Of a DNA stretch of 64,000 bases, positions 1 to 64,000 are shown piece by piece; positions within the stretch are counted from its first letter, which is position 1, and each line of letters opens with the position of its first letter. The stretch lies in assembly GCF_003002815.1 (NCBI RefSeq), contig NZ_PVTF01000001.1, forward strand, positions 248,001 through 312,000, read 5' to 3'. The position numbers and the translations under genes are program-made. The stretch is from Umezawaea tangerina. GTDB taxonomy: Bacteria; Actinomycetota; Actinomycetes; Mycobacteriales; Pseudonocardiaceae. Under the pieces are notes generated by a model. The model had not been told where the DNA came from and did no database searches. It saw only the letters and a list, made by a program, of their open reading frames with translations.

Positions 1-50
1 CTGCGGACCTTCCCCTGCCCGACCGACCAACTCCCGCCGGGCGTGCCGAC

Positions 51-79
51 TTGTCCACAACCCCACCGGTTGTCCACAA
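51..79. repeat. Pair of DnaA-box-like 9-mers
   Basis: Two direct copies of TTGTCCACAA start at 51 and 70, 19 bases apart. The 9-mer TTGTCCACA matches the DnaA-box type used by high-GC actinobacteria. No dnaA, dnaN or AT-rich unwinding region is present, so this is not an origin; it could titrate DnaA or simply be a common genomic word. I see no gene in positions 1-190. Confidence 0.4.
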
Positions 80-193
80 GCAAGATCCACACCGCCCAAT
101 CCGGCTTCACCCTCGGTAGACTGGCCTCGGGGCCGTCCCCCGGTGAGGGTGGGGGACTGTTAGGGGTATGGCGCCTGGTCGGCGATTTATGCG

Positions 194-571
194 TTGTTTC
201 GACGTGGGCAGCGCCGGTGTCTGGTGGGTGATCCTGACCGCGCCGCAGCCGGTGGCGCCGGTGCGGACGGGCTGCTTGCCTGGGATGTCAGCGTGGACTC
301 CGCGATCGCGGTGGTCGGCCCAGGAACCGCCTGGACCGTGTGCTTGGTGGACAAGGCGTGTACGTCCGAAGCCAACCGGGAGCACCTTCGTCATTGCGGG
401 ATCAAGGCGGCCAGGACGTGCATCGCAGGGCCAAGGGATCGAAGAGCGACCTGTGAAGCGGTATGCGGCATCGACCGACTCAAGCGCCACCGCGCGGTAG
501 CCACTCACTACGACAAGCTCGCCGCGCGCTACGAAGCCACCGTGCACGTCGCCGCGACCTCAACTGCCTGA
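194..571 (+). pseudogene. Decayed IS5-family transposase fragment
   Basis: This frame keeps two islands typical of IS5-type DDE transposases. One reads WDVSVDS, where intact relatives have W-VSVDST followed by an HQHA motif. The other is DKACTSEANREHLRHCGIKA, then a C-terminal island with GIDRLKRHRAVATHYDKLA, the conserved end of the catalytic domain. The first half of the protein, the HQHA stretch and most of the spacer before the catalytic glutamate are missing, although the surviving frame is open. No terminal inverted repeats could be placed. It is a relic, not an active element, and the coordinates mark the open frame rather than the original gene. Confidence 0.7.
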
Positions 572-769
572 GGACTTCTTCCGCAGTGCGTCCGGCTTGT
601 GCACGGCGTCCTTGCCGGTCTTGTCGCTGCGAACCCGGTACTGCGGCTCGTCCTCGGACGCGCGCACAGTGCGGCCGGCGGCTTCGGTGTCGTCGGTGAT
701 CTCCTCGACCACTTCGCCCTGCACGCGCTGCCCGTGGCTGGACCAGGAGACCTTGTCGCCTTCTTTCAT
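560..769 (-). CDS. DUF2945 family small protein
   Basis: A 69-residue basic, soluble protein starting MKEGDKVSWSSHGQ and ending with a lysine-rich tail. The opening GDKVSWSSHGQRVQGEVV and the later YRVRSDKTGKDAVHKPDAL match the small Tudor/SH3-like DUF2945 family (sometimes called hypervirulence-associated). Its molecular function is unknown. It lies 23 bases downstream of lutC on the same strand, so it may be read from the end of the lut operon. ATG 769 is the only methionine at the conserved N-terminus. Confidence 0.8.
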   Translation of the reverse strand: MKEGDKVSWSSHGQRVQGEVVEEITDDTEAAGRTVRASEDEPQYRVRSDKTGKDAVHKPDALRKKSSGS

Positions 770-792
770 GGGCTGAGTGTCGGTCGGGCCCG

Positions 793-1395
793 TCAGTCCC
801 GCACGATGATCACTTCCAGTGTGCGCGGGCCGTGCACGCCCTCCACGCGGTTCAGTTCGATGTCGCTCGTGGCCGACGGGCCGCTGATGAAGGTCAGGGG
901 GCGTACCGGGTCCAGGCGTGCCAACGCTTCCGGCACGCTGGCCGCTACCTGGGACGCGAACACCACGCACAGGTGGTAGTCCGGGAGGAGGGTCAGTACT
1001 CGGCGGCCTTGGGTGGTGCCGGCGTCGAGGACGATGGTGCCGGTGTCGGCGATGGCGACCGCACAACCCGTCAGGACGCCGTCGGCACCGTCCAGTGCGT
1101 CGATCCCCAACGGTGGTGAGTCCGGCAGCCAGGTCACCGAGGGGACCAGCCATGGCGGTGGGAGGTCGACGGGGGCGACGATGCGGCGGGTGCCGAGGAG
1201 GGAGGCGATCAGCGCGACCAGGTCGTCGGCGGGGACTTGGTGCACGGTGGCGCGGTAGTCGGCGACGCGTTCGGCGAACAGGTCCAACGAGCCGGTGCCG
1301 GTGTGGTGGTAGGCGCGGGGGACGACGACGGGGGCTGGGCGGTCGCCGAGGGCGGAGCGGATGCGGGCGAGGACTTCGGTGCGGGCGTCAGCCAC
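793..1395 (-). CDS. lutC: Lactate utilization protein C (LutC/YkgG)
   Basis: A 200-residue LUD-domain protein, the third subunit of the LutABC iron-sulfur complex that oxidises L-lactate to pyruvate. The LUD core is seen in the motifs GVLTGCAVAIADTGTIVLD and FISGPSATSDIELNRVEGVHGP, the latter being the conserved C-terminal signature. The GTG start at 1395 overlaps the lutB stop by eight bases, and no other start fits the family's N-terminus. It is the last lut gene of a tight minus-strand operon. Length and motifs are normal for the family. Confidence 0.93.
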   Translation of the reverse strand: MADARTEVLARIRSALGDRPAPVVVPRAYHHTGTGSLDLFAERVADYRATVHQVPADDLVALIASLLGTRRIVAPVDLPPPWLVPSVTWLPDSPPLGIDALDGADGVLTGCAVAIADTGTIVLDAGTTQGRRVLTLLPDYHLCVVFASQVAASVPEALARLDPVRPLTFISGPSATSDIELNRVEGVHGPRTLEVIIVRD

Positions 1396-2818
1396 GGTTT
1401 TCCTTCCACCACGCGCGGAACGACTGCTTCGGGGGGACGGGGGCGTCGCGGGACGACGTCCAGGCGGCGCCGGGGCCCGGTAGGCGGGTGATGCGGCCGT
1501 TGCGGCCGAGGAGGCGGGCGAAGGAGGCGAGCTTCTGGGCGCGTTCGTAGCGGCTGGGGGAGGAGAAGACCCAGGCGGCGGCGGACATGGCGATGGACTC
1601 GGGGGTGCGGCCGCGGGCGGTGACCGAGGAGGCGCGCAGGTGGGTGAGGACCTCGGGGATGTTGATGCGCACGGGGCAGACCTCGTAGCAGGCGCCGCAC
1701 AGCGAGGAGGCGAACGGCAGCGACGCGGCCTGCTTGTCGTGCGGGTCGTCCACCAGCTGCGGTGTGAGGATCGCGCCGATCGGGCCCGGGTACACCGAGC
1801 CGTAGGACTCGCCGCCGGTGCGCTCGTAGACCGGGCAGACGTTGAGGCAGGCCGAGCACCTGATGCAGCGCAGCGCCTGCCTGCCGACGGTGTCGGCGAG
1901 CGTGGCCGTGCGGCCGTTGTCGAGCAGCACCAGGTGGAACGCCTGCGGCCCGTCGCCGGGCGTGACACCGGTCCAGACCGAGGTGTACGGGTTCATCCGC
2001 TCGGCCGTGGACGAGCGGGGGAGCAGCTGGAGGAACACCTCCAGGTCGGCCCACGTCGGCACGAGCTTCTCGATGCCCATGACCGTGATCAGGGTTTCCG
2101 GCAGCGTGAGGCACATCCGGCCGTTGCCCTCGGACTCCAGCACGACGATGGACCCGGTGTCGGCGACCGCGAAGTTCGCCCCGGAGACCGCGACGCGCGC
2201 CGAGAGGAACTTGCGCCGCAGGTGCGCCCGCGCGGCCTCGGCCAGCACGCGGGGCTCGTCGGTCAGGCCCTCGGGCACGTCCGGCATCTCGCGCTGGAAG
2301 ATCTCGCGGATCTCCGAGCGGTTGCGGTGGATCGCGGGCACCAGGATGTGCGACGGCCGGTCGTTGCCGAGCTGCACGATGAGCTCGGCCAGGTCGGTCT
2401 CGATCGCGGTGACGCCACCGGCCTCCAGCGCCTCGTTCAGCCCGATCTCGGCGGTGGCCATGGACTTGACCTTGACCACCTCGTCGGCCCCGGTCTCGCG
2501 GACCAGCCGCAGCACGATCTCGTTCGCCTCGGCCGCGTCGCGGGCCCAGTGCACGACGCCGCCGCGCTCGGTGACCGACTTCTCCAGCCGTTCCAGGTAC
2601 ACGTCGAGGTTGGTCAGCACCTCGTCCTTGAGCGCCTGGCCCGCCAGCCGCAGCTCCTCCCAGTCGGTCATCTCCCCGACCGCCGACGCGCGCCTGCCGC
2701 GGATCGTGCCGGTGGCCTTGCGCAGGTTGCTGCGCAGCTGGGTGTCGGCGAGCGCGGTGCGGGCGGCGTCCGGGAACTTCGGACTGCCCAGCCACGTCAC
2801 CGGGTTGCGGGTGACCAC
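1388..2818 (-). CDS. lutB: Lactate utilization iron-sulfur protein B (LutB)
   Basis: A 476-residue protein with an N-terminal LUD domain (about 60-300) and two [4Fe-4S] motifs. The first is CIRCSACLNVC (cysteines near 318, 321, 324, 328); the second is CGACYEVC (near 374, 377, 381). It is the central electron-transfer subunit of LutABC. GTG 2818 is preceded by GAGGAGG at good spacing and overlaps the lutA end by 22 bases. It sits between lutA and lutC, as in Bacillus and other actinobacteria. Confidence 0.95.
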   Translation of the reverse strand: MVTRNPVTWLGSPKFPDAARTALADTQLRSNLRKATGTIRGRRASAVGEMTDWEELRLAGQALKDEVLTNLDVYLERLEKSVTERGGVVHWARDAAEANEIVLRLVRETGADEVVKVKSMATAEIGLNEALEAGGVTAIETDLAELIVQLGNDRPSHILVPAIHRNRSEIREIFQREMPDVPEGLTDEPRVLAEAARAHLRRKFLSARVAVSGANFAVADTGSIVVLESEGNGRMCLTLPETLITVMGIEKLVPTWADLEVFLQLLPRSSTAERMNPYTSVWTGVTPGDGPQAFHLVLLDNGRTATLADTVGRQALRCIRCSACLNVCPVYERTGGESYGSVYPGPIGAILTPQLVDDPHDKQAASLPFASSLCGACYEVCPVRINIPEVLTHLRASSVTARGRTPESIAMSAAAWVFSSPSRYERAQKLASFARLLGRNGRITRLPGPGAAWTSSRDAPVPPKQSFRAWWKENRG

Positions 2819-3537
2819 GGGTCCTCCTCGGTGCTCGCCAGGATCTCGGCCAGGTGCACGGTGCGCACGCCGGTGCGGAGTCGGGACAGGCCGCCGCCGA
2901 TGTGCATGAGGCACGAGTTGTCGCCCGCGGTCAGCACCTCGGACCCGGTGTCCAGCACGTGCCGCATCTTGTCGGACAGCATCGCGGTCGACGTGTCGGC
3001 GTTCTTCAACGCGAACGTCCCGCCGAACCCGCAGCACGACTCGGCGTCCGGCAGCGCCACGAGGTCGAGCCCGCGCACGGCCCTGAGCAGCGACAACGGC
3101 TTGTCGCCGACGCCGAGCATGCGCAGCGAGTGGCACGTCGGGTGGTAGGTCACGCGGTGCGGGAAGTACGCGCCGACATCCGTCACGCCGAGCACGTCGA
3201 CCAGGAACTCCGACAGCTCGTAGGTCGGAGCGGGTGTCGTGCCGAGCTGCGGGTGGATGTCGCGGACCATCCCCGTGCACGACCCGGAGGGCGCGATCAC
3301 GGCGTCGTAGCCCGCGAACGTCCGCTCGTACGAGCCCGCGAGCCCGCGCGCGTGGTCGGGGTAGCCGGTGTTGAAGTGCATCTGCCCGCAGCACGTCTGG
3401 TCCAGCGGGAACTCCACCGAACAGCCGAGCCGCTCCAGGAGGGTGACGACCGCTCGCGCGGTGGCCGGGTACAGCGTGTCGGTGACGCAGGTGGCGAACA
3501 ACGCGACTTTGGGCGACTCAACGACGGCCTTCTGCAC
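2797..3537 (-). CDS. lutA: Lactate utilization protein A (LutA/YkgE)
   Basis: A 246-residue protein of the heterodisulfide-reductase-like family. It carries the paired cysteine-rich (CCG) motifs TCCGQ near residue 48 and SCCGFGG near 166, which hold an iron-sulfur cofactor in LutA/GlpC/HdrB-type proteins. It is the first gene of the lutABC operon, so the promoter should lie between 3538 and 3642, shared with the divergent kinase gene. GTG 3537 is the only start upstream of the conserved VALFATCVTD, with an in-frame stop a short way upstream. No GntR-type LutR gene is adjacent. Confidence 0.94.
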   Translation of the reverse strand: MQKAVVESPKVALFATCVTDTLYPATARAVVTLLERLGCSVEFPLDQTCCGQMHFNTGYPDHARGLAGSYERTFAGYDAVIAPSGSCTGMVRDIHPQLGTTPAPTYELSEFLVDVLGVTDVGAYFPHRVTYHPTCHSLRMLGVGDKPLSLLRAVRGLDLVALPDAESCCGFGGTFALKNADTSTAMLSDKMRHVLDTGSEVLTAGDNSCLMHIGGGLSRLRTGVRTVHLAEILASTEEDPWSPATR

Positions 3538-3642
3538 TCCGCCACTTTTGCCGCTAGGTCATCGGATGTCTACCCGAACCGGTGGACCGTACGGGCGTTG
3601 AGGACCTGAGGCCCTTGCCGAGAGGGCACCCGACGGAACAGC
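3538..3642. promoter_or_regulatory. Divergent promoter region lutA / LytS-type kinase
   Basis: This 105-base gap separates lutA (minus) from the kinase gene (plus), so both promoters must be here. It contains ACCGGTGGACCGTACGGG-like partial palindromes near 3580-3597 and a small hairpin GCCCTT...GAGGGC near 3611-3627. I could not assign clear -10/-35 boxes or a known operator. Confidence 0.4.
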
Positions 3643-4902
3643 ATGGTCCCTGTGGGTGACCTGTTGGCCGAGCGGACAGTGCTCGGCGTCATCGCGACCT
3701 TGGCCGTCCTCGGCCTCTTCGTGATGCTGTGCCGTGCTCGCCGGGTCAGTACTTCCGTCGAGGACGCCGTGATGGACATGCTGCACCGCATGTCCAAGGC
3801 GTCCGCCGACCTGCGCGAAGGACTGACGGAGGAGGCCGCGAACAAGGCCACCCCCCACCTGCGCGAGATGCTGAGGTGCGTCGCGGTCGGGATCACCGAC
3901 AACGAGGGCACGCTGCTGTCGTGGGACGGCGGGGCGAACGACCACTACGAGTTCCTGCGCGAGTACATCGAACGCGCGATCACCGAGGGTCACAAGGAGC
4001 ACGTCGAGCACCGCAAGCTCGGCTGCGAGCTGCCCGGCCCGTGCTCGCTGCACAGCGCCGTCGTGGTGCCGCTGGTCGTCGAGAACGACGTCGCGGGCAC
4101 CCTGATCGTGATCAGCGGGGTGGCGAACAAGCGCCAGATCCGGATGGCCGAGGAGACCGCCCGCTTCGTCTCGACGCAGCTGGAGCTGGAGGTCCTGCAG
4201 AAGTCCCGGCAGGCCTTGGCGCAGGCCGAGGTGAAGGCGCTGCGCGCGCAGATCTCGCCGCACTTCGTCTACAACGCCCTCAACACCATCTCGTCGCTGA
4301 TCCGCACCGACCCGGCCCACGCCCGTGAACTGCTCCAGGAGTTCGCCGAGTTCACCCGGTACTCGTTCCGCACCGACGGCTTCTTCACCACGCTGGCCGA
4401 CGAGCTCACCAACATCCACCGCTACCTGACCATCGAGCAGGCCCGCTACGGCCCCCGCCTCAACGTTCGGCTGCGGATCGCCCCCGAGGTGCTCCAGGTC
4501 GTGCTGCCGTTCCTGGTGCTGCAACCGCTGGTGGAGAACGCCGTCCGGCACGGCATCGCCAAGAAGCCGGGTGGCGGCCTGCTGACGATCATCGCCGAGG
4601 ACAACGGCGCCGAGGCGCTCATCAGCGTCGAGGACGACGGCGTCGGCATGGACCCGGACCGGCTGTTCGACGACCTCAAGGACGCCCACCAGACCGGCGC
4701 CCACGTCGGCCTCGGCAACATCAACGACCGCATGCGCGCCGTGTTCGGCGACGAGTACGCCCTGGTCGTCGAGACCGCGCCGGACGCCGGGATGAAGATC
4801 ATCCTCAAGATCCCCAAGTACAGCCGCGGCGTCCGCACCAACCTCACCCTGGTGCAGCCCTCCATGGAGGACACCAGCGAGCAGCCGGTCATCCGCGCCT
4901 GA
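3643..4902 (+). CDS. LytS/YehU-type sensor histidine kinase
   Basis: A 419-residue kinase with one N-terminal membrane segment (about 11-30), a GAF-like sensor region (about 45-185) with several cysteines (C30, C79, C128, C134), and a His_kinase/HATPase module. The phosphoacceptor is H207 in ISPHFVYNALNTISSL; the ATP-binding N and G boxes are LVENAVRHGI and EDDGVGM. Such kinases pair with LytTR regulators; the obvious partner is the LytTR gene 4 kb downstream (8961-9797), separated by unrelated genes. It is divergent from lutABC. The single TM and cysteine-rich GAF suggest an internal signal, but that is inference. Confidence 0.9.
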   Translation: MVPVGDLLAERTVLGVIATLAVLGLFVMLCRARRVSTSVEDAVMDMLHRMSKASADLREGLTEEAANKATPHLREMLRCVAVGITDNEGTLLSWDGGANDHYEFLREYIERAITEGHKEHVEHRKLGCELPGPCSLHSAVVVPLVVENDVAGTLIVISGVANKRQIRMAEETARFVSTQLELEVLQKSRQALAQAEVKALRAQISPHFVYNALNTISSLIRTDPAHARELLQEFAEFTRYSFRTDGFFTTLADELTNIHRYLTIEQARYGPRLNVRLRIAPEVLQVVLPFLVLQPLVENAVRHGIAKKPGGGLLTIIAEDNGAEALISVEDDGVGMDPDRLFDDLKDAHQTGAHVGLGNINDRMRAVFGDEYALVVETAPDAGMKIILKIPKYSRGVRTNLTLVQPSMEDTSEQPVIRA

Positions 4903-4968
4903 CCCGCAGGCAGTTCGCTCGGTATGGCCGTGGGCCCGGTGGAGCGACTGGCGTCCGCCCGTTGTTCC

Positions 4969-4998
4969 GGGAGGGGCGGCAGGATGTGCCGCCTCCCC
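4969..4998. terminator. Hairpin between convergent genes
   Basis: GGGAGGGGCGGCA and TGCCGCCTCCCC can pair (seven perfect inner pairs, then an interrupted G/C stem) around a four- to five-base loop. It lies between the kinase end and the convergent small membrane gene, so it could end transcription from both sides. Confidence 0.5.
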
Positions 4999-5047
4999 AG
5001 CTTCTCGACGGCGGGTTCCGATCCGCCGCGGGCTTCTTCCGCAGCCG

Positions 5048-5248
5048 CTAGCGGATGAGGTTGTCGAAGAACGTCCAGCTCGCCACGAAGGCGCCCGCTC
5101 CTGCGAGCACGGCCAGCGGGACCGACTGGGTGCCCGCGTGGAACAGCCAGCCCCCGCTCACCGCGCAGATTCCGCTGATCAGCACGAGCAGGGTCGTGCG
5201 CACGCTGAAGTGGCTGGACTCGTCATCGTTCTTCGGCGGCCTGGGCAT
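5048..5248 (-). CDS. Small two-TM membrane protein
   Basis: A 66-residue protein starting MPRPPKNDDESSHFSV. It has a charged N-terminal tail and two hydrophobic segments (about 19-36 and 44-60). ATG 5248 follows GAGGAG at eight bases, which decides against the longer upstream frame. The family is not recognised. It stands alone and convergent to the kinase gene. The 5249-5445 gap upstream must hold its promoter and that of the sigma-factor gene; no clear boxes were seen. Confidence 0.6.
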   Translation of the reverse strand: MPRPPKNDDESSHFSVRTTLLVLISGICAVSGGWLFHAGTQSVPLAVLAGAGAFVASWTFFDNLIR

Positions 5249-5445
5249 GCGGCGGCTCCTCGGGGCGTCGGGTGGGGTGCCCATGGGTTCTAGGGCCGGA
5301 ATGCCGGATCCCCCCCCAATTCGCACGACTGGACTGCCGCTCGAGAAAATCTTGAAATCGAGTGGGGGGAGGCGCTTTCAGGGCGCCTAGAACCTGGGAC
5401 ATGACCGCCGGTCAACCTCCGCAGCCGCATCCCAGGGGAGAGATC

Positions 5446-6366
5446 ATGACCCGAGATCAGCAGCCGGGTACCCCCGGAGACGGCGAAACCGCACCCCATT
5501 TGCAGATGTTGTCGGACGAGGAGTTAGGCGAGGCCCTGAACGGGATGTCCACCAGTGAAGTGGTGGGCCGCACCGAGGAGTTCCTGCTGGGCGAACGGGC
5601 GGTCAAGCTCGTCGACTCGGAGCAGGTCGCGCAACTGGACGCCGATAGGCGGCTGGTCGAGTTGCTGGAGTCGACCGGCTTCGAAGGGGTGCGTTTCGAC
5701 AAAGCGTTCCGCAAGCTGTCCCAGAGGCTGATGAGCTACGCGTACCCGGTCATCGGCTCGTGGGTGCACAGCGGGGCGATCTTCCGCGAGTGCCTGAGGT
5801 ACCGGACCCGGATCGACCCGCCCGCCGCCCAGGCCGCCTCGGAGTGGAGTCGTGCCGAGCGCGAGGACGCGGTGGTCGACTCGATCGTCCTGGGTGTCGA
5901 CTTCTTCCGCGACTACGCCCTGCGCAAGCGCAAGTGGGACCACCGCCGCGGTGCCGCGCTGACCACCTACTTCGTGGGCGCCTGCGTGTGCTGCTTCAGC
6001 AAGGTGTGCAACGACAGGTGGAAGAAGAAGCAGCTCGACGAGGCCTTCATCCGTTCCGCTCCGCGCTTCGAGGCCGACGTGGTGGACGACACCTCCGAGC
6101 TGGTCAACGCCCTCCCCGACACCGGCTTGGACATCGCGACCCTGGTCGCGGTTCGCGACCAGGCCGCTCGTACCTGGCCGAGGATCGCTGACGAGCAGGT
6201 CCGGGAGGCGCTCGTCCTGCACATGGGTGGCATGACGCAGGCCGCCGCGGCCGTCGAGGTGGGCTTGACGCCGAAGGCACTTGAGCGCCGGTTGCACACC
6301 CAGCGGGGAAAGCTTTCACCACCGATCATTTCGAACGATTTCGAGGACGAGGGGCGGGCCCGATGA
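5446..6366 (+). CDS. Sigma-70 family (ECF-like) RNA polymerase sigma factor
   Basis: A 306-residue protein. Residues about 75-205 resemble sigma region 2; WDHRRGAALTTYFVGACVCC echoes the RGASLKTYF motif of a large actinobacterial ECF group, followed by a basic DRWKKK segment. A C-terminal helix-turn-helix (region 4-like) is at about 255-292 (MTQAAAAVEVGLTPKALERR). An extra N-terminal tail of roughly 70 residues precedes region 2. ATG 5446 follows AGGGGAGAG at good spacing. The gene ends in an ATGA overlap with the next gene, so the two are translated together. No anti-sigma ZAS motif is nearby. Its target promoters are unknown. Confidence 0.75.
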   Translation: MTRDQQPGTPGDGETAPHLQMLSDEELGEALNGMSTSEVVGRTEEFLLGERAVKLVDSEQVAQLDADRRLVELLESTGFEGVRFDKAFRKLSQRLMSYAYPVIGSWVHSGAIFRECLRYRTRIDPPAAQAASEWSRAEREDAVVDSIVLGVDFFRDYALRKRKWDHRRGAALTTYFVGACVCCFSKVCNDRWKKKQLDEAFIRSAPRFEADVVDDTSELVNALPDTGLDIATLVAVRDQAARTWPRIADEQVREALVLHMGGMTQAAAAVEVGLTPKALERRLHTQRGKLSPPIISNDFEDEGRAR

Positions 6367-7742
6367 CCTTCTACAGCGGCAACGACATGCATCGCGCCGC
6401 CCTCCAGCCCCCGCCTGACGACTTCGACGACATGTTCGACAGCTTGCTGGAGCAGTCCAGCCTCGGTACTCCGAACTCCTTGGCCGTCCAGGCGATGACT
6501 CAGGAGGAGATCGCCGAATCGATGCAGAACCAGGTGGAGGCCCGTGACCTCGGAGGCGGCGGACTGGAGGCCGACTCGGATGTCGACGACATCCTGCTCG
6601 ACCTGGTGCGGTCGACCGCGTTGCCGAACGAGTCGGAAGCACCCGGCGGCAAGCCGGCCGACGACGGGGTGCCGGTGAACCCACCGTCCAGGCCGGTTTT
6701 CGTCAGCAGCGGTCTGGGCGATGGGAGGACCAGGGCGGCGATGCTGATGTACCTGGCGGGTACCGAGGTGTTCGCCTACGTGCGCAGGGACGTGGCCCGG
6801 TCGATCCTGGACATCGCGTTCCGAAGCGCTTGCGGTCACACCACGATCTTGGTGCTGCTCGCCAGCAGCGCGGCTGGTCGCAGCGGTATCGCCGACGAGG
6901 TCGCCGATCACCTCCGGTGTTCCGACGTGATCGACGGGATGGACTGGGGGCACCTGCCGTTGACGCGAGATCACGTGGGTGAACGGCCGGCGGCTGAACT
7001 GTGCTCGCTCTTGGACCAGGAGAACGAGGTGGTGCAGAGCGGAACATCATGGGGGCACCGACTGGCGTCCAGGGCACGTGGGTGCGCGCACCGGCCGGTG
7101 CGCTGGTGGCGGCGGGATCAGGCCGGGTTACCACCTGTAGTGAAAAGGGACACGCTCGACGATCTGGTCGAGGTCATCGAGCAGTTCGTGAGGCGCTGGT
7201 CGACGGGGAGGTCTGCTCCGGCTGATCCCTCCACCGGGCAACCCGCTCGGACGACCAGTTCGATATCCGCGTTGTCCGGCGCCTTGTTGGGGCTTCTGCA
7301 CGAAGGGCCCAAGAACCACACGCTCCTGGTGGCGTCCGGTCGGTTGCGCCTCGGTTTGCCGGACCTGACTCGTGCCGGTGTGTGCCAAGAGCTGCACGTG
7401 CTGTCCAGGTCCGGGCTGATCCACCCGACCGGGAGGATCTACGCGAGTCCGCTGAAGACCCGCTACCAGCTCACCGATTGCGGCAAGGACACCTTCCAGC
7501 GGTGGCTGTTGGACAAACCGGACTGCGACCGGGGCGACGTGGTGCTGAGACTCCTGCACACGACTTCGTTCACCTCCGAGCAGTGCGCCAGGCTCATCGC
7601 CATGTCCACGGCCGTCGAGATGGACACGGATCAGGCCGACGTGATCACGAGGTGGGTGAGCAGGAACGTCGAGGGGCGGCTGGTGCCGCGCAAGGCCGGG
7701 CACGTCGTGCTGATGAACCTGATCAGATCGGGGCGGAGGTGA
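6363..7742 (+). CDS. Winged-helix (PadR-like) protein coupled to the sigma factor
   Basis: A 459-residue protein that I cannot name. Residues 1-110 are acidic and low in structure. Residues about 110-200 are a compact unknown domain (VFVSSGLGDGRTRAAMLMYL onward). Residues about 300-375 look like a PadR-type winged helix: ALLGLLHEGPKNHTLLV, then a recognition-helix region (VCQELHVLSRSGLIHPTGRI), then YQLTDCGKDTFQRWL. The order helix-turn-helix, wing, TD-G motif is as in PadR, but the flanking domains are not. It overlaps the sigma gene by four bases, so a partner or regulator of that sigma factor is the natural guess. No membrane segment is seen. Confidence 0.6.
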   Translation: MTFYSGNDMHRAALQPPPDDFDDMFDSLLEQSSLGTPNSLAVQAMTQEEIAESMQNQVEARDLGGGGLEADSDVDDILLDLVRSTALPNESEAPGGKPADDGVPVNPPSRPVFVSSGLGDGRTRAAMLMYLAGTEVFAYVRRDVARSILDIAFRSACGHTTILVLLASSAAGRSGIADEVADHLRCSDVIDGMDWGHLPLTRDHVGERPAAELCSLLDQENEVVQSGTSWGHRLASRARGCAHRPVRWWRRDQAGLPPVVKRDTLDDLVEVIEQFVRRWSTGRSAPADPSTGQPARTTSSISALSGALLGLLHEGPKNHTLLVASGRLRLGLPDLTRAGVCQELHVLSRSGLIHPTGRIYASPLKTRYQLTDCGKDTFQRWLLDKPDCDRGDVVLRLLHTTSFTSEQCARLIAMSTAVEMDTDQADVITRWVSRNVEGRLVPRKAGHVVLMNLIRSGRR

Positions 7743-7774
7743 TGGGGACGCGGCTGGACGAGGACCGGTGGTCC

Positions 7775-7942
7775 TCACCAGGTGGCGACGACCAGTGTCA
7801 TCACGACCATGACCGCGCACACGCACCACGCGATCCACATCCAGTACACGCTCATCGGCTTCGGCCCGTCGGCGTTCTGCCGTCCCCGCTCGTCCCACCA
7901 CTCGACGTAGCGCTCCAGCCAGCGGAGCGGGTTGAACGTCAT
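7775..7942 (-). CDS. Small membrane protein, 55 residues
   Basis: A short gene. The N-terminus is amphipathic and tryptophan-rich (MTFNPLRWLERYVEWWDERG), followed by one long hydrophobic segment from about residue 31 to the end. ATG 7942 has GAGGT five bases upstream. The basic/aromatic head and single C-terminal membrane anchor resemble other actinobacterial tail-anchored small proteins. The family is unknown. It converges with the winged-helix gene and diverges from the SppA-like gene. Confidence 0.55.
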   Translation of the reverse strand: MTFNPLRWLERYVEWWDERGRQNADGPKPMSVYWMWIAWCVCAVMVVMTLVVATW

Positions 7943-8019
7943 GGTGACCTCGCGGTAGGTAGCCGGTTCCCGATGCTAACCCGCGCGAACTCCCGGTCGC
8001 CGCACGTAGGGTCGGAGCC

Positions 8020-8889
8020 ATGAGCAGCGTGACGGACAAGATCGCGGCGCGTCTTCCCAAGATCGTCGGCGACCGGGGCGAGCGCCCGCCGGTCGTCGCC
8101 GCCGTGCGGTTGCACGGCGTGATCACCCCGACGCCGACGCCGGTGGCCCGCAACTCGATCAGCCTGCAGAACCTGGAGACCGCGCTGACCCGCGCGTTCG
8201 ACCACGATCGGCTGGTCGCGGTGGCGCTGCTGATCAACTCGCCCGGTGGGGCGCCGACGCAGTCGGCGCTGGTGGCGGAGCGGATCCGGGAGCTGGCGGC
8301 GAAGAAGAAGGTGCCGGTGCTCGCGTTCTGCGAGGACCTGGCCGCCTCGGGCGGGTACTGGCTGGCGTGCGCGGGTGACGAGATCTACGCGCACGGGACG
8401 TCCATGGTCGGGTCGATCGGCGTGGTCAGCGCGGGTTTCGGGCTGAACGGGCTGATCGCGAAGTACGGCGTCGAGCGGCGGGTGTACACGGCCGGGGCGA
8501 ACAAGGTGCGGCTCGACCCGTTCCAGCCGGAGAAGCCGGAGGACGTGGAGTGGCTGAAGGGGCTGCACCTGCAGCTGCACGGCCAGTTCATCGACTGGGT
8601 GAAGGAGCGCCGCGGCGGGAAGCTCACCGCGACCGACGACGAGCTGTTCACCGGTGAGGTCTGGACCGGGGTGAAGGCGCTCGAACTGGGGCTGGTCGAC
8701 GGCCTCGGGACGGTTCGCAGCGTGGTCGCGGAGCGGTTCCCGGACGCCGAGATCAGCATCGCCGAACCCAAGAAGAACCTGCTGGCGAAGCTCGGGCTGT
8801 CCGGCGCGACCACCCGATCGGGGGACTTCGTGCTCGACGGTCTGGCCGCGCTGGAGGAACGTGCTCGCTGGTCGCGATTCGGATTGTGA
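8020..8889 (+). CDS. S49 family serine protease (SppA/SohB-like)
   Basis: A 289-residue protease of the signal-peptide-peptidase A family. The nucleophile is Ser110 in AASGGYWLA and the likely general base is Lys162 in GANKVRLDPF, the S49 dyad. The oxyanion region is INSPGGAPT near 73-80. It is a short single-domain form with no clear N-terminal membrane segment, unlike the double-domain SppA of E. coli. It may act on cleaved signal peptides or small membrane proteins. It lies between two regulatory groups with its own short upstream region. Confidence 0.9.
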   Translation: MSSVTDKIAARLPKIVGDRGERPPVVAAVRLHGVITPTPTPVARNSISLQNLETALTRAFDHDRLVAVALLINSPGGAPTQSALVAERIRELAAKKKVPVLAFCEDLAASGGYWLACAGDEIYAHGTSMVGSIGVVSAGFGLNGLIAKYGVERRVYTAGANKVRLDPFQPEKPEDVEWLKGLHLQLHGQFIDWVKERRGGKLTATDDELFTGEVWTGVKALELGLVDGLGTVRSVVAERFPDAEISIAEPKKNLLAKLGLSGATTRSGDFVLDGLAALEERARWSRFGL

Positions 8890-8960
8890 GATCAAGGTTC
8901 TCCAACGGCCGGTCGGTGGCGTAGACACGACCCCTCGCGGATGGGCAAGATGCGCACACA

Positions 8961-9797
8961 GTGAGTACCCATGACAACGCCGGCCTCCTCGTCCTGGCGG
9001 TGGACGACGAGGCGCCCGGTCTGAGCGAGATCAAGTTCCTGCTGGAGAGCAGCCCGCACATCCGCCGTGTGCTGACCGCCTTCGACGCCGCCGAGGCGCT
9101 GCGCATACTGCGCGGCGACTACGACGAGGAAGTGATGCAGCGGTCGAAGGACGGGCGTCCTCCGGTGGACGCGGTCTTCGCGGACATCAACATGCCCGGA
9201 CTCAGCGGCACCGACCTCGCCAGGGTGCTGAACGCCTTCCGCGCGCCGCCCGCGCTGGTCTTCGTGACCGGCGTGGAGCACTCGGAGGCCGTGGTGGCGT
9301 TCGAGGTCGGAGCCCTGGACTTCGTCACGAAGCCGATCAACGACGACCGGGTGAACAAGGCGATCGCGCGGGTGGTCGACCGGGTCAACCAGACGCCCGC
9401 CGTCGCCCCGGAGAGCCAGCCCGCCTACGTCGAGCCGACCGACGAGGAGGTCATCCCGGTCGAGCTCGGCGGCACGATCAAGCTCGTGCCGCGCGCCACC
9501 GTCCGGTTCGTCGAGGCGCAGGGCGACTACGCTCGCCTGCACACCGCCGAGGGCAGCCACCTGGTGCGGATCCCGCTGGCGCAGCTCGAGGAGCGCTGGG
9601 CCAACGCGGGCTTCGTCCGCATCCACCGCTCGTACCTGGTGGCGCTGCCCCTGGTCAGCGAGCTGCGGATGACGTCGAACGGCTACGCGGTCGTCATCGG
9701 CAGCGGTGCGGACGCGAAGGAGCTGCCGGTGAGCCGAAGGCACACGCGCGAGCTGAAGGAGCGCATCGTGCGTCCTCCGAAGAGCAGTTGGGGATGA
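8961..9797 (+). CDS. LytTR-type response regulator
   Basis: A 278-residue regulator with a receiver domain (about 9-130; acidic pocket D15, D16, phosphoacceptor D75 in FADINMPG, conserved K at about 117) and a C-terminal LytTR DNA-binding domain (about 160-272, with VRFVEAQGDYARLHT and FVRIHRSYLVAL). The linker is proline-rich. It most likely works with the LytS-type kinase at 3643-4902. The next gene overlaps it by four bases (ATGA) and is followed by symporters, which suggests control of their expression. GTG 8961 fits the domain start. Confidence 0.92.
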   Translation: MSTHDNAGLLVLAVDDEAPGLSEIKFLLESSPHIRRVLTAFDAAEALRILRGDYDEEVMQRSKDGRPPVDAVFADINMPGLSGTDLARVLNAFRAPPALVFVTGVEHSEAVVAFEVGALDFVTKPINDDRVNKAIARVVDRVNQTPAVAPESQPAYVEPTDEEVIPVELGGTIKLVPRATVRFVEAQGDYARLHTAEGSHLVRIPLAQLEERWANAGFVRIHRSYLVALPLVSELRMTSNGYAVVIGSGADAKELPVSRRHTRELKERIVRPPKSSWG

Positions 9798-10243
9798 CGA
9801 GGAACGACATGGGGTCGGGTCCTCCGGGTCAACCGGACCAGCCGCAGCCGGGTGAGCGGGACGCCTGGTTGGCGGTGTCGGGCCGCAAGCAGCGGCGGCG
9901 CCGGGTGGTGCTGGCCGACAGCAAGGGCCGTGGTCGGGCGATGCGCACGATCATCGAGCTCGAGGAGCAGACCAGCGTCGGGGAGAAGCTGGTCCGCGAC
10001 CTGATCAACACCCAGCTGCGGACGGCGTTCCTGCTGGGCGCGGGCACGTTGCTGGTCCTGTGCGCGATGCCCGCGCTGTTCCTGTGGGTCCCCGCGGTCT
10101 CCGAGGTGCAGCTCGCGGGCGTCCGGCTGCCGTGGATCATGCTCGCCCTGCTGCCGTTCCCGGCCTTCTACGGCATCGGGTACTGGTTCCGCCGCACCGC
10201 CGAGCGCCACGAGCGCGACTTCGTGAACATGGTCGACCGCTGA
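9794..10243 (+). CDS. Small membrane protein upstream of symporter (DUF485-like role)
   Basis: A 149-residue protein with a basic cytoplasmic N-terminal half (two RRRR/GRGR clusters) and two hydrophobic segments (about 80-103 and 112-133). ATG 9794 overlaps the LytTR gene stop, and the symporter start lies one base past this stop. Position and topology copy the DUF485-ActP pair further down, although the sequence is longer and only loosely similar. A partner of the following transporter is inferred, not shown. Confidence 0.65.
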   Translation: MTRNDMGSGPPGQPDQPQPGERDAWLAVSGRKQRRRRVVLADSKGRGRAMRTIIELEEQTSVGEKLVRDLINTQLRTAFLLGAGTLLVLCAMPALFLWVPAVSEVQLAGVRLPWIMLALLPFPAFYGIGYWFRRTAERHERDFVNMVDR

Positions 10244-10244
10244 C

Positions 10245-12047
10245 ATGACCAAGGACCTGTGGAGCCTGACCGGTGTCGTGGTGGTCGCGGTCGTCACGTT
10301 CCTGCTCGGCTTCGTGGGGTCCCGGCGCGCGAACACCACCCCCGACTTCCTGGTCGCCCGCCGCGCGGTGCCGTCGACCCGCAACGCCGCCGCGATCTCC
10401 GGCGAGTACCTGTCCGCGGCGTCGTTCCTCGGGGTCGCGGGCCTGGTGCTCAAGGACGGCATCGACGCCCTCTGGTACCCGATCGGCTTCACGGCCGGCT
10501 ACCTGGCGCTGATGCTGTTCGTCGCCGCGCCGCTGCGCCGGTCCGGCGCGTACACGCTGCCCGACTTCGCCGAGGCCCGGCTGGGGTCGGCGGGTCTGCG
10601 ACACGTCTGCACGTTCTTCGTGGTGTGCATCGGCGTGCTGTACCTGGTGCCGCAGCTGCAGAGCGCGGGCCTGACGCTGAACACGATCACCGGCCTGCCC
10701 GCGTGGCTGGGCGGCGCGGTCGTCACGGCCATCGTGGTGATCAACGTGCTCGGCGGCGGGATGCGCGCGATCACGCTGGTGCAGGCCTTCCAGTACTGGG
10801 GCAAGCTGTTCGCGATCGCCGCGCCGACGTTCATCCTGTTCACCGTGTTCCTGGCGGGCCCGAACACCGGCGCGCAGCGGATCGACGACGGCGGGCTGCT
10901 GCGGTTCACCAAGGACATCACCTTCACCACCAGCGAGCCCGTGCGGGTCCAGGTCCCGGAGGGGATGAACCTGGAGGTCGACGGCGTCGTGAACGGCACG
11001 GCCGTCGACGGCATGGTGCTCTGGAACAAGGGGCTGTACACGCTCGGCGCCGAGACGACGCTGAGCGTCAGGGCGGGCACGGCGGTCCCGGTCGTCGACG
11101 GGGCGCCGAACACGAACGAGAGCTGGCTGAAACCGCAGCAGAACGGGCTTTCCGGCCTGTTCGAGACGTACTCGCTGATCTTCGCGACGTTCCTCGGCAC
11201 CATGGGCCTGCCGCACGTGCTGGTCCGCTTCTACACGAACCCGGACGGCACGGCGGCCCGCCGGACGGCGCTGCACGTGCTGTACCTGCTCGGCCTGTTC
11301 TACATCTTCCCCACCGTGCTGGGCGTGGTGTCGCGCCAGTTCCTGCCGCAGCTGCTGGTCACCGGCAAGACGGACGCCGCCGTGCTGATGCTGCCGAACA
11401 CGATGATGCCCAACCTCGGCGGCCAGATCCTCGGCGCGATCGTGGCGGCGGGCGCGTTCGCCGCGTTCCTGTCGACGTCGTCGGGCCTGGTGGTGAGCGT
11501 GGCGGGGGTGGTGTCGACGGACATCCTGCCGGGCAAGGTGCGGGACTTCCGGTGGGCGACGGTGCTGACCGGCGCGGTCGCGATCGGGCTCGCGCTGGTC
11601 CTGCCGCGCGGCGACGCGTCGCTCACGGTGGCGATGTCGTTCGCGCTGGCCGCGTCCACGTTCTGCCCGATGCTGGTGCTGGGCATCTGGTGGCGCGGTC
11701 TCACCTGGGTGGGCGCGGTGTGCGGCCTCGTCGCGGGGGGTGGTCTGGTGATCCTGTCCCAGATCACGACCGTGATCAGCAGCTACACCGGGCACTGGGC
11801 GCCGTCGGTGGCGTCGCAGCCGGCGCTGGTGACGGTGCCGGTCGCGTTCATCACGATGATCGTCGTGAGCAAGGGCACGAGCCGCCGCCGCCCGGACGAC
11901 GTGAGCCAGATCCTGCTGCGCCTGCACGCCCCGGACCCGCTGGGCTTCATCCGCGACCGGGACGTGGCCAGGTTCGGGTCGGTCGAGGAGCGGGCGCGGC
12001 TGGACGCGAAGCACCGCGGCGCGGGCCCCTACCGTCCGCTCGCGTAA
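10245..12047 (+). CDS. Solute:sodium symporter family transporter (ActP-like)
   Basis: A 600-residue SSS-family transporter. Shared signatures include the FLVARRAVPSTRNAAAISGE stretch near residue 37, EYLSAASFLGVAG at the sodium-site helix, GGMRAITLVQAFQYWGK, and MGLPHVLVRFYT. It is longer than ActP because of a polar insertion of about 110 residues between TM helices near 205-315, rich in glycine, asparagine and threonine. Likely substrates are acetate, pyruvate or propionate-type monocarboxylates; the insertion makes the exact substrate uncertain. It is co-transcribed with the LytTR gene and the small membrane gene. Confidence 0.88.
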   Translation: MTKDLWSLTGVVVVAVVTFLLGFVGSRRANTTPDFLVARRAVPSTRNAAAISGEYLSAASFLGVAGLVLKDGIDALWYPIGFTAGYLALMLFVAAPLRRSGAYTLPDFAEARLGSAGLRHVCTFFVVCIGVLYLVPQLQSAGLTLNTITGLPAWLGGAVVTAIVVINVLGGGMRAITLVQAFQYWGKLFAIAAPTFILFTVFLAGPNTGAQRIDDGGLLRFTKDITFTTSEPVRVQVPEGMNLEVDGVVNGTAVDGMVLWNKGLYTLGAETTLSVRAGTAVPVVDGAPNTNESWLKPQQNGLSGLFETYSLIFATFLGTMGLPHVLVRFYTNPDGTAARRTALHVLYLLGLFYIFPTVLGVVSRQFLPQLLVTGKTDAAVLMLPNTMMPNLGGQILGAIVAAGAFAAFLSTSSGLVVSVAGVVSTDILPGKVRDFRWATVLTGAVAIGLALVLPRGDASLTVAMSFALAASTFCPMLVLGIWWRGLTWVGAVCGLVAGGGLVILSQITTVISSYTGHWAPSVASQPALVTVPVAFITMIVVSKGTSRRRPDDVSQILLRLHAPDPLGFIRDRDVARFGSVEERARLDAKHRGAGPYRPLA

Positions 12048-12312
12048 CGCCCGAAGGTGACGAAAGTCTCGAACGGGTGAACCGTCGTGTATCGATCTGG
12101 TTAACGGTGAGGTTTGTCCGCTAAAGGGCACTTCACCTCGGCGTCTGTACCGCTCATCGCATCACTCGACTGCTGGGCGCAATGCCCCCATCGGGGTCTT
12201 ACTCCGAGTAGCCGCGCGTCTCTACGGTGCACCGCGTACCTGAAAGCACTCAGGAGGCATTACGTGCCCGTCACGTTGCTGACACCTACGACACGCATGC
12301 GAGGAGGGGACT
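12048..12312 (+). promoter_or_regulatory. Leader region of the DUF485-actP operon
   Basis: This 265-base gap follows the first symporter. It contains a less GC-rich stretch (about 12060-12125) able to hold a promoter, a short hairpin CCCCC-ATC-GGGG near 12186, and near its end AGGAGG followed by GTG at 12264 (see the leader reading frame). No factor site could be named with confidence; a LytTR direct repeat is possible but was not clear. Confidence 0.4.
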
Positions 12313-12326
12313 GTGAGCACTGCTGA
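12264..12326 (+). CDS. Possible 20-residue leader peptide
   Basis: GTG 12264 has a strong AGGAGG site seven bases upstream and opens a 20-codon frame that ends 14 bases inside the DUF485 gene. The peptide has TLLTPTTRMR in the middle and Cys-Glu-His-Cys at the end. The Shine-Dalgarno site is better than most in this window, and overlap with the next start suggests translational coupling. There is no homology evidence; it may be a leader or chance. Confidence 0.35.
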   Translation: MPVTLLTPTTRMRGGDCEHC

Positions 12327-12666
12327 GCACCCCCCGGCTGAGACGAATCCCGTTGACGAACACAACTGGGTCGAGGTCCAGAACAGCCCCGAGTTCGTCG
12401 AGCTGCGTCGCAGGCTGCGCAGCTTCGTGTTCCCGATGGCGGGCCTCTTCCTGGTCTGGTACCTGCTCTACGTCCTGCTGGCGGACTACGCGCACGGCTT
12501 CATGTCGACCAAGGTCCTCGGCAACATCAACGTCGGCCTGATCTTCGGCCTCCTCCAGTTCGTGTCGACGTTCGCGATCACGACGCTGTACGTGCGCCAC
12601 GCCAACAAGAACCTCGACCCGGCGGCCGAGCAGATCCGCACCAAGCTCGAAGGTGGCCACGCGTGA
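12313..12666 (+). CDS. DUF485 family membrane protein (YjcH-like)
   Basis: A 117-residue protein with a soluble N-terminus containing the DUF485 motif SPEFVELRRRLRSFVFP, two transmembrane helices (about 40-62 and 72-95) and YVRHANKNLDP at the end. DUF485 proteins precede ActP-type symporters throughout bacteria and are thought to assist them. GTG 12313 follows GAGGAGGGG. It overlaps the next gene by four bases (GTGA). Confidence 0.93.
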   Translation: MSTAEHPPAETNPVDEHNWVEVQNSPEFVELRRRLRSFVFPMAGLFLVWYLLYVLLADYAHGFMSTKVLGNINVGLIFGLLQFVSTFAITTLYVRHANKNLDPAAEQIRTKLEGGHA

Positions 12667-14252
12667 ACAACAACAACGCGGTGCTGAACATCAGCATCTT
12701 CGCCGTCTTCGTCGCGATCACGCTGGTCGTCGTCATCCGGGCGAGCCGCAACCAGAAGACCGCCGCCGACTACCTCGCGGCGGGCCGTGCGTTCACCGGC
12801 CCGCAGAACGGCATCGCCATCGCGGGCGACTACCTGTCGGCGGCCTCGTTCCTGGGCATCGCGGGTGCCATCGCGGTCAACGGCTACGACGGCTTCCTCT
12901 ACTCCATCGGCTTCCTGGTGGCCTGGCTCGTCGCGCTGCTGCTGGTCGCGGAACTGCTCCGCAACACCGGCAAGTACACGATGGGCGACGTGCTCGCGTT
13001 CCGGATGCGGCAGCGCCCGGTGCGCGCCGCGGCCGCGACGTCGACGATGGCCGTGTCCTTCTTCTACCTGCTGGCCCAGATGGCGGGCGCCGGTGGCCTC
13101 GTGGCCCTGCTGCTCGGCATCACCGGCAAGGGCGGCCAGGCGCTCGTCATCGCCGTGGTCGGCGGGCTGATGATCGCGTACGTGCTGATCGGCGGCATGA
13201 AGGGCACCACCTGGGTGCAGATCATCAAGGCCGTGCTGCTGATCATCGGCGCCGGCGTGATGACCCTCTGGGTGCTCGGCAAGTACGGCTTCAACCTGTC
13301 CGCGCTGCTCGGCGCGGCCGTGGACAACGCCCCGAAGGCGGGCGAGAAGATCCTCGGCCCCGGCCTCCAGTACGGCGCGACCGGCACCTCGAAGCTCGAC
13401 TTCCTGTCGCTGGGCCTCGCGCTGGTGCTCGGCACCGCCGGTCTCCCGCACATCCTGATGCGCTTCTACACGGTCCCGACCGCGAAGGAAGCCCGCCGCT
13501 CCGTGGTGTGGGCGATCTGGCTGATCGGCATCTTCTACCTGTTCACGCTGGTCCTCGGCTACGGCGCCGGTGCGCTGGTGGGCCCGGACAAGATCAACGC
13601 GGCACCCGGCAAGGTGAACTCGGCGGCTCCGCTGCTCGCCGAGGCCCTCGGCGGCCCGGTCCTGCTCGGCCTGATCGCCGCGGTCGCGTTCGCCACGATC
13701 CTCGCGGTGGTGGCCGGTCTGACGATCACCGCGTCGGCGTCGTTCGCGCACGACATCTACGCGAACATCATCAAGAAGGGGAAGCTGGAGGACAAGAACG
13801 CGGAGGTGAGGGTCGCCCGCATCACCGCGGTGGTGATCGGCGTCGTGGCCATCGGCGGCGGCATCGCGGCCAACGGCCAGAACATCGCGTTCCTCGTCGC
13901 GCTCGCGTTCGCGGTCGCCGCGTCCGCGAACCTGCCGACGATCCTCTACTCCCTGTTCTGGAAGCGGTTCAACACCGCGGGCGCGCTCTGGAGCATCTAC
14001 GGCGGCCTGTCGCTGACGATCCTGCTGATCGTGCTGTCGCCCGCGGTGTCCGGCAAGGCGACCTCGATGTTCCCGACCGCCGACTTCGACGTCTTCCCGC
14101 TGTCGAACCCCGGCATCGTGTCCATCCCGGTCTCGTTCCTGCTGGGCTACCTCGGCACGGTGCTGTCGAAGGAGAAGGACCCCGGCAAGTACGCCGAGAT
14201 GGAGGTGCGCGCCCTCACCGGCGTCGGCGCCGAGAAGGCGACCGTCCACTAG
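12663..14252 (+). CDS. actP: Cation/acetate symporter
   Basis: A 529-residue SSS-family transporter with about 13 predicted membrane helices. Family marks include ADYLAAGRAF, GDYLSAASFLGIAGAIA, KYTMGDVLAFRMRQ, GGMKGTTWVQIIKAVLL, and TAGLPHILMRFYTVP. It should import acetate and related monocarboxylates with a cation. It is coupled by a GTGA overlap to DUF485 and followed by a perfect 20-pair terminator, so it ends the transcription unit. The pairing with LutABC and the LytS/LytTR genes in the same 14 kb suggests a short organic acid uptake and oxidation block. Confidence 0.93.
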   Translation: MNNNNAVLNISIFAVFVAITLVVVIRASRNQKTAADYLAAGRAFTGPQNGIAIAGDYLSAASFLGIAGAIAVNGYDGFLYSIGFLVAWLVALLLVAELLRNTGKYTMGDVLAFRMRQRPVRAAAATSTMAVSFFYLLAQMAGAGGLVALLLGITGKGGQALVIAVVGGLMIAYVLIGGMKGTTWVQIIKAVLLIIGAGVMTLWVLGKYGFNLSALLGAAVDNAPKAGEKILGPGLQYGATGTSKLDFLSLGLALVLGTAGLPHILMRFYTVPTAKEARRSVVWAIWLIGIFYLFTLVLGYGAGALVGPDKINAAPGKVNSAAPLLAEALGGPVLLGLIAAVAFATILAVVAGLTITASASFAHDIYANIIKKGKLEDKNAEVRVARITAVVIGVVAIGGGIAANGQNIAFLVALAFAVAASANLPTILYSLFWKRFNTAGALWSIYGGLSLTILLIVLSPAVSGKATSMFPTADFDVFPLSNPGIVSIPVSFLLGYLGTVLSKEKDPGKYAEMEVRALTGVGAEKATVH

Positions 14253-14265
14253 GCACGCGCGAGAC

Positions 14266-14313
14266 GACCGCGAGAGCCCCCACCGAGATCCTCCGGTGGG
14301 GGCTCTCGCGGTC
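14266..14313 (+). terminator. Strong terminator after actP
   Basis: A perfect 20-base-pair inverted repeat: 14266-14285 (GACCGCGAGAGCCCCCACCG) pairs with 14294-14313 around an eight-base loop. There is no U-tract, as is common in actinomycetes. Confidence 0.85.
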
Positions 14314-14435
14314 GCGGGTTCCCGGCGCACCCCTCCGACGCCGGAACCCTCCCCCGGAACGAGGGTCCACCGGCGACCTTCAAGAAAACTCAAAAGCCGG
14401 TGCAACCGCGTTCCGCACAAGTGCGTAGGTGGGCT

Positions 14436-14927
14436 GTGCGACGCGACGACGAGTTCTCCCAGTTCTTCACGGGCCGGTTCGAGCAGGCCCGGCGCTCCGC
14501 GTACGCCTTGTGCGGCAACTGGTCCGAGGCGGAGGAGATCGCCCAGCACGCGTTCGTGAAGGTCTACGCGAAGTGGCCGAGGGTCCGCCGGGACAGCGCC
14601 GACGCGTACCTCCAGACGGTCATGACCCGGATCTTCCTCGACGCGCGGCGGCGGGTCCGCGGTCGCGAGCGGTCGGTGGCCGAGCCGCCGGACGTGGTGT
14701 CCCACGACCCGGTCGCGCCCGAACGGCACGGGCTGGTGCTGGCGTTGCAGCAGGTCCCGCCGCGGCAGCGGGCCGCGCTCGTGCTGCGGTTCGTGCTCGA
14801 CCTCTCCGTCGAGCAGGCCGCGCGGGCGATGGGCTGCTCGACCGGGACCGTGAAGAGCCAGACCGCCCGCGGCCTCGACGCCCTGCGCGCCGCCTACCTG
14901 ACCACCGACACCGCGGAGCGTGCCTGA
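14436..14927 (+). CDS. ECF sigma factor, SigE-like subgroup
   Basis: A 163-residue sigma factor. Region 2 covers about 6-75 (FSQFFTGRFEQARRSAYALCG, then AEEIAQHAFVKVYAKWPRV), and region 4 about 105-155 (LQQVPPRQRAALVLRFVLDL, then VEQAARAMGCSTGTVKSQTA, the helix-turn-helix). GTG 14436 has AGGTGGG upstream and matches the usual start. It shares one base with the next gene (TGATG), a putative membrane-bound partner. The target regulon is unknown. Confidence 0.9.
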   Translation: MRRDDEFSQFFTGRFEQARRSAYALCGNWSEAEEIAQHAFVKVYAKWPRVRRDSADAYLQTVMTRIFLDARRRVRGRERSVAEPPDVVSHDPVAPERHGLVLALQQVPPRQRAALVLRFVLDLSVEQAARAMGCSTGTVKSQTARGLDALRAAYLTTDTAERA

Positions 14928-15865
14928 TGCCCGACATCGAAGAGGAGCTGCGGGCGATGGCCGACGTGACCGCGCCGCCCTCCACCACCGCCCTCGACGA
15001 CGTGCTGCGCCGCGGCAGGCGCCGGGTGTACGCGCTGCGCGCCGGGGCCGTCGCGGGTGTCGTCGCCGTCGTCGCGGGCGCCGGGTTCACCGCGTTCGCG
15101 CTGCGCTCGGTCCCGACGTCCGCGCCGCCCGCCGACGGTCCGGTCGACGGACCCGTCGTCACGAGCACGACCACCCCCTCGGGACCGCCTGCCTGGTGGC
15201 CCGTGGTCGCCCTGCCCCCGCAGACGCCGTACGGCACCTGGCAGCCTGCCTCGTCCGCACCGCCCGGACCGGGGCGCGAGGTCCTGGCGGTCCCGCAGTG
15301 CGACTCGCACTGGGACGAGCAGGTGGTGGTCGACCTCGGGAGGGACACCGTGACGCCGACGGCGGCGGAGCGGTTCGACAGGGCGATCGACGAGGTCGCC
15401 GGGGTCGCGGTGCCGGGCGAACCGCAGACCGCCACCCTGGGGACGGACCCGGCGCAGCCCACCCACCACCGCTGGGTCGACGTGACCGACGCGGGCGGGA
15501 CCGGCAGCCTGACGATCAGCGAGGGCCGCTACTCCGGCACACCGCTGGAGGCAGCCGACCGGGAGGCGTTCCTCTCCGGCAACTGCGCGCCGCCGCACCG
15601 GCAGGTCAGGGACGACGGCACCGTGCTCCAGTACAGCTCGGTCATCCCGTCCGAGCCGTTCCAGTCGTTGACGCAGCGGATGCGGGTCTACCGGTCCAAC
15701 GGGCACGTCGTGGAGATCGTGCAGCGCAACTTCGGCACCCGCGACCTCCGGGTGAACGACGCCGACGGGTCGTTCGAGCGCCTGGGCCAGGGCCGGGCGA
15801 CGCTGCCGTTCAGCGACAGGCAGTTCACGGCGGTCGGGGAGGAAGTCGCCTCCGTGGTGTGGTGA
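14927..15865 (+). CDS. Membrane-anchored partner of the ECF sigma factor
   Basis: A 312-residue protein. A short cytoplasmic head (1-35, acidic then RRGRRR) is followed by one membrane helix (about 37-60) and a large extracytoplasmic part starting with a proline/threonine-rich linker. The outside domain has two cysteines likely to pair (C127 and C225). There is no HxxxCxxC zinc motif, so it is not a classic ZAS anti-sigma factor. Its coupling to the sigma gene suggests it controls or is controlled by it. The domain is not recognised. Confidence 0.7.
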   Translation: MPDIEEELRAMADVTAPPSTTALDDVLRRGRRRVYALRAGAVAGVVAVVAGAGFTAFALRSVPTSAPPADGPVDGPVVTSTTTPSGPPAWWPVVALPPQTPYGTWQPASSAPPGPGREVLAVPQCDSHWDEQVVVDLGRDTVTPTAAERFDRAIDEVAGVAVPGEPQTATLGTDPAQPTHHRWVDVTDAGGTGSLTISEGRYSGTPLEAADREAFLSGNCAPPHRQVRDDGTVLQYSSVIPSEPFQSLTQRMRVYRSNGHVVEIVQRNFGTRDLRVNDADGSFERLGQGRATLPFSDRQFTAVGEEVASVVW

Positions 15866-15888
15866 GCCGCGGAGCACCTGGGGGTCAT

Positions 15889-15923
15889 GGCGTCGGGCGG
15901 GTTCCTCACGCTCGCCCGACGCC
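15889..15923 (+). terminator. Terminator hairpin
   Basis: GGCGTCGGGCG at 15889-15899 pairs perfectly with CGCCCGACGCC at 15913-15923 over a 13-base loop, directly after the sigma-partner gene. Confidence 0.7.
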
Positions 15924-15945
15924 GTGTCGTGGCACCATCTACACC

Positions 15946-16284
15946 GTGACCGTGCCAAACGTTGAAGTGTCGGACGTCCCGGTGGAGCTGCCCGAGGGCA
16001 AGGTGCTGCTCGACGTGCGCGAGGACGACGAGTGGGCCGCCGGGCACGCGCCCGACGCGCTGCACATCCCGATGAGCGAGTTGGCGAGCAGGCTGGAGGA
16101 GCTGCCCGCCGACAGCGAGTTCTACGTGGTCTGCCGCATGGGCGGCCGGTCGGCCCGCGTCACCCAGTACCTGAACCAGAACGGCTGGGACGCGGTGAAC
16201 GTCGACGGCGGCATGCAGCAGTGGGCGACGCAGGGGCGCCCGCTGGTGGGCGGCGTCGGTGGCGCGGAGCCCGAGGTCATCTGA
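15946..16284 (+). CDS. Rhodanese-like domain protein
   Basis: A 112-residue single-domain rhodanese (sulfurtransferase). The active-site loop is VCRMGGRSAR with the catalytic cysteine near residue 64, and the LLDVREDDEWAAGHAPDALHIP and NVDGGMQQW motifs are intact. It probably carries persulfide sulfur in the cytoplasm. The GTG 15946 start gives the usual N-terminus. Confidence 0.92.
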   Translation: MTVPNVEVSDVPVELPEGKVLLDVREDDEWAAGHAPDALHIPMSELASRLEELPADSEFYVVCRMGGRSARVTQYLNQNGWDAVNVDGGMQQWATQGRPLVGGVGGAEPEVI

Positions 16285-16286
16285 TC

Positions 16287-17189
16287 ATGCAACCGCTGCA
16301 GCCGCTGCGCGTGGACTGGGTGGCGACCCCGCCTCCCGGTGCCTACCGGCGTCGGCAGCCGCGGTACCTGCCCCGCTACCTCGGCCCGCCGTCGTACCCG
16401 GTGCCGCCGAGGTGGGGGTTCCCGCTGCTCGCGTGGCGGTGGCCGACGTCGGTCATGGGCGACGCGACGGTGCCGGTCTCGGTCGACCAGGTCCGCGGCC
16501 GCGGTCGTGCGGCGGCGAACGCGCTCGGGCTCGCGGCCGTCACGTCGGTCTGGGCCGCGGGCAGCGAGATCTGGCGGTACGTCCTGCTGATGCTCAGCCG
16601 GTTCGGCGCGCTGTCGCCGACCACGGTCGGGCTGTCCGACGCGATGGTCGTGTCGTCGTCGATCGTCGCGTGGGTCGCGGCGGCTCTGGCGATCGTGCTG
16701 ACGCTGCTGTGGTTGCGCCGAGCCCGCGACGCGGCGGCCGACGCCGTCGGGTACGCCCCGTCCCGCTCGGACCTCCAGGTCCTCATCGGCCTGGTCGTGC
16801 CCGGCATGAACCTGGTCGTCCCCGGCTCGGTCGCCGCCGAGCTGGAGCACGCCGCCCTGCGCGAACCCGTCGACAAGCGCCCGAACCCGTCCCGGATCGT
16901 CCGGATCTGGTGGGCCCTGTGGGTCGCGACGGCGTTGTTCGTCGCGTTCACGCTGCTCTGGTCGCTGCGCTCCAGCGTGCAGGCCCTCGCTGACGGCGTG
17001 CTGCTGCACGCGTTCTCGGACCTGCTCGCCGCGTCGGTGGCGATCACGACGGCCGTGCTGGTCCGCCGGATCACCACCCTGCTGCTGCCCGTCGACCCGT
17101 CGGCGGTGCGGTTCATGCGCGTGGTGGGCGTCAAGGACGCCCCGGAGCCGCCCCTGCGCGCCCACCGCTACGCCGGTTCCGCCCGCTGA
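16287..17189 (+). CDS. DUF4328-like multi-pass membrane protein
   Basis: A 300-residue protein with a proline- and arginine-rich cytoplasmic head (1-55) and about five to six membrane segments (centred near 80, 125, 175, 215, 245). The layout, with RRARDAAADAVGYAPSRSDLQVLIGLVVPGMNLVVPGS, fits the actinobacterial DUF4328 family. Function unknown. It begins two bases after the rhodanese gene and its last 22 bases overlap the end of the convergent minus-strand gene. Confidence 0.7.
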   Translation: MQPLQPLRVDWVATPPPGAYRRRQPRYLPRYLGPPSYPVPPRWGFPLLAWRWPTSVMGDATVPVSVDQVRGRGRAAANALGLAAVTSVWAAGSEIWRYVLLMLSRFGALSPTTVGLSDAMVVSSSIVAWVAAALAIVLTLLWLRRARDAAADAVGYAPSRSDLQVLIGLVVPGMNLVVPGSVAAELEHAALREPVDKRPNPSRIVRIWWALWVATALFVAFTLLWSLRSSVQALADGVLLHAFSDLLAASVAITTAVLVRRITTLLLPVDPSAVRFMRVVGVKDAPEPPLRAHRYAGSAR

Positions 17190-17413
17190 TCCAGTTCGTC
17201 CTCCAGCCACAGCACCTTCACCTGCGCGTGCCGCGAGCAGAACCGCACCGCTCGCGCGACCGACTCGTGCAACCCGAACATCGTCTTCCGCGACTCCGGA
17301 TCACGCCGGTAGATGACCACGTCGGTCTTGTCGCCGTCGGCTATCTCCATGCCGTAGGCGAACACGGCCAGCTCGTCGTCGACGGACACCAGTGCGAAAA
17401 GGCTTGCCTCCAT
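17168..17413 (-). CDS. Small conserved hypothetical protein
   Basis: An 81-residue soluble protein, MEASLFALVSVDDELAVFAYG at the start and VVIYRRDPESRKTMFGLHES in the middle. I have the impression that this fold recurs beside DUF5753 regulators in actinobacteria, but I cannot name it. It diverges from the DUF5753 gene, sharing a 90-base promoter region with an inverted repeat. The 3' end overlaps the previous gene by 22 bases. ATG 17413 is the only good start. Confidence 0.6.
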   Translation of the reverse strand: MEASLFALVSVDDELAVFAYGMEIADGDKTDVVIYRRDPESRKTMFGLHESVARAVRFCSRHAQVKVLWLEDELDQRAEPA

Positions 17414-17462
17414 GGGAAGTACTGTCCACACGGGACATCCACACGATCCGGTGAAGCGATGT

Positions 17463-17485
17463 GGAAATCCCGTCGGTGGATTTCC
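17463..17485. promoter_or_regulatory. Candidate operator, 8-base inverted repeat
   Basis: GGAAATCC at 17463-17470 and GGATTTCC at 17478-17485 form a perfect inverted repeat with a seven-base spacer, in the place of the -35 region of the DUF5753 regulator gene. A helix-turn-helix regulator bound here would control its own gene and possibly the divergent one. Confidence 0.45.
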
Positions 17486-17491
17486 CGTCGC

Positions 17492-17497
17492 CATAAT
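17492..17497 (+). promoter_or_regulatory. -10 box of leaderless regulator gene
   Basis: CATAAT lies six bases before ATG 17504, the spacing expected when transcription starts at the A of the start codon. No Shine-Dalgarno site is seen, which supports a leaderless mRNA. Confidence 0.4.
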
Positions 17498-17503
17498 CGG
17501 CTG

Positions 17504-18346
17504 ATGCCACGACGCCCGCCGTTTCGCCGTCGCCGCCTGGGGCACCGGTTCCAGGCGATGCGGCTGAAGGCGAAGATGACCCTCGACGACGCCTGCGCCG
17601 CCCTGGACAAGACCCGCAGCACCCTGCACCGGTTGGAGCAGGGCGAGACCAAGGCCGACATCCACCTGGTCAGGTCGATGATGGACCTCTACGACCAGTA
17701 CGACCCCGACCTCGTCGAACAGACCCGCCGCGCCAACAAACCGGGCTGGTGGGTTGCTTATGGCATCCAGGACCTCGGGTACATCGATGTCGAGACCGAA
17801 GCTTCTCTGGTGCGCGAACTGGCGTTGGTCAGCATCCCCGGTCTGCTCCAGACCGAGGAATACATGCGGGCCTTCTTCGACGTGCACCACCGGCAGCGGT
17901 CGAGTTTCCAGTTCGAGAACCAGGTAGCTGTGCGGTTGATCCGGCAGTTGCGGCTGACGGACTCGGAAGATCCGTTGGAACTGGTCGCGTTGATCGACGA
18001 GGCCGTCCTGCGCAAGGAGGTCGGTGGAGTGGATGTGATGCGCAGGCAGTTGCGCCATCTGCTGCTCGCCAACATGTTGCCGACGGTCAAGCTCCAGGTG
18101 CTGCCCAACCACATCGGTGCGCATGACGGGATGATGGGGGCCTTCACCCTTCTGCGCTTTCCGGAGACGAAAGACCCCGAAGTGCTCTACATCGAGTACG
18201 CCACTGGCTCCCTGCACATCGAGGACTTTGGCGAGGTCAAGGAGGCTAAACTCAAGTTCGAGCACTTGGCCTCCAAGGCAATGGACTCCGAAGAGTCGAT
18301 CGCGCTTATCGAGCGGGTGCTCGCCGAGCAGTACAGCCCAGAGTGA
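17504..18346 (+). CDS. Helix-turn-helix (XRE) regulator with DUF5753
   Basis: A 280-residue regulator: an XRE-type helix-turn-helix at about 18-75 (FQAMRLKAKMTLDDACAALD, STLHRLEQGE) and a DUF5753 domain (about 95-275) with IPGLLQTEEYMRA and LQVLPNHIGAHDGMMGAFTLL. These are the standard marks of the large actinobacterial family paired with DUF397 proteins, which includes WhiJ-type developmental regulators. It is followed directly by its DUF397 partner. The upstream inverted repeat may be its own operator. Confidence 0.92.
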   Translation: MPRRPPFRRRRLGHRFQAMRLKAKMTLDDACAALDKTRSTLHRLEQGETKADIHLVRSMMDLYDQYDPDLVEQTRRANKPGWWVAYGIQDLGYIDVETEASLVRELALVSIPGLLQTEEYMRAFFDVHHRQRSSFQFENQVAVRLIRQLRLTDSEDPLELVALIDEAVLRKEVGGVDVMRRQLRHLLLANMLPTVKLQVLPNHIGAHDGMMGAFTLLRFPETKDPEVLYIEYATGSLHIEDFGEVKEAKLKFEHLASKAMDSEESIALIERVLAEQYSPE

Positions 18347-18360
18347 AAGAGGCGATCGCT

Positions 18361-18552
18361 GTGTCCACTGTGGACTTCACCGGCGTGGTGTGGCGCAAGA
18401 GCAGTCGCAGCGGTAACGGCAACAACGGGAACTGCGTCGAGGTGTCCTACACCGGTCCGGTGGTGGGTGTGCGGGACTCCAAGAACACCGAGGCCGGGAT
18501 TCTGACGTTCCCCGAGTCCGCGTGGGCGGCGTTCCTGGCGTTCAGCTCGTAG
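18361..18552 (+). CDS. DUF397 domain protein
   Basis: A 63-residue protein with the DUF397 signature VVWRKSSRSGNG-NN-NCVEV and FPESAWAAFLAF. DUF397 proteins act with the XRE-DUF5753 regulator encoded next to them, perhaps as antagonists. GTG 18361 has AGAGG eight bases upstream; GTG 18343, overlapping the previous stop, is an alternative. Its end overlaps the end of the convergent P450 gene by 11 bases. Confidence 0.9.
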   Translation: MSTVDFTGVVWRKSSRSGNGNNGNCVEVSYTGPVVGVRDSKNTEAGILTFPESAWAAFLAFSS

Positions 18553-19741
18553 CGAGCGGCAGTTCGTGCAGGCCGCGGATGACGAACTCCGCGCGCCTGC
18601 GCGGTTCCGCGGCCAGCTCGGCCCCCGGCAGCTTGCGCACCAGCGCGCCCAGCGCCGCCTCGACCTCGATGCGCGCCAGCGGCGCCCCGAGGCAGTAGTG
18701 GATCCCGGCGCCGAAACCCAGGTGCTGGTTGGGGAAGCGGCCGATGTCCAGCGCGTCGGGTGAGGCGAACACCAGCGGGTCGCGGGCGGCGGCGCCCAGC
18801 AGTGCGGCGATCTTGTCGCCGGGCTCCAGCTTGTAGCCGGCGATCTCGACCTCGGCGGTCGCCGTGCGCTCGAACAGCTGCAACGGCGAGTCGTAGCGGA
18901 TCAGCTCCTCGGCGGCCGTGGGCATCAGCGACGGGTCGGCGATCAGCCTGCGCCACTGGTCGGGGTGGCGCATGAGGGCGAGGACGCCGTTGCCGATGAC
19001 GTTGACGGTGGCCTCGTGGCCCGCCATGAGCAGCAGCACGGCGGTGGCGACCAGCTCGTCCTCGGTGAGCCGCCCGCCGTCGGTGTCGGTGACGGCGACG
19101 AGGTCGCTGACCAGGTCGTTGCCGGGCTGCCCGCGGCGCAGGGCGACCAGTTCGCGCAGGTAGGCGACGAACTCGCCCGCCGCGCGCTCGGCGGCGTCCC
19201 TCTTCTCCTGGGGCAGGCCGAACTCGTACATCTTCACGATCGCGTTCGACCACGGCTGGAGCAGCGCGCGTTCCGAACCGGGCACGCCCAGCAGCTCGGC
19301 GATCACCTCGACGGGCAGCGGCGCGGCGACGTGGGCCAGCAGGTCGGCGGACCCGTGTTCGGCGATCTTCGCGCGGAGCTCGTCGACCAGCCGGTCGGAG
19401 AGGTCCGCGATCCAGGGTCTGAGCCGTTCGACGTGCCCGCGGCCGAACGCCGCCGCGACCAGCCTGCGCAGCCTGCCGTGCGTCGGGGGCTCGTTCTCCA
19501 GCAGCGAGTTGCGGTGCAGGAGGTTGAACGACGTGAACGCCTCGACCGGCTTCACGTCCGACCAGAGCCTGCCGAGCGAGCGGTGCCGCAGCACCGCCGA
19601 ACCGGCCGCGTGCGACAGGGTGACGGCGACGCCCAGGCCCTCGTGCCAGTGCACCTCGCCGCGTTCGCGCAGCGCGGCGAACGCGGGGTAGGGATCGGCG
19701 ATGAACGCCGGATCCTGCTGGTCGAACGGGGCACCGGTCAC
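18542..19741 (-). CDS. Cytochrome P450 (1)
   Basis: A 399-residue soluble bacterial P450. The I-helix motif is LLMAGHEATV, the K-helix ExxR is EELIRYDSP, and the heme loop is FGAGIHYCLG with the iron ligand at Cys350. The overall length is usual. The substrate is unknown; no redoxin, reductase or biosynthetic genes are close. GTG 19741 gives the common VTGAPFDQQDPAFIADPYP start; TTG 19783 further up is less likely. The 19742-19867 gap upstream, shared with the divergent GDPD gene, should hold the promoters. Confidence 0.93.
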   Translation of the reverse strand: MTGAPFDQQDPAFIADPYPAFAALRERGEVHWHEGLGVAVTLSHAAGSAVLRHRSLGRLWSDVKPVEAFTSFNLLHRNSLLENEPPTHGRLRRLVAAAFGRGHVERLRPWIADLSDRLVDELRAKIAEHGSADLLAHVAAPLPVEVIAELLGVPGSERALLQPWSNAIVKMYEFGLPQEKRDAAERAAGEFVAYLRELVALRRGQPGNDLVSDLVAVTDTDGGRLTEDELVATAVLLLMAGHEATVNVIGNGVLALMRHPDQWRRLIADPSLMPTAAEELIRYDSPLQLFERTATAEVEIAGYKLEPGDKIAALLGAAARDPLVFASPDALDIGRFPNQHLGFGAGIHYCLGAPLARIEVEAALGALVRKLPGAELAAEPRRRAEFVIRGLHELPLATS

Positions 19742-19867
19742 GAGGTGAACGCTATGTCGCCAATCGGCCGTTAGTCCACGCAATGTGCTTGTCAGCTCAA
19801 ATAGTTATCGAGTGATTCATGGAACAACAGTTGCCCTTCAGCCCCAGGTCACGGACAGTTTCTGCTC

Positions 19868-20647
19868 GTGTCTCCTCTCGTAGTCGCCCACCGCGGCGCC
19901 TCAGCGCACCGGGCCGAGCTCACCTTCGCGGCCTACGAGCTCGCGATCGAACAAGGGGCGGACGGGATCGAGTGCGACGTGCGGCTGACCGCCGACGGCC
20001 ACCTGGTCTGCATCCACGACGACGTCGTGGACCGCACCTCGTCGGGCACCGGCCGGGTCAGCGAGATGACCCTGGCCCAGCTGTCCGAGCTGGACTTCGG
20101 CAGCTGGCGCGACGGCGAGCCGCAGCGCGTGCTGACGTTCGACGCCCTGCTGGAGCTGGTCGTCGCCTCCAGGCCGGACCTCACGGTGTTCGTGGAGTCC
20201 AAGCACCCCGCGCGCTTCCCCGGCCGGATCGAGTCGAAGGTGGCCGCGACGCTCGGCCGGTTCGGCCTGTCCAGGCCCGCGACCAAGGACGACGCGCGGG
20301 TGGTGCTGATGTCGTTCTCCACGCTCGCCGTGCGCAAGCTGCGCGAGTACGCGCCGCGCCTGCCGACCGTGCAGCTCATCGAGAAGATGGGGGAGCAGGG
20401 GCGCGACGGGTGGCTGCCGCCGTGGGCCGACTACACCGGCCCCGACGTGGAGCTGCTGCGGGTGGACCCCGGTTACGTCGAGCGCAGCCGCGCGCAGGGG
20501 CACGACACGTACGTCTGGACCGTCGACACGGCCGAGGACGTCGAGCTGTGCCGCGACCTCGGGGTGCGGTTCCTCGCCACGAACTCGCCCATCAGGACCC
20601 GCGGCTACCTGTCCGCGATCCGCGAGACCGCCGCCCAACTGGGATGA
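19868..20647 (+). CDS. Glycerophosphodiester phosphodiesterase family
   Basis: A 259-residue GDPD-type TIM-barrel enzyme, releasing glycerol 3-phosphate from glycerophosphodiesters. Catalytic marks: HRGASAH at residue 8, IECDVRLTADGHLVCIHDD (metal-binding E/D and catalytic H), and VFVESKH. There is no signal peptide, so it acts inside the cell. GTG 19868 is a short leader before the conserved VVAHRG. Confidence 0.92.
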   Translation: MSPLVVAHRGASAHRAELTFAAYELAIEQGADGIECDVRLTADGHLVCIHDDVVDRTSSGTGRVSEMTLAQLSELDFGSWRDGEPQRVLTFDALLELVVASRPDLTVFVESKHPARFPGRIESKVAATLGRFGLSRPATKDDARVVLMSFSTLAVRKLREYAPRLPTVQLIEKMGEQGRDGWLPPWADYTGPDVELLRVDPGYVERSRAQGHDTYVWTVDTAEDVELCRDLGVRFLATNSPIRTRGYLSAIRETAAQLG

Positions 20648-20703
20648 GCAGGTCGCGGTCGGATAACTTTGCGCCCTGACTGCGAGCGCGAGGAGGGCCA
20701 ACG

Positions 20704-21654
20704 GTGGCCAAGCGGACGGCCGTGAAGAACGCTGCGAAGCCGACTGACGGGATCAACCCCCGCCAGCCGTGCCCGTGCGGCTCCGGCAAGAGGTACAAGG
20801 CCTGCCACGGCTCCGAAGGCGGACCCGGCGACGTGATGGTGTCGCGCCCGTTCGAGGGACTGGCCGCGGAGTGCGAGCTGATCGCGCTGCGCGAGTTCGT
20901 GCCGTCGGCGACGGTGAAGCTGCCGCTGGCCAAGGGCGACCGCGAGATCACGCTGGCCACGGTGCTGCCGATGGCGGCGGCAGGCCTGGTCCGCGGCGAC
21001 GGGACGGCGTTCGTCGGCCTCCAGGTGCAGATCAGGTCCGGTGACATCAGCCGCGACCTGGCCCGCGCCATCCGGTGGGCCGAGGACGCCGAGACCGGCG
21101 AGGCGCTGTCCGTCGTCGGCCCCGACAACGGCGAGAACCCCGGCCGTCTCCAGGACGTCCTGGACGTGGACGCCGAGCTGAGCCCCGAGCTGCACGACGA
21201 CTTCGCGTGGTGGATGCCGCCGGACAACCAGCCCACCGGCGAGGTGGCGCTGTCCCTCGAACGGGCGAACTCGGCGATCCTGCCGACCGCGCGCGTGGAC
21301 GCCCCCGGCGTGAAGGCGGCCTACTGGGTCGACGCGGGCGACAAGGCGCACCTGCGCTGGGTCCGCCCGGAGGCCGAGGAGAAGCTGCTCAACGCCATGG
21401 CGCGGCTGCACGTGCGCGGTGAGCTGGACCTCGGCGAGGGCTCCCGCTACGCGGGCTCGTTCCGCGCGCACGGCCTGGTCGTGCCGGTGTGGGACCTCGA
21501 CCGCGAGATGCACGCCACCGAGTGGGCCGGTCCGGCCGAGGCACTGGGCAAGCGCTTGCTGGACGCGCTGGCCAGCGTCGAGGACGAGCCGATCACCGAC
21601 GCCGAGCGGCGGGCCCGCGAGGGTCTGCGCGGCCGTCAGATCACCCTGCGCTAG
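20704..21654 (+). CDS. DUF5926 family protein with SEC-C motif
   Basis: A 316-residue protein. Near the N-terminus (about 20-36) it has the zinc-binding SEC-C motif, PCPCGSGKRYKACHG, as at the SecA C-terminus. The rest is the actinobacterial DUF5926 domain. Function unknown; the SEC-C motif suggests zinc and protein or ribosome contact. GTG 20704 follows GAGGAGGGCC. A good terminator follows. Confidence 0.9.
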   Translation: MAKRTAVKNAAKPTDGINPRQPCPCGSGKRYKACHGSEGGPGDVMVSRPFEGLAAECELIALREFVPSATVKLPLAKGDREITLATVLPMAAAGLVRGDGTAFVGLQVQIRSGDISRDLARAIRWAEDAETGEALSVVGPDNGENPGRLQDVLDVDAELSPELHDDFAWWMPPDNQPTGEVALSLERANSAILPTARVDAPGVKAAYWVDAGDKAHLRWVRPEAEEKLLNAMARLHVRGELDLGEGSRYAGSFRAHGLVVPVWDLDREMHATEWAGPAEALGKRLLDALASVEDEPITDAERRAREGLRGRQITLR

Positions 21655-21660
21655 GAGGTC

Positions 21661-21690
21661 CCTCGGGGAGCGGGAAGCCGCTCCCCGAGG
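21661..21690 (+). terminator. Terminator hairpin
   Basis: CCTCGGGGAGCGG (21661-21673) pairs perfectly with CCGCTCCCCGAGG (21678-21690) around a GAAG tetraloop, just after the DUF5926 gene. Confidence 0.8.
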
Positions 21691-21725
21691 TTGTCCACAA
21701 CGTTGTCCACAGGGGATGTGGATAG
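21691..21725. repeat. Three DnaA-box-like 9-mers
   Basis: TTGTCCACA at 21691 and at 21703 on the plus strand, and TGTGGATAG at 21717 (the same box type on the minus strand), lie within 35 bases between the terminator and the DUF952 start. The array runs to the base before ATG 21726, so bound DnaA could repress the gene. Confidence 0.45.
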
Positions 21726-22064
21726 ATGATCCTGCACATCAGCGATCCCGCGGAGTGGGCCGCCGCCCGCGAACGCGGTGAGATCCGGCCGGACTCGCTC
21801 GCCGAGGTCGGGTTCGTGCACTGCTCGGACCCCGGCAGCGTCCACCTGCCCGCGAACCTGTTCTACGCGGGCCGCACCGACCTGTTGCTGCTGGTGGTCG
21901 ACCCGGCCGGGCTGCCGGTGCGCTGGGAGCCCGGCAACCCCGAGCACCCGACGGGCGTGTGGTTCCCGCACGTGTACGGACCGGTACCGGTGGATTCGGT
22001 CGTGCGCGTCCTGGACTTCCCGCCCGACGCCGACGGTGTGCTGAGGCTCCCGAAGTCATTTTGA
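21726..22064 (+). CDS. DUF952 family protein
   Basis: A 112-residue soluble protein with the DUF952 signatures MILHISDPAEWAAARERG, GFVHCSDP and LPANLFYAGRTDLLLLVVDP. The fold is related to small ADP-ribosyltransferase-like proteins; its activity is not known. The region immediately upstream carries DnaA-box-like repeats instead of a normal ribosome site. Confidence 0.9.
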   Translation: MILHISDPAEWAAARERGEIRPDSLAEVGFVHCSDPGSVHLPANLFYAGRTDLLLLVVDPAGLPVRWEPGNPEHPTGVWFPHVYGPVPVDSVVRVLDFPPDADGVLRLPKSF

Positions 22065-22274
22065 GCCGCCAGGCAACCAAGGACGTTCCACAGGCGTGGG
22101 GGTTGCGTGGCATTCGCGGAAGCGGGCGTGATTTCCGACCTACCCCGAAAGTGGCAACCGTTCCCCCGACTCGGGCGTGTGCGTGTCGTCGACAGTCGTG
22201 GGGGCTGTCGGGAACAGGGGCGTGCCGTGGTCGCACCAGCGCATTTCGGAGTCGTGGGGGACGGCACCGGATGG

Positions 22275-22790
22275 ATGGCGGGCCTCGGCGGGGAGCGGGC
22301 CGCCGTGGAGGACTTCGCCGAGTTCGTGCGCGTGTCGTTGCCGGGACTGCTCAGGTACGGCCACGCGCTGACCGGCAACCCCCACGACGCCGCGGACCTC
22401 GTGCAGGGTGTGCTGGAGAAGGTCGGGTCGCGGTGGCAGGCGGTGCTGGGCAAGGGCCCGGACCCGCTGGCCTACGTGCGGCGGTCCATGGCGAACGGCC
22501 ACGTCAGCCGGTGGCGGCGGTTCCGCCGGGAGAACCTGGTGGCCGAGTTCCCGGACTCGGCGGCCTCGCCCCAGTTCGACCGGCTGGAGCACGAGCCGCT
22601 GTGGCAGGCGATGCGGGAGCTGCCGCCGCGCCAGCGCGCGGTCGTCGTGCTGAGGTTCTACGAGGGCCTGTCCGAGGCCGAGATCGCGGCCTCGCTCGGT
22701 GTCACGAAGGGCACGGTCAAGAGCCAGAACAGCAAGGCCATGGCCACGCTGCGGGCGAAGCTGGGCGGATTCGCGGACGGGAGGGAGTGA
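22275..22790 (+). CDS. ECF sigma factor, SigE-like subgroup (2)
   Basis: A 171-residue sigma factor with region 2 at about 10-80 (FAEFVRVSLPGLLRYGHALT, ADLVQGVLEKVGSRWQ) and region 4 at about 115-165 (LPPRQRAVVVLRFYEGLSEA, IAASLGVTKGTVKSQNSKAM). ATG 22275 gives the normal family length; GTG 22254 is possible. It shares the arrangement of the pair at 14436-15865: a sigma factor followed by a one-TM protein. The 22065-22274 gap contains no gene I trust. Confidence 0.88.
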   Translation: MAGLGGERAAVEDFAEFVRVSLPGLLRYGHALTGNPHDAADLVQGVLEKVGSRWQAVLGKGPDPLAYVRRSMANGHVSRWRRFRRENLVAEFPDSAASPQFDRLEHEPLWQAMRELPPRQRAVVVLRFYEGLSEAEIAASLGVTKGTVKSQNSKAMATLRAKLGGFADGRE

Positions 22791-22792
22791 CG

Positions 22793-23509
22793 GTGGACCT
22801 CGACGACGAGCTGCGCAGGTTGTTCCGGGACGAACGGCTCGACATCCAGGTCAGGTCGGGTGCCGACCAGGCCGTCGTGACCGGTGCGCGCAGGGTGCGG
22901 CGCAAGCGGATGATGCTGGCCAGCGCGGGCGGCACGTTCGCCGTGGCGGCGCTGGTGGCAGGCGGCATCGCGCTGGCGGGTGTCGGCGGCGGCGTCTCGA
23001 TGGAGCCCGCCGGACCCGTGCTCACCACGACGACGAGCAGCCGCCCGGCCCAGGAGGAGTCCTCCCCCAAGAACCCGCAGGCGCCGACGAGCGGACAGGT
23101 CGGCTACGGCAAGCTGCACCTCGGCATGAGCGAGGCGGACGCCCTCGCCACCGGCCTGCTCACCCCCGGCCCGGACGACCCGGACGGGTGCCACATCTAC
23201 TTCAGCGACACGCAGCCGAACATCTCCACCCCGGTGGTCATCTCACCGGTGAAGGGGGTCGTGCGGATCACGCTGCCGGACTACGCGAAGACCTCGATGG
23301 GCATCAGCGTGGGGGCGACGGTCGCCGACGTGAAGATGCGCTACCCGGCCGCCGTCGAATACGACGAGGGATTCAGCTTCACCACCGACAACCCGTTCCC
23401 GTGGCTCTACCAGTTCATCGTCGAGAACGGCCGGAAAACCCATTCGCTGACCGACCGGGTGACCACCGTGCGCATGCAGCTGACGACCGCCGAATGCGCG
23501 TTGACCTGA
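22793..23509 (+). CDS. Membrane-anchored partner of ECF sigma factor (2)
   Basis: A 238-residue protein: a cytoplasmic head of about 40 residues (acidic, then RRVRRKR), one membrane helix (about 41-65), a Ser/Thr/Pro-rich linker, and an outside domain of about 140 residues from GYGKLHLGMSEADALATG onward. That domain's start is like SmpA/OmlA-type or BamE-like repeats often seen in actinobacterial lipoproteins. There is no zinc anti-sigma motif. GTG 22793 has GGGAGG at good spacing; GTG 22787 overlaps the sigma stop. Confidence 0.7.
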   Translation: MDLDDELRRLFRDERLDIQVRSGADQAVVTGARRVRRKRMMLASAGGTFAVAALVAGGIALAGVGGGVSMEPAGPVLTTTTSSRPAQEESSPKNPQAPTSGQVGYGKLHLGMSEADALATGLLTPGPDDPDGCHIYFSDTQPNISTPVVISPVKGVVRITLPDYAKTSMGISVGATVADVKMRYPAAVEYDEGFSFTTDNPFPWLYQFIVENGRKTHSLTDRVTTVRMQLTTAECALT

Positions 23510-23516
23510 CGCCGGA

Positions 23517-23548
23517 ACGGCGCCCGCCCCTTTCGGGGAGGACGCCGT
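23517..23548. terminator. Bidirectional terminator hairpin
   Basis: ACGGCG...CCCC-TTT-CGGGG...CGCCGT forms an interrupted hairpin between the convergent sigma-partner and ferritin genes. Confidence 0.55.
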
Positions 23549-23578
23549 CCGATGGCGCTCGGGTGAGCGGTCGGGTCG

Positions 23579-24136
23579 TCAGAGGACGCCACCGGCCGCG
23601 CGGGGCGCGCCCGAGTCGGCCTCCTCGCCGACGGACTCGCGCACCAGGAAGTTCTCCACGTGGAACAGGTTGCCCTCGGCGCGGTCGATCACGGTGAGCA
23701 GCGTGCTCATCGACGCGACCTCCTCCACCTGCTCCTTGAGGAACCACTGGAGGAACTGCTCGCCGATGTAGTCGCCCTCGTCGCGGGCCGTCTTCGCGAG
23801 CACGACGATCTGCTCGGTGACGTCCTTCTCCTGCTGGAGCGCGAGCGCGACCGGCTCGCGCGCGGCGGCGAAGTCCGTGCGCACGTCGTCGACACCGGGA
23901 ATGGTCACCGGGAGGCCGTTGTCCATGAGGTACTGCACGATCATCATGGCGTGGTTGCGCTCTTCGAGCGCCTGCTTGTAGAAGTGCGACGCCAGCCTGG
24001 GCAGGTCGGCCGAGTCGTACCAGACCGCCACGGCGATGTACTGCTGCGAGGCGGTGAACTCGTTGCGCACCTGGGCCTGCAGCAACTGGTGGAACTTGTT
24101 CGTCTTCGTGCCGATTTTCTTCACGTTGAGTGCCAT
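23579..24136 (-). CDS. Ferritin (non-heme, Ftn/BfrB-type)
   Basis: A 185-residue iron-storage ferritin with the ferroxidase-site signatures QVRNEFTASQQYIA, EERNHAMMIVQYL and FLQWFLKEQVEEV. There is no heme-binding Met as in bacterioferritin. ATG 24136 gives the family's usual MALNVKKIGTKTNKFHQLL. Two IdeR-box-like sequences lie upstream, which matches the M. tuberculosis bfrB promoter, where IdeR activates ferritin synthesis when iron is plentiful. Confidence 0.95.
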   Translation of the reverse strand: MALNVKKIGTKTNKFHQLLQAQVRNEFTASQQYIAVAVWYDSADLPRLASHFYKQALEERNHAMMIVQYLMDNGLPVTIPGVDDVRTDFAAAREPVALALQQEKDVTEQIVVLAKTARDEGDYIGEQFLQWFLKEQVEEVASMSTLLTVIDRAEGNLFHVENFLVRESVGEEADSGAPRAAGGVL

Positions 24137-24172
24137 CCTGCGACCGTAACGCAAATAGGGCTAGAATGCATT

Positions 24173-24191
24173 TGAGGTAAGGCTTCGGTGC
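24173..24191. promoter_or_regulatory. IdeR/DtxR-box-like site, proximal
   Basis: TGAGGTAAGGCTTCGGTGC matches the 19-base consensus TTAGGTTAGGCTAACCTAA at about 11 positions, with the best agreement in the left half. It lies 37-55 bases upstream of the ferritin start. Confidence 0.4.
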
Positions 24192-24212
24192 GTTTGGTGA
24201 GGATTGCCGAAG

Positions 24213-24231
24213 AAAGCTTAGGCAAACCTAC
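24213..24231. promoter_or_regulatory. IdeR/DtxR-box-like site, distal
   Basis: AAAGCTTAGGCAAACCTAC matches the IdeR consensus at 14 of 19 positions, with an intact TTAGGC-AACCTA core. It lies 77-95 bases upstream of the ferritin start, 40 bases from the proximal site. Confidence 0.55.
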
Positions 24232-24311
24232 GAATGGTGTCGGACAAACGCTTGCGCGGCGTGGACCGGATGTCGCCACCCGATCCGCGCCACGCCACCG
24301 CGACGACGATC

Positions 24312-25559
24312 TCAGGTCAGCGCGGCCCTGTCGATGGGGCAGGACATGCACCGCGGGCCGCCGCGACCGGAACCCAGCTCCGAGCCGCTGATCCGCAGCA
24401 CCTCGACACCCGCGTCCTCCAGCCGGGCGTTCGTCTCCACGTTCCGCTCGTAGGCCACGACCAGGCCGGGACCCACGGCGAGCGTGTTGTTGCCGTCGTC
24501 CCACTGCTCGCGCTCGGCGGTCACGGGGTCGAGGCCGGTGTCGATCACCCGCAGCCGCTCGATGCCCATCGCCTCGGCCGCCGCCTCCAGGAACGGCACC
24601 GGGCCGTCCACGACCACACCGCCGCTGCCGTCGGAGCGCACCGGGTAGGCGGACAGGGTGTTGCGCACCGCCGGGTACATGACCACGGCGTCGCGGTCGA
24701 CCATCGTGCACACGGTGTCCAGGTGCATCGTGGCGCGCTCCTGCACGATCGGCACCGCCAGCACGGTGTGCGCCAGGCCGTCGGCCAGCGCGGACCGGGC
24801 GAACGACTCCGCGCCCGCGGGCGTGGTCCGCTCGCCGACGCCGATGGCCAGCACGCCGGGCGCCAGCAGCAGCACGTCGCCGCCCTCGACGGGCGCCGAG
24901 TGCGCGCCGTACGCGCGGCCGGTCTTGCGGAAGCGCGAGTGGTAGGCGTAGATCAGGTCCGTCAGCGCCGTCTCGCGGTCGCGCGCGGGCAGCGCCAGCG
25001 ACGTGATCGCGACCCGGTCGCCCACCCACACCGACGAGTCGCGGGTGAACAGCAGGTTCGGCAGCGGGTCGACCGCGAAGTCGATCGGGTGGTGCATCTT
25101 GCGCACCAGCGACGCGCCCTCCGCGGCGGGCAGCTCCTCGAACGTCATGCCCGTCATCAGCGCCTGCGCCAACGGCTCCGCGGCAAGCGTCGACAGGTGC
25201 GAGCGCAGCGCGTCGGCCAGGTCGATGCCCAGCCGCCGCTCGTTGACCGCGCTGTGGATGCCCGAGATCCGGGCCCGCTGGTCGGTCAGAGCCTCGACCA
25301 GCAGGTCCGACAGCAGCAGCACCTCGGCGCCGCGCGCGGTGAGCACCTCGGCGAACGCGTCGTGCTCCTCCTGGGCGCGCGCCAGCCACGGCACGCCGTC
25401 GAACAGCAACTGGTCGTTGTTGCGCGGCGTGAGCCTCTTGAGCTCGTTGCCCGGCCGGTGCAGCAGCACCGTCCGCAGTGGTCCGACCTCGCTCTCCACC
25501 CTGGGGGCGGGGCGGGGTGAGCCGACGATGGCTTCCGTCTCAGCGATGTGCGCAGTCAC
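24312..25559 (-). CDS. arcA: Arginine deiminase
   Basis: A 415-residue enzyme that hydrolyses arginine to citrulline and ammonia. The active-site elements are present: FTRDSS, EGGD, the MHLDTV histidine-aspartate pair, NNTLAVGPG, and the nucleophilic Cys404 in GGPRCMSCP. The genes arcB and arcC are not adjacent, so it may serve arginine breakdown or acid protection alone. The GTG 25559 start has no strong ribosome site. Confidence 0.95.
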
Positions 25560-25697
25560 ATTTCGGAGGGTAGCCCGTTCGCGGAGAAATAATCTGCTGG
25601 AAGTGGCCTAAATTGCGTGAAGTCGATCGTAAGAATGCCTCTTGGTAGCGAATCGTTCAGCAATTAGTCCAGTCGACCGGCGAATCGTTGCGCGCGG

Positions 25698-26492
25698 TTA
25701 CGGCAACCACGACACGTGGCCGCGGAGCAGCGTGTAGCCGACGAAAGCGGCCACGTCGAGCAGTGTGTGCGCCAGCACCAGGACCCACAACCGGTTGGTC
25801 CGCTGCCAGACCCGGCCGAATACCAGGCCCATCACGACGTTGCCGAGGAAACCGCCGAAGCCCTGGTAGAGGTGGTAGGAGCCGCGCAGCACCGACGACG
25901 CGACCAGCGCCTTGTTCTCCGACCAGCCGAACTGCCGGAACCGGGTCAGCAGGTAGCCGACGACCAGCGCCTCCTCGGCCCACGCGTTGCCCGCCGCGGC
26001 CAGGATCAGCACGATCGTGCGCCACCACGTCTCGTCGAGCACCGACGGCTGCACCTGGAGGTTGAGGCCGAGGTTGTAGGCGATCAGGTAGAACACCAGG
26101 CCGGGGATGCCGATCACCGCGGCCAGCCCGACGCTGCCCAGCGCGTCCGGGCCGATCCGGGTGCGGTCGAGACCGATCATCCGCAGCTTGATGCCGCCGC
26201 GCCACAGCAGGTACAGCCCGAGCCCGCCCCACGCCGCGAGCTGCAGCACGCTGAGCAGCTGGGCGACGAGGTCCAGCAGGTCGAAGCGGGCCTGCGGGAC
26301 GTTGAGCGCGACCGACTGCTGGTTCAGCGGCACGGGTTGCAGGAGGCTGTCGAGCAGCCGGACCAGGCTGTGCAGTCCGGAAAGACCGAGGGTCACGCTG
26401 AAGACGATCAGCAACTCGACCTGGTAGCCGCGGTGCTGCTCCTGCGGGAGCTGCTCGGGGAACTCAGGGCGTTGGGGTGCCAGCCAGTTCAC
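25698..26492 (-). CDS. CPBP family intramembrane metalloprotease
   Basis: A 264-residue membrane protein with about seven hydrophobic segments. The CPBP (CAAX protease/bacteriocin-processing, Abi) motifs are AEEALVVGYLLTR near residue 170, SVLRGSYHLYQG near 197, and LAHTLLDVAAF near 242, supplying the EE-R, H and H-D residues of the zinc site. Its substrate is unknown. It is the last gene before a 138-base AT-richer gap (25560-25697) that holds no gene. Confidence 0.9.
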   Translation of the reverse strand: MNWLAPQRPEFPEQLPQEQHRGYQVELLIVFSVTLGLSGLHSLVRLLDSLLQPVPLNQQSVALNVPQARFDLLDLVAQLLSVLQLAAWGGLGLYLLWRGGIKLRMIGLDRTRIGPDALGSVGLAAVIGIPGLVFYLIAYNLGLNLQVQPSVLDETWWRTIVLILAAAGNAWAEEALVVGYLLTRFRQFGWSENKALVASSVLRGSYHLYQGFGGFLGNVVMGLVFGRVWQRTNRLWVLVLAHTLLDVAAFVGYTLLRGHVSWLP

Positions 26493-26535
26493 CAGTGCAA
26501 GCTAGCCCGACCGGTGTGTCGACGCTGTTGCGCCG

Positions 26536-27333
26536 TCACGCCGTGCCGCTCTGGGCCTGTCCCGTCTGGGCGAGGAACGGGCAGCCGACGAGCCTGCGCA
26601 GCTCCACCGACAGCTCCTTCGCCGACTCCACCGGTCGGGAGAACGCGATCCGCACGTCGTGGTCGGTGTCCGGCGCCTCGACCCGCAGCCGCAACCCGAA
26701 CCGGTCGAGGCCGAGCGGCCGGACGTGACCGCCCCGCAGCTCCTCCGGCAGGTGCTTCGCGAGCATCGACACCACGTCCCGGTGCGAGAGCTCCAGGTGC
26801 CGCAGCCAGTGGTCCTCGTGCGCGCAGAACGGGTCCGGCGTCGCGGCGGCGAACTGCTCGGGCCGCAGCGAGCTCGTGCCCTCGGCGTCGGCGATCACCA
26901 TCGAGGCGGGGGTGAGCCGCAGCACCGTGGCGCCGTGGCCCGCGTCCAGCAGCCGGGGGTCGGCGCGCTGGTCCACAACGGACAGCACCTCGTCGCGCGC
27001 CTCCTGGCCGTCGAGCGCGCGCAGCCACCCGGTGATCCACAGCAGCCCGCGGACGGGCTCGCGCAGCTGCACTGGGGCGTGGTCGGCGACCTCCAGCATC
27101 GCCGTCACCTCGGCCCTGGGCGCCTGCCACGCCGACGCCACCAACGGGTGGTCGTCGGCCATCAGCAGCATCGCGTTCCCGCTCGGGTGCACGTGGTGCA
27201 GCAGCGGGGTGATCCGCGCGCCCTCGGAGGTGTCACCCGTGGAGGGCAGCAGTGCGGCGCGGCCGCCCCTGGCGGCGATCGTGCGGGCGCGCTCGGCCGC
27301 GTGCGGGGCCGGCGGTCGTCGGTGCTCGGTCAC
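26536..27333 (-). CDS. DUF2470 domain protein, iron-regulated (HugZ-like)
   Basis: A 265-residue protein. The N-terminal part (about 10-150) resembles a split-barrel FMN-binding/HugZ-type fold (LLPSTGDTSEGARITPLLHH, GNAMLLMADDHPLVAS), and the C-terminal part (about 170-260) is the DUF2470 domain with PFCAHEDHWLRHLELSHRDVV and DRFGLRLRVEAPDTDHDVRIAF. Such proteins are linked to heme breakdown or iron release. GTG 27333 has AAGGAGGTGA six bases upstream. An IdeR box directly precedes and overlaps that ribosome site. Confidence 0.82.
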   Translation of the reverse strand: MTEHRRPPAPHAAERARTIAARGGRAALLPSTGDTSEGARITPLLHHVHPSGNAMLLMADDHPLVASAWQAPRAEVTAMLEVADHAPVQLREPVRGLLWITGWLRALDGQEARDEVLSVVDQRADPRLLDAGHGATVLRLTPASMVIADAEGTSSLRPEQFAAATPDPFCAHEDHWLRHLELSHRDVVSMLAKHLPEELRGGHVRPLGLDRFGLRLRVEAPDTDHDVRIAFSRPVESAKELSVELRRLVGCPFLAQTGQAQSGTA

Positions 27334-27344
27334 CGCTCACCTCC

Positions 27345-27363
27345 TTAGGTTAGGTGAGCCTAA
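27345..27363. promoter_or_regulatory. IdeR/DtxR box upstream of DUF2470 gene
   Basis: TTAGGTTAGGTGAGCCTAA matches the 19-base consensus at 16 positions (differences at 11, 12 and 14). It begins 12 bases upstream of GTG 27333 and covers the start of its ribosome site, so bound repressor would block the gene under iron excess. Confidence 0.85.
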
Positions 27364-27432
27364 CTTGGAATTGCCTGGAGACGGAAGTCCTTCACCCGTC
27401 GTAACCTCTTTCCCGTCAGGCGGAGGTGGCCT

Positions 27433-27918
27433 GTGGCCGTGCCGAACAAGCCGTCCACCGAAGGAGCGGCGCGCTACGACAAGTGGACCCAGCAATGCCT
27501 CGACCGCGCAAGTCGAAGGGCTCTGACCTGGGTCTACGTCGGTGTGCTCGCGTTCGTCGGCCAGCTCGTGCTGGTGTTCCGGGTGGGCACGTCGTCGGTC
27601 CTCCCGGTCGTCCTGCTGGCCGTTTCGGCCGTCGTCTTCGCCTTCGCCCTCCGCCGACGTCCACCCATTGGGATGATCCTGGCCGACGAGCCGTGGAACC
27701 AGGTCCAGATCCGCTGGGACGGCAGGCTGGTCGTCGTCTCCGGCACCCGCCCGGTCGTCCTGGCCGTCCAGGGCATCGGCCCCGTGCTGCGCGGCCGCGT
27801 CCGCCGCCACCGCCGCGCCTGGCTCGTCGACCCCGACGACCGGGGGAACACGGTCATCGCGTTCCGCGGCGTCCCGAAGCTGTTCCACGCCAAGGTGCTG
27901 ACGCGGGTGTTTGGTTGA
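27433..27918 (+). CDS. Two-TM membrane protein, first of tandem pair
   Basis: A 161-residue protein: a short polar N-terminus, two hydrophobic segments (about 34-53 and 56-72), then a C-terminal soluble region with VRRHRRAWLVDPDDRGNTV. It shares layout with the next gene: DKWTQQCLDRASRRAL compares with DEWTTRCMARADHRAL there. GTG 27433 follows GGCGGAGGTGG. Family unknown. Confidence 0.6.
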   Translation: MAVPNKPSTEGAARYDKWTQQCLDRASRRALTWVYVGVLAFVGQLVLVFRVGTSSVLPVVLLAVSAVVFAFALRRRPPIGMILADEPWNQVQIRWDGRLVVVSGTRPVVLAVQGIGPVLRGRVRRHRRAWLVDPDDRGNTVIAFRGVPKLFHAKVLTRVFG

Positions 27919-27946
27919 TCAACGCCATGGGGTATCTGTAGAGGTG

Positions 27947-28429
27947 ATGAGCACCGCGGAGACGATCAGCGACGAGTGGACGACCCGCTGCATGGCGCGC
28001 GCCGACCACCGCGCCCTGGGCTACCTGTCCATGGCGGTCGGCGCGGCCCTGCTCGTCGTCACCCTGTGGATCGCGCTGGACTCCAAGTGGGTCTTCATCC
28101 TGCTGCCGTTCTGCGTCGAGCTGGCCGTCCCCGGCCTGCGCCACCTCTTCGGCCGCTCCAAGGTCCAACGCCTCATCCGCGACCACACCTGGCACGCCGT
28201 CGAAGCCACCTTCGTCCCCGGCCGCGCCCGCATCGGCCGCCACGCCTACCTGGAGATGCCCGGCTCCGACCGCACCTACCTGCGCGTCTCGGAGATGCCC
28301 GAACGCGTCCGCGACCACGTCCGCAAGACCGGCCGCCTCTGGATGGCGGGCCCCGACGCCACCGGCCGCACGGCCGTGATCACCGAGCAGTGCCTCTACC
28401 TCATCCTCGGCCGCATCGTGATCCGCTGA
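27947..28429 (+). CDS. Two-TM membrane protein, second of tandem pair
   Basis: A 160-residue protein with the same plan as its neighbour: a DEW-CMARAD head, two hydrophobic segments (about 24-42 and 48-62), and a C-terminal domain of RLIRDHTWHAVEATFVPGRA type. It likely arose by tandem duplication. ATG 27947 is preceded closely by AGAGG. Function unknown. It converges with the VWA gene. Confidence 0.6.
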   Translation: MSTAETISDEWTTRCMARADHRALGYLSMAVGAALLVVTLWIALDSKWVFILLPFCVELAVPGLRHLFGRSKVQRLIRDHTWHAVEATFVPGRARIGRHAYLEMPGSDRTYLRVSEMPERVRDHVRKTGRLWMAGPDATGRTAVITEQCLYLILGRIVIR

Positions 28430-28456
28430 CGTCCTGCCCGCCGGTACGACCCCCGG

Positions 28457-29653
28457 TCAGCGCCCGACGGGAATGCCCGACTGCTCGGCCCAGGTGGCCA
28501 CGTCCTCCCGGCGCAGAGCGGTGGCGAGCAGGTCGGGGAAGCGGTCCGGGGTGCAGGCGAAGGCGGGGGCGCCGAGCGCGGTGAGCTTGGCGGCCAGCTC
28601 GTGGTCGTAGGCGGGGGTGCCGCTGTCGGAGAGGGCGAGCAGGACGACGAGGGTGACGCCGCTGGCGACGAGCTCGCGGACCCGGCGTTGCAGCTCGTGG
28701 GCGACACCGCCCTCGTAGAGGTCGCTGATGAGGACCATGACGGTGTCGGTCGGTCTGGTGACCAGCGACTGGCCGTAGGCGACCGCGCGGTTGATGTCGG
28801 TGCCGCCGCCCAGCTGCGTGGAGAACAGCAGGTCGACCGGGTCGTCCAGGGTCTCGGTGAGGTCGGCGACCTCGGTGTCGAAGACGACCAGCTTGGTGTC
28901 GATGGACTTCAGGGACGCGAGCGAGGCGCCCATGACGGCCGAGTAGACGACGGACTCGGCCATGGAGCCGGACTGGTCGACGAGCAGGACCACGTCCCGC
29001 AGCGCGGCCGAGCGGTTGCGGCGCTTGCGGCCCAGCAGGTTCTCGACGACGAGGGTGCGCTGCTCCGGTTGGTAGTGGCGGAGGTTGGCCTTGATCGTCG
29101 TCGGCCAGTCCACATCGGACGGTCGAGGGCGGCGGGTGCGCCGACCGTGGTCGACGGCGCCGCGGACGGCCGCCACGAGGCGGTCGGCGAGCCTGCGCTC
29201 GATGTCCTCGACGACCTTGCGCACCACGGCCCGCGCGGTGTCGCGGGTGCGGGCGGGGATCGCGGAGGACAGCGACACCAGGGTGCCGACGAGGCTGACG
29301 TCCGGTTCGACGCTCGACAGCAGCTCGGGTTCGAGCAGCAGCTGGCGCAGACCGAGCTTGTCGACGGCGTCCCGCTGCATCACCTGCACCACGGACGTGG
29401 GGAAGTACTTGCGCACGTCGCCCAGCCATCGGTGCAGTACCGGCGCGCTGGAACCGAGCCCCGCGCTGCGCTTGCCCTCGGACCCGCCACCACCCGTGCC
29501 CTCCGGGGGCGCGCCACCGCCGTACAGGCCGGTCAGCGCGCCGTCGCGCCGCTGGTCGTCCTCGCTCAGCCCGCCGACGCACTCGGCCGCCGGGCCGAGC
29601 AGCAGCCGCCACCGCCGCGCCCGCTCCGAGTCCTGCGCCACGACCTCGGTCAT
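28457..29653 (-). CDS. VWA domain protein of SWIM/MoxR operon
   Basis: A 398-residue protein ending the 37-28 kb operon. The C-terminal half is a von Willebrand factor A domain with the metal-ion-dependent adhesion motif DQSGSM, the second threonine in GGGTDINRAV and ISDLYEGG. The N-terminal half is a helical region with QVMQRDAVDKLG and a glycine-rich loop. VWA proteins commonly act with a MoxR AAA ATPase, here two genes upstream. ATG 29653 overlaps the DUF5682 stop by four bases. Confidence 0.92.
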   Translation of the reverse strand: MTEVVAQDSERARRWRLLLGPAAECVGGLSEDDQRRDGALTGLYGGGAPPEGTGGGGSEGKRSAGLGSSAPVLHRWLGDVRKYFPTSVVQVMQRDAVDKLGLRQLLLEPELLSSVEPDVSLVGTLVSLSSAIPARTRDTARAVVRKVVEDIERRLADRLVAAVRGAVDHGRRTRRPRPSDVDWPTTIKANLRHYQPEQRTLVVENLLGRKRRNRSAALRDVVLLVDQSGSMAESVVYSAVMGASLASLKSIDTKLVVFDTEVADLTETLDDPVDLLFSTQLGGGTDINRAVAYGQSLVTRPTDTVMVLISDLYEGGVAHELQRRVRELVASGVTLVVLLALSDSGTPAYDHELAAKLTALGAPAFACTPDRFPDLLATALRREDVATWAEQSGIPVGR

Positions 29654-31929
29654 CCGCCCACCCCCGCCAGCAGGGCACGCACGTGCCCCGACAACCGCTC
29701 CGCCATCGCCTCGTCCCACTCGCCCGCGACCGCCGGGCTCCCCGGCGACCCCAGCACGCGTTCGCCGAGCAACCGCCGTTCCGCCGCGCTGAAGTCGCTG
29801 ATCGCCCTGCGCAGCAACGGCAGCGCGTCGTCGAAGTCCGCGGGCGCCAACCCCGACAGCCACTCGTCGACCAGGTCGAACAGCCGCGCGTCGGCCGCCA
29901 GCAGCGCCGCCGACCCGCGCAGGAACCCCGACACGAACGCCGTCGCCCCGCTCGCCGTGCCGCCGTTCCACGACGTCGCCCGGTGCAGCCGGGTAGCCAC
30001 CGCCGCCGTGTCCAGGTCGCCCGACTCCCACAGCAGCCTGGTCGCCCGGCCGGTCGGCAGGCCGTGCGCGTCCGGCATCCCCACCAGCGACAGCAGCGCC
30101 CGCCGCCACGTCGCCTGGTGCTCCTCGTCCGCGGCCAGCCGCACCGCGTCGTCCGCCCCGTTCACCGCGGCCAGCGCCCGTTCGGCGGTGTGGTCGTCCA
30201 CGCCCCGGCAGGCCAGCGGCAACCCGACCGCGCCGCGGGCCAGCAGCCCGTGCAGCGCCACCCGCAGCAGCTCCGGGTCCGTGCCGCGGACCGAGCCGTA
30301 CCGGACCGTCGTGGCCAGGTCGGGCAGCGCGCCCAGCAGTTCCACCGCGTCCGTCGCGGCCGCCGCGCACCGGTCCAGCGCGCTGCGCGCCGCGAGCACG
30401 GAGACCGGCAGCTCGCAGCCGACCGCCTCGGACAGCACCTCCGCCGCCACGGCCACCCGGTCGGCGGCCGCCGCCCGCTGCCGCAGCACCCGGTCCGCCG
30501 CCGCCTCGACCGTCGTGCCGTGCCGGGCGGCGCCCGCCAGCGACACGGCGAAGCCGGGGTCCCAGCGGAGCTGCCACGCCTCGGCGAACGTGCCCAGCGT
30601 CCGCGTCCGGTCCGGCCTGCCCCACGGCACGCCCAGCACCGCCAGCCTGCGCAGCAGCTTCGACCGCTCCCGGTCGTTGTCCTTGCGCAGGTCCAGCCGG
30701 ATCTGCTTGCCCTCCAGGCTCGGCGGGAACTTCAGCCTGCGCTGCGACCGGGCCAGGTCCGCGGCGAGCGGTGAGGTCGGCACACCCGCGCCGACCTCGC
30801 CCAGGCGCTCACCGATCACCAGCTTCTCGTGCACCAGCCGCAGGTGGACCTCGTCGCCGCCGCAGAGCACGGCCAACGCGGCCTCGCTGATCTCCGACAG
30901 CCCCGGCGACGGCCTGCCGCGCAACGCCGCCAGCGTCTCCGCCAGCCGCACGGCCTCGACCGCGTTCGCCGTGGACGCGGGCAGGTCCTCCTCCCGCAGC
31001 ACCGAGCACGCGCGGGCGAACCAGCGCGGCACCGAGTCGCCCCGGTCCGCGCACTCCCACAGGTGGGCGTACCAGCCGGGGGAGTCGACGCCCGCGCCGT
31101 AGCCCGACGACGTCGCCAGCCGCCCGTGGCTCCACGGCACCCAGGTGCCCGACACCTTCCGCCTCGGCAGCCCCTTGAGCAGCGCCGCGTCCGCCGTCGA
31201 GGGCGGCAGCACGCGCAGCGCGGGCACGTGCCACGCCCCGCACACCACCGCGACCGGCCCCTCGGTCTCCTTCAGCGCCTTGCGCAGCGACTGCCGCATG
31301 AACGCCTCGCGCCGCAGCGTCCGGTCGTCCACCTGGTCGGCGAACTCCTCGCGCAGCGCCCCCATCGCCTCCGCGACCGCGGCGGCCAGGTCGCGGGGAT
31401 CGGCGCTGCCGAGCTGGATTCCCGTGGGGTGCTCGACGACGTCCTCCCACCAGCGCTCGGGGTCGTCGAACCCGGCCGCTTCCGCGAGCACGCCCAACGG
31501 GTCGAGCACCGCGCGCGGCCCGGACTCCGCACCGGACTCCTCACCGGGCTCCCCGCCGCGTTCCTCTCGGGGTTCCTCGCCGAGCGACGCGGAGGCGGGC
31601 AGGTCGAAGAACCGCACCGGGACGCCGTTGTCGTGCGCCCACGTCATCGCCCGCCACTCCGGGGAGAACTCGGCGAACGGCCAGAACGCGGCCGACGACG
31701 GCTCCGCCTCGTCGTGCAGCAGCAGGGCGACCGGCGGCATGAGCGACGGCAGGTGCTCCAGCAGCGCGTCGCCCTCCGGCGGGCCCTCGATCAGCACGAC
31801 CTCGGGGCGCACGGCCGCCAGCGCGGCCGCGACCATGCGGGCCGAGCCGGGGCCGTGGTGCCGGATGCCGAGCAGCACCACCCGGTCCGGCAGTGCCCGG
31901 TCCCGCCGGACCTGGTCGCGAGGGGCCAT
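29650..31929 (-). CDS. DUF5682 family protein
   Basis: A 759-residue cytoplasmic protein. The N-terminal region begins VVLLGIRHHGPGSARMV and continues with EVVLIEGPPEGDALLEHLP, the marks of the DUF5682 family; the fold resembles the TraB/PrgY-type EreA-like group, which has an HHGPGS motif. A low-complexity Glu/Arg/Gly stretch (about residues 120-142) interrupts it. GPVAVVCGAWHVPAL continues the core. The C-terminal half is long and helical. Function unknown; always near MoxR and VWA genes in related operons. The start ATG 31929 shares a base with the MoxR stop. Confidence 0.88.
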   Translation of the reverse strand: MAPRDQVRRDRALPDRVVLLGIRHHGPGSARMVAAALAAVRPEVVLIEGPPEGDALLEHLPSLMPPVALLLHDEAEPSSAAFWPFAEFSPEWRAMTWAHDNGVPVRFFDLPASASLGEEPREERGGEPGEESGAESGPRAVLDPLGVLAEAAGFDDPERWWEDVVEHPTGIQLGSADPRDLAAAVAEAMGALREEFADQVDDRTLRREAFMRQSLRKALKETEGPVAVVCGAWHVPALRVLPPSTADAALLKGLPRRKVSGTWVPWSHGRLATSSGYGAGVDSPGWYAHLWECADRGDSVPRWFARACSVLREEDLPASTANAVEAVRLAETLAALRGRPSPGLSEISEAALAVLCGGDEVHLRLVHEKLVIGERLGEVGAGVPTSPLAADLARSQRRLKFPPSLEGKQIRLDLRKDNDRERSKLLRRLAVLGVPWGRPDRTRTLGTFAEAWQLRWDPGFAVSLAGAARHGTTVEAAADRVLRQRAAAADRVAVAAEVLSEAVGCELPVSVLAARSALDRCAAAATDAVELLGALPDLATTVRYGSVRGTDPELLRVALHGLLARGAVGLPLACRGVDDHTAERALAAVNGADDAVRLAADEEHQATWRRALLSLVGMPDAHGLPTGRATRLLWESGDLDTAAVATRLHRATSWNGGTASGATAFVSGFLRGSAALLAADARLFDLVDEWLSGLAPADFDDALPLLRRAISDFSAAERRLLGERVLGSPGSPAVAGEWDEAMAERLSGHVRALLAGVGG

Positions 31930-33041
31930 CAGGCGCCGCTCACCGAGTAGCCGGACGTGTCCAGGTCCTGGCACGCCCGGTACAGGTCGCGCCACTGGAC
32001 GCGCTCCTTGACCACGGCCTCCAGGTACTCCCGCCACACCGCGCTGTCGGACACCCGGTCCTTGACCACCGCGCCGAGCAGCCCGGACGCCAGCTCGTCC
32101 GCGCCGAGCGTCCCGTCGCCGAAGTGACCGGCCTGCGCCATGCCGCCCGCGATCACCGAGATCGCCTCCGCCGTCGACAGGCTGCCGCTCGGCGACTTCA
32201 GCTGGGTGCGGCCGTCCACGGTGGACCCGTTGCGCAGCTCGCGGAAGATCCGCACGACCCGGCGCACCTCGTCCAGCGCCGGCGGCTCGGCGGGCAGCTG
32301 CAACGCCCGGCCGAGCTGGCCCGCCCGCGACGACACGATCCGCACCTCGTCGTCCTCGGTCGCGGGCGGCGGCAGCACGACGGTGTTGAACCGGCGGGCC
32401 AGCGCCGACGACATCTGGTTCACGCCGCGGTCGCGGTCGTTCGCCGTCGCGATCACGGTGAACCCCGGCACGGCCTGGATGTGCAGGTTCAGCTCAGGTA
32501 CCGGCAGCGCCTTCTCGGACAGGATCGTGATGAACGAGTCCTGCACCTCGGCGGGCATCCGGCTCAGCTCCTCGACCCGCGCCACCGCGCCGGTCCGCAT
32601 CGCGCGCAGCACCGGGCTCGGCACCAGCGCCGCCTCGCTCGGCCCCTCCGCGATCAGCCGCGCGTAGTTCCAGCCGTACCGCACGGACTCCTCGCTGGTG
32701 CCCGCGGTGCCCTGCACGACGAGCGTCGAGTCGCCGCTCACGGCCGCCGCGAGGTGTTCGGACAGCCACGACTTCGCGGTGCCCGGCACGCCCACCAGCA
32801 GCAGCGCGCGGTCGGTCACCAGCGTGCCGACGGCGACCTCCACCAGCCGCCTGCTGCCCACGTACTTCGGCGTGATCACGGTGCCGTCCGGCAGCGTGCC
32901 GCCCAGCACGTAGGTCACCACCGCCTGCGGCGACATCCGCCACCGGGGAGGGCGGGGGCGGTCGTCCGCGGCGGCCAGGGCCGCGAGCTCGGCGGCGTAC
33001 TGCTGTTCCGCGGCGGGCCGCAGCACGGTCTCGGTCGTCAC
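31929..33041 (-). CDS. MoxR-family AAA+ ATPase
   Basis: A 370-residue AAA+ ATPase. The Walker A is GVPGTAKS at 84-91, with the second AAA region VARVEELSRMPAEVQDSFITILSE (Walker B-like) and FTVIATANDRDRGVNQMSSAL (sensor 1) before ARRF (arginine finger). MoxR proteins remodel partner proteins, typically VWA proteins, as expected for the VWA gene of this operon. GTG 33041 overlaps the previous stop by four bases. Confidence 0.92.
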   Translation of the reverse strand: MTTETVLRPAAEQQYAAELAALAAADDRPRPPRWRMSPQAVVTYVLGGTLPDGTVITPKYVGSRRLVEVAVGTLVTDRALLLVGVPGTAKSWLSEHLAAAVSGDSTLVVQGTAGTSEESVRYGWNYARLIAEGPSEAALVPSPVLRAMRTGAVARVEELSRMPAEVQDSFITILSEKALPVPELNLHIQAVPGFTVIATANDRDRGVNQMSSALARRFNTVVLPPPATEDDEVRIVSSRAGQLGRALQLPAEPPALDEVRRVVRIFRELRNGSTVDGRTQLKSPSGSLSTAEAISVIAGGMAQAGHFGDGTLGADELASGLLGAVVKDRVSDSAVWREYLEAVVKERVQWRDLYRACQDLDTSGYSVSGA

Positions 33042-34468
33042 AGGACGGGTCCCTTCCGGTCGAAAGCCTGGGTCAGTCGCATGCGCAGCCGCAGCACGTC
33101 GAGCTCCGTCGAGTGCTCCGGCCACCGCTCGGTGATCCGCGCCCAGCTCGCGCCGAGCACCTCCGCGTCACCCCTCGCCAGCAACACGGCGGGCGGGCGG
33201 CCCGCGCGCCACCGGGGGTCGCGCATCTCGGCGTAGCGGTCGAGCAGGGCGGCGGTCGACTCCGCCGACCACGGCGCGGGCAGCTGCGAGCACGCGTGGT
33301 CGAGCAGGTCGTAGTTCCACTGGTGCGACACCGCGATCACGGTCCGCGCGGACAGCTCGGCGGGCAGCGCCGCCAGCATCTCCAGCTGTTCCATGCCGGT
33401 CAGCGTCTGCGTCGCCGCCACCGCCCACGGGCTCGCGTCGACCGCCCGCAGCAGCCGCTGCACCACCCCGCGCAGCAGCGCCGCCGCCCACGGTCCACGT
33501 GACAGCACGGCCGCCGCGCCCTCGTCGTCGGTCGACAGCCGGTTCGTCCAGTGCGACGGCGGCACGCTCGCCGCCGCCGCCCGCAACCGGCCCGCCACCC
33601 CGGACTCGGAACCGTCCTTCAGCAGGTCGCGCGACTCCTCGGGGCTGGTCAGCGCCTCCGCCCACAGCTCGTCGGACTGCACGTCGAACCCGTCCGTCGT
33701 CAGCCACAGACCGCGGTGCAGCCGTTCGGCGGCCCGTTCGGCCAGCGCGGACCCCGGCAACGCCCGCAGCAGCCGCAACGCCTCGTCGTGCACGCCGATC
33801 GCCCGGTCGTCCAGCGCCGTTTCCAGCAGCGGCTCGTCCTCGGCGCACAGCCCGGTCTCCAACGCGCTCACCAGCACCTGCCGGTCCGCGGCCCGCCGCT
33901 GCACCTCGAACTGCTCGGCCAGGAACTCCCGCGTCCCCACCGGATCCGCCCGGCGGGACCGCCGCAACGCCGCCAACCGCTGCGACCCCGGCAGGTCCAG
34001 CACCTCGTCCAGGTCCACCAGGTCCGCCGACACCCCGGACCCCGTCGCCCACGCCCACCCGGTCCGCGTCCCCGCCAACCACCGCCCGCGCGACCCGAGC
34101 ACCGCCGCCACCGCCGACCGCAGCCCCGGATGCGTCGTCCCCAGCACCAGCAGCTCCGGCAGCGCCCGGTGCTCCGCCACCTCACCCGCCGCCCGCGCCT
34201 TGCCGCACCACTCGGTCAGCAGCACCTGGTCGTCGGCCGCCACGATCTGCGCGAACACGTCCCGCGCCGCCTCCCCGACCACCCGCTCGTCCACCCGCGG
34301 CGCCACCGCCAACCCACCCACGTCCACCACCACCGGCAACGCCGCCCCGAACCCGGCGACCCCCAACGCCGCGCAGTCGTCCAACAACACCCCCGGCTCC
34401 ACCCCGCTTCGATGGGCGCCGACCAGCAACCGCCGCACCACCTCGTCCCACTCCTCCCGCACGCTCAT
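33038..34468 (-). CDS. DUF5691 family protein
   Basis: A 476-residue mainly helical protein that starts MSVREEWDEVVRRLL and contains heat-repeat-like segments (LAALRRSRRADPVGTREFLA, ALLRGVVQRLL, LLDRYAEMRDPRWRAG). This is the DUF5691 family, which goes with SWIM, MoxR, DUF5682 and VWA genes in actinobacterial operons. ATG 34468 overlaps the stop of the last micro-ORF and follows GGAGGGG. Function unknown. Confidence 0.88.
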   Translation of the reverse strand: MSVREEWDEVVRRLLVGAHRSGVEPGVLLDDCAALGVAGFGAALPVVVDVGGLAVAPRVDERVVGEAARDVFAQIVAADDQVLLTEWCGKARAAGEVAEHRALPELLVLGTTHPGLRSAVAAVLGSRGRWLAGTRTGWAWATGSGVSADLVDLDEVLDLPGSQRLAALRRSRRADPVGTREFLAEQFEVQRRAADRQVLVSALETGLCAEDEPLLETALDDRAIGVHDEALRLLRALPGSALAERAAERLHRGLWLTTDGFDVQSDELWAEALTSPEESRDLLKDGSESGVAGRLRAAAASVPPSHWTNRLSTDDEGAAAVLSRGPWAAALLRGVVQRLLRAVDASPWAVAATQTLTGMEQLEMLAALPAELSARTVIAVSHQWNYDLLDHACSQLPAPWSAESTAALLDRYAEMRDPRWRAGRPPAVLLARGDAEVLGASWARITERWPEHSTELDVLRLRMRLTQAFDRKGPVL

Positions 34469-34710
34469 ACCGCCCCTCCGACCGCGCTCGGGAAGCCGTG
34501 CAGCCGACGCGTGCGGGACGAGCCGGCGTCGGTGGCACGGCGAGCCGGCACCGCCGCGCCGACACCGGCCTCGTGACCACCGGTCGCCCCCGTGCGGCTG
34601 TCCGGCGCCCTGGTGGTCGTGGGCGCGGCCCAGCTGGTGCGGTCGACCAGCACCCGCGCGCTGGCGGGCAGCCACCAGGTCCCGCGACTCGCGGTGAATG
34701 CGGTGCTCAT
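34465..34710 (-). CDS. Micro-ORF A of repeat array
   Basis: An 81-residue frame with MSTAFTASRGTWWLPASARV, then LVDRTSWAAPTTTRAPDSRT, then a diverged tail. GGAGG lies six bases before ATG 34710. It begins four bases inside the stop of the preceding micro-ORF and ends four bases inside DUF5691. The opening is near-identical to that of copy C. Not recognised as any known family; it may be a translational spacer or a real peptide. Confidence 0.45.
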   Translation of the reverse strand: MSTAFTASRGTWWLPASARVLVDRTSWAAPTTTRAPDSRTGATGGHEAGVGAAVPARRATDAGSSRTRRLHGFPSAVGGAV

Positions 34711-35240
34711 GCCGCGCCTCCGATGGAAGGACGGATGCCGAGCAGCCGGAACCCGCGCGGCGCCACGGCTTCCGTGTCTTGGTGAGCCGGTACTCGTGCG
34801 TCGAAGAGGCCAACCACCTCGTGGCCGGTAGCGCTGTGCCGAGTACGGCTGTCCAGCACATCGGTAGACGTGGGTGCGGCCCAGCACGTGCGGTCGACCA
34901 GCACCCGCGCGCCGGCGGGCATGGTGCCGGCGGGCAACAACCAGGTCGTGCGGTTCCGAGCGAATGTGCTCATGCCGCGCCTCCGATGGAAGGACGGATG
35001 CCGAGCAGCCGGAACCCGCGCGGCGCCACCGCTTCGGCGTCGTGGTGAGTCGGTGACTCGTGCGCTGAAGGTGTCGACCGCCTCGTGGCTGGTAGCGCTC
35101 TGTCGAGCGCGGCTGTCCAGCATGTCGGTAGGCGTGGGTGCGGCCCAGCAGGTGCGGTCGACCAGCACCCTCGCGCCGGAGAGCTTGGTGCCACCGGACA
35201 ACCACCAAGTCGTGCGGCTCCCGGTGAATGCGGTGCTCAT
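34707..35240 (-). CDS. Fused micro-ORFs C and B
   Basis: A 177-residue frame that contains two repeat copies joined in frame. The first half (from ATG 35240) opens MSTAFTGSRTTWWLSGG-T and has ARVLVDRTCWAAPTPTDMLD; the second half starts at an internal ATG (34973), MSTFARNRTTWLLPAG-T, and has LVDRTCWAAPTSTDVLD. A single extra base around 35053 in copy C, compared with B and D, removes the stop that would have ended it and lets it run into B. B can also start alone at 34973 with its own GGAGG. Confidence 0.45.
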   Translation of the reverse strand: MSTAFTGSRTTWWLSGGTKLSGARVLVDRTCWAAPTPTDMLDSRARQSATSHEAVDTFSARVTDSPRRRSGGAARVPAARHPSFHRRRGMSTFARNRTTWLLPAGTMPAGARVLVDRTCWAAPTSTDVLDSRTRHSATGHEVVGLFDARVPAHQDTEAVAPRGFRLLGIRPSIGGAA

Positions 35241-35587
35241 GCCGCGCCTCCGGAGGAAGGGCGGATGCCGAGTAGCCGGAACGCGCGCGGCGCCACGGCT
35301 TCCGTGTCTTGGTGAGCCGGTACTCGTGCGTCGAAGGCGCCGACCACTTCGTGGCCGGTAGCGCTCTGCCGAGTGCGGTTGTCCGGCACGTCGGTGGTCG
35401 TGGGCGCGACTTGTTCGGTGCGGCTGGTCGGTACCAGGGTGGTCGCGGGCGTGATCCTCCTGGAGCGGTCGGTCGGCACGGTCGTCACGGCACGCCCGGT
35501 GCGGCTGACCAGCACCCGCGTCCCCGCGGGCCGGGTGCCGACCAGTAGGCGCCAGGTCGTGTGGTTGCGCTTGACCGTCGCGCTCAC
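35237..35587 (-). CDS. Micro-ORF D of repeat array
   Basis: A 116-residue frame starting GTG 35587 (VSATVKRNHTTWRLLVG-T), continuing GTRVLVSRTGRAVTTV, an inserted PTDRSRR stretch, and ending VVGAFDARVPAHQDTEAVAP then a tail shared with B. Its end overlaps the copy C start by four bases, and it begins four bases inside micro-ORF E. It is the longest copy because of an insertion of about 25 codons in the middle. Confidence 0.45.
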   Translation of the reverse strand: MSATVKRNHTTWRLLVGTRPAGTRVLVSRTGRAVTTVPTDRSRRITPATTLVPTSRTEQVAPTTTDVPDNRTRQSATGHEVVGAFDARVPAHQDTEAVAPRAFRLLGIRPSSGGAA

Positions 35588-35760
35588 GCGGACACCTCGG
35601 GCTGGCAGGTCGCGGGCGCGGTCAGGGCGACCGGGACGGTTCGGCGGCCGTGGCGGGGGAGCAGGGAGCGGGTGGTGGTCCGCTTCGGCGTGCACCCCGG
35701 CCGCTGCCCGCCCGCCAGCAGCCGCTGCACGATCTCGTCCCACTCGGTCCGGGCGTTCAC
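35584..35760 (-). CDS. Micro-ORF E, partial copy of the DUF5691 5' end
   Basis: A 58-residue frame starting GTG 35760 (GGAGG upstream), VNARTEWDEIVQRLLAGGQR, which matches the start of DUF5691 (MSVREEWDEVVRRLLVGAHR). After that the sequence is unrelated and arginine-rich. Starting at ATG 35817 instead would give 77 residues and the four-base overlap with the SWIM stop that the other genes show. It may be the relic of the ancestral DUF5691 start, cut off by the insertion of the repeat units. Confidence 0.4.
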   Translation of the reverse strand: MNARTEWDEIVQRLLAGGQRPGCTPKRTTTRSLLPRHGRRTVPVALTAPATCQPEVSA

Positions 35761-35813
35761 GCGATGTCCTCCGATGACTTGCCCAACGGGCAGTAAGTGG
35801 TCTTGGGGCGAGG

Positions 35814-37100
35814 TCATCCGACGACCTCGGGGGCCTTGCCGGGTTCGGCGACGGCGCCGACGCGGAGGTCGTGGCCGTCCCAGAGGCCCCAGGCGTCGAA
35901 CGGTTCGCCGCCGGTGATGGCCAGGGCGCGGTCGAGGGCGGCGTCGCCGCGGACGGGCAGTGCCCGCTGTCCGACGTCGACCAGGAACCGGACGTCGGCG
36001 GTCGGGCGCACGGCGGCGCAGCCCAGCGGGTGCACGCGCTGCCACGGGTCCGCGCGCAGGGCCGGTTCGAGGCCGGCGAGGGCTTCCCGCCAGGTCATGG
36101 GTACCGGGATGGCCTCGGGGGGCCGTTCGGCGAGCAGCTCACCCACCGCGACCCGGCGCGGTGCCACGCCGGGGTACGGGTGCAGCGTGCCCGTCACCTC
36201 GCGGCCGTGCGGCAGCGACGGGGCGGGCTTCGCGCCACCGGCCGCGTACCGGATGCCGACCACCCACTCCGCGCGGTCGCGGCCCCAGCTCCACTGCCGG
36301 ACCGACCGGACGAGGCCGTCGTCGGTCTCCATCCGCAGCAGGGCCACCCAGCGGTCCGACCAGCCCGGTGATGCCCGCACCCGCTCCTCCGGCACGGGGA
36401 ACCCCAGCCGGGCCCGCACAACGTCGCCCAGCGGCCCGTCAGCGCCCTCGGAGAGCGTGGCCAGCAGGTGGAGGCCGCCGAGCCGATCCGCGGCGTCCAC
36501 GGCCCACTGCGGGCCTCCCGCGGCCACGACCTCGCGCAGCCCGCCGACCGCCGCGGCCAGACCTGGCGCCTGCGCGTCGACCATCCGCGCGGTGATCGAG
36601 TGCCACCAGGCCGCGTCGCGCCCCGGCAGCCCGGCCACGCCGGACCCCGCGACGTCGCTGAGCCAGTCGCGCAGCGCGGCCACGCCGCCGCGCACCGCCT
36701 CGGCCCGGTCGCGGGCCGTCTTCTCCTTCGCCCGCGCGCGCCGCTGCACGGCCTCCGGCGAGGAGTCCGCGGGAGCCGCGGGCGCGTTCCGCCTCGCCTG
36801 CCAGCCGTCGGCCCAGTCCGGCGGCGCGTCGGCGACCGGCACGTCGCCCCGGACGTGCACCAGTTGCAGCGCCACCGCGTGCTTGCACGGGAACTTCCGC
36901 GACGGGCAGGAGCACTTGGTCGACCGGTCGCCGAGGTCGACGCACACCCGGTACGGGTTCTTGCCGCTGCCGGGGCACAAACCCCACAGCAGAGCCGCCG
37001 TCCGGCCGGTGCCGCTCCACCCCGCGGTGGCGGCCAGCCGGGTGGCGCTGCTCGCCACCTGACCGTCCGGCGCCTGCTCCAGCACTGCCTGTGCGTCCAT
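35814..37100 (-). CDS. SWIM zinc finger protein
   Basis: A 428-residue protein with a SWIM motif near the N-terminus: CSCPSRKFPCKHAVAL with zinc ligands C63, C65, C72 and H74. The remainder (about 100-428) is helical with no further motif I recognise. SWIM proteins bind DNA or proteins. It is the first gene of the minus-strand SWIM - DUF5691 - MoxR - DUF5682 - VWA operon. ATG 37100 is the best start. Confidence 0.9.
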   Translation of the reverse strand: MDAQAVLEQAPDGQVASSATRLAATAGWSGTGRTAALLWGLCPGSGKNPYRVCVDLGDRSTKCSCPSRKFPCKHAVALQLVHVRGDVPVADAPPDWADGWQARRNAPAAPADSSPEAVQRRARAKEKTARDRAEAVRGGVAALRDWLSDVAGSGVAGLPGRDAAWWHSITARMVDAQAPGLAAAVGGLREVVAAGGPQWAVDAADRLGGLHLLATLSEGADGPLGDVVRARLGFPVPEERVRASPGWSDRWVALLRMETDDGLVRSVRQWSWGRDRAEWVVGIRYAAGGAKPAPSLPHGREVTGTLHPYPGVAPRRVAVGELLAERPPEAIPVPMTWREALAGLEPALRADPWQRVHPLGCAAVRPTADVRFLVDVGQRALPVRGDAALDRALAITGGEPFDAWGLWDGHDLRVGAVAEPGKAPEVVG

Positions 37101-37138
37101 GGTCGAAACGCTAGAGCAGGGCACCGACAAGAACGGTC

Positions 37139-38317
37139 TTAGTCCAGGTCAGGACCCCTGCGAGCCCACGACCACGCGTACTTCGGGTCCTCCGTCGCCA
37201 GCGCTGCCTCACCCAGTTCCAAGGGGCGGAACGTGTCGACCATGACGGCGGTCTCGTCGAAGTACTCGACGCCCAGCGACGCCTCGACGGCACCGGGCTG
37301 CGGGCCGTGCGTGCAGCCCGACGGGTGCAGCGAGAGCGACCCGATGCCGATGCCGGAGCCCTTGCGCGCCTCGTAGTTCCCGCCGACGTAGAACATCAGC
37401 TCGTCGGAGTCCACGTTCGCGTGGTTGTAGGGCACCGGGACCGCGAGCGGGTGGTAGTCGACCTTGCGCGGGCAGAACGAGCAGACCACGAAGTTCGGCC
37501 CCTCGAACGTCTGGTGCACCGGCGGCGGCTGGTGCACGCGCCCGGTGATCGGCTCGAAGTCGCGGATGTTGAACGCCCACGGGTACAGGCAGCCGTCCCA
37601 GCCGACCACGTCGAACGGGTGGTTGGCGTAGGTGAACCTGGTCAGCCCCGCGCGGTGCCGCACGAGCACGTCGACGTCCTCGCCGTCGACCAGCAGCGGC
37701 TCCACCGGGCCGCGCAGGTCGCGCTCGCAGTACGGCGAGTGCTCCAGGAACTGCCCCTTCGCGGACAGGTACCGCTTCGGCGGCCCGATGTGCCCGGTGG
37801 CCTCCAGGACGAGCACGTCCATCGGCTCGTCGGGAACCACCCGGTAGGTGCACGAAGTGGGGATCACGACGTAGTCGCCGTCGCCCACGGTGATCGCGCC
37901 GTAGATGGTCTCCACGGTCCCGCTGCCCGCCCGGACGTAGAGCAGCTCGTCGCCCGCGGCGTTGCGGTAGAGCGGGCTGGGCGCGTTCGCGACCACGAAC
38001 CCGATCGTCACGTCGGCGTTGCCGAACAGCGTGCGACGGCCGGTGACCGCGTCCACCTCGCCGTCGGGCCAGCTCAGCGCGGGTGTCCGGAAGTGGCGCG
38101 GCTTGAGCGGGAGGTTCGGCGAGGTGGCGCCGCGGGTGTCCTCGACGGTCTGCGCGTCCACGATCGCGGTGGGCAGGAACCGGTGGTAGAGAAGTGCGGA
38201 GTCGGCCGAGAAGCCCTCCACGCCCATGAGCTCTTCCGCGTACAGCCCACCGTCCGGATCGCGGAACTGGGTGTGGCGCTTTCGGGGGATCTCACCGACT
38301 TGGCGGTAGTACGCCAT
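37139..38317 (-). CDS. hmgA: Homogentisate 1,2-dioxygenase
   Basis: A 392-residue iron-dependent ring-opening enzyme, converting homogentisate to maleylacetoacetate in tyrosine breakdown. The iron site region reads YNHANVDSDELMFYVGG (His and Glu), and a second His lies in HPSGCTHGPQPG. ATG 38317 follows GGAG and gives the family start MAYYRQVGEIPRKRHTQF; an upstream ATG at 38347 is less likely. It diverges from the hypothetical gene before fah, so both share one regulatory gap. Confidence 0.95.
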   Translation of the reverse strand: MAYYRQVGEIPRKRHTQFRDPDGGLYAEELMGVEGFSADSALLYHRFLPTAIVDAQTVEDTRGATSPNLPLKPRHFRTPALSWPDGEVDAVTGRRTLFGNADVTIGFVVANAPSPLYRNAAGDELLYVRAGSGTVETIYGAITVGDGDYVVIPTSCTYRVVPDEPMDVLVLEATGHIGPPKRYLSAKGQFLEHSPYCERDLRGPVEPLLVDGEDVDVLVRHRAGLTRFTYANHPFDVVGWDGCLYPWAFNIRDFEPITGRVHQPPPVHQTFEGPNFVVCSFCPRKVDYHPLAVPVPYNHANVDSDELMFYVGGNYEARKGSGIGIGSLSLHPSGCTHGPQPGAVEASLGVEYFDETAVMVDTFRPLELGEAALATEDPKYAWSWARRGPDLD

Positions 38318-38372
38318 GATCACTCCGGGCGTTCGATAGTCGGACATCTTTGTTCATTGACCGATACGCCAC

Positions 38373-38378
38373 TAGCGT
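38373..38378 (+). promoter_or_regulatory. Possible -10 box of the gene before fahA
   Basis: TAGCGT lies seven bases before GTG 38386, with TTTGTT 18 bases upstream as a weak -35. This would make the mRNA leaderless. Low confidence. Confidence 0.3.
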
Positions 38379-38385
38379 GTCAGCC

Positions 38386-39252
38386 GTGTCAAGCGCCTTC
38401 GAACTCCGTGCGCCAGGTCCACGCGGTACTCCGCCCCTGCTGGCAAGGCTTGTCGACGATGCCGCCCTGTTCCCGCCGGGCAACGCGTCCATGCCCGACG
38501 CGGTGCGCGGGCACCTCGACGCGCGTGTCGGCGAGTGGGCCGGCGCCATGGGCCTGTTCCTGTGTCCAGCGTCACGTCTGGCCGAGCTGATCACCGAGTT
38601 GATCAAGGTCAAGCCGGTGAAGCCCATCGCCCTGTCGCTGGTCATCGACACCGGCCTCGGCGGTGTCCCCAAGGCCGTGTCGATCGTCGAGTCCCGCAGC
38701 GAGCTCCTCGCGCTGCGGATGGTCGAGATGCCCGCCCCCTCCGACGTCGACGAGGTGTGGCTCGAACGCGTCTCCGAGTTCGTGCCCGAGGACGTGATCC
38801 GCGTGGTCGAGCCCCGGCGCGGCGGCGCCGAGTGGCTCGACGGCGTGCGCCGCGTCATCGAGCACGGGAGCTGGCCCAAGCTGCGCTGCGGCGGGGTCAG
38901 CAAGGAGAACTTCCCGAGTGTCGACGAGGTCGCGGACTTCCTCGCGGTGGTGAGCCACAGCGGGGTCGCGTTCAAGGCCACCGCGGGCCTGCACCACGCC
39001 GTCCGGCAGACCGACGAGGCCACCGGCTTCACCCACCACGGGTTCCTCAACCTGCTGGTGGCCACCGCCAGGTCGCTGTCGGGCGGGGACGTGCGGGAGG
39101 CGCTGGGCAGCACCGACGCCCAGGCGCTGTCCGCCGAGGCCAACGAGCTGACCGACCCGGCCGCCCACGCCGTCCGCGGCGTCTTCGCGTCCTACGGCTC
39201 CTGCTCGCTGGCCGACCCGATCGCCGACCTCGACGACCTGGGTCTGCTGTGA
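38386..39252 (+). CDS. Conserved hypothetical protein, tyrosine catabolism cluster
   Basis: A 288-residue soluble protein with DDAALFPPGNASMPDAV near 25-42 and, later, FKATAGLHHAVRQTDEATGF. It lies between hmgA and fahA and ends in a GTGA overlap with fahA, so it is part of that operon. I have the impression that actinobacteria keep this position but it has no named role. GTG 38386 or GTG 38377 may be the start. No membrane segment. Confidence 0.72.
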   Translation: MSSAFELRAPGPRGTPPLLARLVDDAALFPPGNASMPDAVRGHLDARVGEWAGAMGLFLCPASRLAELITELIKVKPVKPIALSLVIDTGLGGVPKAVSIVESRSELLALRMVEMPAPSDVDEVWLERVSEFVPEDVIRVVEPRRGGAEWLDGVRRVIEHGSWPKLRCGGVSKENFPSVDEVADFLAVVSHSGVAFKATAGLHHAVRQTDEATGFTHHGFLNLLVATARSLSGGDVREALGSTDAQALSAEANELTDPAAHAVRGVFASYGSCSLADPIADLDDLGLL

Positions 39253-40430
39253 GCTGGGTCGACGCACCCGCGTTCGACCGCGACGAGCCGTTCGGGCCGC
39301 AGACGCTGCCCTACGGCGTCGTCGACGCCGGGGTGGCGGTCCGCGTCGGCGACCGGGCCGTGCCGCTGCGACCGCTCGCCGGGTACTTCGGCGACCGGCT
39401 GGCCGACCTGGTGGCCGCGGACACGCTCGACCCGCTGCTGGCCGCCGGCCGGCCGGTGTGGAGCGAGCTGCGCGCCCGCGTGGTCGAGCTGGTCGCGGCC
39501 ACGGCCGCCCCGCGCGGCGCCGAGCTGGTGCCGCTGACCGGCGCGGTCCTGCCGTTCTCGGTCGCGGACTACGTGGACTTCTACTCCTCGCGCCACCACG
39601 CGGAGAACGTCGGCAAGATCTTCCGGCCGGACTCCTCCGCGCTGCCGCCGAACTGGACGCACCTGCCGATCGGCTACCACGGCCGTGCGGGCACGGTCGT
39701 CGTGTCCGGCACGGACGTGGTCCGCCCGCACGGCCAGCGCCGCGGCCACCCGAACCCCGAGTTCGGACCGTCCCGGCGGCTCGACATCGAGGCCGAGGTC
39801 GGCTTCGTGTGCGGCGGGCCGGTCGCCTCGCGGCTGTCCACCTCCCGCGCGGCCGAGCACGTGTTCGGCGTCGTCCTGCTCAACGACTGGTCGGCCCGCG
39901 ACATCCAGGCGTGGGAGTACCAGCCGCTCGGCCCGTTCCTCGGCAAGTCGTTCGCCACCTCGATCTCCGCGTGGATCACCCCGCTGGAGGCGTTCGCGGT
40001 GGCGCGGGTGACCCCGCCGCCGCTGCCCAACCCGCTGCACGACTACCTCGTCGAGGACCAGTCGTGGGGGCTCGACCTGAGCATCGAGGTCGAGTGGAAC
40101 GGCACGGTCGTCTCGCGGCCCCCGTTCCGCGAGCAGTCGTGGACGTTCACCCAGCAGCTCGCGCACCTGTCGGTCAACGGCGCTACGGTGCGACCGGGAG
40201 ACCTCATCGCGTCCGGCACGGTCTCCGGGGCGGAACGCGACGAGCGCGGCTCGTTCCTCGAACTGAGCTGGGGCGGCGAGCAGCCGGTCGCCCTGTCCGA
40301 CGGCAGCGAGCGGACCTTCCTCGAGGACGGCGACACGGTGCGCATCACCGCGACCGCCCCCGGCGAGGAGGGCTCGCTGGTCGGCCTCGCCGAAGTGGTC
40401 GGCACGATCGAGCCCGCCGACGGGAAGTAG
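39249..40430 (+). CDS. fahA: Fumarylacetoacetase
   Basis: A 393-residue enzyme splitting fumarylacetoacetate to fumarate and acetoacetate, the last step of tyrosine breakdown. The FAH signatures are present: DFYSSRHHAENVGKIFRP, LNDWSARDIQAWEYQPLG then FLGKSFATSISAWI, and the metal-binding EAEVGFVCG. GTG 39249 overlaps the previous stop by four bases. Length as usual for bacterial FAH. Confidence 0.95.
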   Translation: MSWVDAPAFDRDEPFGPQTLPYGVVDAGVAVRVGDRAVPLRPLAGYFGDRLADLVAADTLDPLLAAGRPVWSELRARVVELVAATAAPRGAELVPLTGAVLPFSVADYVDFYSSRHHAENVGKIFRPDSSALPPNWTHLPIGYHGRAGTVVVSGTDVVRPHGQRRGHPNPEFGPSRRLDIEAEVGFVCGGPVASRLSTSRAAEHVFGVVLLNDWSARDIQAWEYQPLGPFLGKSFATSISAWITPLEAFAVARVTPPPLPNPLHDYLVEDQSWGLDLSIEVEWNGTVVSRPPFREQSWTFTQQLAHLSVNGATVRPGDLIASGTVSGAERDERGSFLELSWGGEQPVALSDGSERTFLEDGDTVRITATAPGEEGSLVGLAEVVGTIEPADGK

Positions 40431-40436
40431 AAGACC

Positions 40437-41117
40437 TTGGTCAGACCGCACTCGGACCCCCGCGGCCGCGCGCCCGTTCCGGTGACGCCCTCGAAGGAGA
40501 GCTCGCTGACCCTGGAACGGGGCCTCGCCCTGCTCCAGGCCGTCGCCGACGCGGAGACCGACGCGCCGAGCATCAGCGAGCTGGCGGCCGCCATCGGCGC
40601 CAGCCGGGCCGCGGTCTACCGGCTCCTGGTGCCGCTGCAGTCCAGGGGACTGGTGCGGCGCGAGGGCTCCAAGGTGCGGCTCGGGCTCGGCGTGCTGCGG
40701 CTGGCGGCGAACGTGCTGCCGCAGCTGCGGCAGGCCGCCCAGCCCGCGCTGCGGGAGCTGGCGGACCAGGTGGGCGCGACCGCGCACCTGACCGTGGCGG
40801 ACGGCAGCGAGGCGCAGGCGGTCGCCGTCGTGGAACCGTCCTGGACGGCCTTCCACGTGGCCTACCGGGTCGGCAGCAGGCACCCGGTGCACCGCGGCGC
40901 GGCGGGCAAGGCCATCGGGCTGCCCGTGGACGTCCGGCAGTGGGTGCAGTCGACCGGCGAGCTCCAGCCCGGCGCCTACGGCGTCGCGTCACCCGTGCGC
41001 GGCGTGCCCGGACTGCGGGCCAGCGTGGGCGTGGTGGCGCTGGAGAGGCTCGACGGCGAGTCCATCGGGCCGCAGGTCGTGCGGGCCGCGCAGGACGTGG
41101 CGGCCGCGCTCAAGTAG
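40437..41117 (+). CDS. IclR-type transcriptional regulator
   Basis: A 226-residue regulator: an N-terminal winged helix (about 20-85; LTLERGLALLQAVADAETDA, ISELAAAIGASRAAVYRLLV) and a C-terminal IclR effector domain (VLPQLRQAAQPALRELADQ, RHPVHRGAAGKAI). It probably controls the adjacent hmgA-fahA genes by sensing a tyrosine catabolite. The TTG 40437 start has a GGAAG upstream; GTG 40482 is an alternative. It ends one base before the convergent transporter gene. Confidence 0.85.
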   Translation: MVRPHSDPRGRAPVPVTPSKESSLTLERGLALLQAVADAETDAPSISELAAAIGASRAAVYRLLVPLQSRGLVRREGSKVRLGLGVLRLAANVLPQLRQAAQPALRELADQVGATAHLTVADGSEAQAVAVVEPSWTAFHVAYRVGSRHPVHRGAAGKAIGLPVDVRQWVQSTGELQPGAYGVASPVRGVPGLRASVGVVALERLDGESIGPQVVRAAQDVAAALK

Positions 41118-41118
41118 C

Positions 41119-41721
41119 TCAGCCGAACACCGCCTGCCACAGCGCGATCAGCGCGAACGCGGCGAACACGAACCCCGCGCCGCGGTTGATCAGGTGCGCG
41201 GGCACCCTGCGGCTGATCTTGCTGCCGATGAACACGGCCAGCCCCGAGACGACCATCAGCGCGAGGAACGTGCCGAGCACGACCGCCGTCGGCTGGGCGA
41301 ACCGCGCGGCCACACCCACGGCGGCGAGCTGCGAGGCGTCCCCGAACTCCGCGGCGAACAGCGTGCCGAACGACGTCAGCGCGGCCCGGCGGAACGTCGC
41401 GGGCTGCTTGCCCGCACCCGACCCGTCGGCCTCGTCGGTGTCGTCCTTCGCGAAACCCTCGCGGAACAGCAGGAACGCGCCGATCCCGAAGATCAGGAAC
41501 ACCGCGCCCGCGACCAGCCGGTTCGGCAGCAGGGCGATGGCGCTGCCCAGCGCCACGGCGATGACGGCCTGGAAGGCGAACGCGACAGCGGCACCCGCCA
41601 GCACCGGCATGGGGCGGAACCTGGTGGTCAGCACCAGGGTCAACGCCGTTGTCTTGTCCGGGAGCTCAAGCAGGAACACCAGCCCGAAAGCGGTGACCAG
41701 AGCCAGGAACCACGATGCCAT
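41119..41721 (-). CDS. TMEM165/GDT1 family manganese exporter
   Basis: A 200-residue membrane protein with six hydrophobic segments in two repeats. The duplicated metal-site motif is present as ELPDKT (E19, D22) and EFGDAS (E125, D128), in the pattern of the E-x-G-D-K/R-T family. These proteins export Mn2+. Its mRNA has a yybP-ykoY manganese riboswitch, which supports the assignment strongly. ATG 41721 with GGAGG at eight bases is the start. Confidence 0.92.
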   Translation of the reverse strand: MASWFLALVTAFGLVFLLELPDKTTALTLVLTTRFRPMPVLAGAAVAFAFQAVIAVALGSAIALLPNRLVAGAVFLIFGIGAFLLFREGFAKDDTDEADGSGAGKQPATFRRAALTSFGTLFAAEFGDASQLAAVGVAARFAQPTAVVLGTFLALMVVSGLAVFIGSKISRRVPAHLINRGAGFVFAAFALIALWQAVFG

Positions 41722-41728
41722 TGGGCGA

Positions 41729-41760
41729 GCCTCCACGTCCGATGAAGCCCGGACGGAGGC
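41729..41760 (-). promoter_or_regulatory. Hairpin sequestering ribosome site of the Mn exporter
   Basis: On the minus strand GCCTCCGTCCG pairs with CGGACGTGGAGGC, hiding the GGAGG ribosome site at 41730-41734, eight bases before ATG 41721. It lies just downstream of the riboswitch aptamer and is a natural expression platform: metal binding would favour opening this hairpin. Confidence 0.6.
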
Positions 41761-41796
41761 GCAGCAGACCCCGACCGGGCATGGTGCACTACCCGG

Positions 41797-41930
41797 CCGG
41801 AGGTCTCGTTCGCCCACGCGAAGTGGGTGAGGGACCGGATCCCGCAACTGGCGGATCAGTATGTCGATCACCTCGCCGCGCCACAGCCGTTGACGAGCAC
41901 TGGTGGCAGCGGGAACTACTCCCCTCTGGC
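41797..41930 (-). promoter_or_regulatory. yybP-ykoY manganese riboswitch
   Basis: Read on the minus strand, the 5' loop has AGGGGAGTAG, the conserved element of this family. CGTCAACGGC, ATCGACATACTGAT and, at the end, AACGAGACCTCC match the other conserved positions, including the GUUGACAUAC element of the L. lactis aptamer. Closing stem P1 forms between GCCAGAGG (41923-41930) and CCTCCGGC (41797-41804) with one mismatch. The riboswitch stands upstream of the Mn exporter gene, its usual target. Most of the 349 bases between this gene and cydA are filled by it; the rest has no gene. Confidence 0.92.
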
Positions 41931-42070
41931 ACCACCGATGCTACAGGGCGCACGGGTCCACCGCGATGTCGACCGCGGCACAGTCCCGGTCCGGCCGGGA
42001 CCTAGGTCCTACCCGAACGGGGGACCGTCGCACCTGATCAGGACCGGTGCCGCGGACCTACCGTCGAAGT

Positions 42071-43534
42071 GTGGACGTACTGGATCTCGCGCGGTGGCAG
42101 TTCGGCATCACCACCGTCTACCACTTCCTCATGGTGCCCCTGACGATCGGCCTGTCCCTCCTCGTCGCCTGCATGCAGACCGCGTGGGTGCGCACCGGGG
42201 ACCGGCGCTACTACGCGATGACCAAGTTCTGGGGCAAGCTGCTGCTGATCAACTTCGCCATGGGCGTGGTGACCGGCATCGTCCAGGAGTTCCAGTTCGG
42301 CATGACCTGGAGTGCCTACTCCCGCTTCGTCGGCGACGTCTTCGGCGCCCCGCTCGCGATGGAGGGCCTGGTCGCGTTCTTCGTCGAGTCGACCTTCCTC
42401 GGCCTGTGGATCTTCGGGTGGGACCGGCTGTCCAAGAAGGTCCACCTCGCCTGCGCCTGGGCGTTCTCGCTCGCCACCATCGCGTCGGCCTACTTCATCC
42501 TGGCCGCGAACTCGTGGATGCAGCACCCGGTCGGCATCGAGCTCGCCGACGGCCGCGCCCGGCTCACCTCGATCTGGGCGGTGCTGACCAACAACACCGT
42601 CCTCGCCGCCTTCCCGCACACGATCTTCGGCGCGTTCGCCGTCGCCGCCACGTTCCTCGTCGGCATCGGCGCCTGGCACCTGTGGAAGCGCACCGACGAG
42701 GAACCCGTGTGGCGCTCGTCGTTGAAGCTCGGCACGTGGGTCGGCGTGGTGGCGTTCGCCGGGGTCGCGATCACCGGCGACTTCCAGGGCAAGCTGATGT
42801 TCGAGCAGCAGCCGATGAAGATGGCCGCCGCCGAAGCCCTCTGCCACACCGAACAACCGGCGAGCTTCTCGGTGTTCGCGATCGGCGACGTGACCCGCGC
42901 CGACTGCGAGAGCGTCAAGAGCATCACCGTGCCCGCGCTGCTGTCCTTCCTGGCGCACAACGACTTCACCAGCGAGGTCAAGGGCCTCGACGAGCTCGTC
43001 CCGCTGTACCAGCAGAAGTACGGCACCAACTACCCGGTGGACGAGCGGCTCGGCGAGCTGTCCGGCAAGCCGATCGACTACGTGCCCGTGCTGCCGGTGA
43101 CCTACTGGGGCTTCCGGCTGATGATCGGCTTCGGCGCGATCGCCGCGGGCGCAGGCCTGGCCGCGCTCTGGCTCACCCGGCGAGGTCGGGTCCCGCGCGG
43201 CAGGTGGTTCCCGCTCGCCGCGCTGGCGAGCATCGCGACCCCGTTCCTGGCCAACAGCTTCGGCTGGATCTTCACCGAGATGGGCCGCCAGCCGTTCGTC
43301 GTCGTGCCCAACCCGTCCGGAGTGGACGGCGTGTGGATGTTCACCGCCCAGGCGGTGTCCTCGTCCACGGCGGGCGAGGTGCTCACGTCGCTGGTCGTGC
43401 TCACCACCGTCTACGGACTGCTGGCCTGCATCGAGGTCTTCCTGCTCCGCCGCTACGTCCGCGCCGGGGTGGCGGGCGTGATACCGCCGCCGAAACCCGC
43501 CGAGACCGACGACGCCCTCACCTTCGCGTACTGA
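42071..43534 (+). CDS. cydA: Cytochrome bd oxidase subunit I
   Basis: A 487-residue membrane subunit of the high-affinity quinol oxidase. Hallmarks: WQFGITTVYHFLMVPLTIGL (His19-type ligand of heme b595), VQEFQFGMTWS, SWMQHPVG, and TEMGRQPFVV with the heme b558 methionine. The periplasmic Q-loop is short. GTG 42071 gives the usual VDVLDLARWQFG; ATG-less upstream codons are out of family. Followed by cydB and the fused cydDC in one operon. Confidence 0.95.
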   Translation: MDVLDLARWQFGITTVYHFLMVPLTIGLSLLVACMQTAWVRTGDRRYYAMTKFWGKLLLINFAMGVVTGIVQEFQFGMTWSAYSRFVGDVFGAPLAMEGLVAFFVESTFLGLWIFGWDRLSKKVHLACAWAFSLATIASAYFILAANSWMQHPVGIELADGRARLTSIWAVLTNNTVLAAFPHTIFGAFAVAATFLVGIGAWHLWKRTDEEPVWRSSLKLGTWVGVVAFAGVAITGDFQGKLMFEQQPMKMAAAEALCHTEQPASFSVFAIGDVTRADCESVKSITVPALLSFLAHNDFTSEVKGLDELVPLYQQKYGTNYPVDERLGELSGKPIDYVPVLPVTYWGFRLMIGFGAIAAGAGLAALWLTRRGRVPRGRWFPLAALASIATPFLANSFGWIFTEMGRQPFVVVPNPSGVDGVWMFTAQAVSSSTAGEVLTSLVVLTTVYGLLACIEVFLLRRYVRAGVAGVIPPPKPAETDDALTFAY

Positions 43535-43547
43535 GAGGAGAACGGCC

Positions 43548-44561
43548 GTGGACCTCGCAACCGTCTGGTTCTGCGTGATCGCCCTGCTGTGGCTGGGCTA
43601 CCTCTTCCTGGAGGGCTTCGACTTCGGCGTCGGCATGCTGCTGCCGGTGCTCGGCCGCGACGAGACCGAACGCCGCGTCCTGGTCAACACCATCGGCCCG
43701 GTCTGGGACGGCAACGAGGTGTGGCTCCTGGTCGCGGGCGGCGCGACGTTCGCCGCCTTCCCCGGCTGGTACGCCTCCCTGTTCAGCGCCGTCTACCTGC
43801 CGCTCGTGCTGTTCCTGGTCGGCCTGATCGGCCGCGGCGTCGCGTTCGAGTACCGTGGCAAGGTCGACTCGGACCGGTGGCGCTCCCGCTGGGACAAGGT
43901 GATCGTGGCGGGCTCGTGGATCGCCCCGCTGTCGGTCGGCCTGCTGCTCACCTCCAGCGTTCTCGGCCTGCCGATCGACGCCAACGGCGACCGCGTCGGC
44001 TCGCCGTTCGCCTCGATCCGCTGGGACACCGTCCTCGGCGCCCTCGCGGTCGCGGGCTACGCGCTCGTGCACGGCGCGGTGTTCATCGCCCTCAAGACCG
44101 AAGGCGACATCCGGCTCCGGGCCCGCAGGCTCGCCCTGCGCATCGCCCCCGTGGCACTGCTGCCCCTGGTGGTGCTGCTGCTCGTCGTCCAGCTCCACTC
44201 GGGCTCGGTGTGGACGTGGGCCGCGTCGATCGTGGTGGCGCTCGCGGCGCTGGGCGCCATGGCGAGGCTCTACCTGGGCCGCGAAGGCCAGGCGTTCGCG
44301 CTCATGGCCGTCGCCGTGGTCGGCGTGGTGGTCGCGCTCTTCGGCGCGCTGTACCCCAACGTGCTGCCCTCCACCCTCGACCCGGCGAACTCGCTGACCG
44401 TCGCGGACACCGCGTCCAGCCCGTACACGCTCACGGTGATGACCTGGGTCGCCGCCTTCGGCACCCCCGCGGTGCTCGTCTACCAGGCGTGGACCTACTG
44501 GGTGTTCCGCAAGCGCATCGGCACCCGCCACATCCCACCCGTCCACGTCCCGACGTCGTGA
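43548..44561 (+). CDS. cydB: Cytochrome bd oxidase subunit II
   Basis: A 337-residue partner of CydA with about eight membrane helices. CydB motifs: FVLEGFDFGVGML-type stretch (here FLEGFDFGVGMLL), TIGPVWDGNEVWLLVAGG, FPGWYASLFSAVYLPL and RGVAFEYRGK. The GTG 43548 start follows GAGAGGAG. It overlaps the cydDC start by four bases. Confidence 0.95.
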   Translation: MDLATVWFCVIALLWLGYLFLEGFDFGVGMLLPVLGRDETERRVLVNTIGPVWDGNEVWLLVAGGATFAAFPGWYASLFSAVYLPLVLFLVGLIGRGVAFEYRGKVDSDRWRSRWDKVIVAGSWIAPLSVGLLLTSSVLGLPIDANGDRVGSPFASIRWDTVLGALAVAGYALVHGAVFIALKTEGDIRLRARRLALRIAPVALLPLVVLLLVVQLHSGSVWTWAASIVVALAALGAMARLYLGREGQAFALMAVAVVGVVVALFGALYPNVLPSTLDPANSLTVADTASSPYTLTVMTWVAAFGTPAVLVYQAWTYWVFRKRIGTRHIPPVHVPTS

Positions 44562-47500
44562 AGGGCCCGCTCGGCGCACTCCCCGCGCTGTCCCGCTCGG
44601 CCAGGTGGGCACTCGCCTGGTGCGCCTGCCTCGCCGCCCTGACCGCCGCCGCCACCGTCGCGCAGGCGGTGGCCCTCGCGACCGCCCTCACCGGCGGCTC
44701 GTCCTGGACCGCGCTGGCCGGGGCCGTCCTCGCCCGCGCCGCACTGGCCTGGGCCACCGAGACCGTCGCCGCCCGCGCCGCCGCGGGCGCGAAGGAGGAG
44801 CTGCGAGCCGCGGTACTGGACCGCTCACTCGCACTCGGACCCGCCTGGATCGCCGACCGCGGCCCGGCGGAGCTCACCGTCCTCGCCACCAAGGGCCTGG
44901 ACGCGCTCGACGCCTACTTCACCCGCTACCTGCCCGCACTGGTGACCACCGCCGTCGTCCCACCGCTGGTCGGCGCCTGGATCCTGCTCACCGACCCCAC
45001 GTCCGCCGTCCTGATCGCCCTGACCATCCCGCTGATCCCGGTGTTCGCCATCCTCATCGGCCTGTTCACCCAACGGCAGGTCACCGCGGCCGCCGAGACC
45101 ACCGAACGCCTCTCCGGCCACCTGCTCCAGCTCGTCCGCGCCCTACCGGTGCTCACCGCGTTCCGCCGCGCCGAGGCGCAGGCCACGGCCGTCCGCCGGA
45201 TCGGCGACCGCCACCGCAAGGCCACCATGGGCACCCTGCGCGTCGCGTTCCTGTCCGCGCTCGTGCTGGAGATCGCCGCCTCGCTGTCGGTCGCCCTGAT
45301 CGCCGTCGGCGTCGGCCTCCGCCTCGTCTCCGGCGACCTCACCCTCACCACGGCACTGGTCGTCCTGATCCTGGCCCCCGAGTGCTACCTGCCGCTCAGG
45401 GCCGCGGGCGCCGCCCACCACGCCAGCGAGGACGGCCTCGAAGCCGTCCGCCGCGTCAACGACATCCTGACCAGCGCGGACCCGGATGGTGTGGTCCCGG
45501 CGAACGCGACTCGGGCGAGCACGAGCACTCCGCAAACCATGGCCACCCTGACCAGCCCGGCTTCGACCAGCCCGGCTTCGACCCGCCCGGCTTCGACCAG
45601 CACCAACACCGCTTCGACCAGCACGAACACAGCACCGCACACAACGCAGCCCCCACCCGTCCCTGGGGGGCGTCCCTGCTCCAGCCTACCGCCCTCACCC
45701 GGTCGGGAAGCAGTTGTCGATCTTGCCTGTGGACAACCCCTGGACCTGTGGACAACCGGCGTCCGATCGGGTGACACCGTGCTTGACGTGCGGGATCTGC
45801 ACGTGCAGCGGCGCGAGCAGGACGCTCCGGACGGGCTGGGCTTCGTGGTGCGCGCGGGGGAGGTGCACCGGTTGGACGGGCCGAGCGGGTCGGGGAAGTC
45901 GACGACGATGGCGGTGCTGCTCGGGTTCGTGCGGCCGGACGCCGGTCAGGTGCTGGTCTGCGGAAACGACCTGTCCACTGTGGATTTGTCGACTTGGCGC
46001 CGAATCGTCTCCTGGGTGCCGCAGCGGCCCGCGTTCGCGGGGACGACGGTCGTCGAGGAGCTGGAGCTCGTCCTCGGCCGCAGGCCCGAACGGGCGGAGC
46101 TGGCCGAGGTCGCGGCGGAGCACCTTTACGACCGGCGCGTCAACGAGCTGTCCACAGGTGAGCGCCAGCGCGTGGCCGTGGCGCGAGCCCTCCTGAAGGT
46201 GCGCGCCGGGGCACGGGTGCTGCTGCTCGACGAGCCGACCGCGCACCTCGACCCGCCGACCGCGGCCCTGGTGATGGCCGCCGTCCACCGGGCCGCCGCG
46301 ACCGGCGTCGCCGTCGTCCTCGCGACGCACCGGCTCGCGGGGGACACCGACGAACCGGTGCCCGCCGAGGCCACCGGAACCGACCACCGGGACAGCGCCA
46401 GGGTGAGGAAACCGGGACGGCTGCTCACCGGTCGAGCGCTCGCCGGAGCCGCGCTCGGCATCGCGGCGCTCGGCAGCGGCGTGGCGCTCAGCGCGCTGGC
46501 CGCCCACCTGATCGCCCGCGCCGCCGAGCAGCCACCGATCCTCACGCTGTCCGTGCTCGTGGTCGGCGTGCGGACGTTCGCGCTGGCCAAGGGCGTGCTG
46601 CGCTACCTGGAACGGCTCGTGTCGCACGAGGCCGCGTTCCGGCTCGCGGGAGACCTGAGAGTCCGGCTGTGGGAGGCGCTGGTGCGGCTCGGCCCCGCCC
46701 GGCTGCGCCGCGACACCCTCCAACGGCTGGTCGACGACACCGACACCGTCCGCGACCTGGTGCCCCGCGTGCTGCTGCCCCCGATCGTCGCGGCGGGCGT
46801 GAGCGCGGGCGCGGTGCTGCTGTTCACCCTCATCCACCCGGCCGCCGGGCTGGCACTGGCGGTCGCGCTCCTGGTCGGCGGCCTGACCGCTCCCGCGGTG
46901 GCCGTCGCGGTCGAACGCCGCGCCAGCACCGTCCTGGCCCGCGGCCGCCGCGCCCTCGGGGCGGAGGTGTTCACGCTGCTCGACGCGGCCCCGGACCTCA
47001 TCTCGTTCGGCGCGCACGAGCGCAAGCGCGCCGACGTCGCCGAACGCGACACCGAGCTGGTCCGGCAGGCCCGCAGGCAGGCGCTCGGCGCGGGCGCGGC
47101 CACGGCCGTGCTCCAGTTGACGACCGGTCTCGCCTCGCTGGTCTGCACGGCGCTCGCCATCGGCCACGTCGACCCGCTGCTGCTCCCGGTCCTCGGCCTG
47201 GTGCCCCTGGCGCTGGCCGAAGCGCTCGGCGGGCTGCCGCAGGCCGCGCAGCAACGCGCCGCCCTGCGCGAGGCGCACCAGCGGCTGACCGAGGTGATCG
47301 ACAGCGACGAACGCGCGGAACGCGGCCCCGACGGACCCGTCCGGCTGCGGCACGCCGACCTCGGCTGGCCCGGCGCGGAGCCCGTGCTCAGGGACGTCGA
47401 CCTCGACCTGCCGGTCGGCTGGACCGCCGTCGTCGGACCGTCCGGCGCGGGCAAGTCGACGCTGTTCGCGACCCTGCTGGGCTTCCTGGCGCCGGTCCGG

Positions 47501-47926
47501 GCACCGCACCGGGTGGCGTGGTGCCCGCAGGAACCGCAGCTGGTCGCCACGACCCTCCGCGAGAACCTCCGGATGGCCGACCCGCACGCGGACGACGAGC
47601 GGCTGCGCGACGCGCTGCGGCTGGCCGGGCTGCCGGAGTGGACCGACCGGCTCGACACGGCGATCGGCAACGGCCTGCTGTCCGGCGGCGAGGCGCAACG
47701 GGTCGCGCTGGCCAGGGCGGTGCTGCACGACGCCGACCTGGTGCTGCTCGACGAGCCGACCGCCCACCTCGACCCGCCGACCGCGCGGGCGCTGCTCGAC
47801 CGGCTCGCGGTCGCGCTGGAAGGCCGCACCGTCGTCCACATCACCCACCGCCCCGAGGAGACCGCGGGCGCGGACCTGGTGCTCGACGTCGCCGACGGGC
47901 ACGTGCGGGAACGGGCCTACCGTTGA
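44558..47926 (+). CDS. cydDC: Fused CydDC ABC exporter (heme/thiol export for bd oxidase)
   Basis: A 1122-residue single chain containing both halves of the CydDC exporter, which sends glutathione/cysteine-type reductant to the periplasm and is needed for bd oxidase assembly. Half 1: TM domain about 15-300, ATPase about 410-620 with Walker A GPSGSGKST (441-449) and signature LSTGERQRVAVARAL. Half 2: TM domain about 630-900, ATPase with Walker A GPSGAGKS near 960 and signature LLSGGEAQRVALARA. Between first TM domain and first ATPase lies an expanded linker (about 308-408) rich in Ser, Thr and Pro with repeats. The GTG 44558 start overlaps cydB. Confidence 0.9.
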   Translation: MKGPLGALPALSRSARWALAWCACLAALTAAATVAQAVALATALTGGSSWTALAGAVLARAALAWATETVAARAAAGAKEELRAAVLDRSLALGPAWIADRGPAELTVLATKGLDALDAYFTRYLPALVTTAVVPPLVGAWILLTDPTSAVLIALTIPLIPVFAILIGLFTQRQVTAAAETTERLSGHLLQLVRALPVLTAFRRAEAQATAVRRIGDRHRKATMGTLRVAFLSALVLEIAASLSVALIAVGVGLRLVSGDLTLTTALVVLILAPECYLPLRAAGAAHHASEDGLEAVRRVNDILTSADPDGVVPANATRASTSTPQTMATLTSPASTSPASTRPASTSTNTASTSTNTAPHTTQPPPVPGGRPCSSLPPSPGREAVVDLACGQPLDLWTTGVRSGDTVLDVRDLHVQRREQDAPDGLGFVVRAGEVHRLDGPSGSGKSTTMAVLLGFVRPDAGQVLVCGNDLSTVDLSTWRRIVSWVPQRPAFAGTTVVEELELVLGRRPERAELAEVAAEHLYDRRVNELSTGERQRVAVARALLKVRAGARVLLLDEPTAHLDPPTAALVMAAVHRAAATGVAVVLATHRLAGDTDEPVPAEATGTDHRDSARVRKPGRLLTGRALAGAALGIAALGSGVALSALAAHLIARAAEQPPILTLSVLVVGVRTFALAKGVLRYLERLVSHEAAFRLAGDLRVRLWEALVRLGPARLRRDTLQRLVDDTDTVRDLVPRVLLPPIVAAGVSAGAVLLFTLIHPAAGLALAVALLVGGLTAPAVAVAVERRASTVLARGRRALGAEVFTLLDAAPDLISFGAHERKRADVAERDTELVRQARRQALGAGAATAVLQLTTGLASLVCTALAIGHVDPLLLPVLGLVPLALAEALGGLPQAAQQRAALREAHQRLTEVIDSDERAERGPDGPVRLRHADLGWPGAEPVLRDVDLDLPVGWTAVVGPSGAGKSTLFATLLGFLAPVRAPHRVAWCPQEPQLVATTLRENLRMADPHADDERLRDALRLAGLPEWTDRLDTAIGNGLLSGGEAQRVALARAVLHDADLVLLDEPTAHLDPPTARALLDRLAVALEGRTVVHITHRPEETAGADLVLDVADGHVRERAYR
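45541..45640 (+). repeat. Short tandem repeats in the CydDC linker
   Basis: CAGCCCGGCTTCGAC-type units repeat about three times near 45555-45600, followed by related CACCGCTTCGACCAGCAC units. In the CydDC frame they encode TSPASTSPASTRPAST. GC content drops here. Repeat-length changes that keep the frame would change linker length. Confidence 0.6.
45728..45755. repeat. Two DnaA-box-like 9-mers inside cydDC
   Basis: TGTGGACAA occurs at 45728 and 45747, 19 bases apart, reading as TTGTCCACA on the minus strand. The spacing equals that of the pair at 51-79. They lie within the expanded linker, where coding constraint is low. Confidence 0.4.
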
Positions 47927-49053
47927 CCGTCGTGGACCCCAGGCAGGTGCTCGCCGCGTCGACCGAGATCACGTCGGCCGCGCTCGCGGGCGACGACCCC
48001 GACGCCGTGCTCCCGCTCGTCGTCCGCTCCGCCGCGGCACTCGCCGAGGCGGACCTCGGCCTCGCGATGCTCACCGCCGACGACGGCAGGCTCGTCGTCG
48101 AGGCCTCCCACGGCTTCGGCTTCGACGGCGACCCCGTCGGCTCCGTCCTGTCCTCCCGCTCCGCCGCCGCCAGAGCGGCCCGCGGCGGTGTCCCCGTGGT
48201 CGCCACCGACGTCACCACCGACCCGCGCACCGCGCCGTTCGTGCCCAAGTCCCTGCGCGGCTACGGCCCCTTCGCCGTCGCCCCCTTCGGCACCCGCGAA
48301 CGCAAGATCGGCGCCCTCGCCGTCTACCGCCGCCGCGGCGAACCGCCGTTCGACCCCGAGACCGTGGACCTGCTCGCCGCCTTCGCCGCGCAAGCGGGCC
48401 TGGCCGTGGTCCTCGCCGAAGGCGCGACCGCCCGCAGGCGGATCGCCGTCTACCAGGAACGCGAGCGCATCGCCCGCGACCTGCACGACGTCATCATCCA
48501 GCGGCTCTACGCCACCGGCGTCCAGCTCGACCTGCTCGGCCGCCGCCTCGGCAAGCAGCTCGACGCCCGCGAGACCACCCGCCTCACCGAGGCCGTCGAC
48601 CAGCTCGACGACACCATCGCCGAGGTCAGGGCCACCGTCCGCGCCCTGCGCAGCGCCGACCCCGGCAAGTCCGCCCACCGCGACCTCGTCGACTCGGTCC
48701 GCGCCGAGATCCGCATCGCGGGCGAGCTCCTCGGCTTCACCCCGTCCCTCGACGTCGAAGGCGACCCCACCACCGTCCCCGCGGACCTCGCCGACCACCT
48801 CCGCGCGGCACTCCGCGAAGCCCTCTCCAACGTCGTCCGCCACTCCGGCGCCCACACCGTGGACATCGCCCTGCACCGCGAACCCCACCGCCTGCTGCTG
48901 CGCGTGACCGACGACGGCTGCGGCATCCCCCGCGGCGTCGCCACCCGCGGCCTGCGCCACCTGGAGGAACGCGCCATCGCGGCGGGCGGGAGCAGCGAGG
49001 TCGCGTCGTCGCCGAGCACGGGGACGACGATCACCTGGCAGGTCCCGCTGTGA
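47923..49053 (+). CDS. GAF-domain histidine kinase (HisKA_3, NarX/DevS type)
   Basis: A 376-residue soluble kinase with an N-terminal GAF domain (about 10-165), dimerisation/phosphoacceptor helix ERIARDLHDVIIQRLYATG with H188, and a HATPase domain (about 270-370; LREALSNVVRHSGA, VTDDGCGIP). No TM segment. TTG 47923 overlaps the cydDC stop; GTG 47932 is an alternative. Coupled to cytochrome bd genes, it probably senses a redox or gas signal and regulates them. The likely partner regulator is the convergent gene at 49097-49726. Confidence 0.85.
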   Translation: MTVVDPRQVLAASTEITSAALAGDDPDAVLPLVVRSAAALAEADLGLAMLTADDGRLVVEASHGFGFDGDPVGSVLSSRSAAARAARGGVPVVATDVTTDPRTAPFVPKSLRGYGPFAVAPFGTRERKIGALAVYRRRGEPPFDPETVDLLAAFAAQAGLAVVLAEGATARRRIAVYQERERIARDLHDVIIQRLYATGVQLDLLGRRLGKQLDARETTRLTEAVDQLDDTIAEVRATVRALRSADPGKSAHRDLVDSVRAEIRIAGELLGFTPSLDVEGDPTTVPADLADHLRAALREALSNVVRHSGAHTVDIALHREPHRLLLRVTDDGCGIPRGVATRGLRHLEERAIAAGGSSEVASSPSTGTTITWQVPL

Positions 49054-49096
49054 GGACACCCGCGGTTGAAGCAGTGCCGACCACGACGAGCACCGC

Positions 49097-49726
49097 TCAG
49101 CGGGACCGCCGCGCCACCCAGGCCGCCGCCTGCGTCCGCCGCTCCATCCCCAGCTTCGCCAGCACGGCCGTCACGTAGTTCTTCACCGTCTTCTCCGCCA
49201 CGAACAACCGCTCGGCGATCTGCCGGTTGCTCATCCCCTCCCCGATCAGCTCCAGCACCCGCCTCTCCTGGTCGGTCAACCCGGCCAGCACGTCCGGCTC
49301 GGCTGGGCGGCGCATGCGGTCGAGCACCCTGGCCGTCGTCACCGGGTCGAGCAGCGACCGGCCCGCGGCGACCTCGCGCACGGCCGTGACCAGGTCCTGG
49401 CCGCGCACCTGCTTCAGCAGGTACCCCGACGCGCCCGCCATGATCGCCCCGACCAGCGCCTCCTCGTCGTCGAACGCCGTCAGCACCAGGCACCGGGGCC
49501 CGTCCGGCAGCGCGCGCAACCGCTTGCACAGCTCCACGCCGCTCCCGTCGGGCAGCTGCACGTCCACCACGGCCACGTCCGGCCGGGCGGCGCCGGCCCG
49601 GACGACGGCCTCGGCGACGCCGCCCGCCTCGGCGACCACCTCGATGTCGTCCTCGTCGTCGAGCATCTCGCGCAGACCCCTGCGCACGACTTCGTGGTCG
49701 TCGACGAGCAACACGCGTACGGACAC
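49097..49726 (-). CDS. NarL/LuxR-type response regulator
   Basis: A 209-residue regulator with a receiver domain (phosphoacceptor D55 in VDVQLPDGSG, conserved K102) and a C-terminal LuxR helix-turn-helix (TDQERRVLELIGEGMSNRQIA, VAEKTVKNYVTAVL). The start GTG 49726 gives VSVRVLLVDDHEVV. It is encoded convergently to the kinase, 43 bases from its end. DevR-like control of respiration genes is inferred. Confidence 0.9.
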   Translation of the reverse strand: MSVRVLLVDDHEVVRRGLREMLDDEDDIEVVAEAGGVAEAVVRAGAARPDVAVVDVQLPDGSGVELCKRLRALPDGPRCLVLTAFDDEEALVGAIMAGASGYLLKQVRGQDLVTAVREVAAGRSLLDPVTTARVLDRMRRPAEPDVLAGLTDQERRVLELIGEGMSNRQIAERLFVAEKTVKNYVTAVLAKLGMERRTQAAAWVARRSR

Positions 49727-49786
49727 GGACCAACCGTACGGCGAATGCCGGTTCACGAGCGGCCCTCGTGTTGACACAGTTCAAGC

Positions 49787-50269
49787 ATGGTCGTTCGCCC
49801 CATCGAGGAAGCCGATCGGATCGTTGTCGGACGTCTGGTTCTCGAACTCCAGCACGCGCACACCGCGGTGGCGCACGGGGAGGTGTTCTTCCCCGCCAGC
49901 CTGCCCGGGTTCCTCGTGGAGCAGCAGGACCGCGTGCTGGGTCTGCTGACCTACGCGACCTCCGGGCCGGTGATGGAGATCGTCACCATCGACGCCCTCC
50001 GCCGCGGCCGGGGGGTCGGCAGCTCGCTGGTCGACGCCGCGGTGCTGCGCGCGCGGGAGCTCGGGTGCACGCGCATCCGGCTGACCACGACGAACGACAA
50101 CCTGGACGCGATGCGCTTCTACCAGCGCCGCGGGTTCAAGCTGGCGGCGTTGCGGCCGGACGCGGTGCGCGAGTCGCGCAGGTTGAAGCCCGAGATCCCG
50201 GTCGTCGGGGACTACGGCATCCCCATCACGGACGAGCTGGACCTGGAGAGACGGGTCTCGATCCGCTAG
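49787..50269 (+). CDS. GNAT family N-acetyltransferase
   Basis: A 160-residue acetyltransferase with the acetyl-CoA-binding motif RRGRGVGSSLVDAA (about 76-89) and the C-terminal NLDAMRFYQRRGF. The substrate is unknown. ATG 49787 is close to the start of the response-regulator gene on the other strand, so promoters are crowded here. Confidence 0.9.
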   Translation: MVVRPIEEADRIVVGRLVLELQHAHTAVAHGEVFFPASLPGFLVEQQDRVLGLLTYATSGPVMEIVTIDALRRGRGVGSSLVDAAVLRARELGCTRIRLTTTNDNLDAMRFYQRRGFKLAALRPDAVRESRRLKPEIPVVGDYGIPITDELDLERRVSIR

Positions 50270-50313
50270 TTGTGCACAGCTGTCCACATGGTTGTCCACA
50301 GGTCTGTGCACAA
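50270..50313. repeat. Cluster of four DnaA-box-like 9-mers
   Basis: TTGTGCACA at 50270, CTGTCCACA at 50280, TTGTCCACA at 50292 and TGTGCACAA at 50305 (minus strand) lie within 44 bases in the convergent gap between the GNAT and macro-domain genes. This is the densest group of the box in the window. A rough palindrome GTGCACA...TGTGCAC spans it, so it could also be a terminator. Confidence 0.5.
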
Positions 50314-50320
50314 CCTGTGG

Positions 50321-50929
50321 CTAACGCCTCGGCAACGGGCTGAACACCTCGTCCCACGCCGCGGCGACTTGGCGCGCGCACGTCTCCGGCGCGACGCCGC
50401 CCACGCCCGTGCCCAGACCGGGCATGGCGAGGGTGCGCACGACCTCGCGGACCGGTCTGCCGTCCTCGAGCCGCCCCTCCTGCCACAGCCGCAGCACGGC
50501 CCGCGCCGCGAGGTACGGGTGCACCGTGTCCTCCGGCAGGCGTTCACCGGGGTGGCGCACGGTCGGCGCGCTGATCAGCCACTGCGGCTCGGGTTCGCCG
50601 GTGGACACCAGCATCGCCTCGCCGACGGGCAGTTCGCCGCCGTGCAGCGCGAGCACCGCGCTGCGCACGGCGGTCTCGACGTCCGGGAAGGCCCGCGCGT
50701 AGACGGCGTCCATGCCGCCCCGCATCCAGCCGTAGGAGTTGGCCGGGCTGACGACCGCCTCGGCGATGATGTCGAGCACGGAACCCCGGTGGACCCGGAT
50801 CCCCGCCCGACCTTCCGCCACCGAGAGCCAGGCCGTGGCCAAGGGCTCGTCGACGGCGCACAACACGATTTGGGGAGCTGCCGGAGTGTTGATCTCACCC
50901 TCCGCATCGGGGGACACGCGGACAAGCAT
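50321..50929 (-). CDS. Macro domain protein
   Basis: A 202-residue protein. The macro-domain core has VVSPANSYGWMRGGMDAVYAR, the ADP-ribose-binding loop, and GVGGVAPETCARQVAAAW. It likely binds or removes ADP-ribose or related nucleotides. The start is uncertain: ATG 50929 has only a weak site; GTGs a few codons upstream (near 50941) are possible. It converges with the GNAT gene. Confidence 0.82.
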   Translation of the reverse strand: MLVRVSPDAEGEINTPAAPQIVLCAVDEPLATAWLSVAEGRAGIRVHRGSVLDIIAEAVVSPANSYGWMRGGMDAVYARAFPDVETAVRSAVLALHGGELPVGEAMLVSTGEPEPQWLISAPTVRHPGERLPEDTVHPYLAARAVLRLWQEGRLEDGRPVREVVRTLAMPGLGTGVGGVAPETCARQVAAAWDEVFSPLPRR

Positions 50930-51019
50930 TCCAGTTGCGACACCCACTTCGGAACCGGGTTGGGCACCGGCCGGTCGGGTGATCCTCGACTCAACGGCGG
51001 TCACGCTGCGCGGCCCTCG

Positions 51020-51025
51020 TATGGT
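51020..51025 (+). promoter_or_regulatory. -10 box of leaderless pheA
   Basis: TATGGT lies six bases before GTG 51032, the spacing for transcription starting at the start codon. No Shine-Dalgarno site is seen upstream. No clear -35 box. Confidence 0.45.
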
Positions 51026-51031
51026 TGCCCC

Positions 51032-51946
51032 GTGTCGCGCATCGCCTATTTCGGGCCACAAGGGACGTTCACGGAGCAGGCCGCCCTCGGCTTCGTCCAC
51101 GCCGGACGCGACGAGCTCGTTCCATTCGCGACGGTCCCGCAGGCGCTGGCCGCCGTCCGCGAAGGCGACACCGAGGCCGCGTGCGTGCCCGTGGAGAACT
51201 CCGTGGAGGGCGCCGTCCCGGCGACCATGGACGCGCTCGCCGAAGGCGAACCGCTGGTCGCCGTGGCCGAGAGCGTGCTGGCGGTGCGGTTCAGCGTCCT
51301 GGTCCGGCCGGACACCGAGGTCGTCCGCACGGTCGCCAGCCACCCGCACGCCCTCGCCCAGGTCCGGCACTGGCTGGCCGAGCACCTGCCGGACGCCACC
51401 GCCGTGTCCACGACGTCGACGGCCGCCGCGGCCGTCGCGGTCCAGCGCGGCGAGTTCGACGCGGCCGTGAGCGCCCCGGTCGCGATCAACCACTACCCGC
51501 TGCGCGAACTGGCCACCGGGGTCGCCGACGTGGCCGACGCGAAGACCCGCTTCCTGCTCCTGCGCCGCCCCGGCGCGCTGCCCGAGCCCACCGGCGCCGA
51601 CCGCACCTCCCTGGTCGTCACGACCGCCGACCGGGTCGGCGTCCTGGCCGAGCTGCTGACCGAGCTGGCGCTGCGCGGGATCAGCCTGACCAGGATCGAG
51701 TCCCGCCCGACCAAGGGCCGCCTCGGCGAGTACCGCTTCTACATCGACCTCCTCGGCCACGTGGCCGAACCCAGGGTGGGCGACGCGCTCGCGGCGCTGC
51801 ACCGGCACTGCAGGCAGGCCCGGTTCCTCGGGTCCTACCCGCAGGCCGAGCCCGCCGTGAGCGGCGACCTGGTCGCCGCCAGCAACGAGGACTTCATCGC
51901 GGCGGCCGACTGGGTGGCCTCGGTACGACAAGGAGCGGGCGCGTGA
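51032..51946 (+). CDS. pheA: Prephenate dehydratase
   Basis: A 304-residue enzyme making phenylpyruvate from prephenate. Dehydratase domain about 1-180 with GPQGTFTEQAAL, CVPVENSVEGAVP and TRFLLL; C-terminal ACT domain about 200-280 with VGVLAELLTELALRGISLTR and the ESRP motif for phenylalanine feedback. No chorismate mutase domain. GTG 51032 gives the usual VSRIAYFGPQG. It overlaps the next gene by four bases. Confidence 0.95.
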   Translation: MSRIAYFGPQGTFTEQAALGFVHAGRDELVPFATVPQALAAVREGDTEAACVPVENSVEGAVPATMDALAEGEPLVAVAESVLAVRFSVLVRPDTEVVRTVASHPHALAQVRHWLAEHLPDATAVSTTSTAAAAVAVQRGEFDAAVSAPVAINHYPLRELATGVADVADAKTRFLLLRRPGALPEPTGADRTSLVVTTADRVGVLAELLTELALRGISLTRIESRPTKGRLGEYRFYIDLLGHVAEPRVGDALAALHRHCRQARFLGSYPQAEPAVSGDLVAASNEDFIAAADWVASVRQGAGA

Positions 51947-52566
51947 AGTTGATGCTGGTGCGGCACGGCGAGACCGCGTCCAACCTGAAGATGACCCTCG
52001 ACTCCGTGCCGCCCGGCCCGCCGCTGACCGACCTCGGCCAGGAGCAGGCGAACCGGCTCGCCGAGGCGCTGGCCGACGAGCCCGTGGTGGCCGTCTACGC
52101 CAGCACGGCCGTGCGCGCGCAGCAGACGGCGGCACCCGTCGCCGCGCGGCACGGACTGGCCGTGCAGGTCGTGGAGGGCGTGCAGGAGATCTTCTGCGGC
52201 GACCTGGAGGGCCGGTCCGACCGCGAGTCGTACGGGGTGTTCGTGAAGACCGCCGCGGCGTGGGCGGAGGGCGACCTCGACCTCACCCTGCCCGGCGGCG
52301 AGAACGGCCGCCAGGTGGTCGACCGCTGCACCGGCACCATCGCGAAGATCACCGAAGGGGTCGCGGAGGGGACGGTCGTGCTGGTCAGCCACGGTGGCGC
52401 CATCCGGCTGACCGGCCAGGCGCTCGCGCCGAACGTGACGTCGGGCATGGCCGCGACCGGCCTGCTGCCCAACACCGGACGGGTCGTGCTCGAGTCCGAC
52501 GGCGACGCCTGGCGCTGCGTGGCGTGGTCCGGCGTCGACATCCCGTCCGACCGACCCCTCGGGTAG
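51943..52566 (+). CDS. Histidine phosphatase (phosphoglycerate mutase family)
   Basis: A 207-residue protein with the catalytic LVRHGETASN near the N-terminus and LVSHGGAIRLTG as second His motif. The family includes mutases and broad phosphatases; no mutase-specific motif decides. It is coupled to pheA (GTGA), as seen in related actinobacteria. Confidence 0.92.
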   Translation: MKLMLVRHGETASNLKMTLDSVPPGPPLTDLGQEQANRLAEALADEPVVAVYASTAVRAQQTAAPVAARHGLAVQVVEGVQEIFCGDLEGRSDRESYGVFVKTAAAWAEGDLDLTLPGGENGRQVVDRCTGTIAKITEGVAEGTVVLVSHGGAIRLTGQALAPNVTSGMAATGLLPNTGRVVLESDGDAWRCVAWSGVDIPSDRPLG

Positions 52567-52575
52567 ATCCACTCG

Positions 52576-53784
52576 CTATTTCCGCACCCGAACCGGCAAT
52601 TCGACGTGCCCGTTGTAGATGAACGTCGGCAACGGCTGGAGTTCCGCGGCGGGCACCGCCAGTTCGATGTCCGGAAAATGCGAGAACAGCGCTGGCAGTG
52701 CGATTGATGCCTCCATTCGGGCTAGTGGCGAGCCGATGCAGTGGTGCACGCCGTGCCCGAATGCGAGGTGTTCCTTGTCGGTCCGGCCCAGGTCGAACTC
52801 GTTCGCGGTGCGGCCGTGCGCGACCGGGTCGCGGCCCGCGGCGCCGAACGACAGCAGGATCGGCTCACCGGCCTTGATCACCACCTCGTAGCCGAGGTCG
52901 ATGTCCTCCACGGCGTAGCGCAGCGGCAGGTGCTGCACCGGGCCCTCCAGGCGCAGCGTCTCCTCGATCACGTCGACCCAGCTCGCGTCGCCCGCCTTGA
53001 CCAGCTTGAGCTGGTCGGGGTGGGTGAGCAGGGAGACGACGGCCTTGCCCAGCAGGTTCGCCGTGGTCCCGCTGCCCGCGCCGATCATCAGCACGAGCGC
53101 GGTGTTGACCTCGGCCTCGGAGAGCTGCTCCTCGCCGTACCGGGCGGCGATGAGGTCGCTGGCCATGTCGTCGCCCGGCACCATGTACCGGGTCGCGACA
53201 AGGGCCCCGAGGCACATCGTGAGGTCCATGAAGTCGCGGTCGTCCGAGGTGGGCCGGTTGATCGCCTGGATCGCGTGCGACGCCCTCCCCCGGAACGAGT
53301 CGGGGATGCCGATCAGGTCGCACAGCGCCTCGGCGGGCACCACGTCGGTGAACGCCCGCCGCAGGTCCAGCACCTCGCCGGGTCGTGCCCGGCTCAGCTC
53401 CCGCATGATCCGGTCCACGGTGCCGTGCACCTTCGCGCGCACGGACTCCACCCGGCGCGGCGTGAACGCGCTCGCCATCAGCATCCGCAGCCGCTGGTGG
53501 TCGGGACCGTAGGTGGTGAAGGCGTTCGCGGTCGAGATGAACCCGCGCAGCGGCCAGTCCAGCGGCAGGCCCGCGTAGGCGGGCCAGTGCCGCTGGGGGT
53601 CCTTCGACACGCGCGGGTCCTCGCAGAGCCGTTTGACGACCTGGTGTCTGGTCACGGACCAGGCCGAGATGCCGCCGGGCAGCATTACCCGCGTCGCGGG
53701 GCCCTTGACGCGGAGGCGGTCGTTCTCGGCGTGCAGGAATCGCCCGGAGGGGTCGATCGTCGTCTGACGAAACTGCGGCTCCAT
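52576..53784 (-). CDS. Cytochrome P450 (2)
   Basis: A 402-residue P450. The ExxR is EETLRLEGP; the heme loop FGHGVHHCIGSPLARME has the ligand Cys349. The I-helix reads LMIGAGSGTTANLL, where the usual AGxET/DT is replaced by GSGTT, so the acid residue of the proton relay is missing. The substrate is unknown. ATG 53784 has GGAG at nine bases. No biosynthetic cluster surrounds it. The 195-base gap upstream is AT-richer and carries no gene. Confidence 0.9.
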   Translation of the reverse strand: MEPQFRQTTIDPSGRFLHAENDRLRVKGPATRVMLPGGISAWSVTRHQVVKRLCEDPRVSKDPQRHWPAYAGLPLDWPLRGFISTANAFTTYGPDHQRLRMLMASAFTPRRVESVRAKVHGTVDRIMRELSRARPGEVLDLRRAFTDVVPAEALCDLIGIPDSFRGRASHAIQAINRPTSDDRDFMDLTMCLGALVATRYMVPGDDMASDLIAARYGEEQLSEAEVNTALVLMIGAGSGTTANLLGKAVVSLLTHPDQLKLVKAGDASWVDVIEETLRLEGPVQHLPLRYAVEDIDLGYEVVIKAGEPILLSFGAAGRDPVAHGRTANEFDLGRTDKEHLAFGHGVHHCIGSPLARMEASIALPALFSHFPDIELAVPAAELQPLPTFIYNGHVELPVRVRK

Positions 53785-53937
53785 GGTCACGGTCTCCGGG
53801 TGTGATCGGTACGTGATCTGACGAGGCAGTATTATCGTGCATTGTGGAAAATCACGGTCAAGTGATCCCGCGAGTCGTGTTTCAACGGCATTGATGCGCC
53901 GAACGGCCTCCGTCGTGCGAATAGCGGTCGACGAGCG

Positions 53938-53964
53938 GTCGGTGAGCGGAGTCCGCTAACCGAC
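53938..53964 (-). terminator. Terminator after the metallopeptidase gene
   Basis: GTCGGT-G-AGCGG and CCGCT-A-ACCGAC pair with one mismatch over a three-base loop, just downstream of the metallopeptidase stop on the minus strand. Confidence 0.55.
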
Positions 53965-53979
53965 AAGTGTGGGAGATCC

Positions 53980-54330
53980 CTAGCCCCAGCCGAGTTCGTG
54001 CAGGCGGGCGTCGTCCACGCCGAAGTGGTGGGCGATCTCGTGCACCACGGTGATCGCCACTTCGTTCACCACGTCGTCCTCGTCGTGGCAGATGTCGAGG
54101 ATGGCCTCGCGGTAGATGAAGATCCGATCCGGCAGCACGCCGCCGTAGTCGGAAGTCCGTTCGGTGAGCGCCACGCCGTGGTAGAGCCCGAGCAGCGACG
54201 GCTCGTCCGGGTTGCGGTCCTCGATCAGCACCACGACGTTGTCCATCGCCGCCGCGAAGTCCGGCGGGATCAGGTCGAGCGACTCGCCGACCAGCTCCTC
54301 GAACCGGTCGCGCGTCATCTCGACGCTCAC
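53980..54330 (-). CDS. Metallopeptidase family (zincin-like, HExxH)
   Basis: A 116-residue protein with VVHEIAHHFG, zinc ligands H97 and H101 and catalytic E98, plus DRIFIYREAILDIC and a conserved end (HELGWG). This is the small zincin-like family formerly DUF1025, found across actinobacteria. Substrate unknown. GTG 54330 overlaps the septum-formation gene stop; ATG 54318 is an alternative. Confidence 0.85.
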   Translation of the reverse strand: MSVEMTRDRFEELVGESLDLIPPDFAAAMDNVVVLIEDRNPDEPSLLGLYHGVALTERTSDYGGVLPDRIFIYREAILDICHDEDDVVNEVAITVVHEIAHHFGVDDARLHELGWG

Positions 54331-55415
54331 GACGTCTTCGGCGGCGAGCTGGACGGGTTCGACGACGACGACTCGCCCGGCTTCTGGCTCGTCGCCGACG
54401 GCTTGCCCGAGGCCGACCCCTCCTCGGAGTGCAGCGGCGCGCCGGTGGCCTCCGCCTGGCTCACGGCGGTGGTCTGCGGCGGGTTCGACGTGGTCAGCGG
54501 CGGCGCGTCGGGGTTGCGCACGGACCCGCTGAACGCGGTCAGCCCGGAGGCGTCCGCCGGGATGGCGCCGATCTTGCAGTTCACCCGCTTCGACCCGGCG
54601 GCCCAGCTCTCCGGCGCCCGGTTGTCCCAGGTCACGACCAGGCCCTTGCCCTTGAGGTCGACCCCGCCCGCGTACTCGGCGGCCATCGCGTCGCAGGTCG
54701 CGGGCAGCACCTCGTCCTGCTTCTCCGGCGGCGGGAAGTCCGCGCCCTGGATCGCGGCGCCGAGGTCCACCACGCCGATGATCTCGAACGTGTGCGGCTG
54801 GGCGCAGTCCACCGGGTCGCCGACGGACTTGCCGTTGAGGCCGAGGCAGACGCCGGGGTCGTACACGTCGGACTGGTCCTGCTTCTTGGCCGTCCCGAAC
54901 GAGGGCAGCAGCCCACCGGCCGGGCCGACCACCTGGAGACCGCAGCGCAACGTGCGGAAACCGGCGGCCCACTCCTGCGTACCGGGGTTGAGCGGGCCGA
55001 CGGTGTACTTGCCGAACGGGTCGTACCTGCCGGTCAGGTAGTCCAGCGACGGCTTGGTGCACTGGTCGAGGCTGATCTTCGCCCACTCGTCGGCCGTCGG
55101 GTACTTCGCGTCCTTCGGATAAGTGGCGGTCAGGTCCACCTTCCCGGTGACCTCGAACAGGTGCTGGTTGCCGCAGTCGACCTTCTTGACGTCCGACAGG
55201 TCGGATTTCGTCCAGTTGAGGCAGTCGGACGCTTCGGACTCGTACGCTGGGTTGACGGTCGGCCGGGTGGAGCTGCCGAGTGCGCCACCGCCGCTGACCG
55301 GCCAAGATGTGAACGCGCTCAGCCCGAGGAGGAGGAAACCCCCCACGGACGCGCCGACCATGACCAACCGCGTACCGCGGATGTGGCCACCACGACGAAA
55401 CCACTGAGCGTTCAT
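54327..55415 (-). CDS. Septum-formation-like extracytoplasmic protein
   Basis: A 362-residue protein with one N-terminal membrane helix (about 17-38) and two septum-formation-type repeats outside the membrane: LNWTKSDLSDVKKVDCGNQH and, later, GLNGKSVGDPVDCAQPHTFE, each with the C-Q/N-H-FE pattern of PF13845. Conserved cysteines are likely paired. A long Ser/Thr/Pro tail ends it. A role at the cell envelope is likely. ATG 55415 or 55421 is the start. Confidence 0.78.
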   Translation of the reverse strand: MNAQWFRRGGHIRGTRLVMVGASVGGFLLLGLSAFTSWPVSGGGALGSSTRPTVNPAYESEASDCLNWTKSDLSDVKKVDCGNQHLFEVTGKVDLTATYPKDAKYPTADEWAKISLDQCTKPSLDYLTGRYDPFGKYTVGPLNPGTQEWAAGFRTLRCGLQVVGPAGGLLPSFGTAKKQDQSDVYDPGVCLGLNGKSVGDPVDCAQPHTFEIIGVVDLGAAIQGADFPPPEKQDEVLPATCDAMAAEYAGGVDLKGKGLVVTWDNRAPESWAAGSKRVNCKIGAIPADASGLTAFSGSVRNPDAPPLTTSNPPQTTAVSQAEATGAPLHSEEGSASGKPSATSQKPGESSSSNPSSSPPKTS

Positions 55416-55541
55416 AGACATCTACTCCATGATGCCTGTGCCGTCCGAGCCGCCGACGAGGCGGGGGAGGAGTGTTGCTATTAGGACACTCACCACCCGC
55501 TTCTCGACTGATCTCTGTACCGTCCCCGCCGGGAGTGGCTG

Positions 55542-56249
55542 ATGACTGAGAACGACAGGTCCGGGACCTCTGGAACACCCTGGACCGGATCCGAAGGACC
55601 AACGCCGCCGAGCGGCGTGCCGAGCAGCGGCGTGCCCGCGGAGGGTTCCGCGCCGCCGCCGTACGTGCCTGCCACCGAGCAACCGCCTCAGCAGCCGACC
55701 AACCCGCGCGGGCGGATCCGGCAGCAGGACGGCTCGTCGAAGCCGCGTCCGCCGACACTGGCCGAGCAGCGCGCCCGCGCCGCCGCCCAGCAGGAGCTGA
55801 TCGAGGCCGACCAGGCCCGCGAGGCCGAGTACCAGCGGAAGAAGAAGCTCCGCAAGCGGCTGCTCATCGGCGGCGGCGTCACGGTCGGCGTGGTCGCGCT
55901 GGTCGCGATCGGCTACGCGGCGCTGAGCCCCGACAACGTGACCGCGACGTGCGTGACCAACGACGACGTCGTGGTCGCGGACGACAACAACTGCGACGAG
56001 AACTACGCGCGGGCGCACGGCGGCTACACCAGCGGCGGGTTCATCTACATGCCCATCGTCGGCGGTGGCTACAGCCAGTACCGCTACAACTACGGCGGCA
56101 CGGGGGTGGTCGGGCAGAAGATCTCCGGCGGCACCACGGTCAAGCCGCCGAAGGCGAGCATCTCGACGCGGTCGGGCACCAGCATCCAGCGCGGCGGGTT
56201 CGGCGTGTCCAGCGGCGGCAGCAAGAGCGGCACGAGCGGGGGCAGCTGA
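55542..56249 (+). CDS. Membrane protein of YgiB-like type (DUF1190-like)
   Basis: A 235-residue protein. The N-terminal 95 residues are proline-rich and polar, a basic KKKLRKR stretch leads into one membrane helix (about 104-126), and a Gly/Ser/Tyr-rich outside domain ends in a RGGFGVSSGGSKSG-like tail. The CVTNDDV...NC region and RGGFG end are as in YgiB/YjfM of enterobacteria, which are encoded beside GspS-like ligases as here. The resemblance is motif-level. Confidence 0.6.
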   Translation: MTENDRSGTSGTPWTGSEGPTPPSGVPSSGVPAEGSAPPPYVPATEQPPQQPTNPRGRIRQQDGSSKPRPPTLAEQRARAAAQQELIEADQAREAEYQRKKKLRKRLLIGGGVTVGVVALVAIGYAALSPDNVTATCVTNDDVVVADDNNCDENYARAHGGYTSGGFIYMPIVGGGYSQYRYNYGGTGVVGQKISGGTTVKPPKASISTRSGTSIQRGGFGVSSGGSKSGTSGGS

Positions 56250-56250
56250 G

Positions 56251-57414
56251 TTGCGCCGTGCCACCGCACCGCCGCGGCCGAACTGGCAGCGGACCGTCTC
56301 GGAGCAGGGTCTCGTGTTCGGCGCGCCCGCCAGGGGCGTGAACGGCATCGAACGCCCCTACTGGGACGAGTCGGCGCACTACGTCTTCGAGATGAGCGAC
56401 ATCCTCTCGCTCGAGGCCGACGTGGAGCTGCTGCACAGCATGTGCCTGGAAGCCGTCGACAACGTGGTGCTGACCGAGCGCTACCGCGACTTCGGCATCC
56501 AGGAGTGGATCTGGCCCAAGATCGCCGAGTCGTGGAAGCGGCGCGACCCGCACGTCTACGGCCGGTTCGACCTGCGCTACGACGGGTCGGGCCCGGCCAA
56601 GATGCTCGAGTACAACGCGGACACGCCGACCTCGCTGCTCGAGGCCGCGGTGCTCCAGTGGTACTGGAAGACCGAGGTGTTCCCGGACGACGACCAGTGG
56701 AACTCGATCCACGAGAAGCTGGTCGAGCGCTGGGGTGAGATCGGGGCGCTGCTGCCCTCCAACGAGCTGCACTTCACGTGGTCGTCGGCCGACACCTCCG
56801 GCGAGGACCACATCACGCTCGCCTACCTGCAGGAGACCGCGGCCGAGGCCGGCATGAACACCGTCGGCCTGTCGATCGAGGACATCGGCTGGGACACCCT
56901 GCTCAAGCGGTTCGTCGACCTCGAAGAGGCACCGATGAACACCGTGGTGAAGCTGTACCCGTGGGAGTGGGTGGTCGACGAGCGGTTCGGCCGCTTCGCG
57001 GTGGACAGCCTGCCCGGCACGCTGTGGGTCGAGCCGCTGTGGAAGATGCTGCTGTCGAACAAGGCCCTGCTCGCGGTGCTGTGGGAGATGTACCCCGGCC
57101 ACCCGAACCTGCTGCCGGCGTACCTCGACGACCCCGGCCTGCTCACGGAGTACGTGCGCAAGCCGAGGCTGGGCCGCGAGGGCTCGAACATCCAGATCGT
57201 CGCTCCCGGCTACGAGACCCAGACCGGTGGGGTCTACGGCAAGGAGGGCTTCGTCTACCAGCTGTTCGACCCGCTGCCCGAGTTCGACGGCTACCGCCCC
57301 GCCCTGGGTGCGTGGGTCGTCGGCGACCAGGCCGCGGGCCTGGGCATCCGCGAGACAGTCGGTCTGGTGACCGACGACGGCGCGGCTTTCGTTCCCCACC
57401 GGATCGTCGAATGA
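56251..57414 (+). CDS. Glutathionylspermidine synthase-like ATP-grasp ligase
   Basis: A 387-residue protein of the YgiC/GspS ligase family. Motifs: FDLRYDGSGPAKMLEYNADT near 110, KLYPWEWVVDERFG near 237, and REGSNIQIVAPGYETQTGG near 310. These match the ATP-grasp synthetase domain, but not the amidase of E. coli Gsp. Actinomycetes lack glutathione, so the true peptide or amine substrate is unknown. The TTG 56251 start follows GGGGGCAG. Coupled with YgiB-like and DUF350 genes. Confidence 0.85.
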   Translation: MRRATAPPRPNWQRTVSEQGLVFGAPARGVNGIERPYWDESAHYVFEMSDILSLEADVELLHSMCLEAVDNVVLTERYRDFGIQEWIWPKIAESWKRRDPHVYGRFDLRYDGSGPAKMLEYNADTPTSLLEAAVLQWYWKTEVFPDDDQWNSIHEKLVERWGEIGALLPSNELHFTWSSADTSGEDHITLAYLQETAAEAGMNTVGLSIEDIGWDTLLKRFVDLEEAPMNTVVKLYPWEWVVDERFGRFAVDSLPGTLWVEPLWKMLLSNKALLAVLWEMYPGHPNLLPAYLDDPGLLTEYVRKPRLGREGSNIQIVAPGYETQTGGVYGKEGFVYQLFDPLPEFDGYRPALGAWVVGDQAAGLGIRETVGLVTDDGAAFVPHRIVE

Positions 57415-57439
57415 CGCACCAGCACCACATGGAGGGCCA

Positions 57440-57892
57440 GTGATCACCCAACTCGCGTTGGACCCCGGATTCGGTTCCACGATCGGCCGGGGCATCGGCG
57501 CGATCGCGCTGTACGCCGTCGTCGGTCTGCTGCTGATGGTCGTCGGCTTCTACGCCATCGACTTCACCACGCCCGGCCAGCTCAGCGGCCTGGTCCGCAC
57601 CGGCAAGCCGAACGCGGTCATCGTGACCGCCGCGGGCCTGTTCAGCATGGCGCTCATCATCGTGGTCGCGATCTACAGCTCCGAGGGCAAGCTCACCGAG
57701 GGCCTGCTCTACTCGTTGATCTTCGGTTTCGTCGGGATCATCGTGCAGGTCGTCGCCGTGCGACTGCTGGAGTGGGTCACCCGGCTCGACATCGGCAGGC
57801 TCATCGAGTCGGAGGCGTTCGCCCCGGCGAGCGTCGTCGTGGCCAGCGCGCACGTCGCGCTGGGCCTCGTGGTGGCGGTCGCCATCAGCTAG
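57440..57892 (+). CDS. DUF350 membrane protein (YjfL-like)
   Basis: A 150-residue protein with four membrane helices, the DUF350 family seen next to GspS-like ligases. GTG 57440 follows GGAGGGCC. Probably works with the ligase and the YgiB-like protein in the same membrane process. Function unknown. Confidence 0.85.
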   Translation: MITQLALDPGFGSTIGRGIGAIALYAVVGLLLMVVGFYAIDFTTPGQLSGLVRTGKPNAVIVTAAGLFSMALIIVVAIYSSEGKLTEGLLYSLIFGFVGIIVQVVAVRLLEWVTRLDIGRLIESEAFAPASVVVASAHVALGLVVAVAIS

Positions 57893-57926
57893 TGATATCC
57901 GAAGGCGGTCGCGAGGGGTGACGGAC

Positions 57927-57932
57927 TACCCT
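57927..57932 (+). promoter_or_regulatory. Possible -10 box of serS
   Basis: TACCCT lies eight bases before GTG 57941, and no Shine-Dalgarno site is present. Consistent with a leaderless transcript. Low confidence. Confidence 0.35.
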
Positions 57933-57940
57933 TACCCCTC

Positions 57941-59200
57941 GTGATCGACCTGAAGGCAGTGCGCGAGAACCCCGAAGCCGTCCGTGCGTCGCAGCGAGCG
58001 CGCGGTGAGGACGAGTCGGTGGTCGACGCGCTGCTGTCCGCGGACGAACGCCGACGTGCCGCCATCTCCAGGGCGGACGCGCTGCGGGGCGAGCAGAAGC
58101 TGTTCGGCAAGCAGGTCGGCAGGGCCAAGGGCGAGGAGCGCGAGGCGCTGCTGGCCAAGGGCAAGGAGCTGGCCGCCGAGGTCAAGGCCGCGGAGGCCGA
58201 GCAGCACGCCGCCGAGGCGGAGCTGACCGAGCTGCACCGCGCCATCCCCAACGTCGTGCACCCCGACGCCCCCGAGGGCGGCGAGGACGACTACGTCGTG
58301 CTCAAGCACGTCGGCGAGCCCCGCGAGTTCGACTTCGAGCCGCTGGACCACCTCGACCTGGGCGTGAAGCTCGGCGCGATCGACATGGAGCGCGGGGCCA
58401 AGGTCTCGGGCTCGCGGTTCTACTTCCTCACCGGCATCGGTGCCCAGCTGGAGCTCGCGCTGCTCAACATGGCCGCGAGCCTGGCCACCGAGAACGGCTT
58501 CACCCTCATGATCACGCCCACCCTGGTGCGGCCGGAGATCATGGCGGGTACCGGCTTCCTCGGCCAGCACGCCAGCGAGGTGTACCGGCTGCGCGACGAC
58601 GACCTGTACCTGGTCGGCACGTCGGAGGTGCCGCTGGCCGGCTACCACGCGGACGAGATCCTCGACGGCGAGCGCCGGTACGCGGGCTGGTCGTCGTGCT
58701 ACCGCCGCGAAGCGGGGTCCTACGGCAAGGACACCCGCGGCATCATCCGCGTGCACCAGTTCAACAAGGTCGAGATGTTCTCCTACGTGCGTCCCGAGGA
58801 CGCCGAGGCGGAGCACGCGCGCCTGCTGGGCTGGGAAGAGGAGATGCTCGGCCGCGTCGAGGTGCCCTACCGGGTCATCGACACCGCGGCGGGCGACCTC
58901 GGCACCAGCGCGGCCCGCAAGTTCGACTGCGAGGCCTGGGTTCCGTCGCAGCGGGCGTACCGCGAGCTGACGTCGACCTCGAACTGCACCACGTTCCAGG
59001 CGCGCAGGCTGAACATCCGCTACCGCGACGAGAACGGCAAGCCGCAGACCGTCGCCACGCTCAACGGCACCCTCGCCACGACCCGGTGGATCGTTGCCAT
59101 CCTGGAGAACCACCAGATGGGTGACGGTTCGGTGCGCGTCCCCGCCGCGCTCCGCCCATACTTGGGCGGCCGCGAGGTCCTGGAGCCGATCTCCCGGTAG
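57941..59200 (+). CDS. serS: Seryl-tRNA synthetase
   Basis: A 419-residue class II synthetase. Coiled-coil tRNA-binding arm about 30-105; catalytic motif 2 [20 protein letters not shown], then FNKVEMF; motif 3 [21 protein letters not shown] 57941 gives [20 protein letters not shown]. Length normal. The gap 59201-59382 has an AATATG...CATATT inverted repeat near 59216-59238, possibly a terminator or operator. Confidence 0.96.
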
Positions 59201-59382
59201 CACATCGGCGGGGTAAATATGTGACTCTTCGTCATATTCCCGGCGTTACACTGCTCTGACCGGCCATGTCTCAGATGGGTAACGAATACGTTCCGTAATG
59301 CTCCGGCGTGCACCGTTTGTGTAGCTCCTGAGTCCTCTCTGACGACACGTAGTTGGTCAGGGGATACAACAGGGGAGTCCAC

Positions 59383-60753
59383 ATGGTGTTTCAGATCGCC
59401 GTAGGGTCCACCGAGCTCACGCCGAAGGTTCCGGCGTTCCCGAGCTTGTGGATGGGGGGCTACGGCTGGAGCCCGCGCGGCAGTTCGCCGGGCAACGTGG
59501 CGCGCGAGCTCAAGGCGCACTGCATGGTCATCTGGGACGACGGGTACCCGAACGTCCTGCTCCGCGCGGACCTCATCAGCATCCCGCGCGACATGAACCA
59601 GTGGATCCGAGGCACCCTCATCGACGAGGGCCTGCTCGCGGACACCGACTTCCTGATGGTCAGCAGCCACACCCACTCGGGGCCGTTGGTCGGCGACATC
59701 AGACCCAACCCGTACATCCTCATGGGGCTGAACCAGGCGGACATCGACGCGGTCAACGGCACGACCAACGTGCTGATCGACCGCCTGCTGGACCTCGTGC
59801 GGGCCACGCTCAACAAGACGCGCACGACCGTGACGTTCCGGTACGCCGAGACGACGGCCAACATCGGCTACAACCGCGTCGAGAACCAGACCTACGTGAT
59901 GAACACGGTGCCGATCCTGGTCGCCCGCAAGGCGAACAACAACCGGGTCGCCGTGCTGTTCGGCGCCGGGTCGCACCCGGTGTCGCGCGGCAACGACACC
60001 ACGTTCGACTGCGACTACCCCGGCCGCGCGGCCGCCCAGATCGAGGCCTCGCTCGGCGTGCCCGCGATGTTCTTCCAGGGCACCTGCGGCGACCAGAACG
60101 CCAACGAGCCCCGCGGCAACAGCCAGGTCGTCAACCTCGGCGACAAGCTCGCGAACGCGGTGATCAACAAGATCAACGCGAACACGGGCTTCACCAACGT
60201 GACCGGTCCGATAATGACCAGGATCGAGGAGGTGCAGCTGCCGTTCGCGGTCGACACCACCAACCCGACCGTGGTCGCCAACCTGCGCAACCGCTACGCC
60301 GCGCGCCTCACCCAGTTCCCGACCGACGACGTCAACTACCGGCACGCCAAGGTCATGGTCGACATGATCGACGGCCCCGGTCTGCCGACGCACATCGCGA
60401 TGCCGATCCAGCGGTGGCGCTTCAACGGCCTCACCATCCTCGCGCTCTCGCACGAGGTGCTCAGCGGCTTCCACGTGAAGCTGAAGGCCGCGTACACGGG
60501 CAAGCTCTGGGTCATGGGCTACGCGAACGAGGTCGAGGCCTACATCGCCCCGGACAACGTGCTCTGGAACGGCGGTTACGAGGCGGGCTTCGAGTGGCCC
60601 GACAACACGATCGCGGGCGGCGGCTCGTACGCCGAGGTCTACGCCTGGCCCGCTCCGCTCAAGGCCTCCCCGGTCGGCGTCTCGCCCGCCGTGGCGGGCA
60701 GCGCGGAGAAGATCATCATGGACTGCTGCCTCGACCTGCTGAACAACCCGTAG
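59383..60753 (+). CDS. Neutral ceramidase-like hydrolase
   Basis: A 456-residue protein of the alkaline/neutral ceramidase fold. Zinc-site motifs: WMGGYG, SSHTHSGPLVGD with the paired histidines, FGAGSHPVSRGNDTTFDCDY, and FFQGTCGDQNANEP. No signal peptide or membrane segment is seen, unlike secreted ceramidases, and the C-terminal domain is short. Substrate may be an amide or lipid other than ceramide. ATG 59383 follows AGGGGAG. Confidence 0.75.
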   Translation: MVFQIAVGSTELTPKVPAFPSLWMGGYGWSPRGSSPGNVARELKAHCMVIWDDGYPNVLLRADLISIPRDMNQWIRGTLIDEGLLADTDFLMVSSHTHSGPLVGDIRPNPYILMGLNQADIDAVNGTTNVLIDRLLDLVRATLNKTRTTVTFRYAETTANIGYNRVENQTYVMNTVPILVARKANNNRVAVLFGAGSHPVSRGNDTTFDCDYPGRAAAQIEASLGVPAMFFQGTCGDQNANEPRGNSQVVNLGDKLANAVINKINANTGFTNVTGPIMTRIEEVQLPFAVDTTNPTVVANLRNRYAARLTQFPTDDVNYRHAKVMVDMIDGPGLPTHIAMPIQRWRFNGLTILALSHEVLSGFHVKLKAAYTGKLWVMGYANEVEAYIAPDNVLWNGGYEAGFEWPDNTIAGGGSYAEVYAWPAPLKASPVGVSPAVAGSAEKIIMDCCLDLLNNP

Positions 60754-60765
60754 CGGCCCCGGACC

Positions 60766-60801
60766 CTCGGCCCTCGCGTCCGCCAGGACACGGGGGCCGA
60801 G
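60766..60801. terminator. Bidirectional terminator hairpin
   Basis: CTCGGCCC pairs with GGGGCCGAG around a large loop that itself has short pairing; it lies between the convergent ceramidase-like and lhgO genes. Confidence 0.55.
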
Positions 60802-60835
60802 TGCTGTCCAGGTGCCGGTGCCGTCGAGCCGGTGC

Positions 60836-62020
60836 CTAGACCAGCCCCGCCACGTGCCGCCCGATCTCCAGGGCGCAGGTGGCCGCAGGCGAAGGGGCGT
60901 TCAGCACGTGCACCTGCCCAGGGCCCGTCTCGATCAGGAAGTCGTCCACCAGCGAGCCGTCGGGCAGCATCGCCTGCGCCCGCACGCCCGCCCCGGCGGG
61001 CACCAGGTCGTCGGCCGTCACCGCGGGCACCAGCCGGGCCAGGCTCGCGGCGAACCGCTTGCGCGACAGCGAGCGCAGCACCTCCTCGGCGCCGGTCCGC
61101 GCGAACCTGCGCGCCAACCGCCAGGTTCCTGGGAAGCGGGCCACGTCCAGCACGTCGGCGGGGGAGACGTCCCGCCAGCGGTACCCCTCCCGGCGCAGCG
61201 CCAGCACCGCGTTCGGGCCCGCGTGCACGGTGCCGTCGAGCATCCGGGTCAGGTGCACGCCGAGGAACGGCAGCGTCGGGTCGGGCACCGGGTAGATCAG
61301 CCCGCGGACCAGGTCGCGGCTCTCCGGCCGCAGCTCGAAGTACTCGCCGCGGAACGGCACGATGGTCGCCTTCGGGCGCAGCCCGGCCATGCGGGCCACC
61401 CGGTCGCTGTGCAGGCCCGCGCAGTTCACCAGCGCGTCCGCGGTGACGACGCCCTGCGGCGTGGCCACCTGCACCCGGCCGCCCGCCGTCCGGATCCCCA
61501 GCGCCGGGCTGAACAGGCGCAGGTCGGCGCCGCGCCCGATGAGCTGCCCGACCAGCGCCGCGCACACCGCCGGGAAGTCGATCACGCCGGTGCTCTCCAC
61601 CCGCAGGGCCGCGACGGCGGCCACCTCGGGCTCGTGCTCGCGGGCCTCGTCGGCGGAGATCAGCTTGGCCGGGACGCCGTTGGCCTCGGCGCGCTCGGCC
61701 AGCTGGTGCAGGCGGGGGAGCTCGTCGTCGGAGGTGGCGACGACCAGCTTGCCGCACACCTCCACCGGCACCCCGTGCTCGCGGGCGAAGGCGGTCATGG
61801 AGGCGTTCCCGGCCACCGACATCCGCGCCTTCAGCGACCCCGGCTTGTAGTACAGCCCGGCGTGCACGACGTTGCTGTTGTGCCCGGTCTGGTGCGCGGC
61901 CCAGTGGCCTTCCTTCTCCAGCACCACCACCCGGTCACCGCGGGCGGCCAGCTCGGCCGCGACCGCCAGCCCGACGATGCCGCCGCCGATCACCACCACG
62001 CGCCGCACCGGTGCTCCCAT
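60836..62020 (-). CDS. lhgO: L-2-hydroxyglutarate oxidase/dehydrogenase
   Basis: A 394-residue FAD enzyme with the N-terminal dinucleotide motif VVVIGGGIVGLAVAAELAAR and the family stretch HNSNVVHAGLYYKPGSLKA. It oxidises L-2-hydroxyglutarate to 2-oxoglutarate. ATG 62020 shares its last base with the stop of the upstream glycosyltransferase gene. Confidence 0.88.
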   Translation of the reverse strand: MGAPVRRVVVIGGGIVGLAVAAELAARGDRVVVLEKEGHWAAHQTGHNSNVVHAGLYYKPGSLKARMSVAGNASMTAFAREHGVPVEVCGKLVVATSDDELPRLHQLAERAEANGVPAKLISADEAREHEPEVAAVAALRVESTGVIDFPAVCAALVGQLIGRGADLRLFSPALGIRTAGGRVQVATPQGVVTADALVNCAGLHSDRVARMAGLRPKATIVPFRGEYFELRPESRDLVRGLIYPVPDPTLPFLGVHLTRMLDGTVHAGPNAVLALRREGYRWRDVSPADVLDVARFPGTWRLARRFARTGAEEVLRSLSRKRFAASLARLVPAVTADDLVPAGAGVRAQAMLPDGSLVDDFLIETGPGQVHVLNAPSPAATCALEIGRHVAGLV

Positions 62021-63216
62021 CACTCGACCGCCAGTCGTCTGAGGATATCGAGGTTGGCGGCGCAGATCCGGGGCATGTCCAGGTTGTTGTGCACCCACTT
62101 GCGGCCCGCCGCGCCGATGTCCGAGGCCAGGTCGGGGTCGTCGAGCAGCTGGTTGATCGACGCCGCCAGCTCGTCGGTGTCGCCGGGGGTGACCAGCAGC
62201 GTCTCCTCCCCGTTCGCGATGCGGGCGCAGGAGAAGTAGTCCGCGCGCTCGGCCAGCACGGTGGGGGTGCCCGCGGCCATCGCCTCCAGGCTGGCGATGC
62301 CGATGCCGAACCCCTGCAGGTCGTGCACCTCGACGTCGGAGCCCGCCAGCAGGCCGGGGATGTCGGACTTGGGGAGCGCTCCGGTGCAGACGACCGCGTG
62401 CAGCACGCCCAGCCGCCGCGCGCGCTCCAGGAACGCGCGGTAGTAGACGCCGCCGACCACCAGGACCTTCGCGTCCGGGTGGCTCGCGAGCACCCGCGGC
62501 AGCGCCTCGACGAGCGCCACGCGGTCGCGCACCGGGATCACGTGGCCGAGCGAGGCGATCACCGGGCCGTCGCCGAGGTCGAACCGCGCGCGCAGCGCCG
62601 CGCGCTCGGCCTCGCGGTCCAATTCCTCGAACCGGTGCAGTTCGACCCCCACCGGAACCTGTTCGATCCGCTCGGCCGGGATTGCGTACCGGCGCCTGAT
62701 GTAGTGGTGGAAGATGCGGTCGATCGCGACCACCGAGGTCGGCCGGATGTGGGCGAGGACCGGGCGCACCACGAGAGCGTCGAGCAGTCTCATCACGAGG
62801 TGCGAAAAGCGCATCGGGCTTTGCAGCCGGGTGTGCAGCGTCAACAGCGAGGGGATCCGCCTGCTGCGCGCCCACAACCCGCTCTGCCACGTCAGGTCGA
62901 AGAACTGGCCGTGCTGGTGGATCACGTCCGGGCGGAACTCGTCGAGCAACCGGAAAACCCGCTTGCGGTTACCCCAGCGCAACGCGAACGTGATATCGAA
63001 GTTGAACGAGAATCGCGATTCGGGGAGCGTCCACGAGGGCAGGCGGACGATCCGGATACCGTCCCGCACTTCTTCGGCAGGTGCTTTGCGGTAACCGGCG
63101 GCGATCACCAGCACCTCGTGCCCCTGCTCGGCGTAATACCTGCTCAACGTGTCCGCAACATGGGCGCTACCGCCCACCCGAGGGGGGAAGAAGTTGTTGA
63201 CGACGACGATCCGCAC
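62020..63216 (-). CDS. Glycosyltransferase family 4
   Basis: A 398-residue GT-B glycosyltransferase. N-terminal Rossmann opening VRIVVVNNFFPPRVGGSAHV and C-terminal E-x7-E region with GFGIGIASLEAMAAGTPTVL. The acceptor is not known; likely a lipid or cell-envelope glycan. GTG 63216 has GGGAG at a good distance; a longer start at 63231 is less likely. Confidence 0.9.
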   Translation of the reverse strand: MRIVVVNNFFPPRVGGSAHVADTLSRYYAEQGHEVLVIAAGYRKAPAEEVRDGIRIVRLPSWTLPESRFSFNFDITFALRWGNRKRVFRLLDEFRPDVIHQHGQFFDLTWQSGLWARSRRIPSLLTLHTRLQSPMRFSHLVMRLLDALVVRPVLAHIRPTSVVAIDRIFHHYIRRRYAIPAERIEQVPVGVELHRFEELDREAERAALRARFDLGDGPVIASLGHVIPVRDRVALVEALPRVLASHPDAKVLVVGGVYYRAFLERARRLGVLHAVVCTGALPKSDIPGLLAGSDVEVHDLQGFGIGIASLEAMAAGTPTVLAERADYFSCARIANGEETLLVTPGDTDELAASINQLLDDPDLASDIGAAGRKWVHNNLDMPRICAANLDILRRLAVE

Positions 63217-63313
63217 CCGGAGGACTCCCACAGTCGGCTGTACCGAAGACCGGACGGACCATCGTGATGATGCGTCCTTGAGGTATTCGGCAGGAACAGC
63301 CGGTCACTGAAGT

Positions 63314-63350
63314 ACACGATCCGGCGAACATCCCGTTCGCCGGATCGTGT
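63314..63350 (-). terminator. Perfect 16-pair terminator
   Basis: ACACGATCCGGCGAAC (63314-63329) pairs perfectly with GTTCGCCGGATCGTGT (63335-63350) over a five-base loop, directly after the partial glycosyltransferase gene. Confidence 0.85.
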
Positions 63351-63359
63351 CGAGTCGTC

Positions 63360-64000
63360 CTAGCGGGCGCGGCGCTTGCGGTGCTTCGCGCGTACCTTGA
63401 AAAGACCGATACCCATCTTGTAGGCGTCGTTCACCACGTTGATGGTGCTGCCCCCGCGCGTTTGCTGACCGCGCAGCCGAACCGGGACCTCGACCGGACG
63501 AATTCCGTCCTGCTCGGCGAGGTAGGCCAATTCGGTGGTGAGCAGGAAACCGGGCTCGGTCAATTTGCCGACCACGCCGCGAGCCCATTCACCGTTGAGC
63601 ACGAAAGTGCCCTGCGGGTCGCGCGTGCGCATACCGAGAACGGCGAGCCGGAGCACGAGGAATCCGGTGCTGAGCACCGCGCGCACCAGGCTGCGGTCGA
63701 TTGCCGAGTCCGGGTGCGCCTTCGAGCCGATGAACACCTTGTGCTTGTCCAGGCCCACTTTCCGCGCCTGGTCGAGGTCGTCGAACCCGAAGGGGAGGTC
63801 GTCGGCGGTGAGCACGACGTGGGCGCCCCGGCTGGCCGCGATGCCCATCCGCAGCGCGTTGCCCAGGCCCTTCTCCGAGCTCAGCACCCGCAGCTCGACC
63901 TGCGCGAACTGCCACGACTTCTCGATCGACCGCGCGAGCTCGAGCGTGTTGTCCGTCGACCCGTTCTCGACCACGACGATCTCGTTGCGCTCCCCGTCGA
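63360..64000 (-). CDS. Glycosyltransferase family 2, partial (start beyond window)
   Basis: The C-terminal part of a GT-A glycosyltransferase of the DPM1-like group: VVENGSTDNTLELARSI, then KGLGNALRMGIAASRG, TADDLPFG (DxD-type), and a basic tail ending RAKHRKRRAR. The N-terminus lies beyond position 64000, so the length is unknown. With the GT4 gene it may build an envelope glycolipid. Confidence 0.85.
   Translation of the reverse strand, partial: DGERNEIVVVENGSTDNTLELARSIEKSWQFAQVELRVLSSEKGLGNALRMGIAASRGAHVVLTADDLPFGFDDLDQARKVGLDKHKVFIGSKAHPDSAIDRSLVRAVLSTGFLVLRLAVLGMRTRDPQGTFVLNGEWARGVVGKLTEPGFLLTTELAYLAEQDGIRPVEVPVRLRGQQTRGGSTINVVNDAYKMGIGLFKVRAKHRKRRAR

Follow-up and report, generated by a model that had tools for sequence, protein, structure and literature searches.

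Why should four short open reading frames, each beginning at the stop codon of the frame before it, lie between two genes of a bacterial operon? The question arises in a 64,000-nucleotide stretch of Umezawaea tangerina DNA (Pseudonocardiaceae; hereafter the window), where a minus-strand operon runs from a gene for a SWIM zinc-finger protein through frames A, B, C+D, and E to the genes for DUF5691 and a MoxR-type ATPase, followed by those for DUF5682 and a VWA-domain protein (Table 1). Whether a ribosome can cross untranslated RNA to the next gene or needs a stop/start overlap to do so is debated from reporter assays in a few species.

A preliminary description of this DNA had placed a tandem array of coupled micro-frames inside the SWIM-MoxR-VWA operon, and both its coordinates and its anatomy hold. 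Each step from SWIM to MoxR consists of an exact ATGA or GTGA overlap, and all operon junctions in the window are overlaps of -4 or -1. A Shine-Dalgarno core (GGAG, GAGG, or AGGA, 5 to 16 nt upstream) precedes all five starts (A, B, C, E, and DUF5691), in line with the earlier remark that most frames carry their own ribosome site. The four or five frames first proposed reduce to four, since C and D start 267 nt apart, a multiple of three, and a -4 chain calls for a spacing of 2 mod 3; the D ATG therefore lies inside the C frame without a stop overlap, and C and D form one 177-codon frame. Frames A, B, C, and E thus begin at an ATGA/GTGA overlap, as had been claimed of every frame, whereas D does not. 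Given overlaps at every step, the chain is plausibly translatable, as had been suggested.

Table 1. Features of the operon and of the array at the SWIM/DUF5691 junction (window coordinates)
Feature	Position	Strand	Evidence and remarks
SWIM zinc-finger protein gene, 428 aa from ATG at 37100	35814..37100	-	Pfam SWIM, E 3e-6; end at 35814, stop overlapping A start as ATGA; upstream junction partner
Putative filler frame A, 77 aa	35584..35817	-	Start 35817 (ATGA); partial DUF5691-start copy behind internal GTG with own Shine-Dalgarno
Putative filler frame B, 116 aa	35237..35587	-	Start 35587; GTGA overlap with A
Putative filler frame C+D, 177 aa	34707..35240	-	Start 35240; ATGA overlap with B; two fused repeat copies, D ATG 34973
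Putative filler frame E, 81 aa	34465..34710	-	Start 34710; ATGA overlaps with C+D and DUF5691
Tandem array core, period about 264 bp	34702..35408	-	Tandem-repeat detection; start-to-start spacing of copies
DUF5691 gene, 476 aa	33038..34468	-	Start 34468 (ATGA); PF18944, E 2e-62; downstream junction partner
MoxR-type AAA ATPase gene	31929..33041	-	AAA_5, E 1e-34; GTGA overlap with DUF5691
DUF5682 gene	29650..31929	-	PF18934, E 1e-234; TGATG (-1) overlap with MoxR
VWA-domain protein gene	28457..29653	-	-4 overlap with DUF5682; VWA label from the preliminary description and weak NCBIfam matches

Frames B to E hold copies of a ~264-bp repeat, the DNA unit of about 263 to 267 bases noted earlier, which is detected as a tandem array with a period of 264, 2.7 copies, 85% matches, and a score of 1058. 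The repeat has four matches genome-wide, all within the SWIM-DUF5691 array; this confinement led us to reject a dispersed element of the U. tangerina genome. The peptide core RVLVDRT-WAAPT, previously taken to be common to the frames, is absent from A, whose head reproduces part of the DUF5691 start (74% identity over 58 nt; 52% over 25 aa, E about 5e-4), and in the relative genome G002 the frame A stretch is split into two frames (33 and 62 aa). The tails of C and D are identical at 76 of 81 bases, yet their reading frames differ; this frame change in copy C has been absorbed, with the chain unbroken. A known structured RNA at the locus was rejected, as an Rfam scan of 33000-37300 gave no gathering-level match.

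When the junction was compared among relatives, as the preliminary description had proposed, it proved hypervariable: the spacer frames differ in number and in length, with the overlaps intact. Both genes were present in 108 loci; L116 and L117 (no DUF5691 match) and L013-L017 (distant) were dropped before counting, and L077 and L083 are one locus, which lowers the count of distinct loci in the family from 71 to 70. An unbroken NTGA start/stop chain joins SWIM to DUF5691 in 70/70 of these, each step being an overlap of exactly -4. No spacer frame is present in 33 loci, where SWIM and DUF5691 overlap directly, whereas 35 loci have one and two have four; the SWIM-DUF5691 gap ranges from -16 to 1345 nt and the spacers from 14 to 268 codons. 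Measured by homology on both sides (lengths summed from an intact chain would be circular), the gap falls in the 1 mod 3 class at 37/37 loci with spacers and in the 2 mod 3 class at every direct locus, which are the length classes that the -4 chain requires. Stops in the spacers number 0 in 3709 codons in the coupled frame, 63 in 3666 in the +1 frame, and 6 in 3666 in the +2 frame, and G+C by codon position is 0.74, 0.70, and 0.82 in the spacers and 0.80, 0.57, and 0.93 in the SWIM ends. Across genera, the spacer sequences are of unrelated origin. In effect, evolution has run dozens of insertion trials at this single junction, tolerating inserts of up to 1.3 kb, and in 70/70 distinct loci no base between SWIM and DUF5691 would be left untranslated.

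Outside the family, 50/70 loci were readable by motif (L238 and L239 among these are probably misassigned), and the chain was intact in 22/22 loci with a SWIM gene ending in NTGA, four of which have spacer frames. In family f33, the SWIM stop is not NTGA in 25 of 28 readable loci (24 CTGA, 1 TAA); here the genes are uncoupled, with gaps in all three length classes, and tens to hundreds of bases at the same junction go untranslated.

These patterns make it very likely, in our judgment, that the micro-frames are relay (filler) frames that keep ribosomes arriving at the DUF5691 start, with the peptides as by-products. DUF5691 would be translated by coupling, such that a ribosome finishing SWIM would use the NTGA overlap to begin the frame that follows. 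The junction would tend to acquire DNA, whether through tandem duplication in place, through copies of the DUF5691 start, or through the arrival of a dispersed repeat, and if DUF5691 is coupled to SWIM, such expanding DNA would survive only as one or more open frames, each starting at the previous stop and ending at the next start. In U. tangerina, the outcome would be the four-frame chain, three frames of which hold copies of the 264-bp unit. We infer that the spacer frames are translated, that coupling acts through termination-reinitiation, and that its benefit lies in subunit stoichiometry. The Shine-Dalgarno core before DUF5691 in 26/37 spacer loci makes independent initiation of DUF5691 possible and counts against the relay model.

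Could such a chain instead be an accident of high G+C, at which frames often stay open over long stretches, and the repeats an ordinary minisatellite? Openness by itself is not rare at such G+C: under a first-order Markov null, a random spacer of equal composition and fixed length has a mean probability of 0.70 of being open, and the +2 frame of the spacers is nearly open too. However, all 37 spacer loci are intact and in the right length class, whereas the null predicts 25.7 intact at the given lengths and 10.0 when length mod 3 is left free (log10 probabilities summing to -7.8 and -22, respectively, which are not independent across loci because the loci are related). A four-frame chain has a null P of about 0.02 in the window, matched for insert size and composition, and of 0.2 in G002, and where the SWIM stop is not NTGA, no such lock is seen. 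An accident was thus already disfavoured, and we consider it extremely improbable. A different possibility is that translation of the spacers serves to avoid Rho-dependent polarity, exact start-stop coupling not being the reason. Any untranslated stretch of a high-G+C operon could trigger termination, and the spacers are open throughout; small gaps or longer overlaps should then be tolerated, yet in 70/70 loci no step departs from an overlap of exactly -4, and the untranslated gaps of the f33 genomes lie at this very junction. This makes a polarity effect quite improbable as the explanation.

A further alternative is that these are real, fast-evolving small proteins, for instance disordered and hypervariable ones acting as partners or decoys in a MoxR-VWA conflict system, with overlap reflecting only the usual operon packing. 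Every frame is open and has a Shine-Dalgarno core, MoxR and VWA genes are neighbours, and frame A shows some constraint relative to G002 (pN/pS, 0.42 from 13 differences; 0.54 for B and 0.66 for E), so some of the spacer peptides may be weakly constrained. Pooled over six Saccharothrix, however, pN/pS is 0.92 for the spacer, a value that misaligned variable tails may shift towards 1, relative to 0.23 for SWIM and 0.16 for DUF5691; it is 1.33 over the first 40 spacer codons (Saccharothrix, ungapped), and 0.65 for the spacer of one Lentzea pair. The synonymous versus nonsynonymous comparison between copies that had been proposed earlier gives 0.69 for the window's own repeats; this value and that of the Lentzea pair do not point to diversifying selection, though they too may reflect weak constraint. 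The spacer peptides look unconstrained, with near-neutral change between relatives rather than diversifying selection. As the preliminary description had noted, no family is evident: no Pfam or NCBIfam family matches the window's four frames, and ten long spacers from relatives gave no domain above cut-off (one sub-threshold match, E 0.0016). The spacers have unrelated sequences and origins between genera and are absent from 33/70 distinct loci, and the C tail is read in a shifted frame. A single-sequence AlphaFold2 model of C+D has a mean pLDDT of 30.9, to which, as weak evidence, we give little weight. Functional small proteins are thus unlikely. The diversification and likeness to conflict-system proteins suggested earlier were not borne out, and conflict-system peptides were rejected as the main reading on the near-neutral pN/pS, the lack of domains, and the lack of a convincing anti-phage match: PADLOC models searched against five operon proteins gave one weak match (SWIM, E 0.0024).

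The relay reading also agrees better with one of the two options offered in the preliminary description, whose interpretation is partly supported overall: that the frames only keep ribosomes moving fits better than that the peptides matter. If the frames are translated, they afford a rare look at sequence under selection to be read rather than for its product. They also caution annotators and those searching for microproteins that a small ORF need not encode a functional peptide even when it is open, conserved in frame, and provided with a Shine-Dalgarno. More speculatively, and probably going too far, relay frames might be coding DNA selected for translation rather than content, whose number and length could evolve so as to set how much DUF5691 is made per SWIM; each added start-stop step would lower, or with its own Shine-Dalgarno reset, the yield of the next protein, so that species would tune the complex by gain and loss of repeats. 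Stops in the spacers number 0 in 3709 codons in the coupled frame, 63 in 3666 in the +1 frame, and 6 in 3666 in the +2 frame, and G+C by codon position is 0.74, 0.70, and 0.82 in the spacers and 0.80, 0.57, and 0.93 in the SWIM ends.

Several known systems share features with this junction. Exact four-base NTGA overlaps at every step are those of translational coupling by termination-reinitiation (PMC10666635; Brown and Wade 2025, PMC12548453), and for six gene pairs, coupling is described as nearly abolished by a spacing of ~20 nt (Huber et al. 2023, PMC10666635). What differs here is that frames that seemingly exist only to preserve coupling span as much as 1.3 kb of DNA that changes fast and near-neutrally. 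Functionless peptides whose translation helps the next gene, with a Shine-Dalgarno just before the shared stop/start, are described for bicistronic leaders and for the nfORF, a short upstream nonsense frame able to raise translation (PMC13255528); those are engineered and short, whereas the frames here are natural, 14 to 268 codons long, and flanked by genes of one operon. MoxR-vWA ternary conflict systems (Kaur et al. 2020, PMC7159879) likewise have adjoining MoxR and VWA genes. Their third components are given there as VMAP, iSTAND, FtsH, or beta-propeller proteins; a profile search of the operon proteins found SWIM, DUF5691, and DUF5682. The words SWIM and DUF5682 are absent from the main text of PMC7159879, and the bpMoxR model of the beta-propeller subsystem (PF20030), one of four subsystems, scores the window's MoxR at 23.7 bits, below the cut-off of 27.

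The mycobacterial MIRU (PMC12548453, PMC2734929) combines a repeat at a gene start, a repeat frame coupled to the gene at -4, and variable copy number; at rnc-fpg, the gap is a few bases in most tabulated non-tuberculosis mycobacteria and 279-358 bp in the tuberculosis complex. The window's repeat-bearing frame E similarly overlaps the DUF5691 start by -4. However, MIRU units are 40-100 bp and dispersed at many chromosomal places (PMC2734929), whereas the window's unit is about 264 bp and found at one locus only, and the clade's filler has several unrelated origins. Saccharothrix spacers contain an 85-nt element with 20 other copies in genome G134, 17 of which have a co-oriented gene-like frame as their nearest upstream neighbour. 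Our initial idea that this element is MIRU-like was set aside, as only 11 of these frames end within 100 bp of it (with the stop inside the element in 3 of these).

Coupled fillers also occur elsewhere in the operon, namely, at DUF5691-MoxR in Lentzea and, as a 180-codon frame, at DUF5682-VWA in G002. The lock is nonetheless not operon-wide, a point against the relay reading. DUF5691-MoxR is unbroken in 36/39 rows, and DUF5682-VWA in 11 of the 16 rows reached (4 are broken and 1 runs off the locus), where rows count L044/L119 twice and include two copies from one genome; in Lentzea, MoxR ends in a nonoverlapping CTGA in each of the 20 rows that extend to it. Across 400 kb of two Umezawaea genomes, six other gene pairs are coupled in only one genome, with a gap differing by >30 nt, indicating that coupling does get lost elsewhere in these genomes.

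Every step from the SWIM gene to the DUF5691 gene in the window (SWIM to A, A to B, B to C+D, C+D to E, and E to DUF5691) is an exact NTGA overlap, at which each small filler frame, or spacer, starts within the stop of its predecessor, and each of the five starts has a Shine-Dalgarno core ahead of it. Overlaps are also present further downstream, at MoxR (-4), DUF5682 (-1), and VWA (-4). The tandem array in the window has a period of 264, 2.7 copies, and a score of 1058, and a search of the U. tangerina genome confined its repeat to this one locus. While the overlaps claimed for the four or five frames of the preliminary description are there at every step, C and D are not separate, since their starts lie 267 nt apart (0 mod 3) and they thus form a single frame. 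The D-to-E spacing of 263 nt is compatible with the -4 chain.

Features of the junction and its surroundings in the U. tangerina window
Feature	Position	Strand	Remark
Genes directly upstream of SWIM	37139-40430		Presumably resembling homogentisate 1,2-dioxygenase and fumarylacetoacetase
SWIM gene	ends 35814	minus	Followed by A, B, C+D, E, DUF5691
DUF5691 gene	34468-33038	minus	Downstream partner of the junction
DUF5682>VWA junction	~29650		Direct overlap, no filler

A search of 390 family genomes (of which 69 matched at E <= 1e-40) and of a second genome collection (36 loci) gave a combined set of 108 loci having both SWIM and DUF5691, with 70 distinct junctions. The chain traced from the SWIM stop arrived at DUF5691 in all 70: 33 were direct, 35 had one spacer frame, and 2 had four. 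In support of the preliminary description, relatives carry a variable number of spacers (0, 1, or 4) with intact overlaps. The four-frame chains are those of U. tangerina and G002, which, with G001 (identical to Umezawaea endophytica at this locus), is one of its two nearest relatives in the sample. By genus, the spacer loci comprise 3 from Umezawaea, 13 from Saccharothrix, 19 from Lentzea, and 1 from each of two further genera. Their spacers are 14 to 268 codons long, and in 46 of the 71 rows compared, which include one locus twice, insert length was unlike that of the nearest relative by DUF5691 sequence. In a Saccharothrix MAG (L040/L071), additional sequence has been absorbed into DUF5691, whose frame is 80 codons longer, and S. 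tamanrassetensis has a 22-codon filler followed by a DUF5691 with a long N-terminal extension.

When gap lengths were taken from SWIM and DUF5691 homology, independently of the chain, the gap was 1 mod 3 in 37/37 spacer loci and 2 mod 3 in every direct locus. Replacing the inner part of each spacer with Markov sequence of equal composition led to an expectation of 25.7/37 intact chains at the given lengths versus 10.0/37 with length free mod 3, so open frames by themselves are common at this G+C and most of the signal lies in the length class and the exact ends. The coupled frame had no stops in 3,709 codons; the +1 and +2 frames had 63 and 6, respectively, each in 3,666 codons.

The peptides themselves look less constrained than their neighbors. 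Pooled over the six Saccharothrix whose spacers could be aligned, pN/pS was 0.92 for the spacers (1.33 over their first 40 codons, aligned without gaps), against 0.23 for SWIM ends and 0.16 for DUF5691; one Lentzea pair gave 0.65 for the spacer, against 0.11 and 0.04. Umezawaea spacer peptides may be under weak constraint, given pN/pS values of 0.42 (A), 0.54 (B), and 0.66 (E) between U. tangerina and G002, 0.85 to 0.96 for A against G001, and 0.69 among the U. tangerina repeat copies. G+C by codon position is flatter in spacers than in SWIM. The tails of C and D match at 76/81 bases yet are read one frame off, with the chain nonetheless intact. The stretch that forms A's head in U. tangerina is divided in G002 between two frames overlapping at GTGA.

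Coupling by overlap is already established. In the simplest account, DUF5691 would depend on ribosomes passed on from SWIM, and if this hand-over requires overlap, inserts would survive only as overlapping frames; that they were seen solely in this form matches such a requirement. Rho polarity could also keep spacers translated, although it would not demand exact -4 ends. For reinitiation, Huber et al. (PMC10666635) describe near abolition by a spacing of about 20 nt, while sections 6 and 11 of a review (PMC12548453) describe greater tolerance in some E. coli constructs. No Shine-Dalgarno core stands ahead of DUF5691 in 11/37 spacers, and these should depend more on coupling. The benefit of coupling might be the stoichiometry of a complex. 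By the descriptions in section 11 of that review and in PMC2734929, rather than by sequence, the nearest natural precedent is MIRU, repeats whose frame is coupled at -4, although the U. tangerina array differs in dispersal and unit size. Titles and abstract openings in the open-licence PMC literature (coupling, spacers, short ORFs, SWIM/MoxR/VWA, and MIRU) yielded no description of frame-locked neutral fillers, and no paper on DUF5691 was found in the open-licence PMC literature.

Judged by their matches, the spacers differ in origin. The head of A reproduces part of the DUF5691 start, whereas six Saccharothrix spacers (L018, L021-L024, and L026) start with one dispersed element of ~55 to 90 bp, which had 26, 22, 21, and 19 matches in the four Saccharothrix genomes searched (G116, G122, G134, and G125, respectively) and none in U. 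tangerina. In G134, 11/20 other copies are located 3' of a co-oriented gene-like frame at a distance of <=100 bp, with 3 of these 11 providing the gene's TGA; the element may represent a family of 3'-end or terminator-like repeats. Short tandem repeats (TRF match at score 30) occur in 27/37 spacers, with periods in all three mod 3 classes (47, 31, and 28 rows, overlapping).

Among 70 loci sampled from other families (50 readable), the SWIM gene ends NTGA in 22, and the chain to DUF5691 is intact in 22/22, 18 via an in-frame start at the overlap and 4 via one or two short frames. In 25/28 readable loci of outgroup family f33, the SWIM stop is CTGA (24) or TAA (1) and none is coupled; their distances spread over all three classes (14 at 1 mod 3, 6 at 0 mod 3, and 5 at 2 mod 3), so length is not locked there, though the spread is uneven. 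Outgroup family f31, too, commonly has in-frame DUF5691 extensions, which differ in length.

The strict lock is specific to SWIM>DUF5691 rather than operon-wide, because DUF5691>MoxR is unbroken in 36/39 rows (including 8 Lentzea rows with 5- to 112-codon fillers), DUF5682>VWA is unbroken in 11 of 16 rows reached (4 broken, 1 running off), and the MoxR stop is a non-overlapping CTGA in 20 Lentzea rows. Three Lentzea loci (L056, L065, and L075) have lost the DUF5691>MoxR overlap; the DUF5691 frames of L056 (630 codons) and L075 (441 codons), like their lost overlaps, perhaps reflect frameshifts or assembly errors. At DUF5682>VWA, G002 has a 180-codon coupled filler built of repeats of roughly 45 to 50 residues each. 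Across 400 kb compared between U. tangerina and G002, 16 of 163 co-directional gene pairs were coupled in both genomes, and spacer content among these differed only within this operon (two junctions, three rows). Another six pairs, with gaps differing by >30 nt, were coupled in one genome only.
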